Shown here one piece after another: positions 1 through 64,000 of a stretch of DNA of 64,000 nucleotides; the first letter of the stretch is position 1; the number at the start of each line of letters is the position of its first letter. Origin of the DNA: Zhongshania aquimaris (GTDB lineage Bacteria; Pseudomonadota; Gammaproteobacteria; Pseudomonadales; Spongiibacteraceae); assembly GCF_019312595.1 (NCBI RefSeq), contig NZ_JAHWDQ010000004.1:62001-126000 (forward strand), read 5' to 3'. Below the pieces are notes generated by a model that saw only the letters and a program-made list of their open reading frames with translations, made no database searches and was not told where the DNA came from. Both the position numbers and the translations under genes were made by a program.

Positions 1-414
1 GGCATTATTACTCGCCATATTACCCGTGACATTAACATCGCTTTCCGACGCTTTTTTTATGTGCAATACATCGCTGCCCACCACCGCCGATAAAGCGTTA
101 CCGGCCACTACATTGTCTTCACCAACTAGTGCGGTGGCTAAACTAAAATTAACCACATTGGCAGGAACGGCAATCACGTTCACACTGATATTGCCAATAG
201 AACTGCAGCCCATATAGCCGGCCATACGGATCTCTTTACCAAGAAAACGCATCGCAAACCGCGCGTTTTCCTGAATTTGGGCCAGTGAATCCTGAACCTT
301 TGAGCTCGCATTAGTTGCTAGGAATACCTGAATCACCGCTGCACTTAAAAACAAGCCCAAGGTGATCGCAATCATTAACTCAACTAAACCAAACCCACGC
401 TGTGATCCCTTCAT
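1..414 (-). CDS. pilW: Type IV pilus minor pilin PilW, 3' end cut by window edge
   Basis: The first 138 codons are visible and the rest lies before base 1. The protein begins MKGSQRGFGLVELMIA, a class III (prepilin peptidase) signal with Gly before Phe and the Glu at +5, followed by a hydrophobic helix to about residue 32. The motif ENARFAMRFLGKEIRMAGYMGC at about residues 49-70 is typical of PilW. PilW is a minor pilin that helps prime assembly of type IV pili in the inner membrane. It starts 11 bases after the pilV stop, so it sits in the same minus-strand operon. The open reading frame has no stop to the edge, which is why it is partial rather than broken. Confidence 0.88.
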   Translation of the reverse strand, partial: MKGSQRGFGLVELMIAITLGLFLSAAVIQVFLATNASSKVQDSLAQIQENARFAMRFLGKEIRMAGYMGCSSIGNISVNVIAVPANVVNFSLATALVGEDNVVAGNALSAVVGSDVLHIKKASESDVNVTGNMASNNA

Positions 415-424
415 AAACCCTCCC

Positions 425-862
425 TCACAGCCTGGTTTGAAAAACGAAGGTCTGGTTGTCACCGGCATTCGCTTCTCTCGTCTTCGACAGCCGGCTTTCG
501 TCCCACTGAATAGTGATAGTGAAATTATTGTCATCGCGAGCCACAGATGCGTCGCCGGAAGGCAGTCGCAGCGCGATTTCCTGCAGCCATTCTTGAATAT
601 CAATTTGATATATAGCGGCACCGGCAGGCGCATCGTCATCGATCGCCAAATCATAACGCCCCGCAAGAGCGTCGGATCGATTGGCACGCATTCGGTCAGA
701 CATATCATTCGCCAAGAAAACAGCAGTAGAGCGGGAGGTGGAAGCCTGATTAAACTTAACCGCATTTAGCTGCATTGCGGCCGCGCCGAGCACACCTGTC
801 GCAGTTATTAATACGGCGACAAGCACTTCAATTAAGGTTGCGCCTCGCTGTCGACTTCTCAT
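425..862 (-). CDS. pilV: Type IV pilus modification protein PilV
   Basis: A 145-residue minor pilin. The N-terminus MRSRQRGATLIEVLVAVLI is a prepilin signal followed by the conserved hydrophobic helix, and the segment after it (GVLGAAAMQL, then NDMSDRMRAN) matches the PilV family. PilV is part of the minor-pilin tip complex that initiates type IV pilus assembly. Its ATG overlaps the stop of the upstream fimT gene (TAATG, 862-864), so the two are translationally coupled, and pilW follows directly. The rest of the minor pilin operon (pilX, pilY1, pilE) would be expected to the left of the window. Confidence 0.88.
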   Translation of the reverse strand: MRSRQRGATLIEVLVAVLITATGVLGAAAMQLNAVKFNQASTSRSTAVFLANDMSDRMRANRSDALAGRYDLAIDDDAPAGAAIYQIDIQEWLQEIALRLPSGDASVARDDNNFTITIQWDESRLSKTREANAGDNQTFVFQTRL

Positions 863-1371
863 TACGGGCAGCTCCTTTCGCTGAGACTCACTTGGCCGGT
901 GAGACCAATAGTAATATTGCGATCACGAGAACAATACTCGGGGGATGTGCGATATGAAATCGCGATCGCAGCAGTATCATTAAGGAAGCCATCGCGGGTA
1001 AAAGCGACATTGGTAATTGCCGTGCCACCGCGATCGCCGGTGATTACCGCGCCCCCACTGCCTGCGGTATTTGTCTGGATGGCTTCGCCATCGTCATAAC
1101 TGCCACTGCTGTCGGCATCAACCCAGCTCCGCCAGCCATTTGCCCAACTCCCGTTGATTGCGCTTACCGTCACGGTCGTCCCGCGCACCACCGCCTCTGA
1201 GCGCGCGGCCATAAGCGACCTCACAAGCTGCTGAACTACAGCGCGATCACGGGATTCATCCATAAACTTTGTAAAGCTTGGCGCCGCTATGGCTGCCAAA
1301 ATAGCGGCAATCGAGACCGTCACTATCAGCTCGATTAATGTAAATCCATTGTTTCCGCTCTTAAGCCGCAT
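862..1371 (-). CDS. fimT: FimT/GspH family pseudopilin
   Basis: A 169-residue pseudopilin taken from the ATG at 1371 (MRLKSGNNGFTLIEL). A longer reading to 1503 adds a basic stretch with no prepilin character before the cleavage site. The GFTLIELIVTVSI helix, the following SFTKFMDESR and the C-terminal GspH-like beta domain fit the FimT/FimU minor pilins of type IV pili, which in relatives also bind DNA for uptake. First gene of the fimT-pilV-pilW operon. The ribosome site upstream of 1371 is weak, so the start is probable, not certain. Confidence 0.8.
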   Translation of the reverse strand: MRLKSGNNGFTLIELIVTVSIAAILAAIAAPSFTKFMDESRDRAVVQQLVRSLMAARSEAVVRGTTVTVSAINGSWANGWRSWVDADSSGSYDDGEAIQTNTAGSGGAVITGDRGGTAITNVAFTRDGFLNDTAAIAISYRTSPEYCSRDRNITIGLTGQVSLSERSCP

Positions 1372-1521
1372 TTTGCGTATCCGTTTTAAGCTTGACTTTT
1401 CTTTCCATAGCCCTAGATTAAACGAGGGGTGTATTCGATTAAACCTAAAATCAGCATGGAAGCTGAAAAATCGAAATGAGAACCACTCCTGAGTGTAACC
1501 CAATATGGAAAGGAGTCCATA

Positions 1522-2025
1522 ATGGAAAACCGAGGCTTTACTTTATTTGAACTCATCGCGGCTCTCGCCATAACAGCCATACTCAGCTTCAGCGCCGTTC
1601 CAGCCTTTTACAACCTTCTGCAACAATATCGTCTGCGCTCCGCAGGTCAGCAATTGTTCCATTTTCTCACCAGCGCGAGAGCGACCGCAGTAATGCGTAG
1701 CAAACAAATCACCGCAGAAAATAGCGATGGCGATTGGTCTACGGGCGCGACACTGTTCGAGGACGACAATGGCAATGGAGCACAGGACAACGGCGAAGCC
1801 GTTTTGCTACGCTTGGGAAATCAAGGAAATGTGCAAATACAAGGAAACCGCTGGGTTGCGGATTATGTCATGTTTGCGCCCGACGGCAGCGCTCAAACCA
1901 CTAGCGGTGCCTTTCAGGTCGGCACAATTACCGTCTGCCAGGCCGGATATAACGAGGCATATCAGTTAATTATTAGCATCGGTGGTCGAGTACGAATGAT
2001 CAATACCGAGATCGAAGAATGCTGA
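1522..2025 (+). CDS. Second FimT/GspH family pseudopilin
   Basis: A 167-residue protein beginning MENRGFTLFELIAALAITA, a prepilin peptidase signal and N-terminal helix, followed by a GspH-like domain (FHFLTSARATAVMRSKQI, then a Cys pair near the C-terminus). A strong GGAAAGGAG ribosome site lies just before the ATG. It is transcribed away from the fimT-pilV-pilW operon across a 150-base gap and ends 5 bases from the convergent ispH stop. It is a paralogue of the 862-1371 gene. Whether it serves the same pilus or a different one (DNA uptake, secretion) cannot be told from the sequence. Confidence 0.8.
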   Translation: MENRGFTLFELIAALAITAILSFSAVPAFYNLLQQYRLRSAGQQLFHFLTSARATAVMRSKQITAENSDGDWSTGATLFEDDNGNGAQDNGEAVLLRLGNQGNVQIQGNRWVADYVMFAPDGSAQTTSGAFQVGTITVCQAGYNEAYQLIISIGGRVRMINTEIEEC

Positions 2026-2030
2026 CTGGC

Positions 2031-2999
2031 CTAAGAAACGTCGACTAAGCGCAGCTCTTTAGGTAGCGAGAAGGTGATATTTTCTGGGCGGCCGTCTAGC
2101 TCCACGGGCAAGGAAGCCCCCAGTTCGCATAGCCGATCTATCACAGAACTAACCAGTACTTCAGGGGCAGAAGCGCCTGCGGTAATCCCAATTTTGGGCT
2201 TACCTTCAAGCCATTCGGGGCGAATATCTTCTTCGCTGTCGATTAAATAGGCCCGGCAGCCAATGCGTTCTGCTAATTCACGCAAGCGATTTGAATTTGA
2301 GCTATTCGGTGAACCTACCACCAACACAAGATCTACCTGCTGCGCCAAGGTCTTAACTGCGTCTTGCCGGTTTTGGGTGGCATAGCAGATATCATCTTTG
2401 CGCGGACCTTCTATATTTGGAAATTTGCTGCGCAGCGCTTTAATCACCGCAGCGGTATCGTCCATCGATAAGGTGGTTTGAGTCACATACGAGAGGTGGC
2501 TGGGATCTTTAACCTCAAGGGCCAGTGCCTGCTCGACATCTTCAACTAGATATATTTCGCCACCTTGGGAGGCGTCGTACTGGCCCATTGTGCCTTCTAC
2601 TTCGGGATGGCCCTTATGCCCAATCAAAACACACTCGCGCCCAGCACCACTAAAATTGACCACTTCCATATGGACTTTGGTCACCAGCGGGCAGGTGGCA
2701 TCAAATACTTTTAGGCCACGACGATCAGCCTCCGCGCGCACCGCTTGCGATACTCCGTGGGCACTAAATATAACGATTTTGTCGTCTGGCACTTCGTCTA
2801 ACTCGTCGACAAATCTCGCGCCGCGCTGCCGCAAATTTTCAACCACAAATTTATTGTGCACGACTTCATGACGAACGTAGATAGGGGCGCCAAACACATC
2901 TAGGGCGCGATTAACGATTTCAATCGCGCGATCAACACCAGCGCAAAAACCACGGGGGTTCGCCATTTTAATTTGCATTTTGTCGCCAGCGTCGCTCAT
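2031..2999 (-). CDS. ispH: 4-hydroxy-3-methylbut-2-enyl diphosphate reductase (IspH)
   Basis: IspH is an iron-sulfur enzyme that makes IPP and DMAPP in the last step of the MEP isoprenoid pathway. The N-terminal [13 protein letters not shown] holds the first cluster Cys (C19), and FDATCPLV and [11 protein letters not shown] hold the other two (about C103 and C204). [10 protein letters not shown] carries the substrate-binding His. If the internal ATG at 2978 ([10 protein letters not shown]) is used, the cysteines fall at 12, 96 and 197 as in E. coli, which makes that start plausible; the ATG at 2999 is given as the longest form. Full length at 322 residues. Last gene of the ileS-lspA-fkpB-ispH run. 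Confidence 0.95.
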
Positions 3000-3040
3000 T
3001 ACTTCATCACACCCAGATTGCTGCTTCGCAAAAACCGCTA

Positions 3041-3493
3041 TTACTTTGTATCAGCCTGCGCGCTGACGCTTAAAATTTCAACTCGAAAATTTAGCATTCG
3101 CCCCGCCAGCGGATGGTTAAAATCCACCATGACAAAGTCATCATCTACTTCGCTTACGACACCTGGCAATTCGGCACGGGCTGCATCGGCGAAGGAAATC
3201 ACCAAGCCTTCTTCCAATACCATGTCGGCGCCAAACTGGCTGCGCGGGAAGCGCTGTATATTGGCGGGGTTGCGCTGGCCAAAGCCGTCTTCAGGCGCCA
3301 GAGTAAAGGTCTCCTTTGCACCCGCCTTTAATCCCAGCAGTTTAGCTTCGACGCTCGGCAACAAATTACCATCGCCAAATACAAAGCTTGCCGGCTTGCC
3401 GCCGAAGTTAGAATCCACTTCATCGCCGTCAATTATACTTAAAGAGAAATGCAGGCAAATTTCAGTGCCTGGTGCTATGCCAATATTCGTCAT
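3041..3493 (-). CDS. fkpB: FKBP-type peptidyl-prolyl isomerase, SlpA/FkpB type
   Basis: A 150-residue cytosolic FKBP of the SlpA/FkpB class: short FKBP domain with inserted-in-flap domain. The segment [23 protein letters not shown] and the closing [18 protein letters not shown] are hallmarks of this group. It accelerates cis/trans proline isomerisation and acts as a chaperone. It lies between lspA and ispH, the same order as in E. coli and Pseudomonas, which confirms the identification. Confidence 0.9.
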
Positions 3494-3517
3494 GATGTAT
3501 TCAGTTCCAGTCAGCCT

Positions 3518-4039
3518 TTAGGCTGATTTTTTCGGCTCGGGGTTCAGAACCATATCGAGTAATAGAAGACAGGCGCCCACACTGATACCCGCGTCGGCAA
3601 TATTAAAGGTTGGAAAATAGCTTGTGCCCCAGTGTACTGAAATAAAATCAATAACATGGCCGTAATACATACGGTCCCACAAGTTACCTACCGCGCCCCC
3701 TAACACCAACGCCAAGGCCAGCGACAGCAACCATTGCTGACGTTGCAAGCGCATCAACCACACACAAATATACGCACTGACCGCCAAGGCGATCACCGAA
3801 AAAAACCAGCGCTGCCAACCACCCGCATCACTCAAAAAACTAAACGCAGCACCGCGGTTATAGTGCAGTGTAATGTCCAACACCGGCAGAATTTCTATTG
3901 GACTGGCATAGTCCAAATTGCTGTCAGCAAAATATTTACTAATTTGATCCAGCACAATTACCGCGACGGCTATCAGCAACCAAAACACGCGACTGCGGCG
4001 CTGTGCTGCAGTTTCGCTATCTATACCAGCATCATGCAT
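3518..4039 (-). CDS. lspA: Lipoprotein signal peptidase (LspA)
   Basis: LspA cuts signal peptides from prolipoproteins in the inner membrane. The 173-residue form from the ATG at 4039 starts [12 protein letters not shown] and has four membrane helices. Key blocks are [35 protein letters not shown] and FNIADAGIS; the Asp residues of the last two are the catalytic pair. The longer reading to 4162 lies inside ileS and is rejected. The start overlaps the ileS stop by 8 bases, so translation is probably coupled to ileS. Several lipoproteins in this window are its likely substrates. Confidence 0.93.
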
Positions 4040-6854
4040 ACAGACGCACTTCCCCGTCGCCATCAACGTTGTCGATGCAACGGAAACACAACTCAGGGTG
4101 CGTAAGGGACTGCCCGACATCCTCGCGGTGATGCCAGCAGCGTGTGCATTTGGTGCCATCACTAGCCGCGACGCGCACCTGCAAACCCTCTACATCTGTT
4201 TCAATTGCTTCATTAACAGCAGACAGAGGCGCTAGGCGTGCCGCCGAAGTAATCAATACAAAGCGCAGCTCGTCACCCAGGGCATTTAAGGTGTTCATTA
4301 ATGATTCATCACAGAACAAGGTCACCTCGGCTGCTAAACTGCCGCCGACAAAACCGTCTTTTTTAGCGCCTTCAAGCACCTTGTTCACCGCCGACTTAAC
4401 ATCTTGAACGGTGTCCCAGAAGCCATCGCCCATATTGCTATCGGCAGGCATTTTATCCAGTCCCAAATACCATTCTGCGGCAAACACGGTACCTGACCGC
4501 TGGCCTGGTAAATGCTCCCACAATTCGTCTGCCGTAAAGCTCAAGATGGGCGAAATCCAACGCGTGAGTGCTTCTGCAATATGGTAGAGCGCGGTCTGCG
4601 CAGAGCGGCGCGGTAAACTATTCGCCTTGGTGGTGTATTGACGATCCTTGATAATATCCAGATAAAAACCACCCAACTCCAAGACACAGAAGTTATGCAA
4701 CTTTTGATACACCAAATGGAATTGATAGGCGTCGTAGGCCGCCACAATTTCGTCTTGTAACACCGCGGCACGATGCATAATCCAACGATCTAAAGCCAGC
4801 ATCTCCGAAGGCTCAACCGCATGTTCGGCCGGCTCAAAGCCCGCCATATTCGCCAGTAGGAAACGCGCGGTATTACGAATGCGACGATAGGAATCGGCGG
4901 TGCGCTTGAAGATCTCATCTGATACCGTCATTTCATTGCGGTAATCGGTGGCCGCCACCCAAAGACGCAGGATATCAGCGCCCAAGGTATTCATGATTTT
5001 CTGCGGCGCAACCACATTGCCTACCGACTTGGACATTTTGCGACCCTGCGCATCGACGGTGAAACCGTGGGTCAACACACCCTTGTACGGCGCCACACCA
5101 CGGGTCGCGATTGAAGTCAGCAATGACGACTGGAACCAGCCGCGATGCTGATCAGAGCCCTCTAAATACAGATCGGCAGGAAACTGTAAGCTCTCTAGCT
5201 GCGACAATACCGCAAAGTGAGTCACACCAGAGTCGAACCACACATCCAAGGTATCCGTTACCTTGCTGTATTGCTCAGCATCGTCACCTAATAGTTCCGC
5301 CGCATCCAAATCAAACCAAGCTTGAATACCGCCCGCGTCAACAAGCTTGGCAACTTGCTCAATCAACTCAGCCGTGCGGGGATGTAATTCTGCGGTTTCG
5401 TTGTGGGCAAATAAGGCAATCGGCGCACCCCAGGTACGCTGACGAGAAATACACCAGTCTGGCCGCTCTTGCATCATAGATTCGATGCGTGCACGTCCCC
5501 AGCCCGGCGTCCAATTCACCGTATCGACGGCCGCCATCGCCATATCAAGCAGGCCATTTTGCTTCATGCTCACAAACCACTGCGGTGTGGCGCGGAAAAT
5601 AATTGGGCTTTTATGACGCCAGCAGTGCGGATAGCTGTGTTCAAAATGCTTGCAGTGCAACAAGCGGCCGCGCTCAGTCAGGGTGGTAATGACGTTGTCG
5701 TTGGCCTTGAAAACGTGCTGACCCTCAAATAATTCAGTGCCTTCTAAAAACGTACCGTTGGCCGCGACCGGATTATAAACTTCTAAACCGTATTGCTTGC
5801 CCACCACAAAGTCGTCTTGACCGTGCGCTGGCGCCGTGTGAACAGCGCCGGTACCGGCATCGGTAGTCACATGATCGCCTAAAATAACGGGAACCTGACG
5901 GCTGTAAAACGGATGTTGTAACAGCAGGTTTTCTAGCGCCGCACCTTTGCAGCGACCGACAAGCTCAAATGACTCTACTGCGTAGCGCGCCAGAGTAGAT
6001 TCGTGTAGCGCTTCTGCTAGTAGCAACACCATCTTGGCGCCGCTCTCACCGGTGAAACTCACCCAAACGTAATCAAGCTCTGGGTGCAAGCACACCGCCA
6101 TATTAGCTGGCAGCGTCCACGGTGTGGTGGTCCAAATCGCCAGATTCAGCTCGCCGTCAATATCAGCCGGCAAACCGGTTTTTGCGATCGCAGCGTCGCG
6201 ATCCACTACCGCAAACGCCACGTCGATAGCGGGCGAGGTCTTGTCTTTGTATTCAACTTCCGCTTCGGCCAACGCTGAGCCGCAATCCATACACCAATGC
6301 ACGGGCTTAAACCCCTTATGCATATGGCCATTTTCAACAATTTTACCCAAGGCGCGGATGATATTCGCCTCGAAATGGAAGTCCATGGTCAGATAGGGTT
6401 TATCCCAATCGCCAAACACCCCCAAGCGCTTGAAGTCTTCGCGCTGACCATCAACTTGCTTATAGGCGTATTCACGACACTTCTCGCGGAAGGTCGCGGC
6501 ATCGACTTTGTGGCCGGCCTTGCCGACTTTCTTTTCAACGTTTAACTCTATTGGCAGACCGTGACAGTCCCACCCCGGCACATAGGGCGCATCAAAACCA
6601 CTGAGTGTTTTTGATTTAACAATCATGTCCTTGAGGATTTTGTTTACCGCATGACCGATGTGAATATCGCCATTCGCATACGGAGGACCATCGTGGAGAA
6701 TAAATTTCTCGCGGCCCTCGCGCGCATCGCGAATTTGCTGATACACACCCTCGTCCTGCCAGCGCTTTAGCATGCCGGGTTCGCGTTGCGACAAATTCGC
6801 CTTCATCGCGAAGCTCGTCTCGGGTAAATTCAGGGTGTGCTTATATTCACTCAT
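4032..6854 (-). CDS. ileS: Isoleucyl-tRNA synthetase
   Basis: A full-length class I synthetase of 940 residues that charges tRNA-Ile. It shows the HIGH motif in [13 protein letters not shown], the KMSKS loop in [15 protein letters not shown], the editing domain ([11 protein letters not shown] and [11 protein letters not shown]), and a C-terminal zinc site with two Cys pairs ([10 protein letters not shown] and CFRCIDN). This is the bacterial type 1 enzyme. It sits 62 bases downstream of ribF and overlaps lspA, as in many gammaproteobacteria. Confidence 0.97.
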
Positions 6855-6916
6855 ATTGGTGTTCTGTATATTCCAAAGTAATCAGTACTGTTAATTATAG
6901 CCGCAGCTTAGCTAAA

Positions 6917-7846
6917 CTAAATATCGAAATAATTTTTCGCTTGCTCTACATCTCGTGCTATTTGCGCCTTAAGCGCATCAAGCCCATTGAATTTGTGCTC
7001 TTCCCGCAGTTTTTTGCGAAACACAACCGTGATATTGCGACCGTAAATACTCTGTTTAAAGTCGAGAATATGCACTTCTAAAATAGCCTTGGACAAATCA
7101 CCCACTGTTGGTCGCACCCCGACATTGGCAACTCCGGGCCGCACGAAACTGTCTGCGCCATGCACTTCCACCGCAAATACACCCGACAAGGGCGAACGCA
7201 AGCGATGCAACTCCATATTTGCCGTGGGTGTACCAATAGTTCGCCCCAACTGCTGGCCGACAATAACCCGCCCAGAAATACTGTAGGGGCGGCCCAGCAA
7301 GCGCTCCGCCAAATCAAAATCAGCGTTACCCAATACCTCGCGGATTCGCGTGCTACTAACGCGCTCGCCGGTCACTTCAAGCGTTGAGGTATCGACAACC
7401 TCAAAGCCGTCGATCCTGCCGGCCTTACGCAGCAGATCAAAATCGCCACTGCGATTGCGGCCAAAACGCAAATCGTCACCAACCACGATGTACTTCACAC
7501 CCAGTCCGACAACGAACAACTTATGGATAAACACATTGGCGGTCATGTCGCGAAAATCTGGCGTGAAGCTAATTCGCACAACGCGATCTATGCCCAGGTC
7601 GCGCAGCGCAATAAATTTCTCTTTAAAGCTCATTAAGCGCGCAGGCGCTTCGTCGGGGGAAAAAAACTCCCGTGGCAGCGGTTCAAACAAGACCACCGTA
7701 GTCGGCAGGCCCATTTCACGACCCTTGGCAATTAACTGGCGCAACACGGCCTGGTGTCCTAAATGCACACCGTCAAATGCCCCAATCGTGGCTACGCAGC
7801 CACGATGACGAGGTCGAAAATGTTGAAATCCGCGGATTAACTCCAT
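6917..7846 (-). CDS. ribF: Bifunctional riboflavin kinase / FAD synthetase
   Basis: RibF phosphorylates riboflavin to FMN and adenylates FMN to FAD. The N-terminal adenylyltransferase domain has GAFDGVHLGHQAVL (nucleotide-binding HxGH) and GERVSSTRIREVL; the C-terminal kinase domain has IGTPTANMEL. The ATG at 7846 (MELIRGFQHFRPRHRG) gives 309 residues, the usual length; a TTG at 7870 would add 8 residues and has no ribosome site. The gene sits between murJ and ileS, its usual place. Confidence 0.94.
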   Translation of the reverse strand: MELIRGFQHFRPRHRGCVATIGAFDGVHLGHQAVLRQLIAKGREMGLPTTVVLFEPLPREFFSPDEAPARLMSFKEKFIALRDLGIDRVVRISFTPDFRDMTANVFIHKLFVVGLGVKYIVVGDDLRFGRNRSGDFDLLRKAGRIDGFEVVDTSTLEVTGERVSSTRIREVLGNADFDLAERLLGRPYSISGRVIVGQQLGRTIGTPTANMELHRLRSPLSGVFAVEVHGADSFVRPGVANVGVRPTVGDLSKAILEVHILDFKQSIYGRNITVVFRKKLREEHKFNGLDALKAQIARDVEQAKNYFDI

Positions 7847-7878
7847 GGCAGCCGTCTTGTTATCCAACAAAGCGAGGG

Positions 7879-7884
7879 ATTATA
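7879..7884 (-). promoter_or_regulatory. Possible -10 box upstream of ribF
   Basis: A perfect TATAAT on the minus strand lies about 33 bases before the ribF ATG. The best -35 at a 17-base spacing is TTTAGT, only a partial match. A start here would place transcription of ribF-ileS-lspA-fkpB-ispH in the gap after murJ. Tentative, from sequence alone. Confidence 0.35.
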
Positions 7885-7982
7885 GCCTAGGAGTAGGCCT
7901 GACTAAAACGCTAGTGTTCGCTAGTCTTGCCACTCCCGCCGGCCGGAAACAGATCATGACAGTAAAAACAGGCTAGCGATCA

Positions 7983-9575
7983 CTAGTGTGCAGCAGTTCC
8001 CTTGATGTCTCGCAGCCGTAAACCACCTAACAACATAACAAGAATGTAGGCACCACCGCCGGCTAGACAAAGCGCCAACAAATGTAAAGAGCGCTGCCAC
8101 ACACTCCAAACCTCCCAGTCATTAAACCACTGCAAGCCAAAGTACAAGCATGCGCTCATCGCCGCCACGCCGCAGAGCAACTGCAGATAGTAACGCCCCC
8201 AGCCAGCCAGCGGCGCAAAGCCCGCATTGCGACGCAAACCCCGATACAACAGCCCCGCATTAAGCCAAGCCGAGCCCGCCGTCGCCAGCGCCAAGCCCGC
8301 GTGACCGATCTGCCAGTAGTGATGCAGCGGAACAACAAAAGCGATATTCATCACCATATTTGACACCATCGCGATAATACCTATGCGCACCGGCGTCCTG
8401 GTGTCCTGACGCGCATAAAACCCCGGCGCCAGTATCTTGATTAACATAAAGGGAATGAGGCCGAGGGTGTAGGCACGCAAACTCAAGCTCGACATTTCCA
8501 CGTCGCGCATTTGCAGCTCGCCGTACTGAAACAGGGTAATTAAAATTGGCTCCGCTAATAGCATCAACGCCACCGCTGCAGGAACGGCCATGAGCAATAC
8601 ACTGCGCAAGCCCCAATCTAAGGTCGCGGAATACGCGACGTCATTGCCGCCAGCACGCTGGCGGGACAGGTTTGGCAATACCACGGTGGCAATGGCGATG
8701 GCGAAGACGCCCAGTGGCAACTCTACCAAGCGATCAGAGTAATAAAGCCAAGAGATACTGCCCGTGGGTAAAAATGACGCCAAAATTGTGTCTAGCAGCA
8801 AATTAATCTGGCTGACCGACACCCCAAACAAAGCTGGGATCATTAGAGTGACGATCTTTTGCACGCCTTCGTTGTGCCAGTCCCAGCGCGGCCGCGGCAG
8901 CATTTGAATCTGCTGTAAAAAGGGCAGCTGAAATACCAACTGCACCGCACCGGCCATCAACACCCCCCACGCCAAGGCCATCGCCGGCTCGGCAAAGTAC
9001 GAGGACATATAAAGCGCGGAGACAATCAAACACACATTTAATAGCACTGGGGTAAAGGCCGGCACGGCGTAGCGGCCAAAGGTGTTTAATATGCCGCCAG
9101 CAAAACCGGTCATCGAGATCAAAAACAAATACGGAAACGTAATCCGAATCATGTCAGAGGTCAGTGCAAACTTGGCTGGGTCATCGCGAAAGCCGGGAGC
9201 AAATATTGTCGCGACCAAGGGCGAGGCTATAACCGCGACACAGGTTACCAATAGCAGCACACCGCCCAGCGCACCAGCGGTGCGGTCGATAAGCAGCTTA
9301 ACCGACTCTTTGCTGCCTTTTTCATGATATTCAGAAAGCACGGGCACAAAAGCTTGCGAGAACGCGCCTTCGGCAAACAAACGCCGCAGGAAATTGGGAA
9401 TTTTAAAGGCGACAAAAAAGCAATCCGCATTACTGCTGGCGCCCAGGAAAATTGCGATGACGACATCGCGAACAAGCCCCAAGACTCGCGACATCAGGGT
9501 CATCACGCTGACCAGTAAGCTAGACCGCAGCAAGCCGCGTTGCTTGGCTGGTTTTACTGTCGCCGGCTCACTCAT
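7983..9575 (-). CDS. murJ: Lipid II flippase MurJ
   Basis: A 530-residue polytopic membrane protein of the MOP/MviN family that moves lipid II across the inner membrane for peptidoglycan synthesis. The N-terminal block SRVLGLVRDVVIA and NADCFFVAFKIPNFLRRLFAEGAFSQAF are the family signature, followed by about 13-14 hydrophobic helices. The ATG at 9575 (MSEPATVKPA) has a GGGGAG ribosome site and is preferred over the 9620 reading, which lies inside the upstream gene. The ATG overlaps the Nudix gene stop (ATGA), so the two are coupled. Confidence 0.94.
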   Translation of the reverse strand: MSEPATVKPAKQRGLLRSSLLVSVMTLMSRVLGLVRDVVIAIFLGASSNADCFFVAFKIPNFLRRLFAEGAFSQAFVPVLSEYHEKGSKESVKLLIDRTAGALGGVLLLVTCVAVIASPLVATIFAPGFRDDPAKFALTSDMIRITFPYLFLISMTGFAGGILNTFGRYAVPAFTPVLLNVCLIVSALYMSSYFAEPAMALAWGVLMAGAVQLVFQLPFLQQIQMLPRPRWDWHNEGVQKIVTLMIPALFGVSVSQINLLLDTILASFLPTGSISWLYYSDRLVELPLGVFAIAIATVVLPNLSRQRAGGNDVAYSATLDWGLRSVLLMAVPAAVALMLLAEPILITLFQYGELQMRDVEMSSLSLRAYTLGLIPFMLIKILAPGFYARQDTRTPVRIGIIAMVSNMVMNIAFVVPLHHYWQIGHAGLALATAGSAWLNAGLLYRGLRRNAGFAPLAGWGRYYLQLLCGVAAMSACLYFGLQWFNDWEVWSVWQRSLHLLALCLAGGGAYILVMLLGGLRLRDIKGTAAH

Positions 9576-10183
9576 GCTCCCCACCGCTGACGCAATGTAT
9601 CTCGATGCTGACGCAGCCACTGCATGGCGATGATACTGTGGGCATTATTTATTTTGCCGGTATCGAGCATGGTCATCGCATCCGCAAAGGGAATAACTTG
9701 GGCGTGAATATCCTCGCCCTCATAGGCAAGTCCGAAATAGCCACCCGCCGCACTTAGGTCTGCACGACCGCAAAACAAATAAAAGTATTCGTCACTGCCA
9801 CCCGGCGACGAGTAGTACTCAGCTATCGCCTCCATTTCGCCAATGTCTATACCCGCTTCTTCCTTGGCTTCGCGGCGCGCTACTTCGGCAGGGCTCTCAT
9901 CGGTATCAACAATCCCGGCGACCAGCTCCAGCAACCACGGACTTTTGGCGCGGTGTAATGCCCCAACCCGAAATTGCTCCACCTTTAAAATACAGTCATT
10001 GACCGGATCGTAAGGTAGCAGCCCCACTGCCGGGCCGCGCATAAACAGCTCTCGGCTCAGCCAGTTTCCCCAGCCGCCACCAAACAAACGATGACGTAAA
10101 CGCAATGCCCGCACCTGAAAAAAACCGCGCCATGCAGCGCGGTCTTCATCAATTTCTACATCCTTACGCTCAAAATCTGCCAT
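9572..10183 (-). CDS. nudF: Nudix hydrolase, ADP-ribose pyrophosphatase type
   Basis: A 203-residue NudF-like protein. The Nudix box contains GIVDTDESPAEVARREAKEE followed by AGIDIG, with the metal-binding RExxEE present. Upstream, RGPAVGLLPYD and LKVEQFRVGALHR are typical of ADP-ribose diphosphatases, which split ADP-ribose into AMP and ribose-5-phosphate. A substrate-specific Tyr/Ser stretch (YYSSPGGSDEYFYLF) follows the box at the expected spacing. It lies 36 bases downstream of pyrB and overlaps murJ by 4 bases. Confidence 0.85.
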   Translation of the reverse strand: MADFERKDVEIDEDRAAWRGFFQVRALRLRHRLFGGGWGNWLSRELFMRGPAVGLLPYDPVNDCILKVEQFRVGALHRAKSPWLLELVAGIVDTDESPAEVARREAKEEAGIDIGEMEAIAEYYSSPGGSDEYFYLFCGRADLSAAGGYFGLAYEGEDIHAQVIPFADAMTMLDTGKINNAHSIIAMQWLRQHRDTLRQRWGA

Positions 10184-10219
10184 TCAAAAAATCCGCTGTC
10201 GCCGAGTCAAAAACGAATA

Positions 10220-11236
10220 TTAAAAACGTCTTTCGGTATACCAATTCACGTCCCTAGCGGCTTTGTCGACCTGATCGGCAACGTCGAGGGTAAGCGCAAA
10301 CAAGGCCATGCGCACCAAGACACCATTGTCAGCCTGCCTAAATATTGCCAAATTCGGGTTGTCGTTCAGGTCATTATCCAGCTCATTGGCCTCGGTGCGA
10401 GAATCCCGCGGCAAAGGATGCATGATGACGGTATTGGGCTCACAGTAGCGGGTGTATATCGATTGATTTAATCGGTAGCGGCCGCGGTATAAATCCGCCT
10501 CAGCGGGACTGGCAAAGCGCTCTTCCTGTATCCGTGTCGAATAGGCGATATCCACCTTTGAAATACTGCCCTCCATCACGTCAGATTCTTGCACCGTGTG
10601 ACCAGCTTCCCGCAACTGCTCAACAATCGCTTCCGGCATTTTCAATTCATCCGGAGAAATAAGTACCACAGTTATATTTTTATATAAGCACAGTAATTTA
10701 CAAAGGGAGTGCACCGTGCGGCCGTATTTTAAATCGCCAATCATGGCGATACGCAGGCCGTCGAGATCGCTGCGCCCCTGATGCTGCAGTTCTTTACGAA
10801 TAGTATATAAATCTAATAAGGCTTGGCTCGGATGCTCATTCGCACCATCCCCACCATTCATCACCGGCACTCGACTCGCCGCCGCAAACTCAGCAACTGA
10901 GCCCGACACGGGATGTCGCATCACAATCACATCGCTATAACCGCTTAATACCCGCGCTGTATCATAGAGCGACTCACCTTTGGCGATGGCCGAGGTTTCA
11001 AAACCGGTGGTCTCACGCACCTCGCCACCCAAGAGATTAAATGCACAACCAAAACTCACACGAGTTCGGGTAGAGGGCTCAAAAAACATATTGCCTAAAA
11101 TGGCACCGTCGAGCACCTTGGTAACGCGTTCGCGATGAGCGTAGGGCACCATGCGATCTGCTACCTCGAACACCCGTTCAATATCATTGCGATCAAACTG
11201 ACTGATAGAGAGAATATGACTGCCAGAAAATTTCAC
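10220..11236 (-). CDS. pyrB: Aspartate carbamoyltransferase catalytic subunit
   Basis: PyrB joins carbamoyl phosphate and aspartate in pyrimidine synthesis. The carbamoyl-phosphate loop FFEPSTRTR is at residues 51-59, with NEHPSQALLDLYT and HPLPRDSRTEA further on. At 338 residues it is slightly longer than the E. coli chain. The start is GTG at 11236 with a good GAGAGGT ribosome site. No pyrI or pyrC neighbour is present; it lies between the ABC exporter and the Nudix gene. Confidence 0.92.
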   Translation of the reverse strand: MKFSGSHILSISQFDRNDIERVFEVADRMVPYAHRERVTKVLDGAILGNMFFEPSTRTRVSFGCAFNLLGGEVRETTGFETSAIAKGESLYDTARVLSGYSDVIVMRHPVSGSVAEFAAASRVPVMNGGDGANEHPSQALLDLYTIRKELQHQGRSDLDGLRIAMIGDLKYGRTVHSLCKLLCLYKNITVVLISPDELKMPEAIVEQLREAGHTVQESDVMEGSISKVDIAYSTRIQEERFASPAEADLYRGRYRLNQSIYTRYCEPNTVIMHPLPRDSRTEANELDNDLNDNPNLAIFRQADNGVLVRMALFALTLDVADQVDKAARDVNWYTERRF

Positions 11237-11254
11237 TTCTACCTCTCCAAAAAA

Positions 11255-13060
11255 TTAAACCGTCGCTACCACGTCGGGTGCATTAACACCTTCATCAAAT
11301 TGCAAACTCGCCCAACGTGCATAGAGCGGCGAGCTCTGTAAAAGTTCGGTATGACTACCGGTCGCAACCAACTTGCCATGATCCAGCACCGCAATAATAT
11401 CAACATTCACCACCGTGGCTAAACGGTGGGCAATCACGATGGTAGTGCGCCCCTTCATCAATAGCTCTAGCGCCCGTTGAACTTGGTATTCGCTTTCGGC
11501 GTCCAGCGCACTGGTCGCCTCATCCAGCAATAGTAAAGTCGGGTCGGCCAATATCGCTCGCGCAATGGCGATACGTTGACGCTGACCACCGGACAGGCGA
11601 ATACCACCCTCGCCCACAAAACTGTCGTAGCCCTCGGATAGACGCTCAATAAACTCGTGTGCGTAGGCCGAGCGCGCCGCCGCCTCAATTTCTTCCGCAC
11701 TGGCGTCCGGTTTGCCGTAGCGAATATTGTCAGCCACGGTGCCGGTAAATAACACCGGTTGCTGGGGAACCATGGCAATTTGGCTGCGAAGATCGTCAAG
11801 GCTCAATTCACGAATATCGATACCGTCAAAGCGAATAGCACCTTGCTGAACATCATAAAAGCGTAGAATCAAATCCACTAAGGTCGATTTACCAGCGCCT
11901 GAACTGCCAACTAAAGCCACGCTACTGCCAGGGGAAATATTCAAATTTAAATTATCTATGGCGCGCTGTTCAGGTCGGGACGGATAACTAAAACCCACAT
12001 TTTCAAACTGCAAATGCCCCTGAGGAGCCACCGGCAATGGCAGTGGTTGATCCGGTGTCGGCACCAAATTTTCAGCTGCCAGCAATTCAAGTAGGCGCTC
12101 AGTGGCACCCGCCGCGCGCTGCAAATCGCCATAGACTTCTGAAATAGCGCCGACCGATGCCGCGACCATTACCGCGTAAAAAATAAACGCCGCTAACTCA
12201 CCACCACTGATTTTGCCCGCTAGCACATCTAAACCGCCGACCCACAACATCGCAGTTACCGCACCCAAAACCAAGGTAATCACGGTGGTCGAAAGCCATG
12301 CACGCTGATTTATTCGCCCAATTGCCACAGTGAAGGCAGATTCCACATGGCCGTCAAATGCTTGCTTATCCAGCTTCTGATGGTTAAAGGCTTGAACCAT
12401 TTTTATATTTTTAACGGCTTCGCCAACAAAACTACCGACGCCGGCAATACGATCTTGACTGGTGCGCGACAGCGTGCGAACGCGACGCCCAAAAACAATA
12501 ATCGGCACCACCACCAGTGGCACGCTCAGCATCACTAGACCCGTTAATTTGGGGTTGGTGATAAACAATAAAATAAGACCGCCGACGAACATTAAGAAAT
12601 TACGCAGCGCAATCGATACCGATGACCCAATTACGGTTTGCAGCAAAGTGGTGTCGGTGGTGATCCGAGACTGAATTTCGCCGCTGAGATTGGTTTCAAA
12701 ATAGCCGGGATGGAGATGAATAACGTGGGCAAAAACCGCTTTACGCAAATCTGCGCTCACCCGCTCGCCAATCCACGACACCAGATAAAAACGCACAAAG
12801 GTGCCGGTAGCCAGCAGCAAAATCATTACCATGAACAGGAGCAAGGCCTGATTCAACGCTGCTTCCGAGGCGTTGCTGGAGAAACCCTGATCAACCAACA
12901 TACGCAAGCCTTGACCGATGGACAAGGTAATGCCCGCCGTGCAAATCAAGGCAATACTGGCGCCGACCATCTGCCAGCGATAGGGCTGTAAAAATGCCAT
13001 CATCGCTTTGAGTACGCCGACGTTCGTGCTTTTTTCGCGCTCTGAACCGGTATCCGTCAT
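11255..13060 (-). CDS. MsbA-like ABC exporter, fused permease and ATPase
   Basis: A 601-residue half-transporter with six N-terminal membrane helices (about residues 20-310) and a C-terminal ATPase: Walker A GSSGAGKSTLVDLI, Q-loop QQPVLF, signature LSGGQRQRIAIAR, Walker B LLLLDEATSALD and the switch AHRLATV. The likely role is export of a lipid or hydrophobic compound as a homodimer. It resembles the MsbA/LmrA group, but lpxK, the usual msbA partner, is absent, so the substrate is open. A GGGGAGAG ribosome site precedes the ATG. Confidence 0.85.
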   Translation of the reverse strand: MTDTGSEREKSTNVGVLKAMMAFLQPYRWQMVGASIALICTAGITLSIGQGLRMLVDQGFSSNASEAALNQALLLFMVMILLLATGTFVRFYLVSWIGERVSADLRKAVFAHVIHLHPGYFETNLSGEIQSRITTDTTLLQTVIGSSVSIALRNFLMFVGGLILLFITNPKLTGLVMLSVPLVVVPIIVFGRRVRTLSRTSQDRIAGVGSFVGEAVKNIKMVQAFNHQKLDKQAFDGHVESAFTVAIGRINQRAWLSTTVITLVLGAVTAMLWVGGLDVLAGKISGGELAAFIFYAVMVAASVGAISEVYGDLQRAAGATERLLELLAAENLVPTPDQPLPLPVAPQGHLQFENVGFSYPSRPEQRAIDNLNLNISPGSSVALVGSSGAGKSTLVDLILRFYDVQQGAIRFDGIDIRELSLDDLRSQIAMVPQQPVLFTGTVADNIRYGKPDASAEEIEAAARSAYAHEFIERLSEGYDSFVGEGGIRLSGGQRQRIAIARAILADPTLLLLDEATSALDAESEYQVQRALELLMKGRTTIVIAHRLATVVNVDIIAVLDHGKLVATGSHTELLQSSPLYARWASLQFDEGVNAPDVVATV

Positions 13061-13145
13061 AACTCTCCCCTGCTTAGCCGCGCATTATCGCTTTTATATC
13101 CAACGCGGGAAAGCGGCGTTTGCGGGCTTTTGCTATTCAGGTAAA

Positions 13146-13409
13146 TTACCCCTTGGATTCAATGATGAGAGATTCTTTTTCACTTCTGCGCATCTTTTTG
13201 ATTGCAGCTTCGCGCTGCGACGCGGTGGAGCGATTTTCAGCGGGCTCGCGATAGACGATGGCATCGGCGGGATCTGTTCGGAAAAACCGCGCACCGCGAC
13301 CACCTTCGCCGCAGTGCTCTCTAAATCGACGCTCAGGGTCTGTGGTGATTCCGGTATACAGCTTGCCGCTGCGGCTGCGCACCATATATACCCACCAAGC
13401 CGAACTCAC
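13146..13409 (-). CDS. GIY-YIG nuclease superfamily small protein (YhbQ-like)
   Basis: An 87-residue single-domain protein. VYMVRSRSGKLYTGITTD is the modified GIY-YIG motif (VYMV...LYTGI), followed by the conserved Arg in ERRFREH and a late Glu/Lys-rich helix. Proteins of this UPF0213 group have a nuclease fold; their physiological role is poorly known. It starts at a GTG that overlaps the sbcB stop by 4 bases (GTGA), so it is coupled to the exonuclease gene, which suggests a DNA-related role. Confidence 0.8.
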   Translation of the reverse strand: MSSAWWVYMVRSRSGKLYTGITTDPERRFREHCGEGGRGARFFRTDPADAIVYREPAENRSTASQREAAIKKMRRSEKESLIIESKG

Positions 13410-14845
13410 AAACCTTCTTGCTCCAAGGCATCGGCGTAGTCATTTAATTCACTCAATATCATTGCGTCAGTACTAGATGTCCGCTCTTGTGCAAGCTCTG
13501 CTAAACGCTGACGAAAAGCAGCCAAACCCAGCTGCCCCTGCTCTGGCTCACGCAAACAGCGACGGCAGAAACTGCGCCAATGCTCGCGCTCTGAATCCGA
13601 CAAGCTCATGGGAAAATTACGCGCACGATAGCGCCACAGCAATTCCGGCAAACGCGCATCGCTAAAGTGATAGTTTTGCATAGCGAGAATATCCGGCGTG
13701 GCGCGGCGAACTTCATCCATCATTTTTTTATCGTCGCCGCTAAAAAATCCGCCGCCATAAAGCATGACGTCCGGATCATTGCTCTGCGCAAACTCTCGCG
13801 CGCCGAATATAGCCTGCAATTTCTCAGCTACACCGCTGGCCTTGTGGAGCTGCGCCCAATGACGTCGACATTGAGCCATATCAATCTGCAGGCGCTGGCT
13901 CACCGTCTCGTCAACGAGTTTTGCGGTGGCGATGATAGGCGCACGATTTATATGAATTTCTTTTAAGGGAATTCGCTCGGTGCCCTCTGGTAAATCTGCA
14001 GCTGCGCTGAATACCCGCGCTGCAATTTCCTCGGCCGACAAGTCAATTAAAGGCGTGGGATCGACGCTGAGATCATAGACAATAATGCTGTTTTTATTGT
14101 CGGGATGCAATGCGAGCGGCATCATCAGTGCTGAGCAAAACTTGGCCGCCGGCAGACGGCCTGAGACATGCAACACCGGCACTTGCGTCACCACATCTAA
14201 CATCGCGGCGACTGTGCGCTTGTCGCGCAAGCTTAAAGCATAATCAAACAGTTTTGGCTGACGCTGCTTCAGCAATTTTGCCAGATCGATAGTCGCGTAG
14301 ACATCGGACAAGGCGTCATGAGCAGACTCGTGACTGAGACCATTAGCCGCGCTCAATTCTTCGAGTTTAAAACTGGGAGTACCGTCTTCACGCAGCGGCC
14401 ACTCTATGCCTTCTGGCCGTAGAGCGCGGCACAGGCGAGCGACATCAATAAGGTCCCAGCGCGAATTGCCGTTCTGCCACTCCCGCGCATAGGGGTCATA
14501 AAAATTGCGGTACAAGGTATAACGAGTCACTTCATCGTCGAATCGAATACTGTTGTAACCGACGCCGCAGGTGCCCGGCTGCGATAACTCCGCGTGCACG
14601 GTAGCAATAAATTCTGACTCGGGCACACCCTCTTGCAAGGCATGCTGGGGCGTAATTCCGGTAATCAAACAGGCTTCTGGATGAGGGAGGTAATCGGGAC
14701 TGGGACGACTGTAAACCATCAATGGCTCGCCGATAATATTTAAATCAGCGTCGGTTCGCACACCGGCAAACTGCACCGGCCGGTCGCGGGCGGGATTAGC
14801 CCCCCAGGTTTCGTAATCGTGCCAGTAGAAGGTTTGATTGGCCAA
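13406..14845 (-). CDS. sbcB: Exodeoxyribonuclease I (SbcB)
   Basis: A 479-residue DnaQ-fold 3'-5' single-strand exonuclease acting in recombination and mismatch repair. ExoI carries DYET followed by W or F (here DYETWG, residues 10-15), the second acidic motif GYNSIRFDDEVTRY, and HDALSDVYATIDLAKLL with the third. The central SH3-like and C-terminal helical domains follow. It starts at TTG (14845) with AGGGG upstream. The gap before it holds the 14877-14960 inverted repeat. Confidence 0.92.
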   Translation of the reverse strand: MANQTFYWHDYETWGANPARDRPVQFAGVRTDADLNIIGEPLMVYSRPSPDYLPHPEACLITGITPQHALQEGVPESEFIATVHAELSQPGTCGVGYNSIRFDDEVTRYTLYRNFYDPYAREWQNGNSRWDLIDVARLCRALRPEGIEWPLREDGTPSFKLEELSAANGLSHESAHDALSDVYATIDLAKLLKQRQPKLFDYALSLRDKRTVAAMLDVVTQVPVLHVSGRLPAAKFCSALMMPLALHPDNKNSIIVYDLSVDPTPLIDLSAEEIAARVFSAAADLPEGTERIPLKEIHINRAPIIATAKLVDETVSQRLQIDMAQCRRHWAQLHKASGVAEKLQAIFGAREFAQSNDPDVMLYGGGFFSGDDKKMMDEVRRATPDILAMQNYHFSDARLPELLWRYRARNFPMSLSDSEREHWRSFCRRCLREPEQGQLGLAAFRQRLAELAQERTSSTDAMILSELNDYADALEQEGL

Positions 14846-14876
14846 AGTTTACCCCTATACGCGAAAAACGCTTACT

Positions 14877-14960
14877 CGTCTGACGTCGGATGTCTGGCGT
14901 CGGACGCGCAACCAGACATCTCCCGTTCTTCGTCAGACGCCAGACGCTCGACGTCAGACG
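14877..14960. repeat. Imperfect inverted repeat built of GTC(T/G)GA words, overlapping the fumarase stop
   Basis: Two 30-base arms, 14877-14906 and 14931-14960, are reverse complements at 26 of 30 positions, with a 24-base centre. The arms are made of short words such as GACGTC, GTCTGAC and GTCGGA. The right arm includes the TGA stop of the fumarase gene (14954-14956). The folded RNA would form a long hairpin at the 3' end of that transcript, so it may act as a terminator or protective 3' structure. Related words recur at 39986-40241 (for example ACCAGACATC, 14911-14920). Confidence 0.8.
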
Positions 14961-16471
14961 ACTTCTATCGCCTGCTCTTCGATTTTAGCCTTCCAAATCT
15001 GAGGCCCAATTTTATGTACCGATTCGCCGCGAACATCTACTGCCACTGTGACCGGCATATCTTCAATAGTGAACTCATAGATAGCTTCCATGCCTAACTC
15101 TGGAAAACCAACCACTTCAGACTTTTTAATAGCCTGCGCCACTAAATAAGCCGCACCGCCAACTGCCATTAGGTAGGTTGCACCAAACTCTTTAATCGCC
15201 TCGATAGCAACATCACCGCGCTCAGATTTACCAATCATGCCCATTAAGCCAGTTTCAGCCAACATTGTGCGGGTAAATTTATCCATTCGGGTTGCGGTAG
15301 TTGGGCCAGCCGGGCCAACCACTTCGTCGCGTACCGGGTCTACTGGGCCAACGTAATAAATAAAGCGGCCTTTCAAATCGACGGGTAATTTTTCGCCTTT
15401 GGCCAACATATCGACCATTTTCTTGTGGGCGGCATCGCGACCGGTCAGCATTTTACCGCTCAACAATACCGTGTCGCCGGGCTTCCACGTTGCCATTTCT
15501 TCTTGAGTAACGGTGTCTAGGTTGACACGTTTTACATCGCCACCGGCTTCACGTGTCACTTCTGGCCACTCATCTAACGACGGCGGTGTCAGCGCCGCTG
15601 GGCCGCTGCCATCAAGAGTAAAGTGGGCGTGACGAGTCGCTGCACAATTCGGAATCATCGCAACCGCTTTGTTCGCAGCATGGGTCGGGAAGTCTTTTAC
15701 TTTTACATCTAGGACCGTGGTTAAACCACCCAAACCCTGAGCGCCAATACCGAGCTTGTTTACTTTTTCAAACAGCTCAAGGCGCAGCTCTTCAGCGCGA
15801 TTACTCGCACCCCGCTTTTGCAAATCATGGATATCGATAGGATCGAGCAAAGCTTCTTTAGCAATAATCATAGCCTTTTCTGCCGTGCCGCCGATACCAA
15901 TACCAAGCATACCCGGCGGACACCAACCGGCACCCATGGTGGGCACCATTTTTAAGACCCAATCCACCACCGAGTCAGAGGGGTTCAACATGGCGAACTT
16001 GGATTTTGCCTCAGAACCGCCACCCTTAGCAGCGACGTGAACATCAACCGTATTGCCAGGAACAATCTCATAGTGGATAACAGCTGGCGTATTGTCTTTG
16101 GTGTTGGCGCGAGCACCGTCTGGGTCGGCCAAAATGGAGGCACGCAGCACGTTATCAGGCAGGTTGTAAGCGCGGCGAACGCCTTCATTCACCATGTCGC
16201 TAACACCCATATCGCCCTGCCACTGCACATCCATACCGACAGTTAAGAACACAGTAACGATGCCGGTATCTTGGCAAATGGGACGCTTACCTTCAGCGCA
16301 CATACGGGAGTTAATTAAAATTTGCGCCATCGCATCTTTGGCAGCGGGATTCTGCTCGCGCTGATAGGCTTCATCCATGGCACGGATGAAGTCGACGGGA
16401 TGGTAGTAAGAGATGTATTGCAGCGCGTCGGCCACACTTTGAATAAGGTCATCTTGACGAATTACGGTCAT
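14954..16471 (-). CDS. fumA: Class I (iron-sulfur) fumarate hydratase
   Basis: Interconverts fumarate and malate in the TCA cycle with a 4Fe-4S cluster. N-terminal Fe-S hydro-lyase alpha domain with RPICQDTGIVTVF and IPNCAATRHAHF (likely cluster Cys residues), then the beta domain with KMLTGRDAAHKKM and GPTTATRMDKF. The ATG at 16471 (MTVIRQDDLIQ) with GGAG upstream gives 505 residues; the open frame to 16582 adds a Cys-rich stretch with no family similarity and is rejected. The 3' end merges with an inverted repeat. Confidence 0.93.
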   Translation of the reverse strand: MTVIRQDDLIQSVADALQYISYYHPVDFIRAMDEAYQREQNPAAKDAMAQILINSRMCAEGKRPICQDTGIVTVFLTVGMDVQWQGDMGVSDMVNEGVRRAYNLPDNVLRASILADPDGARANTKDNTPAVIHYEIVPGNTVDVHVAAKGGGSEAKSKFAMLNPSDSVVDWVLKMVPTMGAGWCPPGMLGIGIGGTAEKAMIIAKEALLDPIDIHDLQKRGASNRAEELRLELFEKVNKLGIGAQGLGGLTTVLDVKVKDFPTHAANKAVAMIPNCAATRHAHFTLDGSGPAALTPPSLDEWPEVTREAGGDVKRVNLDTVTQEEMATWKPGDTVLLSGKMLTGRDAAHKKMVDMLAKGEKLPVDLKGRFIYYVGPVDPVRDEVVGPAGPTTATRMDKFTRTMLAETGLMGMIGKSERGDVAIEAIKEFGATYLMAVGGAAYLVAQAIKKSEVVGFPELGMEAIYEFTIEDMPVTVAVDVRGESVHKIGPQIWKAKIEEQAIEVV

Positions 16472-16585
16472 TGGAAGACTCCGGCTAAATGGTTGGCGAC
16501 AGCGCCCAGAAAGGCGGCAGAGTATACACCAGCAGGAGGGCGGTAGTGTAGCGCAAAGGGCCACACCACCGCATACCGACACAAA

Positions 16586-17377
16586 TTAACGCGGCGCGGG
16601 ACTACCTGAATGGTACTGTGTCATGGTCTGACGCATCGATTCAATATCGCGATTAACTTGCTTGCGGAAGGCATTCACCGAATCCAACCACTCTTCATTT
16701 TGTGTAATGCGACGCTCAACATCTTTAACTCGCGCATCCAAGCCGCCACCCGACGCAACCTGCTTACCCATATTCAGCAACTCTTTTTTATTTACTTCAG
16801 CCTGAGCAATAACTCTGTCCAATTTACCCGACATTGAAGTAAAAGATTCGCGATCGCTATTATATGACTTCGCAATTTTATTTAGCTGCTCATCGCTGGT
16901 TTTCAGCTTGGCCTCTAAAGCCACAATGCGTTTAAGCGATTTATCCATTTCGGACTGCTGCTTAGCTAAGGTCGCTTCGTGCTGAGCTAGCTCATCCTTC
17001 TGCTTTTTCCACACATTATCCCAAAGCTTACGCACCTCTTGATCCAGCTCATTAAGCTTAACAGAGGTGGTCACGGTGCTTTCGCTAATGCTCTCATCCG
17101 CAGAGGACAAACGCATTTCCAAGGCGTCGAGTCGATCTTGACTCGCCAAAAGCTGCGTTTGGGTTGCGCTTAATTGGTCGTACAAATAGTAAGCAACCCC
17201 TGACAGCAGCAAAACCAATACTGTCAGCATGAACATAACAAAACCGCCACCGCCAGCCTTAGCGGGTTCACCTTGTGGCATCGATGCCTGGGAGGGCTTC
17301 TTAGGTGCCGCGGGCGGAATAATATCCTCATCATCAATTGAGAGTGAAATTTTTGGTTCCTGTCTGTCCGTACTCAC
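16586..17377 (-). CDS. Single-pass membrane coiled-coil protein, function unknown
   Basis: A 263-residue protein I do not recognise as a named family. It has an acidic and Pro-rich cytoplasmic N-terminus (residues 1-44), one membrane helix (about 45-66, FVMFMLTVLVLLLSGVAYYL) and a long periplasmic region rich in Lys, Glu, Gln and Leu heptads (about 70-200), which predicts a coiled coil, then a short Ser/Pro tail. It precedes the fumarase gene by 114 bases on the same strand but shows no functional link. A structural or scaffold role is possible; nothing in the sequence shows a catalytic site. Confidence 0.75.
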   Translation of the reverse strand: MSTDRQEPKISLSIDDEDIIPPAAPKKPSQASMPQGEPAKAGGGGFVMFMLTVLVLLLSGVAYYLYDQLSATQTQLLASQDRLDALEMRLSSADESISESTVTTSVKLNELDQEVRKLWDNVWKKQKDELAQHEATLAKQQSEMDKSLKRIVALEAKLKTSDEQLNKIAKSYNSDRESFTSMSGKLDRVIAQAEVNKKELLNMGKQVASGGGLDARVKDVERRITQNEEWLDSVNAFRKQVNRDIESMRQTMTQYHSGSPAPR

Positions 17378-17617
17378 GGTTATAAACTCACTGTATTTGA
17401 AAGAGGTAGAAGTGGAGGCATTATGACACCGGCATGTCAGGGGTTAAAGCACCTACCGGCTGATTTGAGTGTTATTCGCTACCCAAGTTCATAGGCTTTG
17501 CTATACTTTAGCGGTTTTAGTGTTGCGCATTATGCTCAAGCCGCACCTTGTGCGATATTGAGTAAAGGAACAACAATAAAAATTCACGACACCAACACGC
17601 AAAATGAGGGTAATTTA

Positions 17618-18271
17618 ATGGATGCATTTATTTCACCAGACCTGCTACTCCGCTGGCTTCACGTCCTATTCGGCATCACCTGGATTGGGCTACTTTACTA
17701 TTTCAACTTCGTGCAAACGGAATACTTCAAAGAAGCTGAAGCGGCTGCAAAAGCAGATGCTGTCAAAAAACTAGCTCCTAGAGCACTCTGGTGGTTTCGC
17801 TGGGGCGCGATGTTTACCTTCCTAACGGGCCTCGGACTGCTGCACTTTACTATGGCGCGCGGCTTAAACGGCTACATCATTATCGGTGCACTGATGGGCA
17901 CCTTAATGTTCTTGAACGTGTGGCTGATTATTTGGCCAAACCAGAAAATCGTCTGCGGAATCGTCCCTGGTGACGCTGCGAAAGCCGCCCCGAAGGCAGG
18001 CTTAGCCTCGCGCACTAACACCCTGTTCTCTGCACCCATGCTAATCGGTATGCTTGGTTCCTTCCACGGCGCTGGCGCTGCAGGTGCCGCCGCTGTCAGC
18101 AAAGCAGGCACTTCCATCAGCTTAGGCTTGTGGATTTGTATCGGTTTAATTGTAGTACTTGAACTGAATGCTATCTTCGGTAAAACCGGCCCAATGACAA
18201 CAGTGAAAGGCGTTGTGCACTGCAGCATTGCCTTAACAGTGGCCATGGTCGCCTTGCTACAATTCGTTTAA
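17618..18271 (+). CDS. Urate-oxidase N-terminal-like integral membrane protein
   Basis: A 217-residue protein with about five membrane helices. The N-terminal LLRWLHVLFGITWIGLLYYFNFVQ resembles the membrane domain of PuuD-type urate hydroxylases (PF06181), with a His in the first helix. The cytochrome c domain of true PuuD is missing, so urate oxidation cannot be assumed. The ATG at 17618 has a GAGGG ribosome site; the reading from 17498 adds 40 residues of non-membrane sequence. No purine catabolism genes lie nearby. A strong terminator follows. Confidence 0.65.
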   Translation: MDAFISPDLLLRWLHVLFGITWIGLLYYFNFVQTEYFKEAEAAAKADAVKKLAPRALWWFRWGAMFTFLTGLGLLHFTMARGLNGYIIIGALMGTLMFLNVWLIIWPNQKIVCGIVPGDAAKAAPKAGLASRTNTLFSAPMLIGMLGSFHGAGAAGAAAVSKAGTSISLGLWICIGLIVVLELNAIFGKTGPMTTVKGVVHCSIALTVAMVALLQFV

Positions 18272-18287
18272 GAAAGTTTTAAACACA

Positions 18288-18317
18288 AAAAGGGAGCCAA
18301 TTTGGCTCCCTTTTTTA
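18288..18317. terminator. Bidirectional rho-independent terminator
   Basis: A GGGAGCC/GGCTCCC stem (18292-18298 with 18304-18310) is flanked by a run of A before and TTTTTT after (18311-18316). It ends the membrane-protein gene on the plus strand and, because of the A run, can also serve the convergent CoA-binding gene. Confidence 0.92.
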
Positions 18318-18330
18318 TTTAGCTCCAAAC

Positions 18331-18696
18331 TTAATACTGGCCGGTTCGCAGCAGTACCAAAGTACAGGCTTCCTCCGCTGCAATTCCCGCACGTTCCAAG
18401 CTCTCTGCCATCTCGGCGGACTCGGTGCCCGGATTAAAAATGACTCGTCGGGGCGCCAACTCAATAATCTGTGCAAGATCATTTTTTAGTAATTCTGCGC
18501 GAACATAGACGGTAACGGTATCGACCTTTTCACACACCTCAGCCATCGACGCAATGCACGACACCCCACTTACCTCTGCGTGATACGGATTTACCGGTAA
18601 GACTCGATGGCCATATTCACTCAGTAGCTGCACCGCTTTAAAGGAATACCGCTCCGATTTCGGGCTTGCACCTAACACCACCACCGTTTCAGTCAT
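18331..18696 (-). CDS. CoA-binding domain protein (YccU-like)
   Basis: A 121-residue single Rossmann domain of the CoA_binding_2 family. VVVLGASPKSERYSFKAV is the nucleotide-binding loop, followed by VLPVNPYHAEVSG and a C-terminal NPGTESAEM motif. Such proteins bind CoA or nucleotides; their role is not established. The ATG at 18696 (MTETVVVLG) has GGAG upstream and is preferred to 18717. Confidence 0.8.
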   Translation of the reverse strand: MTETVVVLGASPKSERYSFKAVQLLSEYGHRVLPVNPYHAEVSGVSCIASMAEVCEKVDTVTVYVRAELLKNDLAQIIELAPRRVIFNPGTESAEMAESLERAGIAAEEACTLVLLRTGQY

Positions 18697-18760
18697 TAAA
18701 TACTCCACACATACCAAAACCGGGCGACAAGCGCCCGGTGCAAATCAAAAAAAGAGCAAA

Positions 18761-19306
18761 CTACTTCTCGCTTTTGCCCATCCAGCGACGCAGGGTGGAG
18801 GCAAGCTCTTGCGCATTATAGGCCTCGGCGTCATCTGGCATCGGGTTTTTACCCATTTTAATTTCTAATGACGCTTGGTAATTCGTGCGCGTTGTAGTCG
18901 ACGAAACACCTCCACTTAAGCGCGACGGGGTCTGGGTCACTACCGTGTTGCAGCTCACTAGACCACAGCGCTGATAAACAGCGGTGTGCCCACCAAAGTC
19001 ATTTACACCAGAGATACTGGTACTGCTACGACTCTTGCTTTCGGTATCGCGGTTTACCAAGTGAAACCAGTTATATCCATTCTGCAAAGTCAGCTCAGCC
19101 GCGCGCAGCATCGCGTAGTCATTTACTGTTTCTTTATCTGTGCGACTATTGCCGGTAAATGTCACTCGGTAACGATCACTACCTAATTCTGTTTCTGTAT
19201 AACCGTAAGCACCGCGCTCGTCAGCCGGTTGGTACGTTGTCCCTGTGCTGCTACAGCCCACAACAAGTCCTGACAACATAACGGCAAAAATCAACTGTAA
19301 ACGCAT
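18761..19306 (-). CDS. Putative outer-membrane lipoprotein, CC0125/CC1285-like
   Basis: A 181-residue lipoprotein. Signal peptide MRLQLIFAVMLSGLVVGC with lipobox LVVGC places the lipidated Cys at 18. The mature part begins with SSTGTTYQPADERGAYGYTE and continues with a domain containing VTFTGNSRTDKETV, which resembles a family of short proteobacterial lipoproteins of unknown function. A Ser/Thr-rich C-terminal half carries two Cys (CGLVSC), possibly a disulfide. No operon partner. Confidence 0.7.
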   Translation of the reverse strand: MRLQLIFAVMLSGLVVGCSSTGTTYQPADERGAYGYTETELGSDRYRVTFTGNSRTDKETVNDYAMLRAAELTLQNGYNWFHLVNRDTESKSRSSTSISGVNDFGGHTAVYQRCGLVSCNTVVTQTPSRLSGGVSSTTTRTNYQASLEIKMGKNPMPDDAEAYNAQELASTLRRWMGKSEK

Positions 19307-19449
19307 AAAATTCCCCTTAGATATTTTTGTTAATCGCGGCAGTGCTTATCTACACTTGCCGTCTAACTTTTAATGTAGGGTCATACTACGCCACTGGAGC
19401 TGAACTGAAACTTAACCAAATACGTCGCCGCTAATCACGGTCGAAAATA

Positions 19450-19866
19450 TCACCAATTTTTCCGCATTTCCATGTACATAAACGACGCCGACCACGCGAT
19501 CATCACTAAGCCAATAAGAGACTCTAAGCCACACAAAAAACGTAAATCGCCAATCGGGACGATATCGCCAAACCCCAGCGACGTATAGACCGTAAAGGAA
19601 AAATACGCACAATCGAGCATTGTAGCGCTGAAATTGCCGCTTAAGCTTCCAAAGCGACCATCCGCATTGAGCTGATAAAAAGCCAACGCAAACAACCAAA
19701 TCTCAACCGCATGAGCGACCAACACACCAATTAAGCCGACCAAAACCTGATGGCGAGGCGTCGCTAAGCGAGGTAAAAATTTAGACAAGTTAAACAGCAC
19801 TTCGTGGTGAATCAATACCACTAGCGAAATCACAAAGATGTTAATTAGACAGAGAATAATAAACAT
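19450..19866 (-). CDS. Two-helix ion channel protein
   Basis: A 138-residue membrane protein with three to four hydrophobic segments and a pore motif FTVYTSLGFGDIVP, the potassium-channel filter (TxGYGD) with Phe in place of Tyr. The last helix (LESLIGLVMIAWSASFMYM) matches the inner helix of Ion_trans_2 channels. There is no cytoplasmic RCK domain, so gating is unknown. The ATG at 19866 overlaps the target duplication of a MITE, and the AGAGGTG ribosome site is supplied by the MITE end, so the element has probably replaced the native leader. Confidence 0.75.
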   Translation of the reverse strand: MFIILCLINIFVISLVVLIHHEVLFNLSKFLPRLATPRHQVLVGLIGVLVAHAVEIWLFALAFYQLNADGRFGSLSGNFSATMLDCAYFSFTVYTSLGFGDIVPIGDLRFLCGLESLIGLVMIAWSASFMYMEMRKNW

Positions 19867-20153
19867 ATAGGCACCTCTGATTAATTCGGTAATGTTTCAA
19901 CGGAGTCTCTGGCGCGCACTGGCAAGGCGCGATGCGAAGATTAAGGCTGGTTGTCCTTGATGACGGTCCGACGTTTCGGCATGGCAACGCAGTCCAGTGT
20001 GCGCCAGCGACCCGCCCCTCGGGGCTTAGCCAAAAGCGGCTCCACTGCGTTGCCACCACTTGAAAGGCAACCAGCATTCCTTCATGTCGGCGCCTTGTTG
20101 AGCCGCTTTTGGCTAAGCTTGAGATTTCACCGAATTAATCAGAGGTGCCTATA
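19866..20153. mobile_element. 280-bp MITE-like element with 4-bp target duplication
   Basis: The element (19870-20149) begins GGCACCTCTGATTAATTCGG and ends in its exact reverse complement; the flanks are the 4-base direct repeat TATA (19866-19869 and 20150-20153). Inside are further inverted pairs: 19-bp arms at 20024-20042 and 20100-20118, and 12-bp arms at 19982-19993 and 20044-20055. No transposase is encoded, so it would be mobilised in trans by an IS with the same ends, possibly of the IS5 type (inference). It fills the gap between the ion channel and mutarotase genes. Confidence 0.88.
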
Positions 20154-20155
20154 GA

Positions 20156-21091
20156 TTAACCGGAGGAAAGCTGCATCTCGGCAGCTACCATTTCACCCGC
20201 GGCCAACTCTAACTCATCAGCAAAGGCCATACCGCGCTCAACACAAACATAGCGATAATATTGCGAACCGACATCGCTCATCGTTTCAGCAAGCTCAGCT
20301 CCCGGATTCCAGATCACCACCGTATCGCAGCCTTGACCCTCAACTGTAATTTTGCGATCCCCGTCAATAATTGTCTGCTTGCCAGCGGCTGATTCATAGA
20401 CTCGATCGATTTCCCGATCAAAAAACATACTATCATGCTGCACAAACCGAGCTAAGCCTTTGCAATTATCCAGATACTCCCGACCATCAATGCCATCAAT
20501 ACTTACCGATTGCACTTCACCAACGGAAAAATAGCTGTGCAAGGCAAAGCTCAGCGGCATCGTCTCCTGCCCCTCGTTGGTAACACGTAAGCCAAGACGC
20601 AACTTATCACCAAGCTCTACTGTCAGCTCGGCAAGAAATGAATAGGGAAATAACGCAAAATCATCACTTGCTGGACGAAAAGTAAAACATAATTTAATGA
20701 CCTCATCCTCACCCTGATGAACATCGTCCAAGGCCCATAATTGGGTTCTAGCTAAACCGTGTTTTGGCAGATCAGCTTGGCGACGATTAACACCAAACCA
20801 CGGCAAGCACACAGGAATTCCACCACGTATAGCCTGACCCGACTGAAAGTTTGACCGCGAACTCAGCCATAGAAGATCACTTTTACCCGCAGGGCAAAAA
20901 GACAAAACCTGAGCGCCTTGCAAAGAAATAATGGCACGGCACTTTGCACTGACACACTCCAGCATCGGCAAATCTGAATTTGATTCTGAAAAGCCGTCTT
21001 GCCGAGTAAATACCGCACTCGCAGGACGCAAATATATTTGGGCATTTTGTAATTCGAGTACATCTATGATCGCAGCAGTATCAGCGTCCAA
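20156..21091 (-). CDS. D-hexose-6-phosphate mutarotase (aldose 1-epimerase fold)
   Basis: A 311-residue YeaD-like protein that interconverts alpha and beta anomers of hexose 6-phosphates. IRGGIPVCLPWFG is the conserved loop (the HG of some relatives), with KHGLARTQLW, then LSFALHSYFSVG containing the catalytic His, and VVIWNPGAELAETMSD near the end. It starts at TTG (21091) with AAGGAA about 10 bases upstream; no in-frame ATG fits. The stop lies 5 bases from the MITE. Confidence 0.88.
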   Translation of the reverse strand: MDADTAAIIDVLELQNAQIYLRPASAVFTRQDGFSESNSDLPMLECVSAKCRAIISLQGAQVLSFCPAGKSDLLWLSSRSNFQSGQAIRGGIPVCLPWFGVNRRQADLPKHGLARTQLWALDDVHQGEDEVIKLCFTFRPASDDFALFPYSFLAELTVELGDKLRLGLRVTNEGQETMPLSFALHSYFSVGEVQSVSIDGIDGREYLDNCKGLARFVQHDSMFFDREIDRVYESAAGKQTIIDGDRKITVEGQGCDTVVIWNPGAELAETMSDVGSQYYRYVCVERGMAFADELELAAGEMVAAEMQLSSG

Positions 21092-21130
21092 TTTAATTTT
21101 TCCTTGTTGTTTAACTGTTCAATCAACTGG

Positions 21131-21814
21131 CTATACACCTGGTCTTCGCAAGAACAGCATGTCATTGGCGCCTTTTTGAAACTGATAGGCAACCGGCTTT
21201 AACTCCGCTACATAGTCGCGCTCATTAAAGTAGCGCAACACCCCTGGCACATGTTGCGAAAGGCGGCCATCTAAACTTAGCAAAGGATATACTCGCACCT
21301 CATTGGCGACTCGACACATTTCTGTCAGCGCTTCGATATGCTGAGCAGCATCAATTTGTTCGCTATACAAAAATAGCAGATGGGAGCACAGCGCCAGATC
21401 AAACTCGCCATCAAAGAAAGGTAGCTCGGGTAGGCTAGCCTCGATATATCGCCCCTCATCTAAGCCCTTTTCAAAATCATCGAGAAAACGGTTCATTGCC
21501 GACATTCGAACAGAACCTAAATGGCCAGGATCTTTAAAACTAGTCCAGTAATATTGCGCGGCATTGCGCGCCAGCTCAGCGATCATTCCAGGATAAACCC
21601 GTTGAATGCGACCGTGAATTTCATCAGCTGAAAATTGATAGACGGGATCAAACGACAAGATGCGACCGCCGCGCTGCGTCAGCTCAGCATTAAAGCTAGC
21701 TGGGCCGTCGCCGCAACCCAGTATATGCCCTTCTAGATCTCGCTCTGACAGTGAAAACATACGGCAGTATTCGCCGTATGATCGCCCCCATGGAACAATG
21801 GATGACAGCTCCAA
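21131..21814 (-). CDS. Putative SAM-dependent methyltransferase
   Basis: A 227-residue class I methyltransferase-like protein. The first glycine loop is DLEGHILGCGDGPASFNAEL, followed by the acidic strand GGRILSFDPVY and the DGEFDLALCSHLLFLYSEQ strand with the post-IV motif. The substrate is not evident. The start is TTG (21814) with GAGGATG upstream. It lies 39 bases upstream of the mutarotase gene on the same strand and may form an operon with it. Confidence 0.7.
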   Translation of the reverse strand: MELSSIVPWGRSYGEYCRMFSLSERDLEGHILGCGDGPASFNAELTQRGGRILSFDPVYQFSADEIHGRIQRVYPGMIAELARNAAQYYWTSFKDPGHLGSVRMSAMNRFLDDFEKGLDEGRYIEASLPELPFFDGEFDLALCSHLLFLYSEQIDAAQHIEALTEMCRVANEVRVYPLLSLDGRLSQHVPGVLRYFNERDYVAELKPVAYQFQKGANDMLFLRRPGV

Positions 21815-21964
21815 AACATCCTCGCTATTAAAGTCAGCTTAGCGGCCAGGTGGTCAGAAAACCATAGCGAACTAAATTCGCCCCACCGCAAAGCAAGTAT
21901 AGAGATCGCAGTGGTCGCAGCACAAACTGTTTACAGTTTACCCGGAAAATTTACGGCCAAAATG

Positions 21965-21990
21965 CAAAAAGGCGACCCTAAAGCCGCCTT
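21965..21990 (-). terminator. Rho-independent terminator of the methyltransferase-distal gene
   Basis: On the minus strand AAGGCG pairs with CGCCTT around a CTTTAGGGT-type loop and is followed by TTTTT. It lies 20 bases after the stop of the large TSP3 lipoprotein gene and ends that transcript. Confidence 0.8.
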
Positions 21991-22010
21991 CCCATCACCC
22001 TCACCTTAAC

Positions 22011-24791
22011 TTAGGGGGCTGGTAGCCCACCACCCAAGTCAGTCAGATCTGGAAGCCCACCCAACCCTGATCCGCTATCTGCTGTAGGTGCCGCGAGCGA
22101 CTCAGCGACACTGCGTTCAAAATCTGGCTGGCCATCTGCTTTAACGGCAAACAGAGGCAGACGGAGATTGGCAGCAACATTTACTGCAACAATAGTCACG
22201 TCGCGAGAAAAGGCTTCCAAATACTGCGGGTGGTAACCGCTCAACCACAAACCTAGCTCATCGCCCTGCTCAAGGCGCTCGGCGATACCCACCAAATCAA
22301 CTTCCGAGCGCTCGCCCAAGCCCCGCACTGGCGCAATCTGATCATCTAATAATCGCCACTCGCCACCGGCGCTGCGAATTGCCACACCCGCGAACAAGAT
22401 ACTATCGCAACCCGTGCGCAGGGTCGGCACGCTACCCATGGCACACACCGCATCGTTAATTAGCTGAGGTGTGGTCACGGTAATATCGAGCTGAGGAATA
22501 CCCGCAATGATTAAACCATTGCTGTCAGCAACGCTAAGCACTGGCACAACCACCACATCCTGAGCGAGTAAATGCGCCGCTTGCGCAGCCACACCATTTA
22601 ACACATTGCTGGCCGTCAGGTCGTTAAACTCACTAAAGGTAATGGCGGTGTCATCATTAGCAGAGCGTCGAGCTTTAAACTCTGCCACCGGAATCATCAC
22701 CGCATCATCATCAGCCAATGAGGTGCAAATGGCGTTTTCACCACTCAAATACTCAGCCGCAGGCAATCTGCGCAACTTTTCATCAAACCACGCAATAGTC
22801 GCATCACGCTGATCGATCTCACCGCAGGCGAACTTGCCACCGGGCGCTTGTAAATAAAGCGGCTCTGGGGTTTCACCAATAAAGCTGGAAATAATATGCC
22901 CGCTCTCATGGGTCATCATGCGCACTTCGTGGCCGGTATTTTCTGCGCGCTCACTCAAGCACTGAAAGTTCCACCATGCCTCATTGAAATTAAACAAGGT
23001 GTCGCGAATACCTTGAGTTAGCAATATATCAACACCAGGTTGGCCACTGTAAGTATTGCTACCCGGCGCCTCGTTAAACTCACTAGTAATATTATTATTT
23101 AGGTCGCTCGCCGCTACGCTATACGGCATAGTCGCCTGACCATTCAGGCCACACCAATAGCGCGGACTATGATAGCTAAACCAATCTAACGCATCGCGAG
23201 GAAACTCATTCGTCGCCAAACCCCGCACCAAGGTTTCAAGCACAAAGGGATCAAGACCTCTTGCTAAAGGGGACTCCTGATTTTCCAGGCCAGGCTGATA
23301 ACTACCTGCCGATCCACCCGCTACCAACAACAAGGACCAAGCCGACTTAACGACGTCGCCCTGATTAAGACTGTAGGGTAAATTATGCCAAGTAATATCT
23401 GGCACCATGGCATCCAAGCGCTGTTTTTCATCAACGCCGTGAATCAACATTTGGTAACCACCGCCGTAGCTAGACCCTACCGAGCCAGTCAGCAAGTTAA
23501 CGCCTCCAGCGACGCTCACCGCGGTCTCTGGGCGGACGGCAAACTCACCGGTGCTTTCGTCGCGCCAAGCCAAATAATCTAAATTAGCTTCTGCCCAATC
23601 TAAAATCTGCAACAGATCCAAGCCTTCAAAATCTGGATCTAATACCCGCACCGTGCCGCCGCTATCTCCAAAGCCACGTAAATCAATACTAATCACGGGA
23701 TAACCACCTGCCACCAAACGGTCAATCGCGTTGCCAGTATATTCACCACCGGTATCGCTCACCCTTGCGCCGCCAAAACCATGGCTATGTAATACCAAGG
23801 GGTGCGCACCCAGTGCAAGCTGCCCGCAATTAATTTCTGCGGGCTCAAACACTTCAAAACTAATGTTTTCGCCACTCGCTGATGGCAATATCACCTGATA
23901 GTGACGATTGGCGCTAACGGAGGCGAAGCTATCTCCACAGGACGCATTGGTCTGCGTGGCAGCACATCCGCTACCATCAATATTCGCACCGGCAGGCGTA
24001 TCTGCGCAGAGGTCTAGCTCATTACTCAGGCCATCGCTGTCGCTATCGCGATTGTCCTCAGGATCACAAGCATCACCGACCGTGTCAGCATCAAGGTCTT
24101 GCTGATCTGCGTTGGCCGTCATCGGGCAATTATCAACTGAGTCTATTACACCGTCGCCATCGGTATCGCGATCATCCTGTGGATCACATACATCACCTAT
24201 GCCATCGCCATCAACATCCTGCTGATTAGCATTGGCGTCCGCTGGGCAATTGTCTAGACCGTTGTTGATACCATCGTTATCTGCGTCGTTGTCACAGGCA
24301 TCACCCAGACCGTCACTATCGGCGTCAGCTTGCCCTGCATTCGAGACCGCTGGACAATTATCGTCGGCGTCAGCAATACCGTCCTCGTCGGTATCCGTTG
24401 GCTCGCCGCCACCATTATTCCCGCCGTCGTCACTGTTATCTTCCGGGTCACAGGCGTCGCCAATGAGATCGCCATCGCTATCAAGTTGATTGGCGTTTGC
24501 CACCGAGGGGCAGTTGTCACTGGCATTGGCGACACCGTCGTTGTCGGCGTCGATATCACATGTATCACCTAATCCATCAAGATCAGCGTCGGCCTGACCT
24601 GCATTACTATTCATGGGGCAATTGTCGACGTCGTCGGCAATGCCATCGGAATCGGCATCTTGAAGCTGGTTACCACCGCCTCCGCCATTGTTAGGCGGCG
24701 CCGCAGAACGAGAGTCCGACCCAGAACTGCCGCCACAGGCTGACAAAGCGGCGGCAGTGAACAGAATACAAAGGTAACGACTGAGACTCAT
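22011..24791 (-). CDS. Lipoprotein with thrombospondin type 3 repeats and an S15-type hydrolase domain
   Basis: A 926-residue lipoprotein. Signal peptide MSLSRYLCILFTAAALSAC ends in a lipobox (Cys at 19), then a Gly/Asn linker. About residues 48-260 hold five DxDxDG-x-DNCP calcium-binding repeats (thrombospondin type 3) and a final partial one. An alpha/beta hydrolase domain follows: GSSYGGGYQ nucleophile elbow (Ser near 438), GIRDTLFN (Asp near 593) and HESGH (His near 628), as in the CocE/X-Pro dipeptidyl-peptidase (S15) family, then a beta-rich PepX_C-like tail. It is probably a surface esterase or peptidase. The ATG at 24791 with AGGTG is preferred to 24869. Confidence 0.82.
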   Translation of the reverse strand: MSLSRYLCILFTAAALSACGGSSGSDSRSAAPPNNGGGGGNQLQDADSDGIADDVDNCPMNSNAGQADADLDGLGDTCDIDADNDGVANASDNCPSVANANQLDSDGDLIGDACDPEDNSDDGGNNGGGEPTDTDEDGIADADDNCPAVSNAGQADADSDGLGDACDNDADNDGINNGLDNCPADANANQQDVDGDGIGDVCDPQDDRDTDGDGVIDSVDNCPMTANADQQDLDADTVGDACDPEDNRDSDSDGLSNELDLCADTPAGANIDGSGCAATQTNASCGDSFASVSANRHYQVILPSASGENISFEVFEPAEINCGQLALGAHPLVLHSHGFGGARVSDTGGEYTGNAIDRLVAGGYPVISIDLRGFGDSGGTVRVLDPDFEGLDLLQILDWAEANLDYLAWRDESTGEFAVRPETAVSVAGGVNLLTGSVGSSYGGGYQMLIHGVDEKQRLDAMVPDITWHNLPYSLNQGDVVKSAWSLLLVAGGSAGSYQPGLENQESPLARGLDPFVLETLVRGLATNEFPRDALDWFSYHSPRYWCGLNGQATMPYSVAASDLNNNITSEFNEAPGSNTYSGQPGVDILLTQGIRDTLFNFNEAWWNFQCLSERAENTGHEVRMMTHESGHIISSFIGETPEPLYLQAPGGKFACGEIDQRDATIAWFDEKLRRLPAAEYLSGENAICTSLADDDAVMIPVAEFKARRSANDDTAITFSEFNDLTASNVLNGVAAQAAHLLAQDVVVVPVLSVADSNGLIIAGIPQLDITVTTPQLINDAVCAMGSVPTLRTGCDSILFAGVAIRSAGGEWRLLDDQIAPVRGLGERSEVDLVGIAERLEQGDELGLWLSGYHPQYLEAFSRDVTIVAVNVAANLRLPLFAVKADGQPDFERSVAESLAAPTADSGSGLGGLPDLTDLGGGLPAP

Positions 24792-24980
24792 GACAAACAC
24801 CTGCACAATTATTTTTATGATTTGAGTCGGGCAGCGAGACAAGCCAATCAAGCCCTCGCTACTGCACATTATTTCAAATATATGTCAATACTACACATGT
24901 TAGCAGCGACCACACAAGGCAAAACTAAGATATATTGTTAGATTAAAGACGGGCTTGGCAACGAGGTCAAAATTTAGGCA

Positions 24981-25007
24981 AAAAAAACCCCGCCGAAGCG
25001 GGGTTTT
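24981..25007 (-). terminator. Rho-independent terminator after groEL
   Basis: CCCCGC-CGAA-GCGGGG (24988-25003) followed on the minus strand by TTTTTTT. It lies 22 bases past the groEL stop and ends the groES-groEL transcript. Confidence 0.95.
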
Positions 25008-25028
25008 AGATAGCGCGAGGTGGGAAGC

Positions 25029-26702
<1,674 letters not shown>

Positions 26703-26745
26703 TTATTAACTAATTCGTTGATTCAAAAGAAATCTTGTGTCGGAC

Positions 26746-27036
26746 TTAAGCTTCTACCACACCAAAGATTTCTGATTCATTCAGAACGATCAGCTCTTCG
26801 CCGTCGATTTTTACCGTGCTACCGGAATACTGACCAAAAATAACCAAATCGCCTGTTTTAACGCCAACCGGACGCAATTCACCACTCTCAAGCAATTTAC
26901 CTTCACCAACCGCCAATACTTCACCTTGGTTCGGCTTTTCTTTTGCAGAACCTGGCAACACAATACCGCCAGCGCTGGTTTTTTCTTCTTCCTTACGACG
27001 GACTACAACGCGATCGTATAACGGACGAATTTTCAT
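26746..27036 (-). CDS. groS: Co-chaperonin GroES (Hsp10)
   Basis: A 96-residue subunit of the cap that closes the GroEL chamber. [19 protein letters not shown], the mobile loop [12 protein letters not shown] and the [20 protein letters not shown] core are standard. The ATG at 27036 has GGAG 10 bases upstream and is preferred over the TTG at 27045. First gene of groESL. I did not find a convincing sigma-32 promoter in the 230 bases upstream. Confidence 0.98.
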
Positions 27037-27268
27037 TTTTATCAATCTCCATTAAATCAATGATTTAGAATTTATAAACCGGCTAAACCGGCATCAGCCC
27101 AAACACCTAAGACTCTTCGCCCGTAAGCATTTTGACTTAAACCCCTTTCATACGGATCAGAACAGACTTATTTGTTCCGACTGGGAAAACCAAGTGCAAT
27201 CACCAAGTCACCGTGGGCTGTGCTGTAAATGGGGTTCACGGAAAGCATTTCAAGAGCACGGACAAAAA

Positions 27269-27778
27269 TTATTCTTCTTTTTTGTATTCACCCTCGATAA
27301 TTACCGAATCCTGAGATTGCCCGTCACTAGGCTCGCGATGAACGCCAGCATTGGGACCGCCACTGAAACCCTGAGGGTCGGCACTAAAGGGGCTGGCACC
27401 GGTGTGAAACTGATTCATCTGTACCTGCATGACACCGCGCTTGATCAGCCCCGCAATCAGCATCCGGCGCAATGGTGCAATGAGACACACAAAACCAATT
27501 GCATCGGTCACAAAACCAGGGGTTAGCAATAGGGCGCCGCCTACCGCCAGCATCAAGCCCTCTAGTATTTCGGTAGCGGGTACCTGTCCCGAATTTAACC
27601 GCTGCTGAGCTCGAGTTAAGGTCTCTAAGCCCTGTTGCTTAAGCAGCGCTGCGCCAATAAATGCTGTCGTCACCACCATGGCAATCGTTGGCAGCGCACC
27701 AATCACAGCGCCAACTTCTATTAACAGCCACATTTCAATAATCGGTAGGCCAATAAACAATAGGAATAACAATCGCAT
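27269..27778 (-). CDS. fxsA: FxsA family membrane protein
   Basis: A 169-residue protein with membrane segments near residues 1-45 and 75-115 (MRLLFLLFIGLPIIEMWLLI, IEGLMLAVGGALLLTPGFVTD) that fit the FxsA family, whose E. coli member relieves F-exclusion of phage T7. The C-terminal 50 residues are polar and Gly/Ser-rich. It sits upstream of groES on the same strand, a neighbourhood seen in other gammaproteobacteria, and has its own gap of about 220 bases to groES. Confidence 0.85.
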   Translation of the reverse strand: MRLLFLLFIGLPIIEMWLLIEVGAVIGALPTIAMVVTTAFIGAALLKQQGLETLTRAQQRLNSGQVPATEILEGLMLAVGGALLLTPGFVTDAIGFVCLIAPLRRMLIAGLIKRGVMQVQMNQFHTGASPFSADPQGFSGGPNAGVHREPSDGQSQDSVIIEGEYKKEE

Positions 27779-27957
27779 CAGAGGATCACTCAGCTCAGGC
27801 TTTCTAAAGATGTTGGGGTGTTAGCAGTAAATTCAAGCACCCGCGCCAAAGTCAGGAAGGCGGTGTGTCATAGCGTGTAAAAATCCGGTCACGAAAAGCC
27901 ACTTTGGTTTACAATCGGCCCCGACTTAGTAAATGTAACAAGGGGACTACGCACACC

Positions 27958-28977
27958 ATGCGACTTGGCAAGTACTTCGCGCCGATACTCTTCACCGTGA
28001 GCCTGTTGGGCGTACATCAGGTTCAGGCACAAAGCACCCGCGAAGAAGCCGAATGCCTACAGCTGGCCGCGCAATCCGCAGCTGAGTCCACTACGGTAGG
28101 CGAGCTTCGTCATTTTTGTAATACCTCTGCCCTAGAATCAGATACCGAACCAAGCCAAGAAAATGAGCAAACCGGAATTCGACACAGTGGCGTCGTAGAA
28201 GAGCGATTTGCCCTAGAGCAATTCACGGTCGACAATCCCTTCGTGCTCACACCGCATCGCAGTAATTACATTTTAGCGGCGTCATACCGCGATGACATTT
28301 CTGACAACAGCAGCCTTCTTCCCAATAACAGCGCCGACGCTGACCGCGTCGAGCTTGAATTTCAGCTCAGTATTAAACTCACTGTTTGGCAAGAAATATT
28401 TGAAGACAATGGCTATCTGAGCGTCGGCTATACCAATCGCTCATTCTGGCAGGCTTATAACAGCGCCGCGTCAGCCCCGTTTCGCGAAACAAATCACGAG
28501 CCCGAATTGATGTTCACCCTAACGAACTCCTGGGAGTGGATGGGGATTCGCAACGTTGCCAACCAATTAATTTTTAATCATCAATCCAATGGTCGCGGTG
28601 AACCTTTATCGCGGAGCTGGAATCGTATTATGCTTAACATGGTCTTTGAGCGGGATCGCTTTGCCATGACGTTCAAGCCCTGGTATCGACTACCGGAATC
28701 ATCTAAAGACGATGACAACCCCGACATCGAAAAATACCTTGGCCATTTCGAGTGGATGGGCATATATCAATGGCACAATAGAACCCTTAGCCTCATGCTG
28801 CGCAATAATTTGCGCAGCGAGAACAAAGGCGCAATCGAATTAGGCTGGAGCTTTCCGATTAGCTCGAGGGTCAAGGCCTATGTTAAGTACTTTAATGGCT
28901 ACGGAGAGAGCCTGATTGAATACAATAACGCCATCGAAAGCTTCGGTATTGGCGTACTGATCAGCGACTGGCTATAA
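27958..28977 (+). CDS. pldA: Outer-membrane phospholipase A1 (OMPLA)
   Basis: A 339-residue beta-barrel precursor with a signal peptide ending near HQVQA. The catalytic block NHQSNGRGEPLSRSWNRI carries the His and Ser of OMPLA, and the preceding ETNHEPELMFTLTN is the barrel strand found in the family. The enzyme hydrolyses phospholipids in the outer membrane when asymmetry is disturbed, normally as a calcium-dependent dimer. The ATG at 27958 has AAGGGG upstream; the 27904 reading adds a non-signal stretch. A family-typical N-terminal acidic spacer is present after the signal. Confidence 0.9.
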   Translation: MRLGKYFAPILFTVSLLGVHQVQAQSTREEAECLQLAAQSAAESTTVGELRHFCNTSALESDTEPSQENEQTGIRHSGVVEERFALEQFTVDNPFVLTPHRSNYILAASYRDDISDNSSLLPNNSADADRVELEFQLSIKLTVWQEIFEDNGYLSVGYTNRSFWQAYNSAASAPFRETNHEPELMFTLTNSWEWMGIRNVANQLIFNHQSNGRGEPLSRSWNRIMLNMVFERDRFAMTFKPWYRLPESSKDDDNPDIEKYLGHFEWMGIYQWHNRTLSLMLRNNLRSENKGAIELGWSFPISSRVKAYVKYFNGYGESLIEYNNAIESFGIGVLISDWL

Positions 28978-29005
28978 GCAAACCTCACACAACGGGAATC
29001 TACTC

Positions 29006-29656
29006 ATGATTACAGCTCAAGAAGCACTCGCGCGCCTAAAAGAAGGCAATGCCCGCTTTGTCAAAAATGTAAACAGCGACTTCGCCACGATCATTCACAA
29101 CAAACGCCCAGAACTTGTCGAAATTCAAGCACCTATGGCCATCGTACTAGGCTGTTCAGATGCCCGTGTGCCCGCCGAATTAGTTTTTGACCAGGGCCTT
29201 GGCGACCTATTTGTTATCCGCGTTGCTGGCAATGTCGTAGCGCCATCAGGCATTGGCAGCGTCGAGTTTGCAGCGCTTAGCTTTGGTACACCGCTGGTTG
29301 TCGTCTTGGGTCACTCGAGCTGCGGCGCCATCTCAGCCACCGTTGACGTGCTCACCGGTAATAGCAAAATTCCGTCGCAAAACCTGCACTCGATTGTTAA
29401 ACGTATTCGCCCTGCGGTTGAAACTCTGCTTTGCACTGAGTTGCGTCACGATCACAAAGCTTTAATTGAGCAGTCTGTGCGCGCCAATGTGAGAAGCTCA
29501 GTAGAACACCTGAGCAGCGGCTCCCCCACACTGGAAAAATTAATTAGCGAAGGCAAGCTGATGGTAGTCGGCGCTGAATACTCCCTGGAAACTGGCGAAG
29601 TGGATTTCTTTTACGAAGATTATTGGGAGCGCACGCGCAACCTCGAAGCGGAATAA
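29006..29656 (+). CDS. can: Beta-class carbonic anhydrase
   Basis: A 216-residue zinc enzyme that interconverts CO2 and bicarbonate in the cytoplasm. Zinc ligands C50 and D52 are in GCSDARVPAELVFDQ, and H103 and C106 in GHSSCGAI; the loop is RVAGNVVAPSG. It follows pldA by 28 bases, so the two may be cotranscribed, without an evident functional link. No SulP transporter fusion is present. Confidence 0.95.
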   Translation: MITAQEALARLKEGNARFVKNVNSDFATIIHNKRPELVEIQAPMAIVLGCSDARVPAELVFDQGLGDLFVIRVAGNVVAPSGIGSVEFAALSFGTPLVVVLGHSSCGAISATVDVLTGNSKIPSQNLHSIVKRIRPAVETLLCTELRHDHKALIEQSVRANVRSSVEHLSSGSPTLEKLISEGKLMVVGAEYSLETGEVDFFYEDYWERTRNLEAE

Positions 29657-29689
29657 TTCGCCCCTCGCGCGATTGCATAGAGGGCAGCA

Positions 29690-29998
29690 GTGAACGACGA
29701 AGCCATTCAACAAATCTACGCGGTGATTCACGGCGTCCCAGCGGGGCGCCTGTGCAGCTACGGCAAAGTTGCTGAACTTGCCGGCTTACCCGGTCACGCT
29801 CGCTACGTTGGCCGCCTGCTAAGCCATCTTCCCAAAGACACGCGCCTCCCCTGGTTTAGGATTGTGAATAGCCAAGGCAAAATTAGCCTGCCACCAAATA
29901 GCGAGAGCTATCGACGTCAGCTGACATACTTAATTGAAGAATCCAGTGCCGACGAATCCGGCAAGCTATTCTGGCGGCAATGCCGCTGGCCTGATTAA
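29690..29998 (+). CDS. Alkyltransferase-like protein (ATL)
   Basis: A 102-residue single domain of the MGMT DNA-binding fold. The methyl-acceptor Cys of the PCHRV motif is replaced by Trp (PWFRI, residues 54-58), the hallmark of ATLs, which bind O6-alkylguanine, flip it with the Tyr of the SYGKVAEL helix and the Arg finger R38 (HARYVGR), and hand it to nucleotide excision repair. Translation starts at GTG with an AGAGGG ribosome site. Its last 33 bases overlap the 3' end of the convergent rhombosortase gene. Confidence 0.9.
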   Translation: MNDEAIQQIYAVIHGVPAGRLCSYGKVAELAGLPGHARYVGRLLSHLPKDTRLPWFRIVNSQGKISLPPNSESYRRQLTYLIEESSADESGKLFWRQCRWPD

Positions 29999-30589
29999 AC
30001 CCAGCGCAGCCTCACCAACGCCAACCAGCACACCGGCAAACACACCAATAAAATGCGCCTCGACCGCCACCGGAACACCAATGCGCTCCGACACACCATC
30101 AACGGAATCAGGTACAAGATAATCTAATGATAATTTAGCGATAATGAGCACAAATAAGGACGCGCCCGCATAGGGGCGTCCGCGCCACATAGCCAAAGCA
30201 CCTGCAATCAACACCCCATATAGCGCCGCCGACACGCCTAAATAATACTCATATGACGGCAACAAAAAATGAATTAACACGCCAGTGATAAACGCACAGC
30301 TCAACAAGCTGAGGGTGAAATCACGCTCGCCATAGACAATCGACAATAAGACTCTACACAGCAGCAGCGCCGCCATATTCGAAAATAGATGCGAATTATT
30401 ATTGTGAACAAACTGTCCGCTGAATAGACGCCACCATTGACCGGAAGCGACTAAATCACGCCGGTAAGATAAATCAACATACGAATGGCAAATATACAGC
30501 GCTACAAAAACAACTATCACCAGCGCCGTCGGCCAAAAACGAAAGCCGCCAAAACGGGAATGACTATTTATTATTTTTCCCTTCAACAA
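29966..30589 (-). CDS. rrtA: Rhombosortase (rhomboid family intramembrane serine protease)
   Basis: A 207-residue rhomboid with six membrane helices. The loop GQFVHNNNSHLFSNM (residues 58-72), the nucleophile S120 in GVSAALYG and the general base H179 in EAHFIGVFAG are those of the rhombosortase subfamily, which cuts proteins with a GlyGly-CTERM sorting tail at the inner membrane. Such substrates are not in this window. It starts at TTG with GGGG upstream, and it overlaps the ATL gene tail to tail. Confidence 0.88.
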   Translation of the reverse strand: MLKGKIINSHSRFGGFRFWPTALVIVVFVALYICHSYVDLSYRRDLVASGQWWRLFSGQFVHNNNSHLFSNMAALLLCRVLLSIVYGERDFTLSLLSCAFITGVLIHFLLPSYEYYLGVSAALYGVLIAGALAMWRGRPYAGASLFVLIIAKLSLDYLVPDSVDGVSERIGVPVAVEAHFIGVFAGVLVGVGEAALGLIRPAALPPE

Positions 30590-30701
30590 ATTGGCACCCC
30601 ATAAAGAATAATGACAGAACGCAATAAGTAGAATTATGTTCTCGCCGCTACTTCAATAAAAGCCCAGAGCTATACGGCAGCCTCGTAGGAAGTTGACAAG
30701 C

Positions 30702-32210
30702 CTAAGCCGACGTCTCAATCCGCCGATTCAAATACCAAATCAGCACAATAACTGGCAGCCCCATCGCACCCGCAATCAAGAAGAACGACGAGTACCCCAC
30801 CGACTCAACCACCGTCCCTGAGTAACCACCCAACAACTTGGGAAACAGGGTCATAATCGAACTAAACATCGCGTATTGAGTAGCGGTAAACGAGATATTA
30901 GTTAGGCTAGATAACCACGCGACGAACGCTGCAACAGCGACACCACCACTTAAATTATCGGCGGCGATGACCAGTGTTAATGCGATAATATTGGCCTCAA
31001 TGCCCGCCAGCCACATAAACATTAAATTGGTTAGCGAGACCAAAATCGCTCCCAGCATTAGCACCCGCATCACGCCATACTTAAGGGTGAGAAAACCGCC
31101 AAAAAAGCTACCTACAATCGTCATCAGCACACCGAATATTTTGGTGACACTGGCAATTTCATCTTTGCTATAACCCATGTCCTGATAAAACACATTGGCG
31201 ATAACGCCTAACACAATATCGGAAACACGATAGAAGCCGATCAGCAGCAATACCCATACCGCCAGACTGCCATAGCGCTTAATGAAATCATTTATCGGCT
31301 GGGTATAACTTTCAGACACCAAGCTGCGATTCACAAAGCCGAAGCCTGTCATCACGCGAAACACCACCAGGGCAGCAGCTGCCGCCAAGATCAAACTCAA
31401 TGCCCCGTAGACAAAACTCAGCAAATACTGGCTAGGACCCTCAAGCCACTGGGGCGACGGCGGCACGATAAACAACACCGCAACAAAGGCCGCCACAGAG
31501 AGGGCAAAACCAATAAAAAACCGCAGGTAATCGCCAGTAGGATAATGGTATGGGCTCCGACCCGACTCCGGCTCGGCAATTAATAAGGTGGTAAGCACCC
31601 CCACGCCCATCACCGCCGCCATACACAAATACGTGTTGCGCCACGCGTCGTAGTGATACACATCGCTGGTACTGCCAAAAAACTGGGCCATATATAGTGC
31701 ACCCGCGCCGGCGGCAATCATGCCAATCCGGTAGCCGGCGATATACGTCGAAGAAAGCAGCGCCTGTAAGCGCACATCGGCAGATTCAATTCGAAAAGCA
31801 TCGATCACCACATCCTGTGTCGCCGCGGAAAAGCCCAGCAGCACGGCGGCAACTGCCATCATCTGCAATTGCTGCTGAGGATCGGTTAAGGCCATCAGGC
31901 AAATAGCCGCAATTACCCCCAGCTGGGCCAATAACAGCCAGCTGCGCCGTCGGCCCATCGCCGCACTCAGCAATGGCAGCGGCAATTTATCGACCAGCGG
32001 TGCCCAGACAAACTTGAATGAAAACCCCAGCGCTGCCCAGCTAAAGTAGGTAACTTCAGCCCGACTAACCCCGGCTTCCCGCAACCATAGCGACAAGCTG
32101 GAAAAAATCAGCAGCAGGGGAACCCCCGCTGAGAAGCCGAGAAACACCATAATCCAGACGGGTTTTTGTCGCCACCAGACCAGATCGACTAGCTCTTCCT
32201 GATGACTCAC
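30702..32210 (-). CDS. ampG: AmpG-like MFS permease
   Basis: A 502-residue transporter with about 12-14 membrane segments. FLGFSAGVPLLLIFSSLSLWL and WAALGFSFKFVWAPLVDKL are the AmpG signature, and GADQDVVIDAFRIE-type text (ATQDVVIDAFRIESA) is conserved. AmpG imports anhydro-muropeptides for peptidoglycan recycling and, in related bacteria, feeds beta-lactamase induction. No ampC or ampR is nearby. It starts at GTG (32210) with only a weak ribosome site. Confidence 0.88.
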   Translation of the reverse strand: MSHQEELVDLVWWRQKPVWIMVFLGFSAGVPLLLIFSSLSLWLREAGVSRAEVTYFSWAALGFSFKFVWAPLVDKLPLPLLSAAMGRRRSWLLLAQLGVIAAICLMALTDPQQQLQMMAVAAVLLGFSAATQDVVIDAFRIESADVRLQALLSSTYIAGYRIGMIAAGAGALYMAQFFGSTSDVYHYDAWRNTYLCMAAVMGVGVLTTLLIAEPESGRSPYHYPTGDYLRFFIGFALSVAAFVAVLFIVPPSPQWLEGPSQYLLSFVYGALSLILAAAAALVVFRVMTGFGFVNRSLVSESYTQPINDFIKRYGSLAVWVLLLIGFYRVSDIVLGVIANVFYQDMGYSKDEIASVTKIFGVLMTIVGSFFGGFLTLKYGVMRVLMLGAILVSLTNLMFMWLAGIEANIIALTLVIAADNLSGGVAVAAFVAWLSSLTNISFTATQYAMFSSIMTLFPKLLGGYSGTVVESVGYSSFFLIAGAMGLPVIVLIWYLNRRIETSA

Positions 32211-32270
32211 GAGCTTACTACCACTGCAATACTCACCGTAAGGCGCATTAAGCTCTCCAGCAACGGGCTA

Positions 32271-32753
32271 TCAATCTCTAAAGTTTGTGTACTGCAAAGG
32301 CTGATCTAACTCCTCAGCACGCAACAAGGCCATCACTTGCTGAAGGTCGTCGCGCTTTTTGCCGGTCACTCGCACTTGCTCATCTTGAATTTGGCTCTGT
32401 ACTTTAATTTTGCTTTCTTTAATCAATTTTACAATTTTACGTGCAACGTCCGAGGTCAGACCGCTTTGCATAGTAACCAGCTGCTTTACCTGCTTGCCCG
32501 CACCTTTTACATCACCCAGCTCCATCGCCAGCGGGTCGATCTTCACCTTAACTAGGGCCGCGCGCAATAGATCTTCCATTTGCTGCAACTGAAACTCCGC
32601 CTCGGCGAACATAGTCACGGTCAGTGCATCGCGCTCAAAGCGCGCATCCACACCTTTAAAATCAAAACGCGTCTCTATGACCCGTCCTGCCTGATCAACG
32701 GCATTGGTAAAAACGTGGAGATCCACTTCTGAGACAATATCAAACGCTGGCAT
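32271..32753 (-). CDS. yajQ: YajQ family nucleotide/c-di-GMP-binding protein
   Basis: A 160-residue UPF0234 protein: MPAFDIVSEVDLHVFTNAV, TRFDFKGVDARFERD, and VRVTGKKRDDLQQVMALLR at the C-terminus. Family members bind tRNA or nucleotides, and some bind cyclic di-GMP as transcription cofactors. The ATG has AAGGAAAC upstream. It lies downstream of panE, transcribed divergently from it. Confidence 0.95.
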   Translation of the reverse strand: MPAFDIVSEVDLHVFTNAVDQAGRVIETRFDFKGVDARFERDALTVTMFAEAEFQLQQMEDLLRAALVKVKIDPLAMELGDVKGAGKQVKQLVTMQSGLTSDVARKIVKLIKESKIKVQSQIQDEQVRVTGKKRDDLQQVMALLRAEELDQPLQYTNFRD

Positions 32754-32842
32754 AGCCTAGTTTCCTTTGTTATGTTGCGGTCGGCAGTTTAGCATCCCCA
32801 GATAAGCGACAAAACGTCTCACTGCGTCATAAAGGCCGTCTT

Positions 32843-33799
32843 ATGGTAAAAGCCAGTCTATCGCCAGCATCAGAACGCACTCTTTATATTTTAGGGGCGG
32901 GAGCGATCGGCAGTCTGTGGGCAGCATATGGCTACCAGGCGGGTGCGGATATTCGCCTTATTCTTCGCGATCAAAATACGCTTGGTCACTACCGCCAACA
33001 CGGCGGCATTCGCCTAATCAGCGCAAATCAAACGTGGCTTTGCCCTATACCAGCGGATTGCCCCGAAAGTATATCGACGCCAATTCAACATCTATTAATC
33101 ACTACCAAGGCTCAGCAAACGCTGGACGCACTGCGCTGCATAAAATCCCATATCGCAACGCAAGCCGTCATGGTTTTACTTCAAAACGGCCTGGGGATTG
33201 TCGAGCAAATTCGACGAGAGTTTCCACGTGCCACCGTACTGCAAGGCTCAACCACCGAAGCTTGCTATCAGCAAAATCGCTTTGAATATGTGCATGCCGG
33301 TCGCGGCCATACTTTTATTGGCAGTACCGAAAATGACCAGCGCACGGTGCTTTTAGAACTCGCCGAATCCCTTTCTTTTCCGCCTTTACAGCTTAGTGTC
33401 AGCGACAATATTGACGCGGTGCTATGGCGCAAGCTTGCCATCAACTGTGTCATCAACCCGCTAACCGTCATTCACCGTTGCCGCAATGGTGAACTGTTAA
33501 ATAGCTCGGAGCGTCGCGCTCAGATTCAGCAAATCGTCAATGAAATACTGGCGCTCAGTTCAGTCCTGGGTCGCAGCGAGTGGGTGGCAAACCTGTATGA
33601 ACTCGTCACCGAGGTTGCCACCACCACCGCCGCCAATCGCTCGTCGATGCTGCAGGATGTGGAAGCTGGCCGCGATACCGAAATTGACGCCATCACCGGC
33701 TACGTCTGCCAGCTCGCTGAGCAGCACAACACGCCAGCGCCCATGAATAAACAACTACTAGACGACATTAAACGCCTCCCTAAAGTCACTCGGTGCTGA
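32843..33799 (+). CDS. panE: 2-dehydropantoate 2-reductase family protein
   Basis: A 318-residue protein. An N-terminal NADPH-binding Rossmann loop ILGAGAIGSLWAAYG is followed by LLITTKAQQT, LLQNGLG, and the catalytic Lys in VLWRKLAINCVINPLTVI, then the C-terminal helical domain. PanE reduces ketopantoate to pantoate in vitamin B5/CoA synthesis. Catalytic residues are intact. A paralogue of different specificity cannot be excluded because no panB or panC lies nearby. Confidence 0.85.
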   Translation: MVKASLSPASERTLYILGAGAIGSLWAAYGYQAGADIRLILRDQNTLGHYRQHGGIRLISANQTWLCPIPADCPESISTPIQHLLITTKAQQTLDALRCIKSHIATQAVMVLLQNGLGIVEQIRREFPRATVLQGSTTEACYQQNRFEYVHAGRGHTFIGSTENDQRTVLLELAESLSFPPLQLSVSDNIDAVLWRKLAINCVINPLTVIHRCRNGELLNSSERRAQIQQIVNEILALSSVLGRSEWVANLYELVTEVATTTAANRSSMLQDVEAGRDTEIDAITGYVCQLAEQHNTPAPMNKQLLDDIKRLPKVTRC

Positions 33800-33860
33800 A
33801 AACATCAGCCACGCTAATTTGACAAACCCTCAGCGCAGTCTTAGAGTGCGCGCCAAGTAA

Positions 33861-34010
33861 CAGGTGCTCTGCGCCCCTTCTACAGGGTCAATGAGTTAAA
33901 CGGGAAGTCAGGTGCGCGAACTCTCACGAGTCTCCGCAATGCCGACGCTGCCCCCGCAACGGTAAGCATTTTCAGTTTTCTGAAGTGCGAGCCCGGAACC
34001 GGCCTTTACT
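33861..34010 (+). promoter_or_regulatory. Cobalamin (B12) riboswitch upstream of btuB
   Basis: The leader contains the conserved core GACGCTGCCCCCGCAACGGTAA (33943-33964) and the closing GAGCCCGGAACCGGCC (33989-34005), with the start AGGTGCTCTGCG at 33862. Together these form a cobalamin aptamer. The 100 bases to the btuB ATG include a GGAGGG/CCCTCC pair (about 34027-34075) that could be the expression platform. Adenosylcobalamin binding is expected to turn off btuB and the following operon. Confidence 0.93.
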
Positions 34011-34112
34011 GATTCACCCGATGAAGCGGAGGGCTCCATCAGCGGTCGTATACTTGTATATAGCCCCTACCCCTCCCTCATTGCTTCCTTTTATAGCTTT
34101 GAGGTTTACACA

Positions 34113-35984
34113 ATGAACAAAACCACCCTTGCTGCTGTTAGCAGTATTTTTACCCTTGCCACATCACCGCTTTTTGCGGCTGATGAATCCCATATAGAAA
34201 CTACCATCGTCACGGCAACGCGCACCGAGCAATCGGTGGCGGATATTCTGGCGCCGGTCACGGTCTTTGAGCGCGCTGATATCGAACGCATTCAGCCCAA
34301 CGACCTGCAAGAGTTGCTGTCCCGCGCTGTTGGCGTCAGCTTTGTTCGCAACGGCGGGCGCGGCGCTAGCACCAGCCTGTTTTTGCGCGGTAATCAAAGC
34401 AACCATACTCTCTTAATGATCGACGGTGTACGCATCGGCTCGGCCACCAACGGTGCACCCGCCCTCACCAATATTCCGCCGGAATTGATAGAGCGCGTAG
34501 AGATTGTGCGCGGCTCTCGCTCCAGCCTATACGGTTCAGAAGCCATTGGTGGCGTAATCAATATCATTACCCGCAAATACCACGACACCGACGGGCTCAA
34601 ACCAATGATTCAACTCGGGGTGGGCACCCAAGGCAGCCGCAAGGCACTCGTCGCCGTGAGCGGCGGCAATGAGCAAACCCAAGCAAATATCAGCGTCCTG
34701 CGTGAAGAAACCGACGGTGTTGACAATACTGCCAGCAAAGCCGGCGTCAGTGGCGACAAAGACGCCTTTGAGCAAACCGCTATCAACGCCACCTTCAGTC
34801 ATAAAATCAACGATGCCGCAGAATTATTTGCGCTCTATCAAAACAGTAAAACCGAAAGCGACTATGACAATAACTGTCGGGCTGGCGGCGTGACCTATGC
34901 GTGCTCGCCGTACACCGAAGCTGAAGTCAGCATCGCCAATATTCGCGGCAAATTCCGCCCGCTAGATAGCTGGCTCCTGACCTTGTCAGCCGGCGAATCC
35001 AAAGATCAATCGACTATCAACTATCGCTACGTTGACCCCGCTGCCATTGGCGTCAGTGGCGACACGTTTGACACCACACGCCGCATTTACAGCCTGCAGA
35101 ACGATGTCATGATTGGCGAACATCATGTCCTTACCGTCGGTGCCGAGCGCTCGCTGGATCACGTCGAAAGCAACCTTAGCTACGGCGAAGTGGACCGCGG
35201 CAATAAAGGCGTTTACGCACAGTGGCAAGGTGATTTTGGCGCCCTTGACGCGCTGATCGGTTTCCGCAAAGACGACAATGACCAGTTCGGCAAGAACGAA
35301 ACCAAAAATGTGTCAGTGGGATACGACTTAGTCGACGAGATCAAACTTATTGGCTCTTACGGCGAAGGTTACAATGCGCCAACGTTTAACGACTTGTATT
35401 ACCCCTTCTACGGTGTCGATACCTTAAACCCAGAGACATCAAAGAATATCGAGCTGGAATTACGCGGCAATCATCAGTGGGGTGACTGGGGTGTCGCTCG
35501 CTTTGAAAACAAAGTCGACAACCTGATTCAATACAACCCTGCCACCTTTGGCCCGGACCAAATCGAAGGTGCTGAAATAAAAGGCTGGGAATTCAGTGTT
35601 GCGAGCGAAATCTTGGACTGGAGCGTCAAAGCCAATATCAGCTTACTCGACGCCATCGATGCAAATTCCGGTTTGGATCTGCGCCGCCGCGCCGACAAGC
35701 AAGCCAACCTTGACGTTGGCCGTGAGTGGCAGAATTGGAGTATCAATGGCAGTTTACGACTGGTGAGCAGCCGCTTTGAAGACACCGCCAACACCGACGA
35801 GCTCGGTGGCTACGGCTTAGTCGACAGCTCGGTGTCTTACCGTGTAAACGAAGAAGTAAAACTGCAACTGGCACTGAAAAACATCTTCGACAAAGAATAC
35901 GTCAGCGCACGCAGTTTTAGCTTTGGCGACTACCTTTCAATCGGCCGTGAAGCGATGTTAAGCATCACTTACACACCAAAATAA
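34113..35984 (+). CDS. btuB: TonB-dependent cobalamin receptor BtuB
   Basis: A 623-residue outer-membrane receptor. Signal peptide MNKTTLAAVSSIFTLATSPLFA, TonB-box region ETTIVTATR, plug domain with FLRGNQSNHTLLMIDGVRIG and EIVRGSRSSLYGSEAIGGVI, a 22-strand barrel, and a C-terminal strand ending in Tyr/Lys (AMLSITYTPK). It imports vitamin B12 across the outer membrane with TonB energy. Directly controlled by the B12 riboswitch, and first gene of the cobalamin operon. Confidence 0.93.
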   Translation: MNKTTLAAVSSIFTLATSPLFAADESHIETTIVTATRTEQSVADILAPVTVFERADIERIQPNDLQELLSRAVGVSFVRNGGRGASTSLFLRGNQSNHTLLMIDGVRIGSATNGAPALTNIPPELIERVEIVRGSRSSLYGSEAIGGVINIITRKYHDTDGLKPMIQLGVGTQGSRKALVAVSGGNEQTQANISVLREETDGVDNTASKAGVSGDKDAFEQTAINATFSHKINDAAELFALYQNSKTESDYDNNCRAGGVTYACSPYTEAEVSIANIRGKFRPLDSWLLTLSAGESKDQSTINYRYVDPAAIGVSGDTFDTTRRIYSLQNDVMIGEHHVLTVGAERSLDHVESNLSYGEVDRGNKGVYAQWQGDFGALDALIGFRKDDNDQFGKNETKNVSVGYDLVDEIKLIGSYGEGYNAPTFNDLYYPFYGVDTLNPETSKNIELELRGNHQWGDWGVARFENKVDNLIQYNPATFGPDQIEGAEIKGWEFSVASEILDWSVKANISLLDAIDANSGLDLRRRADKQANLDVGREWQNWSINGSLRLVSSRFEDTANTDELGGYGLVDSSVSYRVNEEVKLQLALKNIFDKEYVSARSFSFGDYLSIGREAMLSITYTPK

Positions 35985-36006
35985 AGGTATCATTCACCGC
36001 TCACAC

Positions 36007-36033
36007 AATCTGCGCTGTAACACGGCGCAGATT
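36007..36033 (+). terminator. Intercistronic hairpin between btuB and cobO
   Basis: Perfect 9-bp arms AATCTGCGC and GCGCAGATT around a 9-base loop. The tail is short (TTTG), so it may be a weak terminator or a transcript-processing or stabilising stem rather than a full stop. Confidence 0.45.
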
Positions 36034-36056
36034 TGACTCAGCAATCAGGAGCCATC

Positions 36057-36662
36057 ATGACGCTTAATGACGAAGAAAAGCACCAAAAGCGAATGCAGAT
36101 TAAAAAAGCCATGATCGACGAAAAAGTCGCCAAGGCCACTGAAGAACGCGGCGTGTTAATCGTATTAAGCGGCCCAGGCAAAGGTAAATCCAGCTCCGGT
36201 TTTGGCACGATTATTCGCGCCATCGGTCACGGCTATAAAACCGCAATTGTGCAATTTATCAAAGGTACGTGGGACTGCGGCGAGCGCAACTTTATTCAGC
36301 AGCGCTGCCCCGAAGTCCCTTTTATCGTTATGGGTTCTGGCTTTACTTGGGAAACCCAAAACAAAGAACAGGACCGCGAAGCAGCCCAGCAAGCCTGGCA
36401 GCAAACCAAAGTTTTATTACAAGATGAATCCATCCATCTCGTTCTGCTAGATGAACTTACCTATATTTTAAAATACGGCTATATCGATGCCGACGAAGTA
36501 TACGAGGCACTGCGCAATCGCCCCCGCGAGCAAAGTGTGATCATCACCGGTCGCGGCGCCCCAGTACCCCTCAAAGAATTGGCCGACACAGTGTCGATGA
36601 TCGACGACAAAAAGCACGCCTTCCGCGGCGGCATTAAGGCCCGCAAAGGCGTGGAGTGGTAA
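36057..36662 (+). CDS. cobO: Corrinoid adenosyltransferase (CobA/CobO/BtuR)
   Basis: A 201-residue enzyme that transfers the adenosyl group of ATP to cob(I)alamin or its precursors. The P-loop LSGPGKGKSSSGFGT lies near the N-terminus, with LVLLDELTYILKYGYID and VIITGRGAP further on. The ATG at 36057 has a CAGGAGCC ribosome site; an upstream TTG in the hairpin is rejected. Its stop overlaps the btuF start (TAATG). Confidence 0.95.
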   Translation: MTLNDEEKHQKRMQIKKAMIDEKVAKATEERGVLIVLSGPGKGKSSSGFGTIIRAIGHGYKTAIVQFIKGTWDCGERNFIQQRCPEVPFIVMGSGFTWETQNKEQDREAAQQAWQQTKVLLQDESIHLVLLDELTYILKYGYIDADEVYEALRNRPREQSVIITGRGAPVPLKELADTVSMIDDKKHAFRGGIKARKGVEW

Positions 36663-37552
36663 TGGGTCGCTCCTTAACACTAGTCTGCACACTGCTGCTT
36701 GGCATCGTGCTGCTCTCGGCGCAGGCTCATGCGGAAATCTGTGTCACAGACGACAGCGGCGCCCAACTTTGCCTGCCCAAAACAGCGCAGCGAATAATCG
36801 CGCTTTCGCCCGGTGCTACCGAATTAGTTTACGCCGCTGGCGCTGGCGACAAATTAGTCGCTGCGGTTAGCTTTAGCGACTACCCCGACGCGGCAAAGAA
36901 ATTACCCCGTGTCGGCAGCTACAACCGCTTTGACCAAGAAGCCATTCTCGCCCTTAAACCCGATTTATTAATTGGCTGGCTCAGCGGTAATCCCCGCGAG
37001 CAACTATCACAACTACAGACCTTGGGAATGCCAATTTACTACAGTGAACTGCGCTCCTTTGAAGACGTTGCCAACTCGCTTGAACGCTTTGGAATATTAG
37101 CTGGCACCACAAAAACAGCAAATACTGCTGCCGCCGATTTTCGCTACGGCATCAAAAAATTGCGCGAGCGCTACGCCAAGGCATCAGAAGTAAGTGTGTT
37201 CCAGCAAATTTGGATAAACCCCCTGATGACCGTCAACAATGAACACATCATCAGCGAGGCGACCCGCATTTGCGGCGGCGTAAATGTGTTTGGCGATCTG
37301 CCAAATTTGACCGCACGCATCGACAATGAAGCGGTGCTTGCCGCCAACCCAGAGGCAATTATCGCCGGCGGCATGGGGGAAGAAAATCACGACTGGCTGA
37401 AAGACTGGCGGCGCTTTAGCGGCTTAACTGCGGTGAGAAAAGATAATTTATTTTTTATTCCCCCCTCCACGCTGCAACGACCTACGCCGCGTCTATTGCA
37501 AGGCACCACTCTGCTCTGCGAACACTTGGACACCGCACGTGGCCGGCGCTAA
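36662..37552 (+). CDS. btuF: Periplasmic cobalamin-binding protein BtuF
   Basis: A 296-residue substrate-binding protein with signal peptide ending at AHA. Two alpha/beta lobes: RIIALSPGATELVYAAGAGDKLVA and HIISEATRICGGVNVFGDL, closing with VRKDNLFFIPP. BtuF delivers B12 to BtuCD. The Trp-rich C-terminal lobe (DWLKDWRRF) fits a B12 rather than heme or siderophore ligand, but mainly the operon context supports it. The gene overlaps cobO by one base and btuC by 14. Confidence 0.88.
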   Translation: MGRSLTLVCTLLLGIVLLSAQAHAEICVTDDSGAQLCLPKTAQRIIALSPGATELVYAAGAGDKLVAAVSFSDYPDAAKKLPRVGSYNRFDQEAILALKPDLLIGWLSGNPREQLSQLQTLGMPIYYSELRSFEDVANSLERFGILAGTTKTANTAAADFRYGIKKLRERYAKASEVSVFQQIWINPLMTVNNEHIISEATRICGGVNVFGDLPNLTARIDNEAVLAANPEAIIAGGMGEENHDWLKDWRRFSGLTAVRKDNLFFIPPSTLQRPTPRLLQGTTLLCEHLDTARGRR

Positions 37553-38543
37553 AAGTAACAATAACACTGCATCACTGCCGCGTTTTTTTACGCCGCTATT
37601 GGTCCTGTTTGTTTTCACACTCGGTGCTTTAACGCTGGCCATCACCACCGGCAGCGTACACATTTCTAATCAAGAGCTGTGGCAAGTTTTACATGGCGGA
37701 GGAGAACCGCTGCATCGCACTCTCGTTTTCGAACTGCGTCTGCCTCGCGCACTATCTGCCTTTGCCGCTGGCGGCTTGCTCGCCGTTGCCGGCGCCTTAA
37801 TGCAGGTTTTATTGCGCAATCCACTAGCCGACCCCTACGTGCTCGGCCTGTCTGGTGGTGCCGCCGTCGGCGCCTTAGTCGCCATGCTCAGTGGGTTAAG
37901 CGCTGCCGCCGTGTCAGGCTCGGCCTTTATCGGCGCCATGATCTCGGCCGTTACCGTCTTTGGTCTCGCCCACGGCACCGGCAGCTGGACACCCACCCGC
38001 TTATTACTCACCGGCGTGGTTATCGCCTCTGGTTGGGGCGCAGCTATTACCTTTATGTTGGCGGTCAGCCCCAGCGATCAACTGCCGGGCATGCTTTACT
38101 GGTTGATGGGCGACCTCGCCTATGCGCGCTCCCCGTGGATGGCATTAACCGTATTAGCGATTATTTCTGTCGTTATGTTGCCCTTGGGCCGAAGCTTAAA
38201 TGTGTTAGCTCGGGGCCAAATGCAGGCATCCGCCTTGGGCGTCTCGGTTCGGCCGCTGGAATGGACGATTTATATTTCCGCCAGTTTGCTTACCGCGTTT
38301 GCCGTGACGACGGCAGGTAGCATTGGCTTTGTCGGCTTGATCGTTCCCCATATGTTGCGACTGGTGTTAGGAAATGACCAACGCTTAATATTGCCCGCAG
38401 CAGCGTTGGCTGGCGGCGCCCTGCTCACACTGGCAGACACCTTGGCGCGGACCCTGATTGCACCAGAGCAGTTACCCGCTGGTGTCATTACCGCGCTGAT
38501 TGGCGTACCCAGTTTCTTGTATTTACTGCACCGGAGTCGCTGA
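37539..38543 (+). CDS. btuC: Cobalamin ABC transporter permease BtuC
   Basis: A 334-residue FecCD-family permease with about ten membrane helices. ELRLPRALSAFAAGGLLAVAGALMQ is the family block, with NPLADPYVLGLSGGAAVGA and IGFVGLIVPHMLRL (ATPase-coupling loop) further on. It starts at GTG inside the end of btuF, so it is coupled. Works with BtuD and BtuF to import B12. Confidence 0.9.
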   Translation: MAGAKSNNNTASLPRFFTPLLVLFVFTLGALTLAITTGSVHISNQELWQVLHGGGEPLHRTLVFELRLPRALSAFAAGGLLAVAGALMQVLLRNPLADPYVLGLSGGAAVGALVAMLSGLSAAAVSGSAFIGAMISAVTVFGLAHGTGSWTPTRLLLTGVVIASGWGAAITFMLAVSPSDQLPGMLYWLMGDLAYARSPWMALTVLAIISVVMLPLGRSLNVLARGQMQASALGVSVRPLEWTIYISASLLTAFAVTTAGSIGFVGLIVPHMLRLVLGNDQRLILPAAALAGGALLTLADTLARTLIAPEQLPAGVITALIGVPSFLYLLHRSR

Positions 38544-38545
38544 AC

Positions 38546-39316
38546 ATGTTGGCCGCGACTGATCTTGTCATTGATATTCCGGAACGCAAGAGTGGAACAC
38601 CGCTTTCATTTGACGTTAAAGCCGGTGAAATTTGGGGCATACTCGGCCCCAACGGCGCTGGCAAAACCACCTTGCTGCACACCCTAGCGGGGCTGAAAAA
38701 GCCGCGGGCGGGCAGCGTTAATTTGAACAATCACAATATTCAAGATTTGCGCCGCAAGCAGGTCGCCCAGCAATTAGCGGTGGTGTTTCAAAATAACGGC
38801 GAAGGCTTTCCGGCCACCGTATTAGAAACCGCCATGATTGGGCGCCACCCCTTTATTGCGCCGTGGGATATTGAAACCGCAGACGACCTTGCCATCGCGC
38901 GCCAAGCCTTGCAGAAATTAGAACTGAGCAATTTAGAATCACGCCTCGTCAGCACCTTGTCCGGCGGCGAACGCCAGCGTCTCGCCATCGCCACAGCACT
39001 TAGCCAAAGTCCCAAACTGTGGTTAGCCGATGAACCCAGCAACCACCTTGATTTAAAACACCAAGTGCAGATTATGGGGCTACTTGCCGAGCAAGCAGAT
39101 ACGGGATGCGGTGTTATTCTCTGCCTGCACGATTTGAATCTCGCCGCGCATTGGTGCGACAAAATACTGCTGCTTTATCCCAACGGCGAAGCCTGTTGGG
39201 GCGACGCCAATGCCATGCTGACAGTTCCCGCACTAGAGCGCCTCTACGACCAAAAACTCAGCATGATCAGCAGTGAAGGCCAAACGTATTTCATGCCCAT
39301 TAGCAGTAGGACATAG
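38546..39316 (+). CDS. btuD: Cobalamin ABC transporter ATPase BtuD
   Basis: A 256-residue ATPase: Walker A GPNGAGKTTLLHTL, Q-loop VFQNNGE, signature LSGGERQRLAIATALSQ, Walker B LWLADEPSNHLD and H-switch CLHDLNLAAHW. It lies 2 bases after btuC and provides the energy for B12 import. Confidence 0.92.
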   Translation: MLAATDLVIDIPERKSGTPLSFDVKAGEIWGILGPNGAGKTTLLHTLAGLKKPRAGSVNLNNHNIQDLRRKQVAQQLAVVFQNNGEGFPATVLETAMIGRHPFIAPWDIETADDLAIARQALQKLELSNLESRLVSTLSGGERQRLAIATALSQSPKLWLADEPSNHLDLKHQVQIMGLLAEQADTGCGVILCLHDLNLAAHWCDKILLLYPNGEACWGDANAMLTVPALERLYDQKLSMISSEGQTYFMPISSRT

Positions 39317-39320
39317 CACA

Positions 39321-39977
39321 GTGACGGAGCCAGAAAACACATTGCGCTATAACGACCAGGATCGCGACACCGTGTATCGCGTCATGGCCGAACGCCGCGA
39401 CATGCGCCACTTCAGCGGCGGGCAGGTAGACTCAGCTACCTTAAAGAAATTACTCGCGGCCGCTCACCTCGCCCCCAGTGTTGGCTTTATGCAGCCCTGG
39501 CGATTTATTCGAATTAGCAAAGCTGAATTGCGCGAAAGTATTTATCAACTAGTTCAAGACGAAAGAATTAAAACCGCGCAGGCCCTTGATGAACGTGAAG
39601 ACGAGTTCATGCGCTTAAAAGTCGAGGGCGTGCGAGACTGCGCCGAACTGCTAGTGGTCTGCTTAATGGATGGCCGCGAAAAACATATCTTTGGCCGCCG
39701 CACCTTACCCGAAATGGACTTAGCCTCCGCGTCTTGCGCCATTCAAAATCTGTGGCTGGCTGCCCGCGCTGAAGGTCTTGGTATGGGCTGGGTATCGCTA
39801 TTCGATCCAGATTCATTACAAAGTTTGCTCAATATGCCCGAAGGCAGTCGCGCCATTGCCGTGCTATGCCTCGGCCCAGTGGATGAATTTTATCCGCGCC
39901 CCATGTTAGAAACAGAACAATGGGCGGCGCGCAAAAATATTGATGAACTGATTATGCAAGACGGCTGGCGGGATTAG
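39321..39977 (+). CDS. bluB: 5,6-dimethylbenzimidazole synthase (BluB)
   Basis: A 218-residue nitroreductase-fold flavoenzyme that breaks down FMNH2 to give the lower ligand DMB of B12. MAERRDMRHFSGGQVD and AAHLAPSVGFMQPWRFI are the BluB type blocks, with FGRRTLPEMDLASASCAIQNLWLAA (conserved Asp) and GMGWVSLFDP. The GTG at 39321 (VTEPENTLRYND) is chosen since it follows btuD by 4 bases; an ATG at 39273 would overlap btuD by 44 bases. Confidence 0.9.
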   Translation: MTEPENTLRYNDQDRDTVYRVMAERRDMRHFSGGQVDSATLKKLLAAAHLAPSVGFMQPWRFIRISKAELRESIYQLVQDERIKTAQALDEREDEFMRLKVEGVRDCAELLVVCLMDGREKHIFGRRTLPEMDLASASCAIQNLWLAARAEGLGMGWVSLFDPDSLQSLLNMPEGSRAIAVLCLGPVDEFYPRPMLETEQWAARKNIDELIMQDGWRD

Positions 39978-39985
39978 GTTGGGCG

Positions 39986-40241
39986 CCGGAGGTCTGATGT
40001 CGGAAGTGGTGGCTGCAGAACGCTGGACGGGAGACGGTAAACGCTTAAAATACTGTTCGAAGCTAGGTTGAGGAGTGGCAATATATCGCGGCCTATCCAC
40101 TTACGTCAGACACCCGACCTCCGACCTACCTTCTTAGCGTTTACCGTCTCCCATCTAGCGTAAAGCATTCTCAGAACACGGGAGACGCTAGGCGAAGAAC
40201 GCTAGTTCGCTCGTCCGACTTCCGACACCAGACATCCGACG
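39986..40241. repeat. Mosaic inverted repeats in a 286-bp gap between bluB and cobQ
   Basis: Two repeat classes alternate. Class A, GTC(T/G)GA words: at 39986-40006, 40103-40126 and 40212-40241 (the last two inverted relative to the first). Class B: GACGGGAGACGGTAAACGCT (40026-40045), with an inverted copy at 40136-40155 that differs by one base, and a partial copy near 40179. The segment holds no ORF. Words match the sbcB-fumA gap repeat at 14877-14960. The array begins 8 bases after the bluB stop. Confidence 0.8.
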
Positions 40242-40263
40242 AATTAAACAAAGTGATACAACC

Positions 40264-41703
40264 ATGACCTTAACATTAATGATTCAAGGCACTACCTCAG
40301 ACGCCGGCAAAAGTGTCACCGTCGCGGGACTGTGCCGGGTATTTAAACGGCGTGGTTTGAGTGTGGCACCTTTCAAGCCACAAAACATGGCTTTAAACAG
40401 TGCGGTCACGCCAGAAGGTGGCGAAATTGGTCGCGCCCAAGCCGTGCAAGCCCAAGCTTGCGGCCTACTCCCCCACACCGATATGAATCCGGTCTTACTG
40501 AAACCCAATAGCGACACCGGCGCCCAAGTCATCATCCACGGCAAAGCGCTGAGCAATATGGAAGCGCAGGACTATCACGACTATAAAAAGCGCGCCATGA
40601 GCGCGGTATTAGAGTCACACCAACGCCTGAGTAAACAGTACGACGTGATTGTCGTTGAGGGCGCAGGTAGCCCTGCCGAAATTAACTTACGCGCCAACGA
40701 CATTGCCAATATGGGCTTTGCCGAAGCGGTGGGCTGCCCCGTTGTTATCGTTGCCGACATTGATCGCGGTGGGGTATTCGCTCACCTTGTCGGCACGCTG
40801 GATTTACTTTCCGAAACAGAACAGGCACGGGTAAAAGGCTTTATCATAAATCGCTTTCGCGGCGATATTGCCCTTCTCCAATCGGGGCTCGACTGGCTAG
40901 AAGAACGCACTGGCAAAAAAGTCATTGGCGTGGTCCCTTATATTCACGACCTGCACTTAGAAGCTGAAGACGCCATCGACAAGCGCCAGCAAGTGTCTAA
41001 CAATGCCATTAAAGTGGTTGTGCCAGTACTCACCCGCATCAGCAACCACACCGACTTCGACGTGCTGCGGCTACACCCTCAAGTCGACCTATGCTTTGTC
41101 GGCAAAGGCGAAGCCATTCCGCCCTGCGATCTAATCATACTTCCAGGCAGTAAAAGCACCCGCCGCGACCTCGACTATTTGCGCAGCAATAACTGGGACG
41201 TCGATATCAATAAACACCTGCGTTATGGCGGCAAAGTACTCGGCATTTGCGGCGGATTTCAAATGTTAGGTAAAGCCCTCCACGACCCCGACGGTATAGA
41301 AGGCGATGCCGGTTCCAGTGAGGGACTAGGCTTTCTCGACATGGAAACCACCCTCGGCAGCGAGAAAACCCTGCGCAGAGTAAGCGGTCAACTGATCGGC
41401 AGTGGCGCAAAAATCAGTGGCTACGAAATTCACGCCGGTATCAGCTCCGGTCCGGCCCTAAACAATGCCTTCGCAGATTTAATTAGCCATCAAGACGGCT
41501 GCCGCAGCGCCGACGGTCACATCATCGGCAGTTATTTGCACGGCCTCTTTGATGAAAGCGAAACCCGCAATGAGTTACTGAGCTGGGCTGGTGCAAAAGA
41601 GATCGAAGACCTCGATTACGCCGGCATTATTGAAAGCAATATTGAGCGCCTTGCGGATTGCCTAGAAGCGCATTTGGATATCGATGCGCTGCTAGCATAT
41701 TAA
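40264..41703 (+). CDS. cobQ: Adenosylcobyric acid synthase (CobQ/CbiP)
   Basis: A 479-residue amidotransferase that amidates four side chains of the corrin ring with glutamine. N-terminal P-loop-like dethiobiotin-synthase domain ([20 protein letters not shown]) and C-terminal glutamine amidotransferase with nucleophile Cys in [12 protein letters not shown] and His in [11 protein letters not shown]. The ribosome site is weak. It follows bluB across the repeat-filled gap on the same strand. cobB, cobU, cobS and cbiB are not in the window. Confidence 0.93.
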
Positions 41704-41791
41704 GTATCCGTCTCATTTAGAACAAAACACACTACGCAGCAAAGCTGTCACTCAAGATATAAAGCCGAATGAGAATACCCGCCTTCAAATA

Positions 41792-41819
41792 TTGACGCGA
41801 TATCATTTAATGATATCAT
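41792..41819 (+). promoter_or_regulatory. hicAB promoter with palindromic operator
   Basis: A -35 box TTGACG (41792-41797) and a -10 box TATCAT (41814-41819) are 16 bases apart. A perfect palindrome, GATATCATT-T-AATGATATC (41799-41817), fills the spacer and covers part of the -10, so a bound HicB or HicAB complex would block polymerase. Transcription should start near 41826, one base before the hicA ATG, implying a leaderless or near-leaderless mRNA. Boxes are seen; binding is inferred. Confidence 0.7.
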
Positions 41820-41826
41820 GCATCCC

Positions 41827-42081
41827 ATGAACTCAAAGCAAAAGCGTACTTTGACTGCGATATTTAGTGATCCGGTATCATCCACTTTGGCATGGAAGGA
41901 TATCGAATCCCTTTTTATCTCTCTTTCTGTAGATGTCATTGAGGGAAGCGGTTCACGTGTCAGGTTTCATAAAGACGGGCACATTGCCTCCTTTCACAGA
42001 CCACACCCCAAAAAGGAAGCAAAACCATATCAAGTCAAAGACGCACGAACTTTTCTTAAACAACTAGGAGTAGAGCCATGA
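41827..42081 (+). CDS. hicA: HicA family mRNA interferase toxin
   Basis: An 84-residue toxin beginning MNSKQKRTLTAIFSDPV, the usual start of this HicA subgroup, with the dsRBD-like core EGSGSRVRF and the catalytic His in ASFHRPHPKKE. It cleaves mRNA when free of HicB. The ATG at 41818 is rejected because it sits inside the -10 box. The last 4 bases overlap hicB (ATGA), giving coupled synthesis. Base composition is more AT-rich than flanking genes, as is common for acquired modules. Confidence 0.9.
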   Translation: MNSKQKRTLTAIFSDPVSSTLAWKDIESLFISLSVDVIEGSGSRVRFHKDGHIASFHRPHPKKEAKPYQVKDARTFLKQLGVEP

Positions 42082-42413
42082 GCAAATCCTTGGTCTATGA
42101 AGGTTATGCTGCTCGTATTGAATTTAGTTCAGAAGATGAATGTTTTATTGGTCATATTGCCGGCATAAAAGACGTTGTCGGCTTTCATGGCGAAAGTGTT
42201 TCTGAGCTCAAAGCTGCATTTGAAGAAGCCGTTAATGACTATTTGGAGACCTGTAATAGAGTGGGTAAGGAGCCTCAAAAGCCCTATTCAGGAAAATTAA
42301 TGCTTCGGCTTCGCCCTGAAATTCACGCGGCAATTGCTACCGCGGCTGAATTGAGCGGGCAAAGCATAAATCAATGGGCATCAGAGGCGCTCAATAGAGA
42401 GGCTAGCCTGTAG
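42078..42413 (+). CDS. hicB: HicB family antitoxin
   Basis: A 111-residue antitoxin. The N-terminal half (YEGYAARIEFSSEDECFIGHI) is the degenerate RNase H-like HicB fold that caps HicA. The C-terminal half, SGKLMLRLRPEIHAAIATAAE with QSINQWASEALNREA, is a ribbon-helix-helix DNA-binding domain expected to bind the palindrome upstream of hicA. Complete pair in toxin-antitoxin order. Confidence 0.92.
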   Translation: MSKSLVYEGYAARIEFSSEDECFIGHIAGIKDVVGFHGESVSELKAAFEEAVNDYLETCNRVGKEPQKPYSGKLMLRLRPEIHAAIATAAELSGQSINQWASEALNREASL

Positions 42414-42418
42414 AATGG

Positions 42419-43351
42419 CTAAGCCCCAAACAACCCCACAAGCACCTCTCTTCCCTTGGGAATAAAATCTGCAAAACTGCAGAAGCCGTGTATCTGTCCA
42501 GCCACGCTTTGATAATCGACATGATTACCTGCCGCAGCCAATCTATCCGCGTACAACTTGCCTTCATCGCAGAGGGGATCGTACTCAGCAGTCACAATAA
42601 CCGCCGGCGGCAAGTTCTCAAGATCAGCCGCCAACAAATCAACATAGGGACTTAGGACATTTGCGGTGCCGCCAAGGTAATGCTGCCAGAACCACTGCAT
42701 TTGTTCTCGAGTTAAAAAATAGCCTTCAGCAAATTTATGGTGTGAGTCAGTATCACAATGAGGCGATGTTACCGGATACAGCAGAATTTGTTTTTGTATC
42801 GCAGGGCCTTGGCGGTCGCGGCTAAGCAAACACAATAGCGCCGCTAAATTGCCGCCCGCGCTATCGCCGCATACCGATATCGCCGAGGCATCAACACCCA
42901 ATGTCTCGGCCTCTTGTGACAGCCATAACAGCGCGCGGTAAGCATCTTCCGGTGCAGCAGGGAAACGCGCTTCTGGTGCCAAGCGGTAGTCGACCGACAC
43001 CACCACCGCGCCGCTGGCGTTGCAGAGCGTTCTGCACATGCCGTCGTGGGTATCCAGATCGCAGCCGACAAAACCGCCGCCGTGAAAAAATAATAGCGCT
43101 GGCAGCGCGCCGATAACATCGGCCGAACTGGCTGGATAATATAGGCGAACAGCGATGGGATCTTTACTACCCGCTTCATTGTCTTTCGCAGGTAGAGGAA
43201 TCAGGGTATTCACTACCTTCAACACTGCCTCACTATTTTCTGACAATGGCAGGGTCTGTGCGCGCATCATCTCGGGAGTGAGATCAGCTAGCGCCACGCT
43301 AGGCTGAGTGCGCATATATTCCAATAATGCTTTTACTTCCGGGGCTAACAT
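42419..43351 (-). CDS. HSL-family alpha/beta hydrolase (esterase)
   Basis: A 310-residue esterase of the hormone-sensitive-lipase group. The oxyanion motif FFHGGGF, nucleophile elbow CGDSAGGNLAAL, acid in VTAEYDPLCDEG and final His in AGQIHGFCSFAD are intact. The ATG at 43351 is 6 bases from a GAGGA site and preferred over the GTG at 43357. It could open lactones or esters formed by the nearby Baeyer-Villiger enzyme (inference from context). First gene of the catabolic island, on the minus strand. Confidence 0.9.
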   Translation of the reverse strand: MLAPEVKALLEYMRTQPSVALADLTPEMMRAQTLPLSENSEAVLKVVNTLIPLPAKDNEAGSKDPIAVRLYYPASSADVIGALPALLFFHGGGFVGCDLDTHDGMCRTLCNASGAVVVSVDYRLAPEARFPAAPEDAYRALLWLSQEAETLGVDASAISVCGDSAGGNLAALLCLLSRDRQGPAIQKQILLYPVTSPHCDTDSHHKFAEGYFLTREQMQWFWQHYLGGTANVLSPYVDLLAADLENLPPAVIVTAEYDPLCDEGKLYADRLAAAGNHVDYQSVAGQIHGFCSFADFIPKGREVLVGLFGA

Positions 43352-43403
43352 TTGCACTCCTCTATTATTCTATTTACATCTATTTCTAAATTAAGCACGA
43401 TAT

Positions 43404-44231
43404 TTAATCGCAGATCACTTGCTCAAAAATGGGGTTTTGCTCATTCGCCAAGGCATCTGCCTTGGCAAGGTATGCTGGCTTAAAATCTGGATGTGTGAAT
43501 ATCCAAAATGCCCCGCGCTCGATCGCGTCAAACACCTGTTCTGCTACCTCATCTGCCGACATTCCCGCTCGAATACCGCTGCGCAAAAAATCATTTAATT
43601 GTTTAGCAGTGCCGTGCTGCGCCCCACCAATATCGATCGAATCCATAATGTTGCTGTCAACCTGCGCGGGGCAAAGCACCGACACGCCGATTTCCGAACC
43701 CTGGCTTTGCAGGTCATATAGCAAACTCTCTGACAGCGACACCAAAGCGTGCTTACTCGCACTATAGGGCGCCATCATCGGCGAACTTAGCAAGCCAGCC
43801 AAGGATGAGGTATTCACAATATGGGCGGGCGACGCCTGCATCAGCATTCGGGGTACAAATTCGTGGATGCCATAAACAGCACCCATGAGATTGATATTTA
43901 TTGTCTTCTGCCACTCCGCGATGCCGCACTCCCAACTCAAGCCATTGATCATGATACCGGCGTTATTGAAGAGTAAATTAACTTGGCCATAATGAGAGTA
44001 GGCGAGGTCCGCTAGGGCCTTAATTTGACTGGAATCAGAGACGTCGCACACCATAATTTGATGATCAATCTTGCGCTCCTGCAAATCTTGACTCAATGAC
44101 TCAAGCCTCGCCTGACTAATATCGGCAGCGACAATACGTATATTTCTGGCCGCGCAAATATTGACTAAACCCAATCCAATTCCACTCGCCGCGCCGGTAA
44201 TCACCGCGACCTGTTGTCCATCTATAAGCAT
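43404..44231 (-). CDS. Short-chain dehydrogenase/reductase
   Basis: A 275-residue classical SDR. TGAASGIGLGLVN is the NAD(P)-binding loop, NNAGIMINGLSWE follows, and the active site is NTSSLAGLL with YSASKHALVSLSE (Tyr and Lys). C-terminal motifs suggest a short acyl or alcohol substrate. The ATG at 44231 has a CGGAG ribosome site; the open frame to 44306 is not used. It lies 52 bases upstream of the esterase gene on the same strand, so an esterase-SDR operon is likely. Confidence 0.85.
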   Translation of the reverse strand: MLIDGQQVAVITGAASGIGLGLVNICAARNIRIVAADISQARLESLSQDLQERKIDHQIMVCDVSDSSQIKALADLAYSHYGQVNLLFNNAGIMINGLSWECGIAEWQKTININLMGAVYGIHEFVPRMLMQASPAHIVNTSSLAGLLSSPMMAPYSASKHALVSLSESLLYDLQSQGSEIGVSVLCPAQVDSNIMDSIDIGGAQHGTAKQLNDFLRSGIRAGMSADEVAEQVFDAIERGAFWIFTHPDFKPAYLAKADALANEQNPIFEQVICD

Positions 44232-44406
44232 AGATCTCCGTCCTACCTGTCTATTAAACATTATTGTGCAAAGTAGCAATGTGCCGTTCTCAAGCAAAAC
44301 ATTCATCGTCGAGATGGACTATTACAAACCTCCACTTTAGGGCTATGCTACGTTTTTACACTACAATCCCAGCAAGCAATACCAATAAACAATATCCCCG
44401 TAAACA

Positions 44407-45597
44407 ATGGTGAACATAATAAGCGAGCCCATCGACATGGCCACAAACGATAGCGCTGCGTACGACTTAAACACCTTCAGTAGTCTTTTAGAGAGTATTT
44501 ACAAAGGATTAGACGAGAGTCCACTTTGGCAGACCTTTCTATGCAAATTGCGCGAAGAAATGAATGCCAATATCTGCTTTCTCATCCTACGGAACCCCAA
44601 CCCCGGCGACCTGGGTTTATTACTGAATGACGGCCTACCACCACACTTATCTGGCAGCCCAAATAATGTCTACAGTGATGGGCTATATGCTACAGATCCT
44701 TTTTCAAACCTGCCTACGGGGCAAGTCACCACGCTTGAAGAATTTGTGCCTACCGAGCAGCTTTTGCGCAGCGAGTTCTATTTGCGCTGTATGAAGCCCT
44801 TTGATTTGCTGCACATTCTTGGCGTCGACATTCAGCTGGCCGAGGGCCTCCGAGTGAGCCTGCGAATAACCCGCGGTGTCAATTCACCCCGCTTTACTGC
44901 GCAGGATAAAGACAAAATAGCGCTACTGATTCCGCATTTACACCAGGCAATTCCGCTCTACGCCAGACTCCAGCAGATGGAATCAGAGCGCTCGCTGCTA
45001 GACCGCACTGTGTCACAGCTTTCCCTTGGCACCGTCATCCTTGATGACAACCGCCATGTGCTCCACTGCAACGCGGTCGCGGATCGTATCCTTACTGAAA
45101 AAGACGGGATTTGCAGCAAAGACCGACAAGTACTTGTTACTCACGGCAGCGAGGCAAGCCATTTTCGGCAATTGCTAAATAACGCCATCGACGCGCACAA
45201 ACAAAATAAGCCGCATATTGTGCAAGCAATGGCCATTAGCCGCGCCGCTGGGCGGCTGCCCTTAAATATTGTGGTGCGCTCCATGCCTCAAGTGAGTCAG
45301 GTGGACGGACAAACCGTGGCTGCTGTCGCCATTTTTATTAGCGACCCTGAATACAAATCGCAAACCTCGGCTGAAATGCTCGGACAGCTTTACGGCTTAA
45401 CACCTGCAGAGTCGAGGCTAGCGATGGCATTGGCAGATGGTCAAAGTTTAGAAGACGCGAGCAATACCCTGCATATCAGTCGCAATACCGCGCGCGCTCA
45501 TCTGCGCGCCATATTTGCCAAAACCGGTGTCACCCAGCAAACCATGCTAGTGAGTCTTTTATTAAAAAGTGTTGCGGCATTTACGGCGAATAAATAA
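44407..45597 (+). CDS. LuxR-family transcriptional regulator
   Basis: A 396-residue regulator. The first 300 residues lack a recognisable autoinducer pocket but contain a PAS-like stretch (LGTVILDDNRHVLHCNAVADRIL, near 205-230). The C-terminal LuxR helix-turn-helix runs through LTPAESRLAMALADGQS and HISRNTARAHLRAIF. It faces away from the esterase-SDR pair and precedes the monooxygenase gene, so it likely controls one or both. The start at 44407 is uncertain; 44437 is an alternative. Confidence 0.82.
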   Translation: MVNIISEPIDMATNDSAAYDLNTFSSLLESIYKGLDESPLWQTFLCKLREEMNANICFLILRNPNPGDLGLLLNDGLPPHLSGSPNNVYSDGLYATDPFSNLPTGQVTTLEEFVPTEQLLRSEFYLRCMKPFDLLHILGVDIQLAEGLRVSLRITRGVNSPRFTAQDKDKIALLIPHLHQAIPLYARLQQMESERSLLDRTVSQLSLGTVILDDNRHVLHCNAVADRILTEKDGICSKDRQVLVTHGSEASHFRQLLNNAIDAHKQNKPHIVQAMAISRAAGRLPLNIVVRSMPQVSQVDGQTVAAVAIFISDPEYKSQTSAEMLGQLYGLTPAESRLAMALADGQSLEDASNTLHISRNTARAHLRAIFAKTGVTQQTMLVSLLLKSVAAFTANK

Positions 45598-45704
45598 ATC
45601 GAACATTGTCATGCTAAATAGTTGATCTGGACGATTTCTCGCCACCCAAAGCGGAATAGGATGAAACTAGTTCACTAGTTTTGCTTATAAAGGGTAGCAC
45701 TTAA

Positions 45705-47174
45705 ATGACTAACAATAACGCCAATAGACAACATCGCTACGTCATTATCGGCGCCGGTATGGCGGGCATTCTCGCTGCAATAAAGCTTCGTGAAGCAGGC
45801 AAACACAATATCCGTGTTTACGAAAAAGCTGACCGTATCGGTGGCACTTGGCGCGAAAACACCTATCCAGGTTTGACCTGCGATGTGCCATCGCACTCTT
45901 ACACCTATTCTTTTGCCCCCAACCCCGAGTGGAGCCGGCATCTACCACCAGGCGCGGAGGTTCAGGCCTATTTTGAATCGGTGGTCGCCAAATATAATCT
46001 TGAAGACATTATTTCCTTTAACGAGGAAATAACCCAGTGCGAATTTTCTGACGATCAATGGCGTATAAAAACATCTCGCGGGAATAGCGACTGCGCAGAC
46101 TTTGTTATTGCCGCCACCGGCGTGTTGCACCATCCACGCATACCCCGTATTGAAGGAATGGAGACGTTTAAAGGCGATATTTTTCACAGCGCTCGCTGGG
46201 ATCATTCAGTAGCACTAGACAACAAACGGATCGCCGTTGTCGGCACCGGCTCAACCGGTGTGCAGATAGTGACGGCCTTAGCAGATCGCGCCGCCAATCT
46301 CTGTCACTACCAACGCACGCCCCAATGGATTATGCCGGTCGTGAATGGCGTGTTTAGTGAAGAGGAAAAGGCGCTATTTCGTAACGATCCCGTCGCCTTG
46401 AAAGGCATTCAAAACGATCCTGAACTGGAAGCTAATATAGAGCGCTTCTCGGTGGCTATAACAGAACCAGACTCCGCCGCCATGCACGAAATTGAAAATA
46501 TAGTGACCCAGAATTTGGAACAATCAATTAGCGATCCAGAGTTGCGAGAGAAGCTGCGCCCCCAGTATCGCGCCGCCTGTAAACGACTTATTTATTCAGA
46601 AAACTTTTACGTTGCCGCGCAAAAGTCCAATGTCGACATCTTGCTCGAGGGCGTGAATAAAATAGAAGAAAACGGTATTCGCAGCGCCGACGGTACGCTA
46701 AGAGAGTTTGATGTGATTGTCCTAGCCACCGGTTTTGAAGCAGACCGCTTTATGCGCCCAATGACAATCACCGGCGAGAATGGTGTCACGCTGGAGCAGG
46801 CTTGGTCGGAGCGGCCAAGCGCCTATATGTCAGTATCTATCCCTGACTTCCCCAACTTCTTTATGTTGAATGGGCCCAGCGGCCCGGTCGGCAATTTCTC
46901 GCTTATCGAAATAGCCGAGCATCAGTGGCACTACATTAGTCAACTCATGGCTCTGGTAGAAAATGGCGAATGTCGCAAAGTCAGTGCGTCGCAATCCGCC
47001 TTAAGCAAATTTGATGAAGCACGTATCGCCGCCGCTAAAAAATCGATTTTTGGTTCCGGTTGCCAAAGCTGGTATTTAGACGCTCAGGGGATTCCAGCCA
47101 CTTGGCCGTGGACGCGATCTCAGTTTAAAGAAGCTATGCAAAAACCTGATTTTGCAGCCTATTGCCTCGGGTAA
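45705..47174 (+). CDS. Flavin-containing Baeyer-Villiger-type monooxygenase
   Basis: A 489-residue FAD/NADPH enzyme. The FAD loop is VIIGAGMAGILAA, the second nucleotide loop is VVGTGSTGVQIV, and the Baeyer-Villiger fingerprint FxGxxxHxxxW is present as FKGDIFHSARWD (about residues 155-166). It inserts oxygen next to a ketone to give an ester or lactone. Neighbouring SDR genes could supply the ketone and the esterase could open the product. Substrate is unknown: cyclic ketones or steroids are typical. Confidence 0.88.
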   Translation: MTNNNANRQHRYVIIGAGMAGILAAIKLREAGKHNIRVYEKADRIGGTWRENTYPGLTCDVPSHSYTYSFAPNPEWSRHLPPGAEVQAYFESVVAKYNLEDIISFNEEITQCEFSDDQWRIKTSRGNSDCADFVIAATGVLHHPRIPRIEGMETFKGDIFHSARWDHSVALDNKRIAVVGTGSTGVQIVTALADRAANLCHYQRTPQWIMPVVNGVFSEEEKALFRNDPVALKGIQNDPELEANIERFSVAITEPDSAAMHEIENIVTQNLEQSISDPELREKLRPQYRAACKRLIYSENFYVAAQKSNVDILLEGVNKIEENGIRSADGTLREFDVIVLATGFEADRFMRPMTITGENGVTLEQAWSERPSAYMSVSIPDFPNFFMLNGPSGPVGNFSLIEIAEHQWHYISQLMALVENGECRKVSASQSALSKFDEARIAAAKKSIFGSGCQSWYLDAQGIPATWPWTRSQFKEAMQKPDFAAYCLG

Positions 47175-47219
47175 CGCTGATTAATTCATTCAACAAAATA
47201 TAAAAAGCGAGAAGAAAAA

Positions 47220-47975
47220 ATGAGAAACGTCGCTCTTATCACCGGAGCCTGCTCAGGCATTGGCCTAGCTAGCGTAGATATTTTAGCTGCAAGTGGCGCT
47301 ACTGCTATCGCCTGCGATATTAACCCACCATCAGAGGCTACTGCAGAAAAATGGCGGTCTAACAATATTCATTTCATCAGTTTAAATGTTGAGCTAGAGA
47401 GCGCGATTCGCAGTACCGTTAATCAACTTGCCGACGAATTCGCCGGAATTGATACCCTTGTTAACTGCGCTGGGATTAGCGGCTGGGGTGGCTTAGCCGA
47501 AGTAGATATGGCCCAGTGGCAAAAAGTACTCAATATAAACCTGAGCGGCACCATGCTGATGTGCAAATACGTTCTACCGGTAATGCTGGCCCAGGGCAGC
47601 GGCAGCATTATCAATGTTGCCAGTATTTTTGGACTGGAGGCTTGCGATAACAACGTTGCCTACAATGTGTCTAAAGGCGGTGTTATTCAGTTAACCCGCA
47701 GCATCACCGCTGACTATGCCAGCCAAGGTATTAGATGCAATAGTGTGGCGCCGGGACTCATCGAAACGGCGATGACCAAGGACATCGCCCTCGACCCGCA
47801 ACTGCATGAAAAATTTGTGAGTTGGCATTTGCAAGGTCGAGCTGGTCGCGCAGAGGAAGTCGCCAGTGTGATTGCTTTTCTCGCCTCAAGTGCCGCTTCA
47901 TTCGTAAACGGCCAAACCATCGCAGTTGATGGTGGTTTCAGTATCGGTCGCAAATTCGCTCCGCATCCCAGGTGA
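47220..47975 (+). CDS. Short-chain dehydrogenase/reductase (FabG-like)
   Basis: A 251-residue SDR. The cofactor loop is TGACSGIGLASVD, followed by NCAGISGWGG, the active-site NVSKG after YN (Tyr-x-x-x-Lys), and the C-terminal PGLIETAMT. It lies 45 bases after the monooxygenase gene with a good spacing, so the two likely form an operon. A role in oxidising an alcohol to the ketone substrate is plausible but not shown. A terminator follows. Confidence 0.87.
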   Translation: MRNVALITGACSGIGLASVDILAASGATAIACDINPPSEATAEKWRSNNIHFISLNVELESAIRSTVNQLADEFAGIDTLVNCAGISGWGGLAEVDMAQWQKVLNINLSGTMLMCKYVLPVMLAQGSGSIINVASIFGLEACDNNVAYNVSKGGVIQLTRSITADYASQGIRCNSVAPGLIETAMTKDIALDPQLHEKFVSWHLQGRAGRAEEVASVIAFLASSAASFVNGQTIAVDGGFSIGRKFAPHPR

Positions 47976-47983
47976 GTGGTCTT

Positions 47984-48010
47984 GGCTGCCGTTCGCGGCA
48001 GCCTCTTTTT
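47984..48010 (+). terminator. Rho-independent terminator after the SDR gene
   Basis: GGCTGCC (47984-47990) pairs with GGCAGCC (47997-48003) and is followed by TCTTTTT. It ends the monooxygenase-SDR transcript before the TonB receptor gene. Confidence 0.88.
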
Positions 48011-48183
48011 CTCGCTAATTCGCTCAGACGATTCCGACCATCAAATAGTCCAAGTCAACGATGTCCAATGCGCTTTGCCATGACATAAATAGTGCTATGA
48101 AAAATGCTGCCTGACCCAAGCAGGTCATAGCTGCATTTTCTCAGTTGAGATTTTAAATAATAACGGTTCATCCGGAGTAAAAT

Positions 48184-50400
48184 ATGTTTTCATTTCGACC
48201 CTATGCCATATCGGCCGGCGCTCTAATTGCAGTCGTAGCAAGCGTCAACAGCAGCTATGCCCAGCAATCTGACAACGGCCTTACACTAGAAGAGGTGGTG
48301 GTAACTGCTCAGAAAAAATCTGAATCACTGCAAGACGCGCCAATTTCGCTACTTGCCTTCGATAGTGAAAAGTTAGAAAAGCTAGGCGTGAGCGATGTTG
48401 GCGATATCCAGGGCGCCGTTCCTAATTTGTCGACCGCTCCACACCCGTCAAATCGCAACTCCTTGACTGCCTTTATACGCGGCGTGGGTAATGCAGACTT
48501 ACAAATTACCAAAGACCCCGCTGTGGGAGTTTATCTTGACGGTGTTTATTTAGGACGCTCGGCGGGCCTGACCGCTGATATTGCCGACGTACAAGCCATC
48601 GAAGTACTACGTGGACCACAGGGCACTCTCTACGGCCGCAACACCACTGGCGGTGCGATATCAATTCGCAGCGCACAGCCAGACGAAGAATTTAGCTTGA
48701 AACAAAAGCTCAGCAAAGGTAATCGCGGTTACTGGCGCTCGCTTACCCAAGCCAATATTCCCCTTAGCGATACCCTAATGATGCGCGCTGCATTCAGTCG
48801 CAGCGCAGAAGACGGCTGGGTAGAAAACACCGGAGCCGGTAAAGATTTTGGCGAACAGCAAAAACTGGCGGCACGCATTGCCATTCGCTGGCTAGTGAAT
48901 GATGCGGTGAGCATCGACTACGCCTATGACCAGTCAGAAATTGAAGGCGGCCAACTCGCCTACCAATTAAGCCGCACTACCAATGCCAATGGCGCTGGAT
49001 TTGCACCCTTCGCTCGCGAATCTCGCCAATCAAGCCTGTCGGTAAATAATTTAGAAAGCAGCTCAGATGACGTCAGCGGCCACAGCTTAGTGACCACCTG
49101 GTTTGTGAATGACGACCTCACCGTAAAATCAATTACCGCCTACCGAGATCTCGATGAGTTTGCCTATCAAGATTATTCAGCCAGCGCGCACCACTTCAGT
49201 GGTGGCATGTTCCCATCGCTGGTTGCGAGCGGCGCAGAAATTCTCGATACCCGCACTGACAAAGTGCAAGACCAGATCTCGCAAGAGATTCAATTCCTTG
49301 GCACGATGGCCGACGGAAAAATTGACTACGTTGGCGGACTCTATTACTTCAAAGAAGAGGGTAGCGAAGACCAACTGGCCTCCCTCAACCTCCTCGCACT
49401 GGGCGGCTTTCCGCAAATTGCCGAAGAGTATTACGAAATTGATGCCAGCGCAGAATCTCTCGCGGCGTTTTCTCAACTTGAATACACCCCTGACATCCTA
49501 GAGCAACGCCTGCATCTCACCCTTGGTTTGCGCTATACCAGTGACAAACGCGAAGCGACCAAGTACGACAATTTATACAACAACCAAAACGGCGCCACTG
49601 TGGGCGGTGACCAGACCTCCAGTAAATTTACCCCCAGCTTCACCGCAGCCTACGATATTAGCGATGACATCAATGCCTACGCCAAAATCGCCACGGCCTA
49701 TCGCGCTGGCGGTTTTAATACTCGCGGCACAGAGGCACGTTTTGCCGGCGGTTTCGAGCCAGAAGAACTATTGGCCTACGAAATTGGCAGCAAGGCGGAG
49801 CTGCTCAATCGCCGTATCCGTCTCAACCTTGCCGCATTCTGGTATGAATACACCGATCTGCAGGTAGACCAAAGCGATCCAGTCAACATTATTGCGACCG
49901 ACACATTTAACGCCGGTGAAGCGGAAATGTCCGGTGCAGAAATGGACTTAACTGCCGTGCTAACCCGGGACCTGCAACTAAATGTGAGTTACGGTTATCT
50001 CGACGCCAGCTATCAGTCCTTCATTCAGTACGGACAGGAAGTATCTCAATCTAAGAACGTCCCCTCAGCGCCACAACACAGCTACAACGTGAGCCTTGAC
50101 TACACCCGCCCAGTGTCCATTGGCGAGCTCAGCGCCACGGTCAATTACAGCTGGGAAGACGAGTACTATTTCAGCACCCAAGGCATTGCCCGCAAAGACG
50201 ACGTTGGCCTGTTAAGCGCCACCCTCGGCGTGAGTAATATCGCGATCGGCGACAGCGAACTTAGCGTGCAACTTTGGGGAAGAAACTTGGAAAACAAAAC
50301 CTACGCCGCGCACGAAATCGACTGGGCGGAGAGTGGCTTTGTGACCACCATATTTGGTGAGCCACGCAGCTACGGGGTAGATGTCACCTTGTCATTCTAA
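48184..50400 (+). CDS. TonB-dependent outer-membrane receptor
   Basis: A 738-residue receptor. Signal peptide to about residue 26 (NSSYAQ), then EEVVVTAQKKSESLQDAPISL, the plug with GVYLDGVYLGRS and EVLRGPQGTLYGRNTTGG, and a barrel ending VDVTLSF. This sequence type is common in sphingomonads and oil-degrading gammaproteobacteria and often takes up hydrophobic carbon sources. Its position in the catabolic cluster suggests import of the cluster's substrate (inference). No FpvA-type signalling domain. Confidence 0.88.
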   Translation: MFSFRPYAISAGALIAVVASVNSSYAQQSDNGLTLEEVVVTAQKKSESLQDAPISLLAFDSEKLEKLGVSDVGDIQGAVPNLSTAPHPSNRNSLTAFIRGVGNADLQITKDPAVGVYLDGVYLGRSAGLTADIADVQAIEVLRGPQGTLYGRNTTGGAISIRSAQPDEEFSLKQKLSKGNRGYWRSLTQANIPLSDTLMMRAAFSRSAEDGWVENTGAGKDFGEQQKLAARIAIRWLVNDAVSIDYAYDQSEIEGGQLAYQLSRTTNANGAGFAPFARESRQSSLSVNNLESSSDDVSGHSLVTTWFVNDDLTVKSITAYRDLDEFAYQDYSASAHHFSGGMFPSLVASGAEILDTRTDKVQDQISQEIQFLGTMADGKIDYVGGLYYFKEEGSEDQLASLNLLALGGFPQIAEEYYEIDASAESLAAFSQLEYTPDILEQRLHLTLGLRYTSDKREATKYDNLYNNQNGATVGGDQTSSKFTPSFTAAYDISDDINAYAKIATAYRAGGFNTRGTEARFAGGFEPEELLAYEIGSKAELLNRRIRLNLAAFWYEYTDLQVDQSDPVNIIATDTFNAGEAEMSGAEMDLTAVLTRDLQLNVSYGYLDASYQSFIQYGQEVSQSKNVPSAPQHSYNVSLDYTRPVSIGELSATVNYSWEDEYYFSTQGIARKDDVGLLSATLGVSNIAIGDSELSVQLWGRNLENKTYAAHEIDWAESGFVTTIFGEPRSYGVDVTLSF

Positions 50401-50424
50401 GTATCGCTTATTACTTTAAGCACT

Positions 50425-50498
50425 CTAGTAGTCCTTCAACGTGATATTGAAGGACTACTAGGGTCTGCTCACACTCAATTGGCAGTGTGAACAGCCCC
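50425..50498. repeat. Two tandem hairpins downstream of the TonB receptor gene
   Basis: First a 15-bp perfect stem (50425-50439 with 50447-50461; loop of 7), then an imperfect one (50461-50475 with 50484-50498, 13 of 15 paired). Neither has a U tract, so they are not classic terminators. They could be 3' processing or protective structures. Confidence 0.7.
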
Positions 50499-50629
50499 TA
50501 AACCTCATGAACGTGGCCTTAGCCACATCGACGCTTTACCGGACGACATCTCACTTTATAAATATCCGCTCTACCACCCTCCCCCCGACCAACGCAAAAC
50601 CCCAAGCTATTAAATGACGCAGATGAAAC
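50499..50629. other. Non-coding stretch after the TonB receptor
   Basis: Part of a gap of about 500 bases (50401-50897) between the TonB receptor and the wax ester synthase genes. Nothing recognisable here apart from the neighbouring hairpins and the small ORF listed next. Confidence 0.5.
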
Positions 50630-50722
50630 TCATCGCGTATTAATATCGGCCTCCTCGGAAATCACCTTGCGACGGTAACGAGCCCCCTCAAACTCTACGA
50701 AGACATTAAATTTGCTCTGCAT
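50630..50722 (-). CDS. Possible 30-residue protein
   Basis: A short minus-strand frame, MQSKFNVFVEFEGARYRR followed by KVISEEADINTR, with AAGGG 5 bases before the ATG. It is the only plausible coding sequence in the gap. The amino acid pattern (beta-like, charged) looks like real protein, but a fragment of a decayed gene is equally possible. Function unknown. Confidence 0.35.
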   Translation of the reverse strand: MQSKFNVFVEFEGARYRRKVISEEADINTR

Positions 50723-50897
50723 TCAAACCCTTCACAAATATGGCGCAGTTATTGCTGAATTTTTATCGCGATGACTAGTCACAATCAGATAGCGAATTCA
50801 CACCTATTTTAAATCAGTCACTGACTGACACATCGCCGCCATAAAATGTTCTTACTCTAGTTTCGGTAGCTAAATCAGAATAAGGAAGCACAGCACT

Positions 50898-52343
50898 ATG
50901 CAACAATTAGACGGCCTAGATGCCTTTTTTGCCTTGAACGAACGTCAACACGCGCCCATGCATATTGCTGCTTTTTCAGTTTATAAACCCAGCACAACCA
51001 AACATAAAAACTTTTTACAGCAGGAAATACACCAGAGTTTCCAAGAGCGACTATCGACTTCCCCGATTTTTAGACGCCGCTTGTTTAACGTATCGTATGG
51101 TATGGATCACCCCTACTGGATTGAAGATCAGAATTTTGACCTCAAGCACCATATATTCAGCCATTCGATTAAAGACCACGACGGCGACTTGGAATCCCTG
51201 TTAGCGAACCTACACGCCCAAGCCATGAACATGACTCGGCCACTTTGGGAGGTACACGTCATACATGGTCTCGGCACCTTAAAAGGCTATGACAAAGGTA
51301 CCTTCGGCTTATACTTAAAAGTACATCACGCGGCAATGGACGGGGTTTCCGGTACGGAAATTTTAGCGGGCCTACACAATTTAGCCCCCCAGCCTTTTTC
51401 GCCGAGCGAGCAAACGGATGACTGGCAGCCTGATACGATGCCAAGCCAGTGGGCGCTAGGCCGCCAAGCCTGTATCAATAATCTTCGCAAACCTATCAAT
51501 CTGACACGGCAGGCACGCACGCTGATTCCCTCGTTTAAAAAGGCCGCCAGCCTCAAAATTAGCGATCACACGCCCAAGGTAAGCTGGCAAAAATCGCCTT
51601 TCAATACCCGTATCGATGCAGAGCGAAATATCTTGCTGCTGCGTTTTGATTTCTGTCGGCTGCGCCAAATTCGGCGTCACTATCCCCACACCACGGTTAA
51701 TCACGTCATGCTCAGCATTGTTGGCGGCGCCTTGCGGCGCTATCTGATTGCGCTGAATAGTCTGCCGGAAAACCCGTTGGCATCGATGGTCCCAGTAAAT
51801 GTGCGCAATCGCGACAGCAATGTCGCCGGCAATGCAATCAGTATGTTGCTCGCCAATTTACGCACCGACATCGAATGTCCGCTGCAACGCCTGCAAGCGG
51901 TTCGAGACGCGGCCAACAACGCCAAAGATTTTTCTAAATCCATTGGCCGCACAGCCATTACGTCGCTGGTGCGGGAAATGCCCAATAGCCTCGGCGCCGC
52001 AACACTGCGCACGCTGTCTTCTCTCGCCTACTGGCCCGGCGGCATTGCCGCACCCGCCTGCACGATTGTCAGCAACGTGCCTGGGCCTCCCGTTCCGCTG
52101 TATTTTAACGATGCCAAAATGGTAGATATGATGTGCCTGGGGCTCATTATCGACCACTTGGGCCTGTTTCATGTGGCCACCAGCTACAACGGGGTAATGA
52201 CCCTGTCGGTGCTGAGCAGCCCCAGTTCATTGACCGAGCCCGAGATATATCGGCGCTGCCTACAGGAATCTTATGAAGCTCTAGATGAAGCGGTTAGTCG
52301 AGCGGCAAGTAGCAGCCACAGCCCGCTAGCTAAGCGGGCTTAA
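50898..52343 (+). CDS. Wax ester synthase / diacylglycerol acyltransferase (WS/DGAT)
   Basis: A 481-residue enzyme of the bifunctional WS/DGAT family that esterifies fatty alcohols or diacylglycerol with acyl-CoA to make storage lipid. The active-site HHAAMDGVSGTEIL (HHxxxDG) is intact, and PVNVRNRDSNVAGNAISML and NVPGPPVPLYFNDAKM are family blocks. It suggests that the organism stores carbon from lipids or hydrocarbons. A 497-base gap separates it from the TonB gene. Confidence 0.9.
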   Translation: MQQLDGLDAFFALNERQHAPMHIAAFSVYKPSTTKHKNFLQQEIHQSFQERLSTSPIFRRRLFNVSYGMDHPYWIEDQNFDLKHHIFSHSIKDHDGDLESLLANLHAQAMNMTRPLWEVHVIHGLGTLKGYDKGTFGLYLKVHHAAMDGVSGTEILAGLHNLAPQPFSPSEQTDDWQPDTMPSQWALGRQACINNLRKPINLTRQARTLIPSFKKAASLKISDHTPKVSWQKSPFNTRIDAERNILLLRFDFCRLRQIRRHYPHTTVNHVMLSIVGGALRRYLIALNSLPENPLASMVPVNVRNRDSNVAGNAISMLLANLRTDIECPLQRLQAVRDAANNAKDFSKSIGRTAITSLVREMPNSLGAATLRTLSSLAYWPGGIAAPACTIVSNVPGPPVPLYFNDAKMVDMMCLGLIIDHLGLFHVATSYNGVMTLSVLSSPSSLTEPEIYRRCLQESYEALDEAVSRAASSSHSPLAKRA

Positions 52344-52474
52344 ACCAGCAAATTTAAGGGATTGGGCATTAAATTAAAGCAAAACTAAATTTTCCCTTGA
52401 AATGCGCGAGCAAAACCCCATTTTTAATGTCACAAGAAAAGATAATGACACTCGCTCGGCAAGGGAAACCCCCA

Positions 52475-53431
52475 ATGACGGAAAAACAATCCATCGGCCA
52501 ATTACGCAACTGGCTGACTTCTCAGATTATTGGCCAACAAAGCCTGGTCGACCGCCTGCTAATTGCCCTGCTGGCAGACGGCCATCTACTGGTTGAAGGT
52601 GCGCCCGGCTTAGCAAAAACCAAGGCGATTAAAACCTTGTCGGACGGGATTGATGCAAGCTTCCAACGCATTCAGTTTACCCCTGACCTGCTGCCTGGCG
52701 ACGTGACCGGTAGTGATATATACCGCCCCGAAACCGGTGTATTTGAATTTCAACCGGGGCCAATTTTTCACAATTTGGTGCTGGCCGACGAAATCAACAG
52801 AGCTCCCGCCAAGGTGCAGTCAGCTTTATTAGAAGCAATGGCCGAACGACAGGTCAGTGTTGGCAGTAAGACCTTGCCCCTACCGGCACTATTCCTGGTA
52901 ATGGCCACCCAAAACCCCCTTGAGCAAGAGGGCACTTACCCACTCCCGGAAGCCCAGCTTGACCGCTTTTTAATGCACGTGAATGTGGCCTACCCCAATG
53001 CTGCAGCGGAATTGGAAATTCTCCGCAGGGTGCGCGCAGAAGCCAAGGGCGAAATTGACACTCCCAACCCGCTCAGCCAAGAAACCCTGCTCGCTGCCCG
53101 CAAGCAGGTCCTAGATCTGCATATGGCAGACGCCGTCGAGGAGTATATGGTTCAGCTGGTAGTAGCCAGCCGAGACGCGAAAACCCTAGACGCCGACCTC
53201 GGTAACTGGATAGAAGTTGGCGCCAGCCCTCGCGCGACGATTGCATTGGATCGCTGCTCCCGCGCCCATGCTTGGCTAAATGGTCGCGACTACGTCAGCC
53301 CTGACGATGTCCAAGCGATCGCACACGATGTGCTCCGTCACCGCCTGATTCTGAGCTTTGAAGCCGAGGCCGACGGCATCCGCAAAGACGACATTATTGA
53401 CCGCCTTCTGCAGGTGGTGCCAGTGGCATGA
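52475..53431 (+). CDS. MoxR-family AAA+ ATPase
   Basis: A 318-residue ATPase. Walker A is EGAPGLAKTKAIK, Walker B LVLADEINRAPAKVQSALL, sensor 1 MATQNPLEQEGTYPLPEAQ. MoxR ATPases work with VWA-domain proteins as chaperones for assembly of metal or membrane complexes or in stress tolerance. The ATG at 52475 (MTEKQSIGQL) has AAGGGA upstream; the longer reading to 52397 has no good site. It begins the Bat operon, with an ATGA overlap to the next gene. Confidence 0.9.
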   Translation: MTEKQSIGQLRNWLTSQIIGQQSLVDRLLIALLADGHLLVEGAPGLAKTKAIKTLSDGIDASFQRIQFTPDLLPGDVTGSDIYRPETGVFEFQPGPIFHNLVLADEINRAPAKVQSALLEAMAERQVSVGSKTLPLPALFLVMATQNPLEQEGTYPLPEAQLDRFLMHVNVAYPNAAAELEILRRVRAEAKGEIDTPNPLSQETLLAARKQVLDLHMADAVEEYMVQLVVASRDAKTLDADLGNWIEVGASPRATIALDRCSRAHAWLNGRDYVSPDDVQAIAHDVLRHRLILSFEAEADGIRKDDIIDRLLQVVPVA

Positions 53432-54378
53432 ACAGCCCCCTGCGCAGTGATTTTAGCGCACCGGTGAAAGGCGCAATCGTCGATCAGCAGGCGCTGATTC
53501 ACACCCGCTTTGGCGCCACAAAACTAAAGGCGACACCGCGCCGGCGCCACTTTGCCAAACAGGGCGGCAATCACGCTTCGCCATTTAAGGGCCGCGGCTT
53601 GGCATTTCACCACGTGCGCGAATATCAAGGTGGCGATGAAATTCGCCACATCGATTGGCGGGTGACAGCCCGCACGGCAAAGGCGCACACCAAGATTTTT
53701 GAAGAAGAAAAAGAACGGCCGGTTGTGCTATGTTTGGATCAGCGCGCCAGCATGTTTTTTGGCAGTCGCCATTGCTTTAAATCGGTACTGGCCTGTCACG
53801 TTGCCGCCACCCTCGCGTGGGCGGGACTAGAAAACAATGACCGGGTTGGTGGCCTGGTATTTGCCGATGAACACCACCGCGAAGTGCGGCCGCGTCGCAG
53901 CCATCGCGCAGTGCTCAATTTTATCCACACCGCGGCCGAATATAACCAAACCCTCAGCCACGCAAGCGCCGCGCCTGATATCGCCAGCGACCAGAGCTTG
54001 GCCACTGCCTTTGAAGAAATGCGGCGTATTACTCGCCCCGGCTCCACGGTCTATGTCGTCAGTGATTTCGCTGGTTATCAAAGGCAAGCCGAACGCCAAT
54101 TGCATTTAATGGCCCGCCACAACGACGTGATCGCTATATCCATCAGCGATCCAATGGAAGAAAGCTTACCCGCCAACGGCAACTACCCTGTCAGCAACGG
54201 TCGCGAACGCTTACAAATGCGCCTGACAAATAGCCTGCGCGAACAATTCCTCAATCGGCATCGGCAAGAAAGTCACGAATTACAAGCCAGCCTGAAAAGA
54301 GGCGGTATTCACCATATTGCGCTTTCAACCGACGCCGCATACTTTCAAACACTTCAGCGCGGACTGGGGCGGGGATGA
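53428..54378 (+). CDS. DUF58 domain protein
   Basis: A 316-residue cytoplasmic protein. The DUF58 block GRGLAFHHVREYQGGDEIRH followed by IDWRVTARTAKAH is present, and a VWA-like segment PVVLCLDQRASMF follows. Members are almost always paired with MoxR ATPases, as here. Overlaps moxR and the next gene by 4 bases each. Confidence 0.9.
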   Translation: MNSPLRSDFSAPVKGAIVDQQALIHTRFGATKLKATPRRRHFAKQGGNHASPFKGRGLAFHHVREYQGGDEIRHIDWRVTARTAKAHTKIFEEEKERPVVLCLDQRASMFFGSRHCFKSVLACHVAATLAWAGLENNDRVGGLVFADEHHREVRPRRSHRAVLNFIHTAAEYNQTLSHASAAPDIASDQSLATAFEEMRRITRPGSTVYVVSDFAGYQRQAERQLHLMARHNDVIAISISDPMEESLPANGNYPVSNGRERLQMRLTNSLREQFLNRHRQESHELQASLKRGGIHHIALSTDAAYFQTLQRGLGRG

Positions 54379-54890
54379 ACGCAAATAATCTAGCCGCACT
54401 AAATCCTACTGCAGGCCAATCATCGCCATTGGATCAGCTCGCTGATATTCATTTACCGCCACCCGTGGCCAGCTTTCCCTGGGCACCAGGCTGGTGGCTA
54501 GTGATCGCTGCAATCATCTTTGTCACCTTGGCAGCGGTGCTTTACCTTCGTCACTACCGCCGTAAAAATGCATTCCGGCGCGCAGCGCTCGCTGAATTAT
54601 TTGCGCTTAAGGCCGTAGAAAATAATCAGGAATTTGCACAGCAACTCAATCAACTACTGCGCCGTGTCGCACTGCATAGCTACGCAAATAAAAATATCGC
54701 CGGCTTAAGCGGTGATAAATGGACTGATTTTCTATATCGAAGTTGCGGTGACAAACCCGCGTTCACCGATACCGCCATGGAGGCGATGCTAAACGCGGCT
54801 TATCAGTCTGCGGCCCAATCACTCCCCCGCGACGTTCTTATTGCAGAAAGTACGGTGTGGATAAAACGTCACCGGAGCCACCATGTTTGA
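54375..54890 (+). CDS. DUF4381 membrane protein
   Basis: A 171-residue protein with one membrane helix (about 33-57, GWWLVIAAIIFVTLAAVLYL) preceded by the typical LADIHLPPPVASFPWAPG motif of DUF4381, then a basic helical C-terminal domain. Found in MoxR-Bat operons between the DUF58 and BatA genes; function unknown. Overlaps the next gene by 8 bases. Confidence 0.85.
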   Translation: MNANNLAALNPTAGQSSPLDQLADIHLPPPVASFPWAPGWWLVIAAIIFVTLAAVLYLRHYRRKNAFRRAALAELFALKAVENNQEFAQQLNQLLRRVALHSYANKNIAGLSGDKWTDFLYRSCGDKPAFTDTAMEAMLNAAYQSAAQSLPRDVLIAESTVWIKRHRSHHV

Positions 54891-55914
54891 ATTTCAGTGG
54901 CCGCTGGTCTTTTTATTAATTCCCCTACCTCTGCTGGTGAGGTGGCTGTCAAAACCACATAGCCAAAATACGGCGGCCGCATTGCGGGTACCTTTTTTTG
55001 CGCAGCTGCGCAGCTTGGGCAGCGAGGACAGCGGCCCGATTCGCAGCGGCAATTATGGAAACCTCATTTTGCTCAGCCTGGTATGGCTAGCCCTGCTCGC
55101 CGGCGCAGCACGACCAATCTGGATTGGCGAACCCGTCGCCATGCCTACCACTGGCCGAGATCTGATGCTGGCAGTCGACATCTCTGGCTCAATGAGCCAG
55201 GAAGACATGATTATTAAAGACCAGGGCTTGCCGCGGATTGCCGTGGTCAAAGCGGTTGTGAATGAGTTTGTTCGACAGCGCCAAGGGGATAAATTAGGAC
55301 TGATTTTGTTTGGCTCCAATCCCTATATTCAGTCGCCGCTGTCCTTCGATTTAGAAACCCTCAGCACCTTGATGAATGAAGCCCAAGTGGGCTTTGCAGG
55401 CAAGCAGACAGCCATTGGTGACGCTATCGGCTTTGCCATAAAACGGCTGCGTCAACGGCCGGAAAACAGCCGTGTATTAATCTTACTCACCGACGGTGCA
55501 GATACCGCCAGTACCTTAAAACCACTAAAAGCCGCCGAGCTCGCCGCCGCCGAAAAAATTAAGATTTACACCATTGGCGTTGGCGCCACTGAAATGAAAG
55601 TGCCAGGCATCTTTGGCAGCAGTTTTGGCGCGCGCACCGTAAACCCCTCTGCCGATTTAGACGAAGACACGCTGCAAACCATTGCCAGCAAAACCGGCGG
55701 CGAATATTTTCGCGCTCGCAACCCCGCCGAACTCCAAGCGGCCTACGATGCAATTGCCGCACTAGAACCCGTTGAACAAGAACAGGAAATGCTGCGCCCG
55801 GAAAAATCACTGCTGCACTGGCCACTATTTTTTGCGGCTGCCGCCATGCTGTTGTTAGCACTGAGCCGCAACTGGCCGTTTAATACACGCGGACAAAGTG
55901 AGGGGGCTGCATGA
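54883..55914 (+). CDS. batA: VWA-domain membrane protein BatA
   Basis: A 343-residue protein with two N-terminal helices, a von Willebrand A domain with MIDAS residues in AVDISGSMSQEDM, GKQTAIGDAIGF and LTDGADTAS, and a C-terminal helix (LLHWPLFFAAAAMLLLALS). The VWA domain faces the periplasm. BatA and BatB form the membrane part of the aerotolerance-type complex with the MoxR ATPase. Overlaps batB by 4 bases. Confidence 0.9.
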   Translation: MFEFQWPLVFLLIPLPLLVRWLSKPHSQNTAAALRVPFFAQLRSLGSEDSGPIRSGNYGNLILLSLVWLALLAGAARPIWIGEPVAMPTTGRDLMLAVDISGSMSQEDMIIKDQGLPRIAVVKAVVNEFVRQRQGDKLGLILFGSNPYIQSPLSFDLETLSTLMNEAQVGFAGKQTAIGDAIGFAIKRLRQRPENSRVLILLTDGADTASTLKPLKAAELAAAEKIKIYTIGVGATEMKVPGIFGSSFGARTVNPSADLDEDTLQTIASKTGGEYFRARNPAELQAAYDAIAALEPVEQEQEMLRPEKSLLHWPLFFAAAAMLLLALSRNWPFNTRGQSEGAA

Positions 55915-57965
55915 ACATCGCCGGCCTGGAATTACACTGGATTCGACCAGAACTAGTGTGGACAGCGATCCCACTGCTAATCTGCGCCCTACTCCTCAGC
56001 CGCCAGCAATTTCAACAACGCAGTTGGCAAAAGCATATTGACCCTGCTCTATTGCCCTTTTTGCTCGACGGCAAACCGAGTGGCAAGCCCCGCCGATCTG
56101 CGCTTATTTTACTTATCGCCGCCGTGCTGACGTGGTTGGCTCTGCTAGGTCCGGCCTGGGAGAAAGCCCCCTCGCCCCTCCATAAAAATACCGACGGCCT
56201 GGTGGTAGTGTTGGATTTATCGCCATCGATGCTGGCCGAAGATATACAACCTTCACGCATGGGTCAGGCGCGCTTTAAGTTGCGCGACATCTTGCATTTA
56301 CGGCGCGACGGCCAAACCGGTTTGGTGGTATTTGCCGGCGACGCTTTTGTTGTGGCGCCACTCACCGACGATGTAAACACGCTGCTCACACTGATTCCCG
56401 GCCTTAATCCCGGCATGATGCCACTGCCCGGCAGCAACCCTCTCGCAGGAATTAGCCTCGCCAAAGACCTGCTGGATCGCAGTGGCGCGAATGGCCGGAT
56501 ATTACTCATTAGCGACGGCATTAATGGCCGACAACTTGATGGCATAGAATCCTTCCTTGGCAACAGCGACTACCCTCTTTCAGTACTCGCTGTTGGCACC
56601 GAGGATGGCGCGCCCATTCCCCTACCAGGCGGTGGCTTTGCACGGGACAAGGACGGCAACATTATTGTCCCGGCACTGAGCGCAGGCGAATTACAAAGCC
56701 TTGCATCGGCGGGTGGCGGTGATTACCGAGAACTCAGTTTAGACGACAGCGATATAAAAGCGCTCTCCGTCGATACCGCTACAAGTCTGAGCGCCGAAGC
56801 GGATAGCCGCACTGAACGCAATTACGATCAATGGAAAGACGCCGGCCCCTGGCTGGTATTATTGCTACTGCCCTTTGCGCTGCTCGGTTTTCGTAAAAGC
56901 TGGCTGGCCAGCTTTTTACCCCTGCTGCTTCCGGCTCTGCTTATCCTTCAACCCAGCAAGGCCAATGCCTTTGAGTTTACTGATCTGTGGCAGACCCCAG
57001 ATCAGCAAGCGGCAAAAATACTAGCAACTGAGCCGCAAGCCGCCGCTGAAAAATTTGAAAACCCGGAATGGAAAGCCGCCGCGCAGTATCGCGCCGGCGA
57101 CTTTGAGGCCGCCGCACAAAGCTACTCCCAGTTTGACAACGCAGACGGCCACTACAACCGCGGGAACGCGCTTGCCAAGGCCGGCAAACTCGATGAGGCC
57201 ATTGCCGCCTACCAGGCCGCACTGGAAAAAAATCCGGATCTTATCGACGCTCAAACGAATAAAAAAATAGTAGAAGAGCTGAAGAAACAACAAGAACAAA
57301 ATCAGCAGCAATCAAAAGACCAGAATCAAGACCAAAACGACAAGCAAGATCAGCAGAAGCAGAACCAAGAAAGCCAAGGTGAGAATAATCAGAATCAAGA
57401 TAGCGAAAGTTCTGACTCAGAGAGCTCTGAATCTGAAAGCTCAGATTCTAATGAAAATAATTCGCAAGACTCGCCGTCACAAAATCAACAGGGTGATTCG
57501 CAGAACAAAGACAATCAAAATTCTGAGCAAGAGGCGAATCAGGAAAATAATTCATCGTCTGATCAACAGGAAAACGACCGCGAGCAAGATGATGGTGAAC
57601 AAGCATCGGCAGAGCAACAAAGTGAACAGGCTAAGGCCGAAGAAGATCAAGCGCGGGAGCGCCAAGAACAGTTAGCAGAAGACTATGCTAAGCAGGCGGC
57701 CGAACAAAACGAAGCCGTTCAAAACGCATTACAAGCCAATCAAGACAACAAGACACAGGGCCAAGCTGCCGACAAACAAACTGCGCAAGCTGCCATGGAG
57801 AGCGACGAGCCGCTTACCGAAGAGGAGCAGGCTCGTGAGCAATGGCTGCGAAAAATCCCTGACAACCCGGGGAATTTATTGCGCAATAAATTTCGCTACC
57901 AACATTTAGAACGTCAGCAGCGCGGCGAACAGCAAGGCGGTAATGAAGACTATGCACCCTATTAA
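55911..57965 (+). CDS. BatB-BatC fusion: VWA domain, TPR and acidic low-complexity tail
   Basis: A 684-residue protein. Two N-terminal helices, a VWA domain with DLSPSMLAEDIQ, PGSNPLAGISLAKDLL and LISDGINGRQ, two helices (about 305-345), TPR repeats near 395-445 (HYNRGNALAKAGKLDEAIAA), then about 170 residues of Gln/Asn/Ser/Glu/Asp-rich text ending in a charged helical tail. BatB and BatC are often separate; here they form one frame. The end overlaps the start region of batD. Confidence 0.88.
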   Translation: MNIAGLELHWIRPELVWTAIPLLICALLLSRQQFQQRSWQKHIDPALLPFLLDGKPSGKPRRSALILLIAAVLTWLALLGPAWEKAPSPLHKNTDGLVVVLDLSPSMLAEDIQPSRMGQARFKLRDILHLRRDGQTGLVVFAGDAFVVAPLTDDVNTLLTLIPGLNPGMMPLPGSNPLAGISLAKDLLDRSGANGRILLISDGINGRQLDGIESFLGNSDYPLSVLAVGTEDGAPIPLPGGGFARDKDGNIIVPALSAGELQSLASAGGGDYRELSLDDSDIKALSVDTATSLSAEADSRTERNYDQWKDAGPWLVLLLLPFALLGFRKSWLASFLPLLLPALLILQPSKANAFEFTDLWQTPDQQAAKILATEPQAAAEKFENPEWKAAAQYRAGDFEAAAQSYSQFDNADGHYNRGNALAKAGKLDEAIAAYQAALEKNPDLIDAQTNKKIVEELKKQQEQNQQQSKDQNQDQNDKQDQQKQNQESQGENNQNQDSESSDSESSESESSDSNENNSQDSPSQNQQGDSQNKDNQNSEQEANQENNSSSDQQENDREQDDGEQASAEQQSEQAKAEEDQARERQEQLAEDYAKQAAEQNEAVQNALQANQDNKTQGQAADKQTAQAAMESDEPLTEEEQAREQWLRKIPDNPGNLLRNKFRYQHLERQQRGEQQGGNEDYAPY

Positions 57966-58002
57966 TTCGACAACAGACCATGCGCATCGCAGGAAAGCGT
58001 TT

Positions 58003-59724
58003 ATGCCAAACAGCCTCCTAAATATTCTTACTCGCCCAATATTGGCGGTATTGCTACTACTCCTGTGCCAGATGAACAACGCTTACGCAGAAACCAATGT
58101 GCGCGCCAGCGTTGATCGCAATCAAGTTTCCAGCGAAGAAACCTTCACCCTATCGCTTGTGGCAGACAGCATTTTGTTTTCCGGCGAACCAGATGTCAGT
58201 GCGCTAGATGCAGACTTTCACATTATTAATAAACAGCAGAGCAGCCGCACCAATATTATCAATGGCAAGGTGAATAGTAGCCGACAATGGGACTATACCC
58301 TGGTCGCAAAACGCGAAGGCACCCTGACAATACCCGCTCTCCCGATGGGAAAGTACAAAACCCGCCCCATCACAATATCGGTAAGCAAGGCCGCAAAATC
58401 TCAACAAGCCAATAGCGATAGCATCTATCTTGAATCTGACATCACCCCTCGCAATGCTTACGTGCAGCAGGAGCTGCAGTACACCGTAAAAATATTTACC
58501 TCGGTGAATATACTCGACGCTTCGCTAGACGCGCCCGAGGTCGACAATGCAGTGGTTGAGGCCAATGGCGAGCAACGCTATCAAACTCTAATCAACGGTC
58601 GCTACTTTCAAGTTATCGAACGGCGCTACAGCATATACCCACAAGTTAGCGGCACGCTCTCCATTCCCAGCCTTACCTTGCAAGCGCGGGTTGAAGGCTA
58701 CCGACCCTCGATGCTCGACCCGGGCAGATTGGTGGTAAAACGCAGCGGCCAACACCGGGTAAAAGTCTCACCTCCACCCGCGGAATTTACTGGTTCGGTG
58801 TGGTTGCCAGCCAAAGAAGTTGAAATAGAAGAAAGCTGGAGTAAGGATCCCGACAAACTTAAAGTCGGTGACTCTGTTACCCGCACTATCAATATCAACG
58901 CTGACGGCCTGCTGGGCTCACAACTGCCTGCGCTACCTATTATAGATTTACAGAATGCCAAACTCTATCCAGACCAAGCCAAAATTGAAAAAGGTGACGA
59001 GCAATCGCACTGGACCGGAATTCGCAGCGAATCCCTTGCTATCATTCCCACCCGCGCTGGCGATTTTGTGCTTCCAGAGGTTCGTCTCGCATGGTGGAAT
59101 ACCGATACAGACAGCGCGGAATTTGCCGTACTTCCTGAGCGTCGATTCACAGTAGCGCCCGCGCTGGCAAATACCAGCGACGGCACGGCCTCGATTGGCG
59201 AAATTGCCTCGAACAATGCCACCGATAAAGTCAATAATCCCACTGCCGATAACGACACTGCTAAAGCGAATGTCGTCGACAGCACACAAGCGTATAACTC
59301 CTCGCTACTATGGACTGTTATCGCCATGTTGTTACTCAGCAATATCGCTTTTGCGGCAGCGTGGTGGCGTGGACGGCATCGCCCTGCCAGCCCGATTAGC
59401 GCGCCGGAAAGTAGCACTCAAAACGAGAGCAAAGCTTTCAAATCACTGGAGCGCTGCCTAAAAATTAAGGCTGAGCACAAAGAGTTACGCAATGCCCTAA
59501 CACACTGGGCAAGCTGCCACTTTAAGCGCGTGATGACATTGAGCGAGATAGCGAAAGCCATACCTGAACTTGAAGAGCCATGCCGACAACTCGACGCCCA
59601 TTTATTTTCTGGGCAGGCGATCACCATAGACCCTAGTACCATCATAAACGCAGTCAAAAAGGCGCGCAGCAAGCCAGCCGCACACCTAGCTGAACCAGCA
59701 CTTTCCCCGCTATATAAAAGCTAA
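58003..59724 (+). CDS. batD: BatD-like protein (oxygen tolerance family)
   Basis: A 573-residue protein with a signal peptide ending at NNAYA, several beta-sandwich domains (TFTLSLVADSI, IEERYSIYPQ type text in VIERRYSIYPQVSGT), a single helix near 430-450 (LLWTVIAMLLLSNIAFAAAW) and a basic cytoplasmic tail. The ATG at 58003 has a GCAGGAAAG site and a clean signal peptide, so it is preferred over 57943, which lies inside batB. Last gene of the operon. Confidence 0.85.
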   Translation: MPNSLLNILTRPILAVLLLLLCQMNNAYAETNVRASVDRNQVSSEETFTLSLVADSILFSGEPDVSALDADFHIINKQQSSRTNIINGKVNSSRQWDYTLVAKREGTLTIPALPMGKYKTRPITISVSKAAKSQQANSDSIYLESDITPRNAYVQQELQYTVKIFTSVNILDASLDAPEVDNAVVEANGEQRYQTLINGRYFQVIERRYSIYPQVSGTLSIPSLTLQARVEGYRPSMLDPGRLVVKRSGQHRVKVSPPPAEFTGSVWLPAKEVEIEESWSKDPDKLKVGDSVTRTININADGLLGSQLPALPIIDLQNAKLYPDQAKIEKGDEQSHWTGIRSESLAIIPTRAGDFVLPEVRLAWWNTDTDSAEFAVLPERRFTVAPALANTSDGTASIGEIASNNATDKVNNPTADNDTAKANVVDSTQAYNSSLLWTVIAMLLLSNIAFAAAWWRGRHRPASPISAPESSTQNESKAFKSLERCLKIKAEHKELRNALTHWASCHFKRVMTLSEIAKAIPELEEPCRQLDAHLFSGQAITIDPSTIINAVKKARSKPAAHLAEPALSPLYKS

Positions 59725-59752
59725 GCGTCACTGAAAAGCCGATACTCTGCGT

Positions 59753-60631
59753 CTAAGCTGGCGCAGGTGTCACTTTATACCTAAGAACCAACACCCCACC
59801 TGAGACCACAAAAGCGATACCGAAGAGAGTTAGCACATCGGGAATATGATCCCAAATTAACCAGTCCAATAGGCCGCTAAACACAACCCCGAAATAGCTT
59901 ATTGGTGCTAAGGCGGCCGCAGATACATAGCGATATGCCAAGGTGTACATGACAAAACTCAGGTAAATAGCGACACCCATATACAATAATCCCGGCCAAG
60001 CAGATAGGGGAATAGGCTGATAGTTCCAAATGAAAAACGGCAGACTGACCAACAAGGAGATACTAAAGTAATAAAATAAAATACGGTTCTGCGGCTCATG
60101 CTGAGCCAACACTCGGGTACTAACCATCGATACCGCCAGACCCAAGCCTGATAGCAGCGCCAACAAATGCCACAAACTTAAGCCGGTAAAACCTGGCTTA
60201 AGCACAAGGACCACGCCGACAAAGCCCACCACCAAAGGCGGCCAGGTTTCCTTGCGAAGCCGTTCACTAAACCACAGGTAGATCACCAATGGCACCATTA
60301 ACGGCGCAGACGATCGCAGCAAGGTTGCCTCAACCAGTGATATTTTACTGAGCGCAATATAGTACAAATAGAAACACGCACAGCCGCTTACCCCTCTTAC
60401 AATATGCAAGCCGGGACGACTTGTTACCACACCGGAGCGGCCAGCTCGCAGCACTGCAGGTAGCGCGAATAAAAAGCTAATGCCGTACTGCACAAGCACA
60501 ATGGCGGAGACATGCACCTCCTGCGACACATGCTTACCCACCGCCGCAACAGTGCTTGAAAAAAAGACGGTCACCAGCGACAACAATAAACCACTGAGTA
60601 ATTGTTTTCGTTCAAGGCTGAGGGTTAACAA
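59753..60631 (-). CDS. EamA-family drug/metabolite transporter
   Basis: A 292-residue permease with ten predicted helices in two EamA repeats. LLRSSAPLMVPLVIYLWFSE and PLVVGFVGVVLVLKPGF lie at the junction of the first repeat, and ALAPISYFGVVFSGLLDWLIW is in the second. The substrate cannot be told. The start is TTG (60631) with a weak purine-rich site. It lies downstream of hvfA on the same strand with a gap of 167 bases. Confidence 0.85.
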   Translation of the reverse strand: MLTLSLERKQLLSGLLLSLVTVFFSSTVAAVGKHVSQEVHVSAIVLVQYGISFLFALPAVLRAGRSGVVTSRPGLHIVRGVSGCACFYLYYIALSKISLVEATLLRSSAPLMVPLVIYLWFSERLRKETWPPLVVGFVGVVLVLKPGFTGLSLWHLLALLSGLGLAVSMVSTRVLAQHEPQNRILFYYFSISLLVSLPFFIWNYQPIPLSAWPGLLYMGVAIYLSFVMYTLAYRYVSAAALAPISYFGVVFSGLLDWLIWDHIPDVLTLFGIAFVVSGGVLVLRYKVTPAPA

Positions 60632-60758
60632 GCAAAGCTCTCTTATATTAATCGCAGGCGAAATGACCGACTGTGCCGGCAGAATGCAGCAATACTATAA
60701 TGAGCCGAGTAGACGTTTGCTAGTCAAGTGCTAGAAATAGGAGGGGATAGTGAGTAGA

Positions 60759-60789
60759 CCCAAGCTCCTCGTCGAAGGAAGAGCTTGGG
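60759..60789 (-). terminator. Terminator-like hairpin after the hvfA-like gene
   Basis: CCCAAGCTC (60781-60789 complement) pairs with GAGCTTGGG across a 13-base loop 10 bases after the stop. There is no T run after it on the minus strand, so termination may be weak or depend on rho. Confidence 0.55.
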
Positions 60790-60798
60790 ATTTAACAA

Positions 60799-61128
60799 TT
60801 ACTTCTTGTCAGCGCCACATTTCGCTTCGCCACACTTGCCTTCTTTAGCTGCTTTATCCGCGCCGCATTTGGCTTCGCCGCACTTGCCTTCTTTAGCTGC
60901 TTTATCTGCACCGCATTTGGCTTCACCACATTTCGCTTCACCGTCTTTTTTCTCGGCACCGCATTTTGCTTCGCCGCATTTACCTTCTGCATCTTTAGCG
61001 TAATCAGCAAGCTGATAACCGCTACTCATTACTTTAGCCGCAAATGGGTTGGTATCTGCAACGGCAACCGAGGCCATTGAAGAAGCTAACATGGCTGCAC
61101 CTAGTGCCGTCATCGCAGTATTTTTCAT
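60799..61128 (-). CDS. HvfA-like Cys-rich RiPP metallophore precursor
   Basis: A 109-residue secreted peptide. Signal peptide MKNTAMTALGAAMLASSMAS to VAVA (cleavage after A24), then DTNPFAAKVMSSGYQL, the usual start of HvfA-type precursors. The core has eight Cys (51, 56, 67, 72, 83, 88, 99, 104), each in E[GA]KCG: three EGKCG and five EAKCG. In known family members the MNIO enzyme HvfB and partner HvfC convert EGKCG into oxazolone-thioamide groups that bind copper. DNA shows a 48-base repeat. Here no HvfB or HvfC gene is adjacent. Confidence 0.85.
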   Translation of the reverse strand: MKNTAMTALGAAMLASSMASVAVADTNPFAAKVMSSGYQLADYAKDAEGKCGEAKCGAEKKDGEAKCGEAKCGADKAAKEGKCGEAKCGADKAAKEGKCGEAKCGADKK

Positions 61129-61251
61129 TATGTCATCACCTTTGTAATCAGTTAAAAGATCTATTTGGCCGCAGCATTGCGACTCTACTTATTAGAGACA
61201 GTTAAAAACCATCTGTTACACCGTCGTGAAAATAAATTTCTTCCCGCCGGC

Positions 61252-61277
61252 TGTAACAAGACTTGTCGCCGCACGTC
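61252..61277 (+). promoter_or_regulatory. Possible ECF-type promoter of the doxX-sigma operon
   Basis: TGTAACA (61252-61258), 16 bases, then GTC (61275-61277), the layout of many ECF promoters. A second TGTAACA on the minus strand (61214-61220), facing the precursor gene, is followed by GTC after 14 bases. The pair suggests that the local ECF factor controls both directions. Inference from spacing only. Confidence 0.4.
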
Positions 61278-61357
61278 TTAATCGCATAAACCGACACTGT
61301 GGTTTCCGTCGACAAACGACTATAGCGCAATGCTGGTAACTATACGGAGTAAACTCA

Positions 61358-61969
61358 ATGCTAGATTTTATAAACAAAATTCGCAACCTGCAGACTGCTA
61401 TCGCGAAAATGGTGACACCGCTGGATGGCCTTCCCGCACTGGCGCTGCGCCTTTATCTGGTACCCGTATTTTGGATGGCTGGCAGCAGCAAGATGATGCA
61501 TTTCTCAGCCACTGTCGACTGGTTTGGCAACAGTGACTGGGGCTTGGGATTACCCTTTCCCTACGTAATGGCCTTTTTAGCAACCGCCGCAGAGGTGGGC
61601 GGAGCACTATTGCTATTGCTCGGATTTGCGACACGCTGGATTTCTATACCTTTAGCCGCGACGATGATCGTGGCCGCCACCACCGTGCACTGGCACAATG
61701 GCTGGCAGGCAATCGCCGACGCCAGTGCGCCGTTTGCCAATGATCGCGTACTTGACTCGGTAGAGAAACTTACCGCAGCACGCTCGCTACTTGAAACCCA
61801 CGGAAATTATGACTGGCTGACATCAAGTGGCAATTTCGTGGTACTGAACAACGGTATCGAATTTGCGGTCACCTACCTTGTTATGTTGCTCGCCCTAATG
61901 GTAATGGGTGGCGGTCGCTTTGTTAGCGCTGATTACTGGCTAGATCGTGCGCTAACAGTGACAAAATAA
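61358..61969 (+). CDS. DoxX-family membrane protein, HvfX-like
   Basis: A 203-residue protein with four to five membrane helices. ALRLYLVPVFWMAGSSKMMH and ATAAEVGGALLLLLGFATRW are DoxX blocks. DoxX members are a frequent neighbour of MNIO-type clusters (HvfX), where they may help copper handling or redox at the membrane. The ATG has CGGAGTAAA upstream. It is first in an operon with the ECF factor and diverges from the HvfA-like gene across 229 bases. Confidence 0.85.
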   Translation: MLDFINKIRNLQTAIAKMVTPLDGLPALALRLYLVPVFWMAGSSKMMHFSATVDWFGNSDWGLGLPFPYVMAFLATAAEVGGALLLLLGFATRWISIPLAATMIVAATTVHWHNGWQAIADASAPFANDRVLDSVEKLTAARSLLETHGNYDWLTSSGNFVVLNNGIEFAVTYLVMLLALMVMGGGRFVSADYWLDRALTVTK

Positions 61970-62040
61970 AGTGGAATACATAGCAGTGAACAGTTGCCTG
62001 AAAGCAGGAGGATCAGGGACACTAGGGGCTTAATCTTTTA

Positions 62041-62667
62041 TTGGAAACGCCTGTGTCTTTGCCCGCCGACGATCAAGAACTTATTCGCCGCCTTAAAATG
62101 GGTGATAACAATGCGTTTAAGCAGCTTATCAGCAGCTATCACCCGAAATTACTTATCGTTGCCAGGGCCATTGTCGGCGATGTTTTTGCGGAAGACGTCA
62201 CCCAAGAAGCCTGGAGCTCTATTTACAAGGCAATCGCTAAATTTGAGGGGCGGTCCAGCCTGTCGACGTGGATGATTCAGATTGTGAGCAACGAAGCTAA
62301 ATCGAGGCTGCGCCGGGAAAAGCGTCACAGTAGTTTTGGGGATATCGACGAAGTGCGCCCCGAGCTTGACGCGAATAGCTTTAATGGCGGGGGGCACTGG
62401 GTGAATCCCCCATCGCACTGGGACATCAATACACCAGAGCTCATGCTTCAAGAGGATCAGTTACGACATTGCATAGAACACACATTAACAATATTGCCAG
62501 AAAACCAGAAGGCCGTGTTTTTACTTCGCGATGTGGAGCAACATAGTTTGGAGACGATAGCCGAGCAACTATCTCTTAGTGAAGCAAATGTTAGAGTGAT
62601 TTTGCACCGGGCGAGATTACAACTTATGAAAACCATCAATCATTATCAGGAGACTGGAGAATGCTAA
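62041..62667 (+). CDS. ECF-type RNA polymerase sigma factor
   Basis: A 208-residue sigma-70 family factor. Region 2 (VGDVFAEDVTQEAWSSIYKA and FEGRSSLSTWMIQIVSNEA) binds the -10 and core; region 4 (LPENQKAVFLLRDVEQHSLE, AEQLSLSEANVRVILHRARL) binds the -35. A variable linker lies between. The frame starts at TTG (62041); GTG at 62050 is an alternative. The stop overlaps the anti-sigma ATG by 7 bases. It probably senses a metal or oxidative signal through its partner. Confidence 0.92.
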   Translation: METPVSLPADDQELIRRLKMGDNNAFKQLISSYHPKLLIVARAIVGDVFAEDVTQEAWSSIYKAIAKFEGRSSLSTWMIQIVSNEAKSRLRREKRHSSFGDIDEVRPELDANSFNGGGHWVNPPSHWDINTPELMLQEDQLRHCIEHTLTILPENQKAVFLLRDVEQHSLETIAEQLSLSEANVRVILHRARLQLMKTINHYQETGEC

Positions 62668-62903
62668 ACTGCAGGCAATTTACCGATCTCGCCAGCGACG
62701 ATATCGATCTCCAGCACACTGGCTGGAAACGGCTTGAAATTCGCGCGCACCTGATGATTTGTCGCCACTGTCGACGTTTTCGCCGCCACCTCGATCGCAG
62801 CCGCCAAACTGGTGCGGCTCTGGCACAACAGTTATGGCGCGGCGACGACGCCATGGCGGATATGATATTTTCGCGAATTAACCCGTCAAATTCAGGAAAA
62901 TAA
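62661..62903 (+). CDS. Zinc-finger anti-sigma factor
   Basis: An 80-residue protein. The HLMICRHC segment is the H-x3-C-x2-C motif of ZAS-type anti-sigma factors, followed by an Arg-rich helix (RRFRRHLDRSRQ). Metal loss or oxidation of the Cys pair would free the sigma factor. It is translationally coupled to the sigma gene. There is no membrane segment, so it is cytoplasmic. Confidence 0.85.
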   Translation: MLNCRQFTDLASDDIDLQHTGWKRLEIRAHLMICRHCRRFRRHLDRSRQTGAALAQQLWRGDDAMADMIFSRINPSNSGK

Positions 62904-62954
62904 GACACATCATCGCCCGCACTTTCTTCACACCGCACCCATCACTGCTCTAAA

Positions 62955-62973
62955 CCCGCCACTACGCGGCGGG
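62955..62973. terminator. Hairpin between the anti-sigma and sensor kinase genes
   Basis: CCCGCC (62955-62960) pairs with GGCGGG (62968-62973), spanning the kinase stop codon. No T run, so it may be a weak terminator between convergent genes. Confidence 0.4.
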
Positions 62974-63999
62974 TAAATAAACTCTAAATTCAGCACCTTG
63001 TCCCTCTTCGCTATGAAGTGTTATTCGCCCTTCATATTCATCGAGAATCCGTCGACAGATTGCCAAGCCAATGCCATTACCCTCATACTCTTGCTCAGCG
63101 TGTAGTCGTTCGAAAACGCCAAAAATCCTTTTACTGTACTGCGGCGCAATCCCAACACCATTGTCTCGAATATAAAACCCAAGCTCGCCACTTTCTCCAT
63201 CTTTCAGCGGGCCAATTTCTATCGTCGGGGGCTCCTTATCTCGACTAAACTTAATCGCATTATTCAATAATTTTGAAACCAAGGTCGTTAATGCCTCCAT
63301 GGGCAAAGCAACTGTATCGAGTGCTTCGCGCTGCAATACCACCCCGTACTTTTTCATCTCTGCTGCATTCATTGAGAGCGCCTTTTCTAAAGCGTCATTG
63401 AGCGAGGAAGGCTCAAATTCACTGACGGTATTCAGACTCGAATACTCGTGTAAATCATCAATCATGGACGTTGTGTGTTTGGCCGACTTAACCATCATCG
63501 TCAACCATTTGGCTTCGTCCTCTGCCAAGCGATCGGTCAAACGATCCGACAATAACTCACCAAATACGGCAATCGAACGCAGCGGCTCTTTGATATCACG
63601 CGACGTTACTGTCGCGTAGCGCTCAAGTGCCACATTCGAACGCTCCAAGGAAACCTGATTTTGCTCAAGCAGGGTTTTCATCACGCGTGTTTCGGCAAGC
63701 TCTTCAGTGCGCTCATCCACCAACTGGTGCAAATCCCGCGACAAACGCTCCACCTCTGCACGCTGTTTAACATTTTCGGCAACTTCGTCACGCAACTGTT
63801 GATTCAAATCTAGCAGCTGCTTATTGCTGGGCAGCGCCAAGGCCTTGGGAATTAATGGCCACACAATAATGGCCGTACCAACAGAAGCAATGGCGGTGAT
63901 CAGTTTCACAATACCGCTAAGCCAATAAGCGCCGTACCAGACATTGAATATATTAATGAGATGGGTCGCGCCGCAGGCGAAGATAAAGACCGCAAACAT
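62962..63999 (-). CDS. Sensor histidine kinase-like protein with ethylene-receptor-type membrane domain (partial)
   Basis: At least 345 residues, cut at the window edge so the N-terminus is missing. The visible start, FIFACGATHLINIFNVWY (C9, H13), matches the ethylene receptor helix with C-G-A-T-H, where Cys and His bind copper in plants. Then come two helices, a coiled coil (60-125), a HisKA-like helix and an ATPase with NNAIKFSRDK, IRDNGVGIAPQ and EGNGIGLAICRRIL. The phospho-acceptor His is Arg (R134) in TSRDIKEPLRSI; codon CGT at 63598-63600 differs from His CAT by one base. Confidence 0.85.
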   Translation of the reverse strand: MFAVFIFACGATHLINIFNVWYGAYWLSGIVKLITAIASVGTAIIVWPLIPKALALPSNKQLLDLNQQLRDEVAENVKQRAEVERLSRDLHQLVDERTEELAETRVMKTLLEQNQVSLERSNVALERYATVTSRDIKEPLRSIAVFGELLSDRLTDRLAEDEAKWLTMMVKSAKHTTSMIDDLHEYSSLNTVSEFEPSSLNDALEKALSMNAAEMKKYGVVLQREALDTVALPMEALTTLVSKLLNNAIKFSRDKEPPTIEIGPLKDGESGELGFYIRDNGVGIAPQYSKRIFGVFERLHAEQEYEGNGIGLAICRRILDEYEGRITLHSEEGQGAEFRVYLPAA

Positions 64000-64000
64000 G

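Follow-up and report, generated by a model that had tools for sequence, protein, structure and literature searches.

The secreted precursor HvfA1 of Zhongshania aquimaris, whose gene has no MNIO gene beside it, is probably a second substrate that the distant enzymes HvfB and HvfC modify in trans under the control of an ECF sigma factor. Computation yielded the gene content of both loci, just one MNIO match apiece for 18 of 21 genomes, a conserved promoter motif shared by the loci, precursors that occur as alternatives to one another, and constraint on the HvfA1 leader. The whole 64-kb stretch of DNA that was analysed, here called the window, is part of contig C7 and contains the following features.

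60799-61128, minus strand: hvfA1, secreted HvfA-family RiPP precursor of 109 aa, matching NF050137
61192-61220, minus strand: predicted ECF promoter of hvfA1, TGTAAC-N16-TCTCTAA
61252-61280, plus strand: predicted ECF promoter of hvfX-ecf-zas, TGTAAC-N16-CGTCTTA
61358-61969, plus strand: hvfX, DoxX-family membrane protein of the HvfX family (NF050144, 235.2 bits, cut-off 80)
62041-62667, plus strand: ecf, ECF sigma factor with Sigma70_r2 and r4_2 domains
62661-62903, plus strand: zas, ZAS anti-sigma factor (NF052368, 56.5 bits, cut-off 50; antisigmaE/zf-HC2)

A preliminary description of this DNA had recognised an HvfA-like precursor with eight cysteines, and both the family profile and our reading of the ORF agree. 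HvfA1 scores 104.2 bits against the NCBIfam HvfA family model NF050137 (cut-off 19.5), and its translation, counted from the ATG, places three Cys residues in EGKCG and five in EAKCG. The N-terminus is signal-peptide-like, as judged from the sequence, and is followed by the motif NPFAAKVMSSGYQLA. With the stricter equivalog model NF050188 the score is 50.2 bits, under the cut-off of 95, as is that of HvfA2, the copy in the enzyme operon (43.5 bits); by these scores HvfA1 is a predicted member of the HvfA family, not an HvfA equivalog. Alongside a putative Sec signal peptide and repeated E[GA]KCG, hvfB and hvfC are present in the same genome, though not adjacent to hvfA1; such adjacency is not required by the Buf_EGKCG family as surveyed, for which stand-alone precursors are reported (PMC12452194). 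Identity with the Buf1 bufferins was rejected, as the precursor has no DUF2282 and no Pfam match.

The divergent DoxX, ECF and ZAS genes were also described correctly, as the NF050144, Sigma70_r2/r4_2 and NF052368 matches attest, and the DoxX protein is an HvfX-family member, not a bystander. The start of zas overlaps the end of ecf, and the ZAS protein carries Cys4, Cys34 and Cys37, read from its sequence. We compared 21 family genomes: our own (G000), 17 of the same genus, and three of another genus (G001-G003), with completeness of 70% for G003 and 84% for G016. At E<=1e-30 every one of them yields one match to the ECF sigma factor; identity is 64-91% in 16 of the 17 other genus-level genomes and 41-44% in G020 and G001-G003, where the match may be another ECF factor.

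Two HvfX-family genes in our own genome score above the cut-off, one beside hvfA1 and one at C1:1262790-1263344 (L014:5560-6414). The latter, whose context was read in our own genome only, has no precursor beside it and is preceded by what we take to be prfA-prmC-moeB-like genes; this second HvfX, at about 200-220 bits, occurs in 16 of the 21 genomes. G014 (L045) keeps ecf-zas and the promoter motif, and its genome gave no HvfX match at E<=0.001, from which we suggest that HvfX may not always be needed.

The locus is flanked by an EamA transporter gene and a histidine kinase gene, neither of them biosynthetic, in keeping with the earlier remark that the flanking genes are unrelated. The histidine kinase (window 62962-63999), which adjoins the ECF locus, has an ethylene-receptor-like ETR1_N domain at its N-terminus; a relative occupies the same position at 13 of 16 further genus-level ECF loci, G020 excluded. 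Upstream of the EamA gene, at 54883-59724 of the window, stands what is presumably a run of VWA-domain/BatD-like genes.

Enzymes at a distant locus

Neither an MNIO nor a DUF2063 gene is found near hvfA1, as had been noted from the window. The whole-genome check that the preliminary description proposed, carried out on an assembly of 4.25 Mb in 12 contigs (100% complete), located the sole MNIO at C1:337927-338709, within an intact hvfA2-hvfB-hvfC operon, with the second precursor gene hvfA2 beside it. HvfB scores 431.6 bits (cut-off 360) and is related to PDB 3bww (6.6e-79); HvfC scores 289.9 bits (cut-off 142) and is related to 3dee (1.4e-9). This operon is without hvfX, which instead stands beside hvfA1, and HvfA-type repeats occur at these two places only in the genome. 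By the preliminary description, an hvfB-hvfC pair just outside the window in the same regulon would have spoken against its reading; literally the pair is not there, being on another contig, but it apparently does belong to the same regulon.

The MNIO locus and the ECF locus were both read in each of the 21 genomes, G020 having one shared locus. An MNIO is present in all 21, HvfB and HvfC relatives are found at the MNIO locus read in each genome, and at least one precursor was found in each. The distribution of precursors varies among the 18 genus-level genomes. Ten have one at both loci (G000, G004-G009, G012, G016 and G017), three at the MNIO locus only (G013, G014 and G019), and one (G020) has a single contiguous cluster, ecf-zas-hvfA-hvfB-hvfC-hvfX. 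In the other four (G010, G011, G015 and G018) a precursor was found at the ECF locus alone, with hvfBC alone elsewhere, although the HMM missed HvfA1 in G018 and could have missed further precursors there. Since 14 of the 18 have a precursor divergent from hvfX-ecf-zas at the hvfA1 position, this arrangement is not due to chance.

At the four hvfBC-alone loci the distance from the promoter-like site to the hvfB match is only about 120-170 bases, too short to hold a precursor of such size; the assemblies of G015 and G018 consist of two contigs and one contig, respectively. A tree of the A1 and A2 leaders, in which support is mostly modest, pairs G010 with G011 (identical leaders) and G015 with G018, and the four genomes perhaps represent two independent lineages. 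G011 is the least clean of the four, given its second MNIO (L054, G011:C11), which is 31% identical to HvfB and has a weak HvfX/DoxX match close by.

A wider comparison used the best 80 of 543 HvfX relatives from a search of genome contigs. Among these 80, the Pseudomonas loci L102 and L124 hold ecf-zas-hvfA-hvfB-hvfC-hvfX together, and Simiduia, Gilvimarinus, Cellvibrio and the L132 genome, chosen for their split layout, have hvfX by ecf-zas and hvfABC elsewhere. No HvfA was found beside hvfX/ecf-zas in these last four. The split thus seems older than hvfA1, which would have been added at the ECF side in our own family.

A predicted promoter motif at both loci

The pattern TGTAAC-N16-nnTC occurs just twice in the window, at the divergent sites between hvfA1 and hvfX. 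We counted it across 439,818 bases of loci, grouping sites by position, and found 72 sites, 62 at four expected places and 10 elsewhere. It lies upstream of hvfABC or hvfBC in 20 of the 21 family genomes (it is absent in G020, whose contiguous cluster has no motif upstream), upstream of hvfA1 in all 14 genomes having that gene, upstream of hvfX-ecf in all 16 genus-level genomes with hvfX by ecf and, with the ecf of G014 that stands alone, in 17, and upstream of the DUF1223 gene in 11 of the 12 family genomes where DUF1223 was matched. The 10 remaining sites, inside ecf of G001-G003 and G020 and at six other positions, were rated off target. The control set comprised 250 ORFs with 200 codons or more. 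A site falls within the 900 bp upstream of 66 of them, and 62 of the 66 prove to be hvfB, hvfX, ecf or the EamA gene that follows hvfA1; one of the 62, hvfB of G020, was counted through the site inside ecf.

The distant operon has its own predicted site.

L002:11588-11616: predicted hvfABC promoter, overlapping the 3' end of the upstream hrpA-like gene

Its -10 is weaker (GGTCT), and it lies about 400 bp upstream of hvfA2. Applied to our whole genome, the strict pattern gave five matches against seven in a reversed control and missed this site, which is one position off the pattern; such a search is weak proof of a regulon when taken alone, and we used cross-genome conservation instead. Two strict matches, C5:575246 and C7:246447, were rejected as targets since the surrounding ORFs show no plausible downstream target.

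The ECF factor might govern its own locus only, with hvfABC under another regulator and the motif there merely reflecting the coding constraint on hrpA. Of the 20 family genomes that have the site, 16 do show the hvfABC/hvfBC -35 overlapping the last codons of the hrpA-like gene, coding constraint on which could help to conserve it, and the weak -10 in our own genome points the same way. Against this, the motif is kept past the upstream stop in G018, in G001-G003 and in four genomes of other lineages. Within the best 80 of 543 HvfX relatives, moreover, the motif precedes both hvfX and hvfABC in Simiduia, Gilvimarinus, Cellvibrio and the L132 genome, and the two Simiduia sites both end in CTCTAA, as if covarying. 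We consider control of the ECF factor's own locus only to be unlikely; judged by their conserved motif, the hvfA1/hvfX-ecf-zas locus and the distant hvfABC locus look like one ECF regulon.

In our own genome a gene for a secreted DUF1223 protein (L059:1598-2374, G000:C11; relatives at L060-L071) has the motif about 97 bp upstream. We take DUF1223 to be thioredoxin-like. The G006 gene, counted among the 11, is short or broken, with a stop inside the match. By its upstream motif the DUF1223 gene is a likely member of the regulon.

Leader constraint, repeats and proposed mechanism

After the signal peptide, NPF-x5-S-[SA]-G-Y or a close form of it is found in HvfA1, in HvfA2 and in 10 of 16 other extracted precursors, these 16 being ones with a neighbouring MNIO or otherwise canonical; the remaining six have variant forms or an N-terminus outside the extracted piece. 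Over the 47 codons of the HvfA1 leader, G000 shows no nonsynonymous and 13-14 synonymous differences from G006, G012 and G016. There are one, six and five nonsynonymous differences from G008, G005 and G017, respectively, and dN/dS is near 0 for gapless close pairs. Compared by eye, the signal peptides of the DUF1223 proteins in these genomes diverge strongly. The codon comparison indicates that, among close relatives, amino-acid change in the signal peptide and NPF-x5-SSGY of HvfA1 is strongly constrained. Values near 1 against G015 and G018 were dropped because the leaders, equal in length and unaligned, were out of register; dS was saturated for G004 and G007, so that no ratio could be given, and G009, G010 and G011 were left out for their differing leader lengths. 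Since modification of H. influenzae HvfA is poor when the signal sequence is missing (PMC13419390), this constraint fits a role as a recognition leader.

It also bears on the idea that hvfA1 is a functionless, decaying duplicate. In three of the 17 genus-level genomes with a non-contiguous layout, no precursor turned up at the ECF locus, and the copy in G016, the 84% complete genome, is short with five Cys. Set against these are the leader dN/dS near 0 among close relatives, an open frame and no fewer than five repeats in all 14 copies, and the four genomes in which the ECF-locus precursor is the only one found. We hold decay to be very improbable indeed.

The preliminary description had regarded the mixture of EGKCG and EAKCG as a departure from a pure core. 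It is ordinary: the same mixture occurs in HvfA2 and in the L147 precursor, each beside its own MNIO, and a FonA EAKCG-EGKCG fragment is modified at both motifs (PMC13097082). The oxazolone/thioamide chemistry given in the preliminary description is outdated, the Cys product now being assigned as 5-thiooxazole (PMC13097082, PMC13419390).

Enzymes acting in trans and a peptide working unmodified had been offered as the two possibilities, and our data favour the former. An unmodified HvfA1 would be secreted and, being Cys-rich, would buffer metal or thiols, its gene being induced together with hvfX; its own operon has no enzyme gene, and eight thiols alone could presumably bind metal. HvfB and HvfC relatives nevertheless persist in 21 of 21 family genomes, the promoter is putatively common with that of hvfBC, constraint among close relatives reaches into the signal peptide, and four genomes keep hvfBC where the sole precursor found is at the ECF locus. 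The intact hvfBC, the apparently shared promoter regulon and the constrained, leader-like N-terminus together suggest that HvfA1 is modified, and we judge the unmodified buffer improbable.

For modification in trans, we infer a route from inducing signal and ECF-promoter recognition to thiooxazole formation and copper binding. The ECF sigma factor would be held by the ZAS anti-sigma factor until a stress signal, probably copper or an oxidant, released it. Freed, it would transcribe hvfA1, hvfX-ecf-zas, the distant hvfA2-hvfB-hvfC and the DUF1223 gene through one promoter type. HvfBC from the distant locus would recognise the N-terminal region common to both precursors (signal peptide plus NPF-x5-SSGY) and turn the Cys of the E[G/A]KCG repeats into 5-thiooxazoles. 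The modified peptide would exit by Sec and then bind Cu(I), with HvfX assisting at the membrane. We give an even chance to the broader proposal that the ECF sigma factor replaces clustering here, with one HvfBC pair serving two separate precursors, either of which may be missing, at least one having been found in each of the 21 genomes.

If the split regulon is true, HvfA1 and HvfA2 may yield functionally different copper peptides, HvfA1 being the HvfX-tied one, and the search for MNIO substrates should use promoter motifs in addition to gene neighbourhood. A regulon motif can reveal what genome mining by neighbourhood overlooks, be it a precursor or a partner such as DUF1223.

Comparison with known systems

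In the mainly open-access literature that we searched, no split HvfA system linked to an ECF factor is described. The closest system is hvfABC-hvfX (oxazolin) of Haemophilus influenzae, which has the same EGKCG-type secreted precursor, HvfB-family MNIO, HvfC and HvfX; there they form one operon, whereas Zhongshania has two loci and two precursors (PMC13419390).

The Neisseria rpoE (sigmaE)-MseR operon, NMB2140-2145, likewise pairs an ECF factor with a ZAS protein (PMC2893595). Compared by published Cys positions only, the Zhongshania ZAS protein is of the MseR type, with Cys4, Cys34 and Cys37 placed as in meningococcal MseR, where these residues are important (PMC2893595). Both systems have a DoxX-like gene in the operon of the ECF factor and a target gene in trans, a predicted one in Zhongshania, and the Zhongshania -10 resembles the neisserial CGTCTAA. 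The -35 differs (GTMAGBWTT in Neisseria, TGTAAC in Zhongshania), the Neisseria operon genes are contiguous, unlike the Zhongshania split, and the trans target is msrAB there as opposed to hvfABC and DUF1223, as predicted from motifs, here (PMC2893595).

Caulobacter sigmaF is similar in that one ECF factor serves two separate MNIO operons via GTAACC-N16-CGAA; its regulon also has a YedY sulfite oxidase gene. It differs in its DUF2282 (Buf1) precursors, in its DUF1109-type anti-sigma factor and in having an MNIO operon for each precursor (PMC3511200).

The MNIO survey likewise reports precursors (Buf1, Buf2 and Buf_EGKCG) away from MNIO genes and suggests, without test, that these are modified from another locus or not at all (PMC12452194). 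Unlike the present analysis, the survey as consulted here presents no promoter link, lineage comparison or lone hvfBC case (PMC12452194). For precursors without an adjacent MNIO, Zhongshania offers a concrete, testable answer. Its locus is a rearranged or variant form of the known Hvf system, and modification in trans has already been suggested in print; new within the literature searched, as far as our searches show, are the division into two loci with a second precursor, their connection by promoter motif and the lone-hvfBC genomes.
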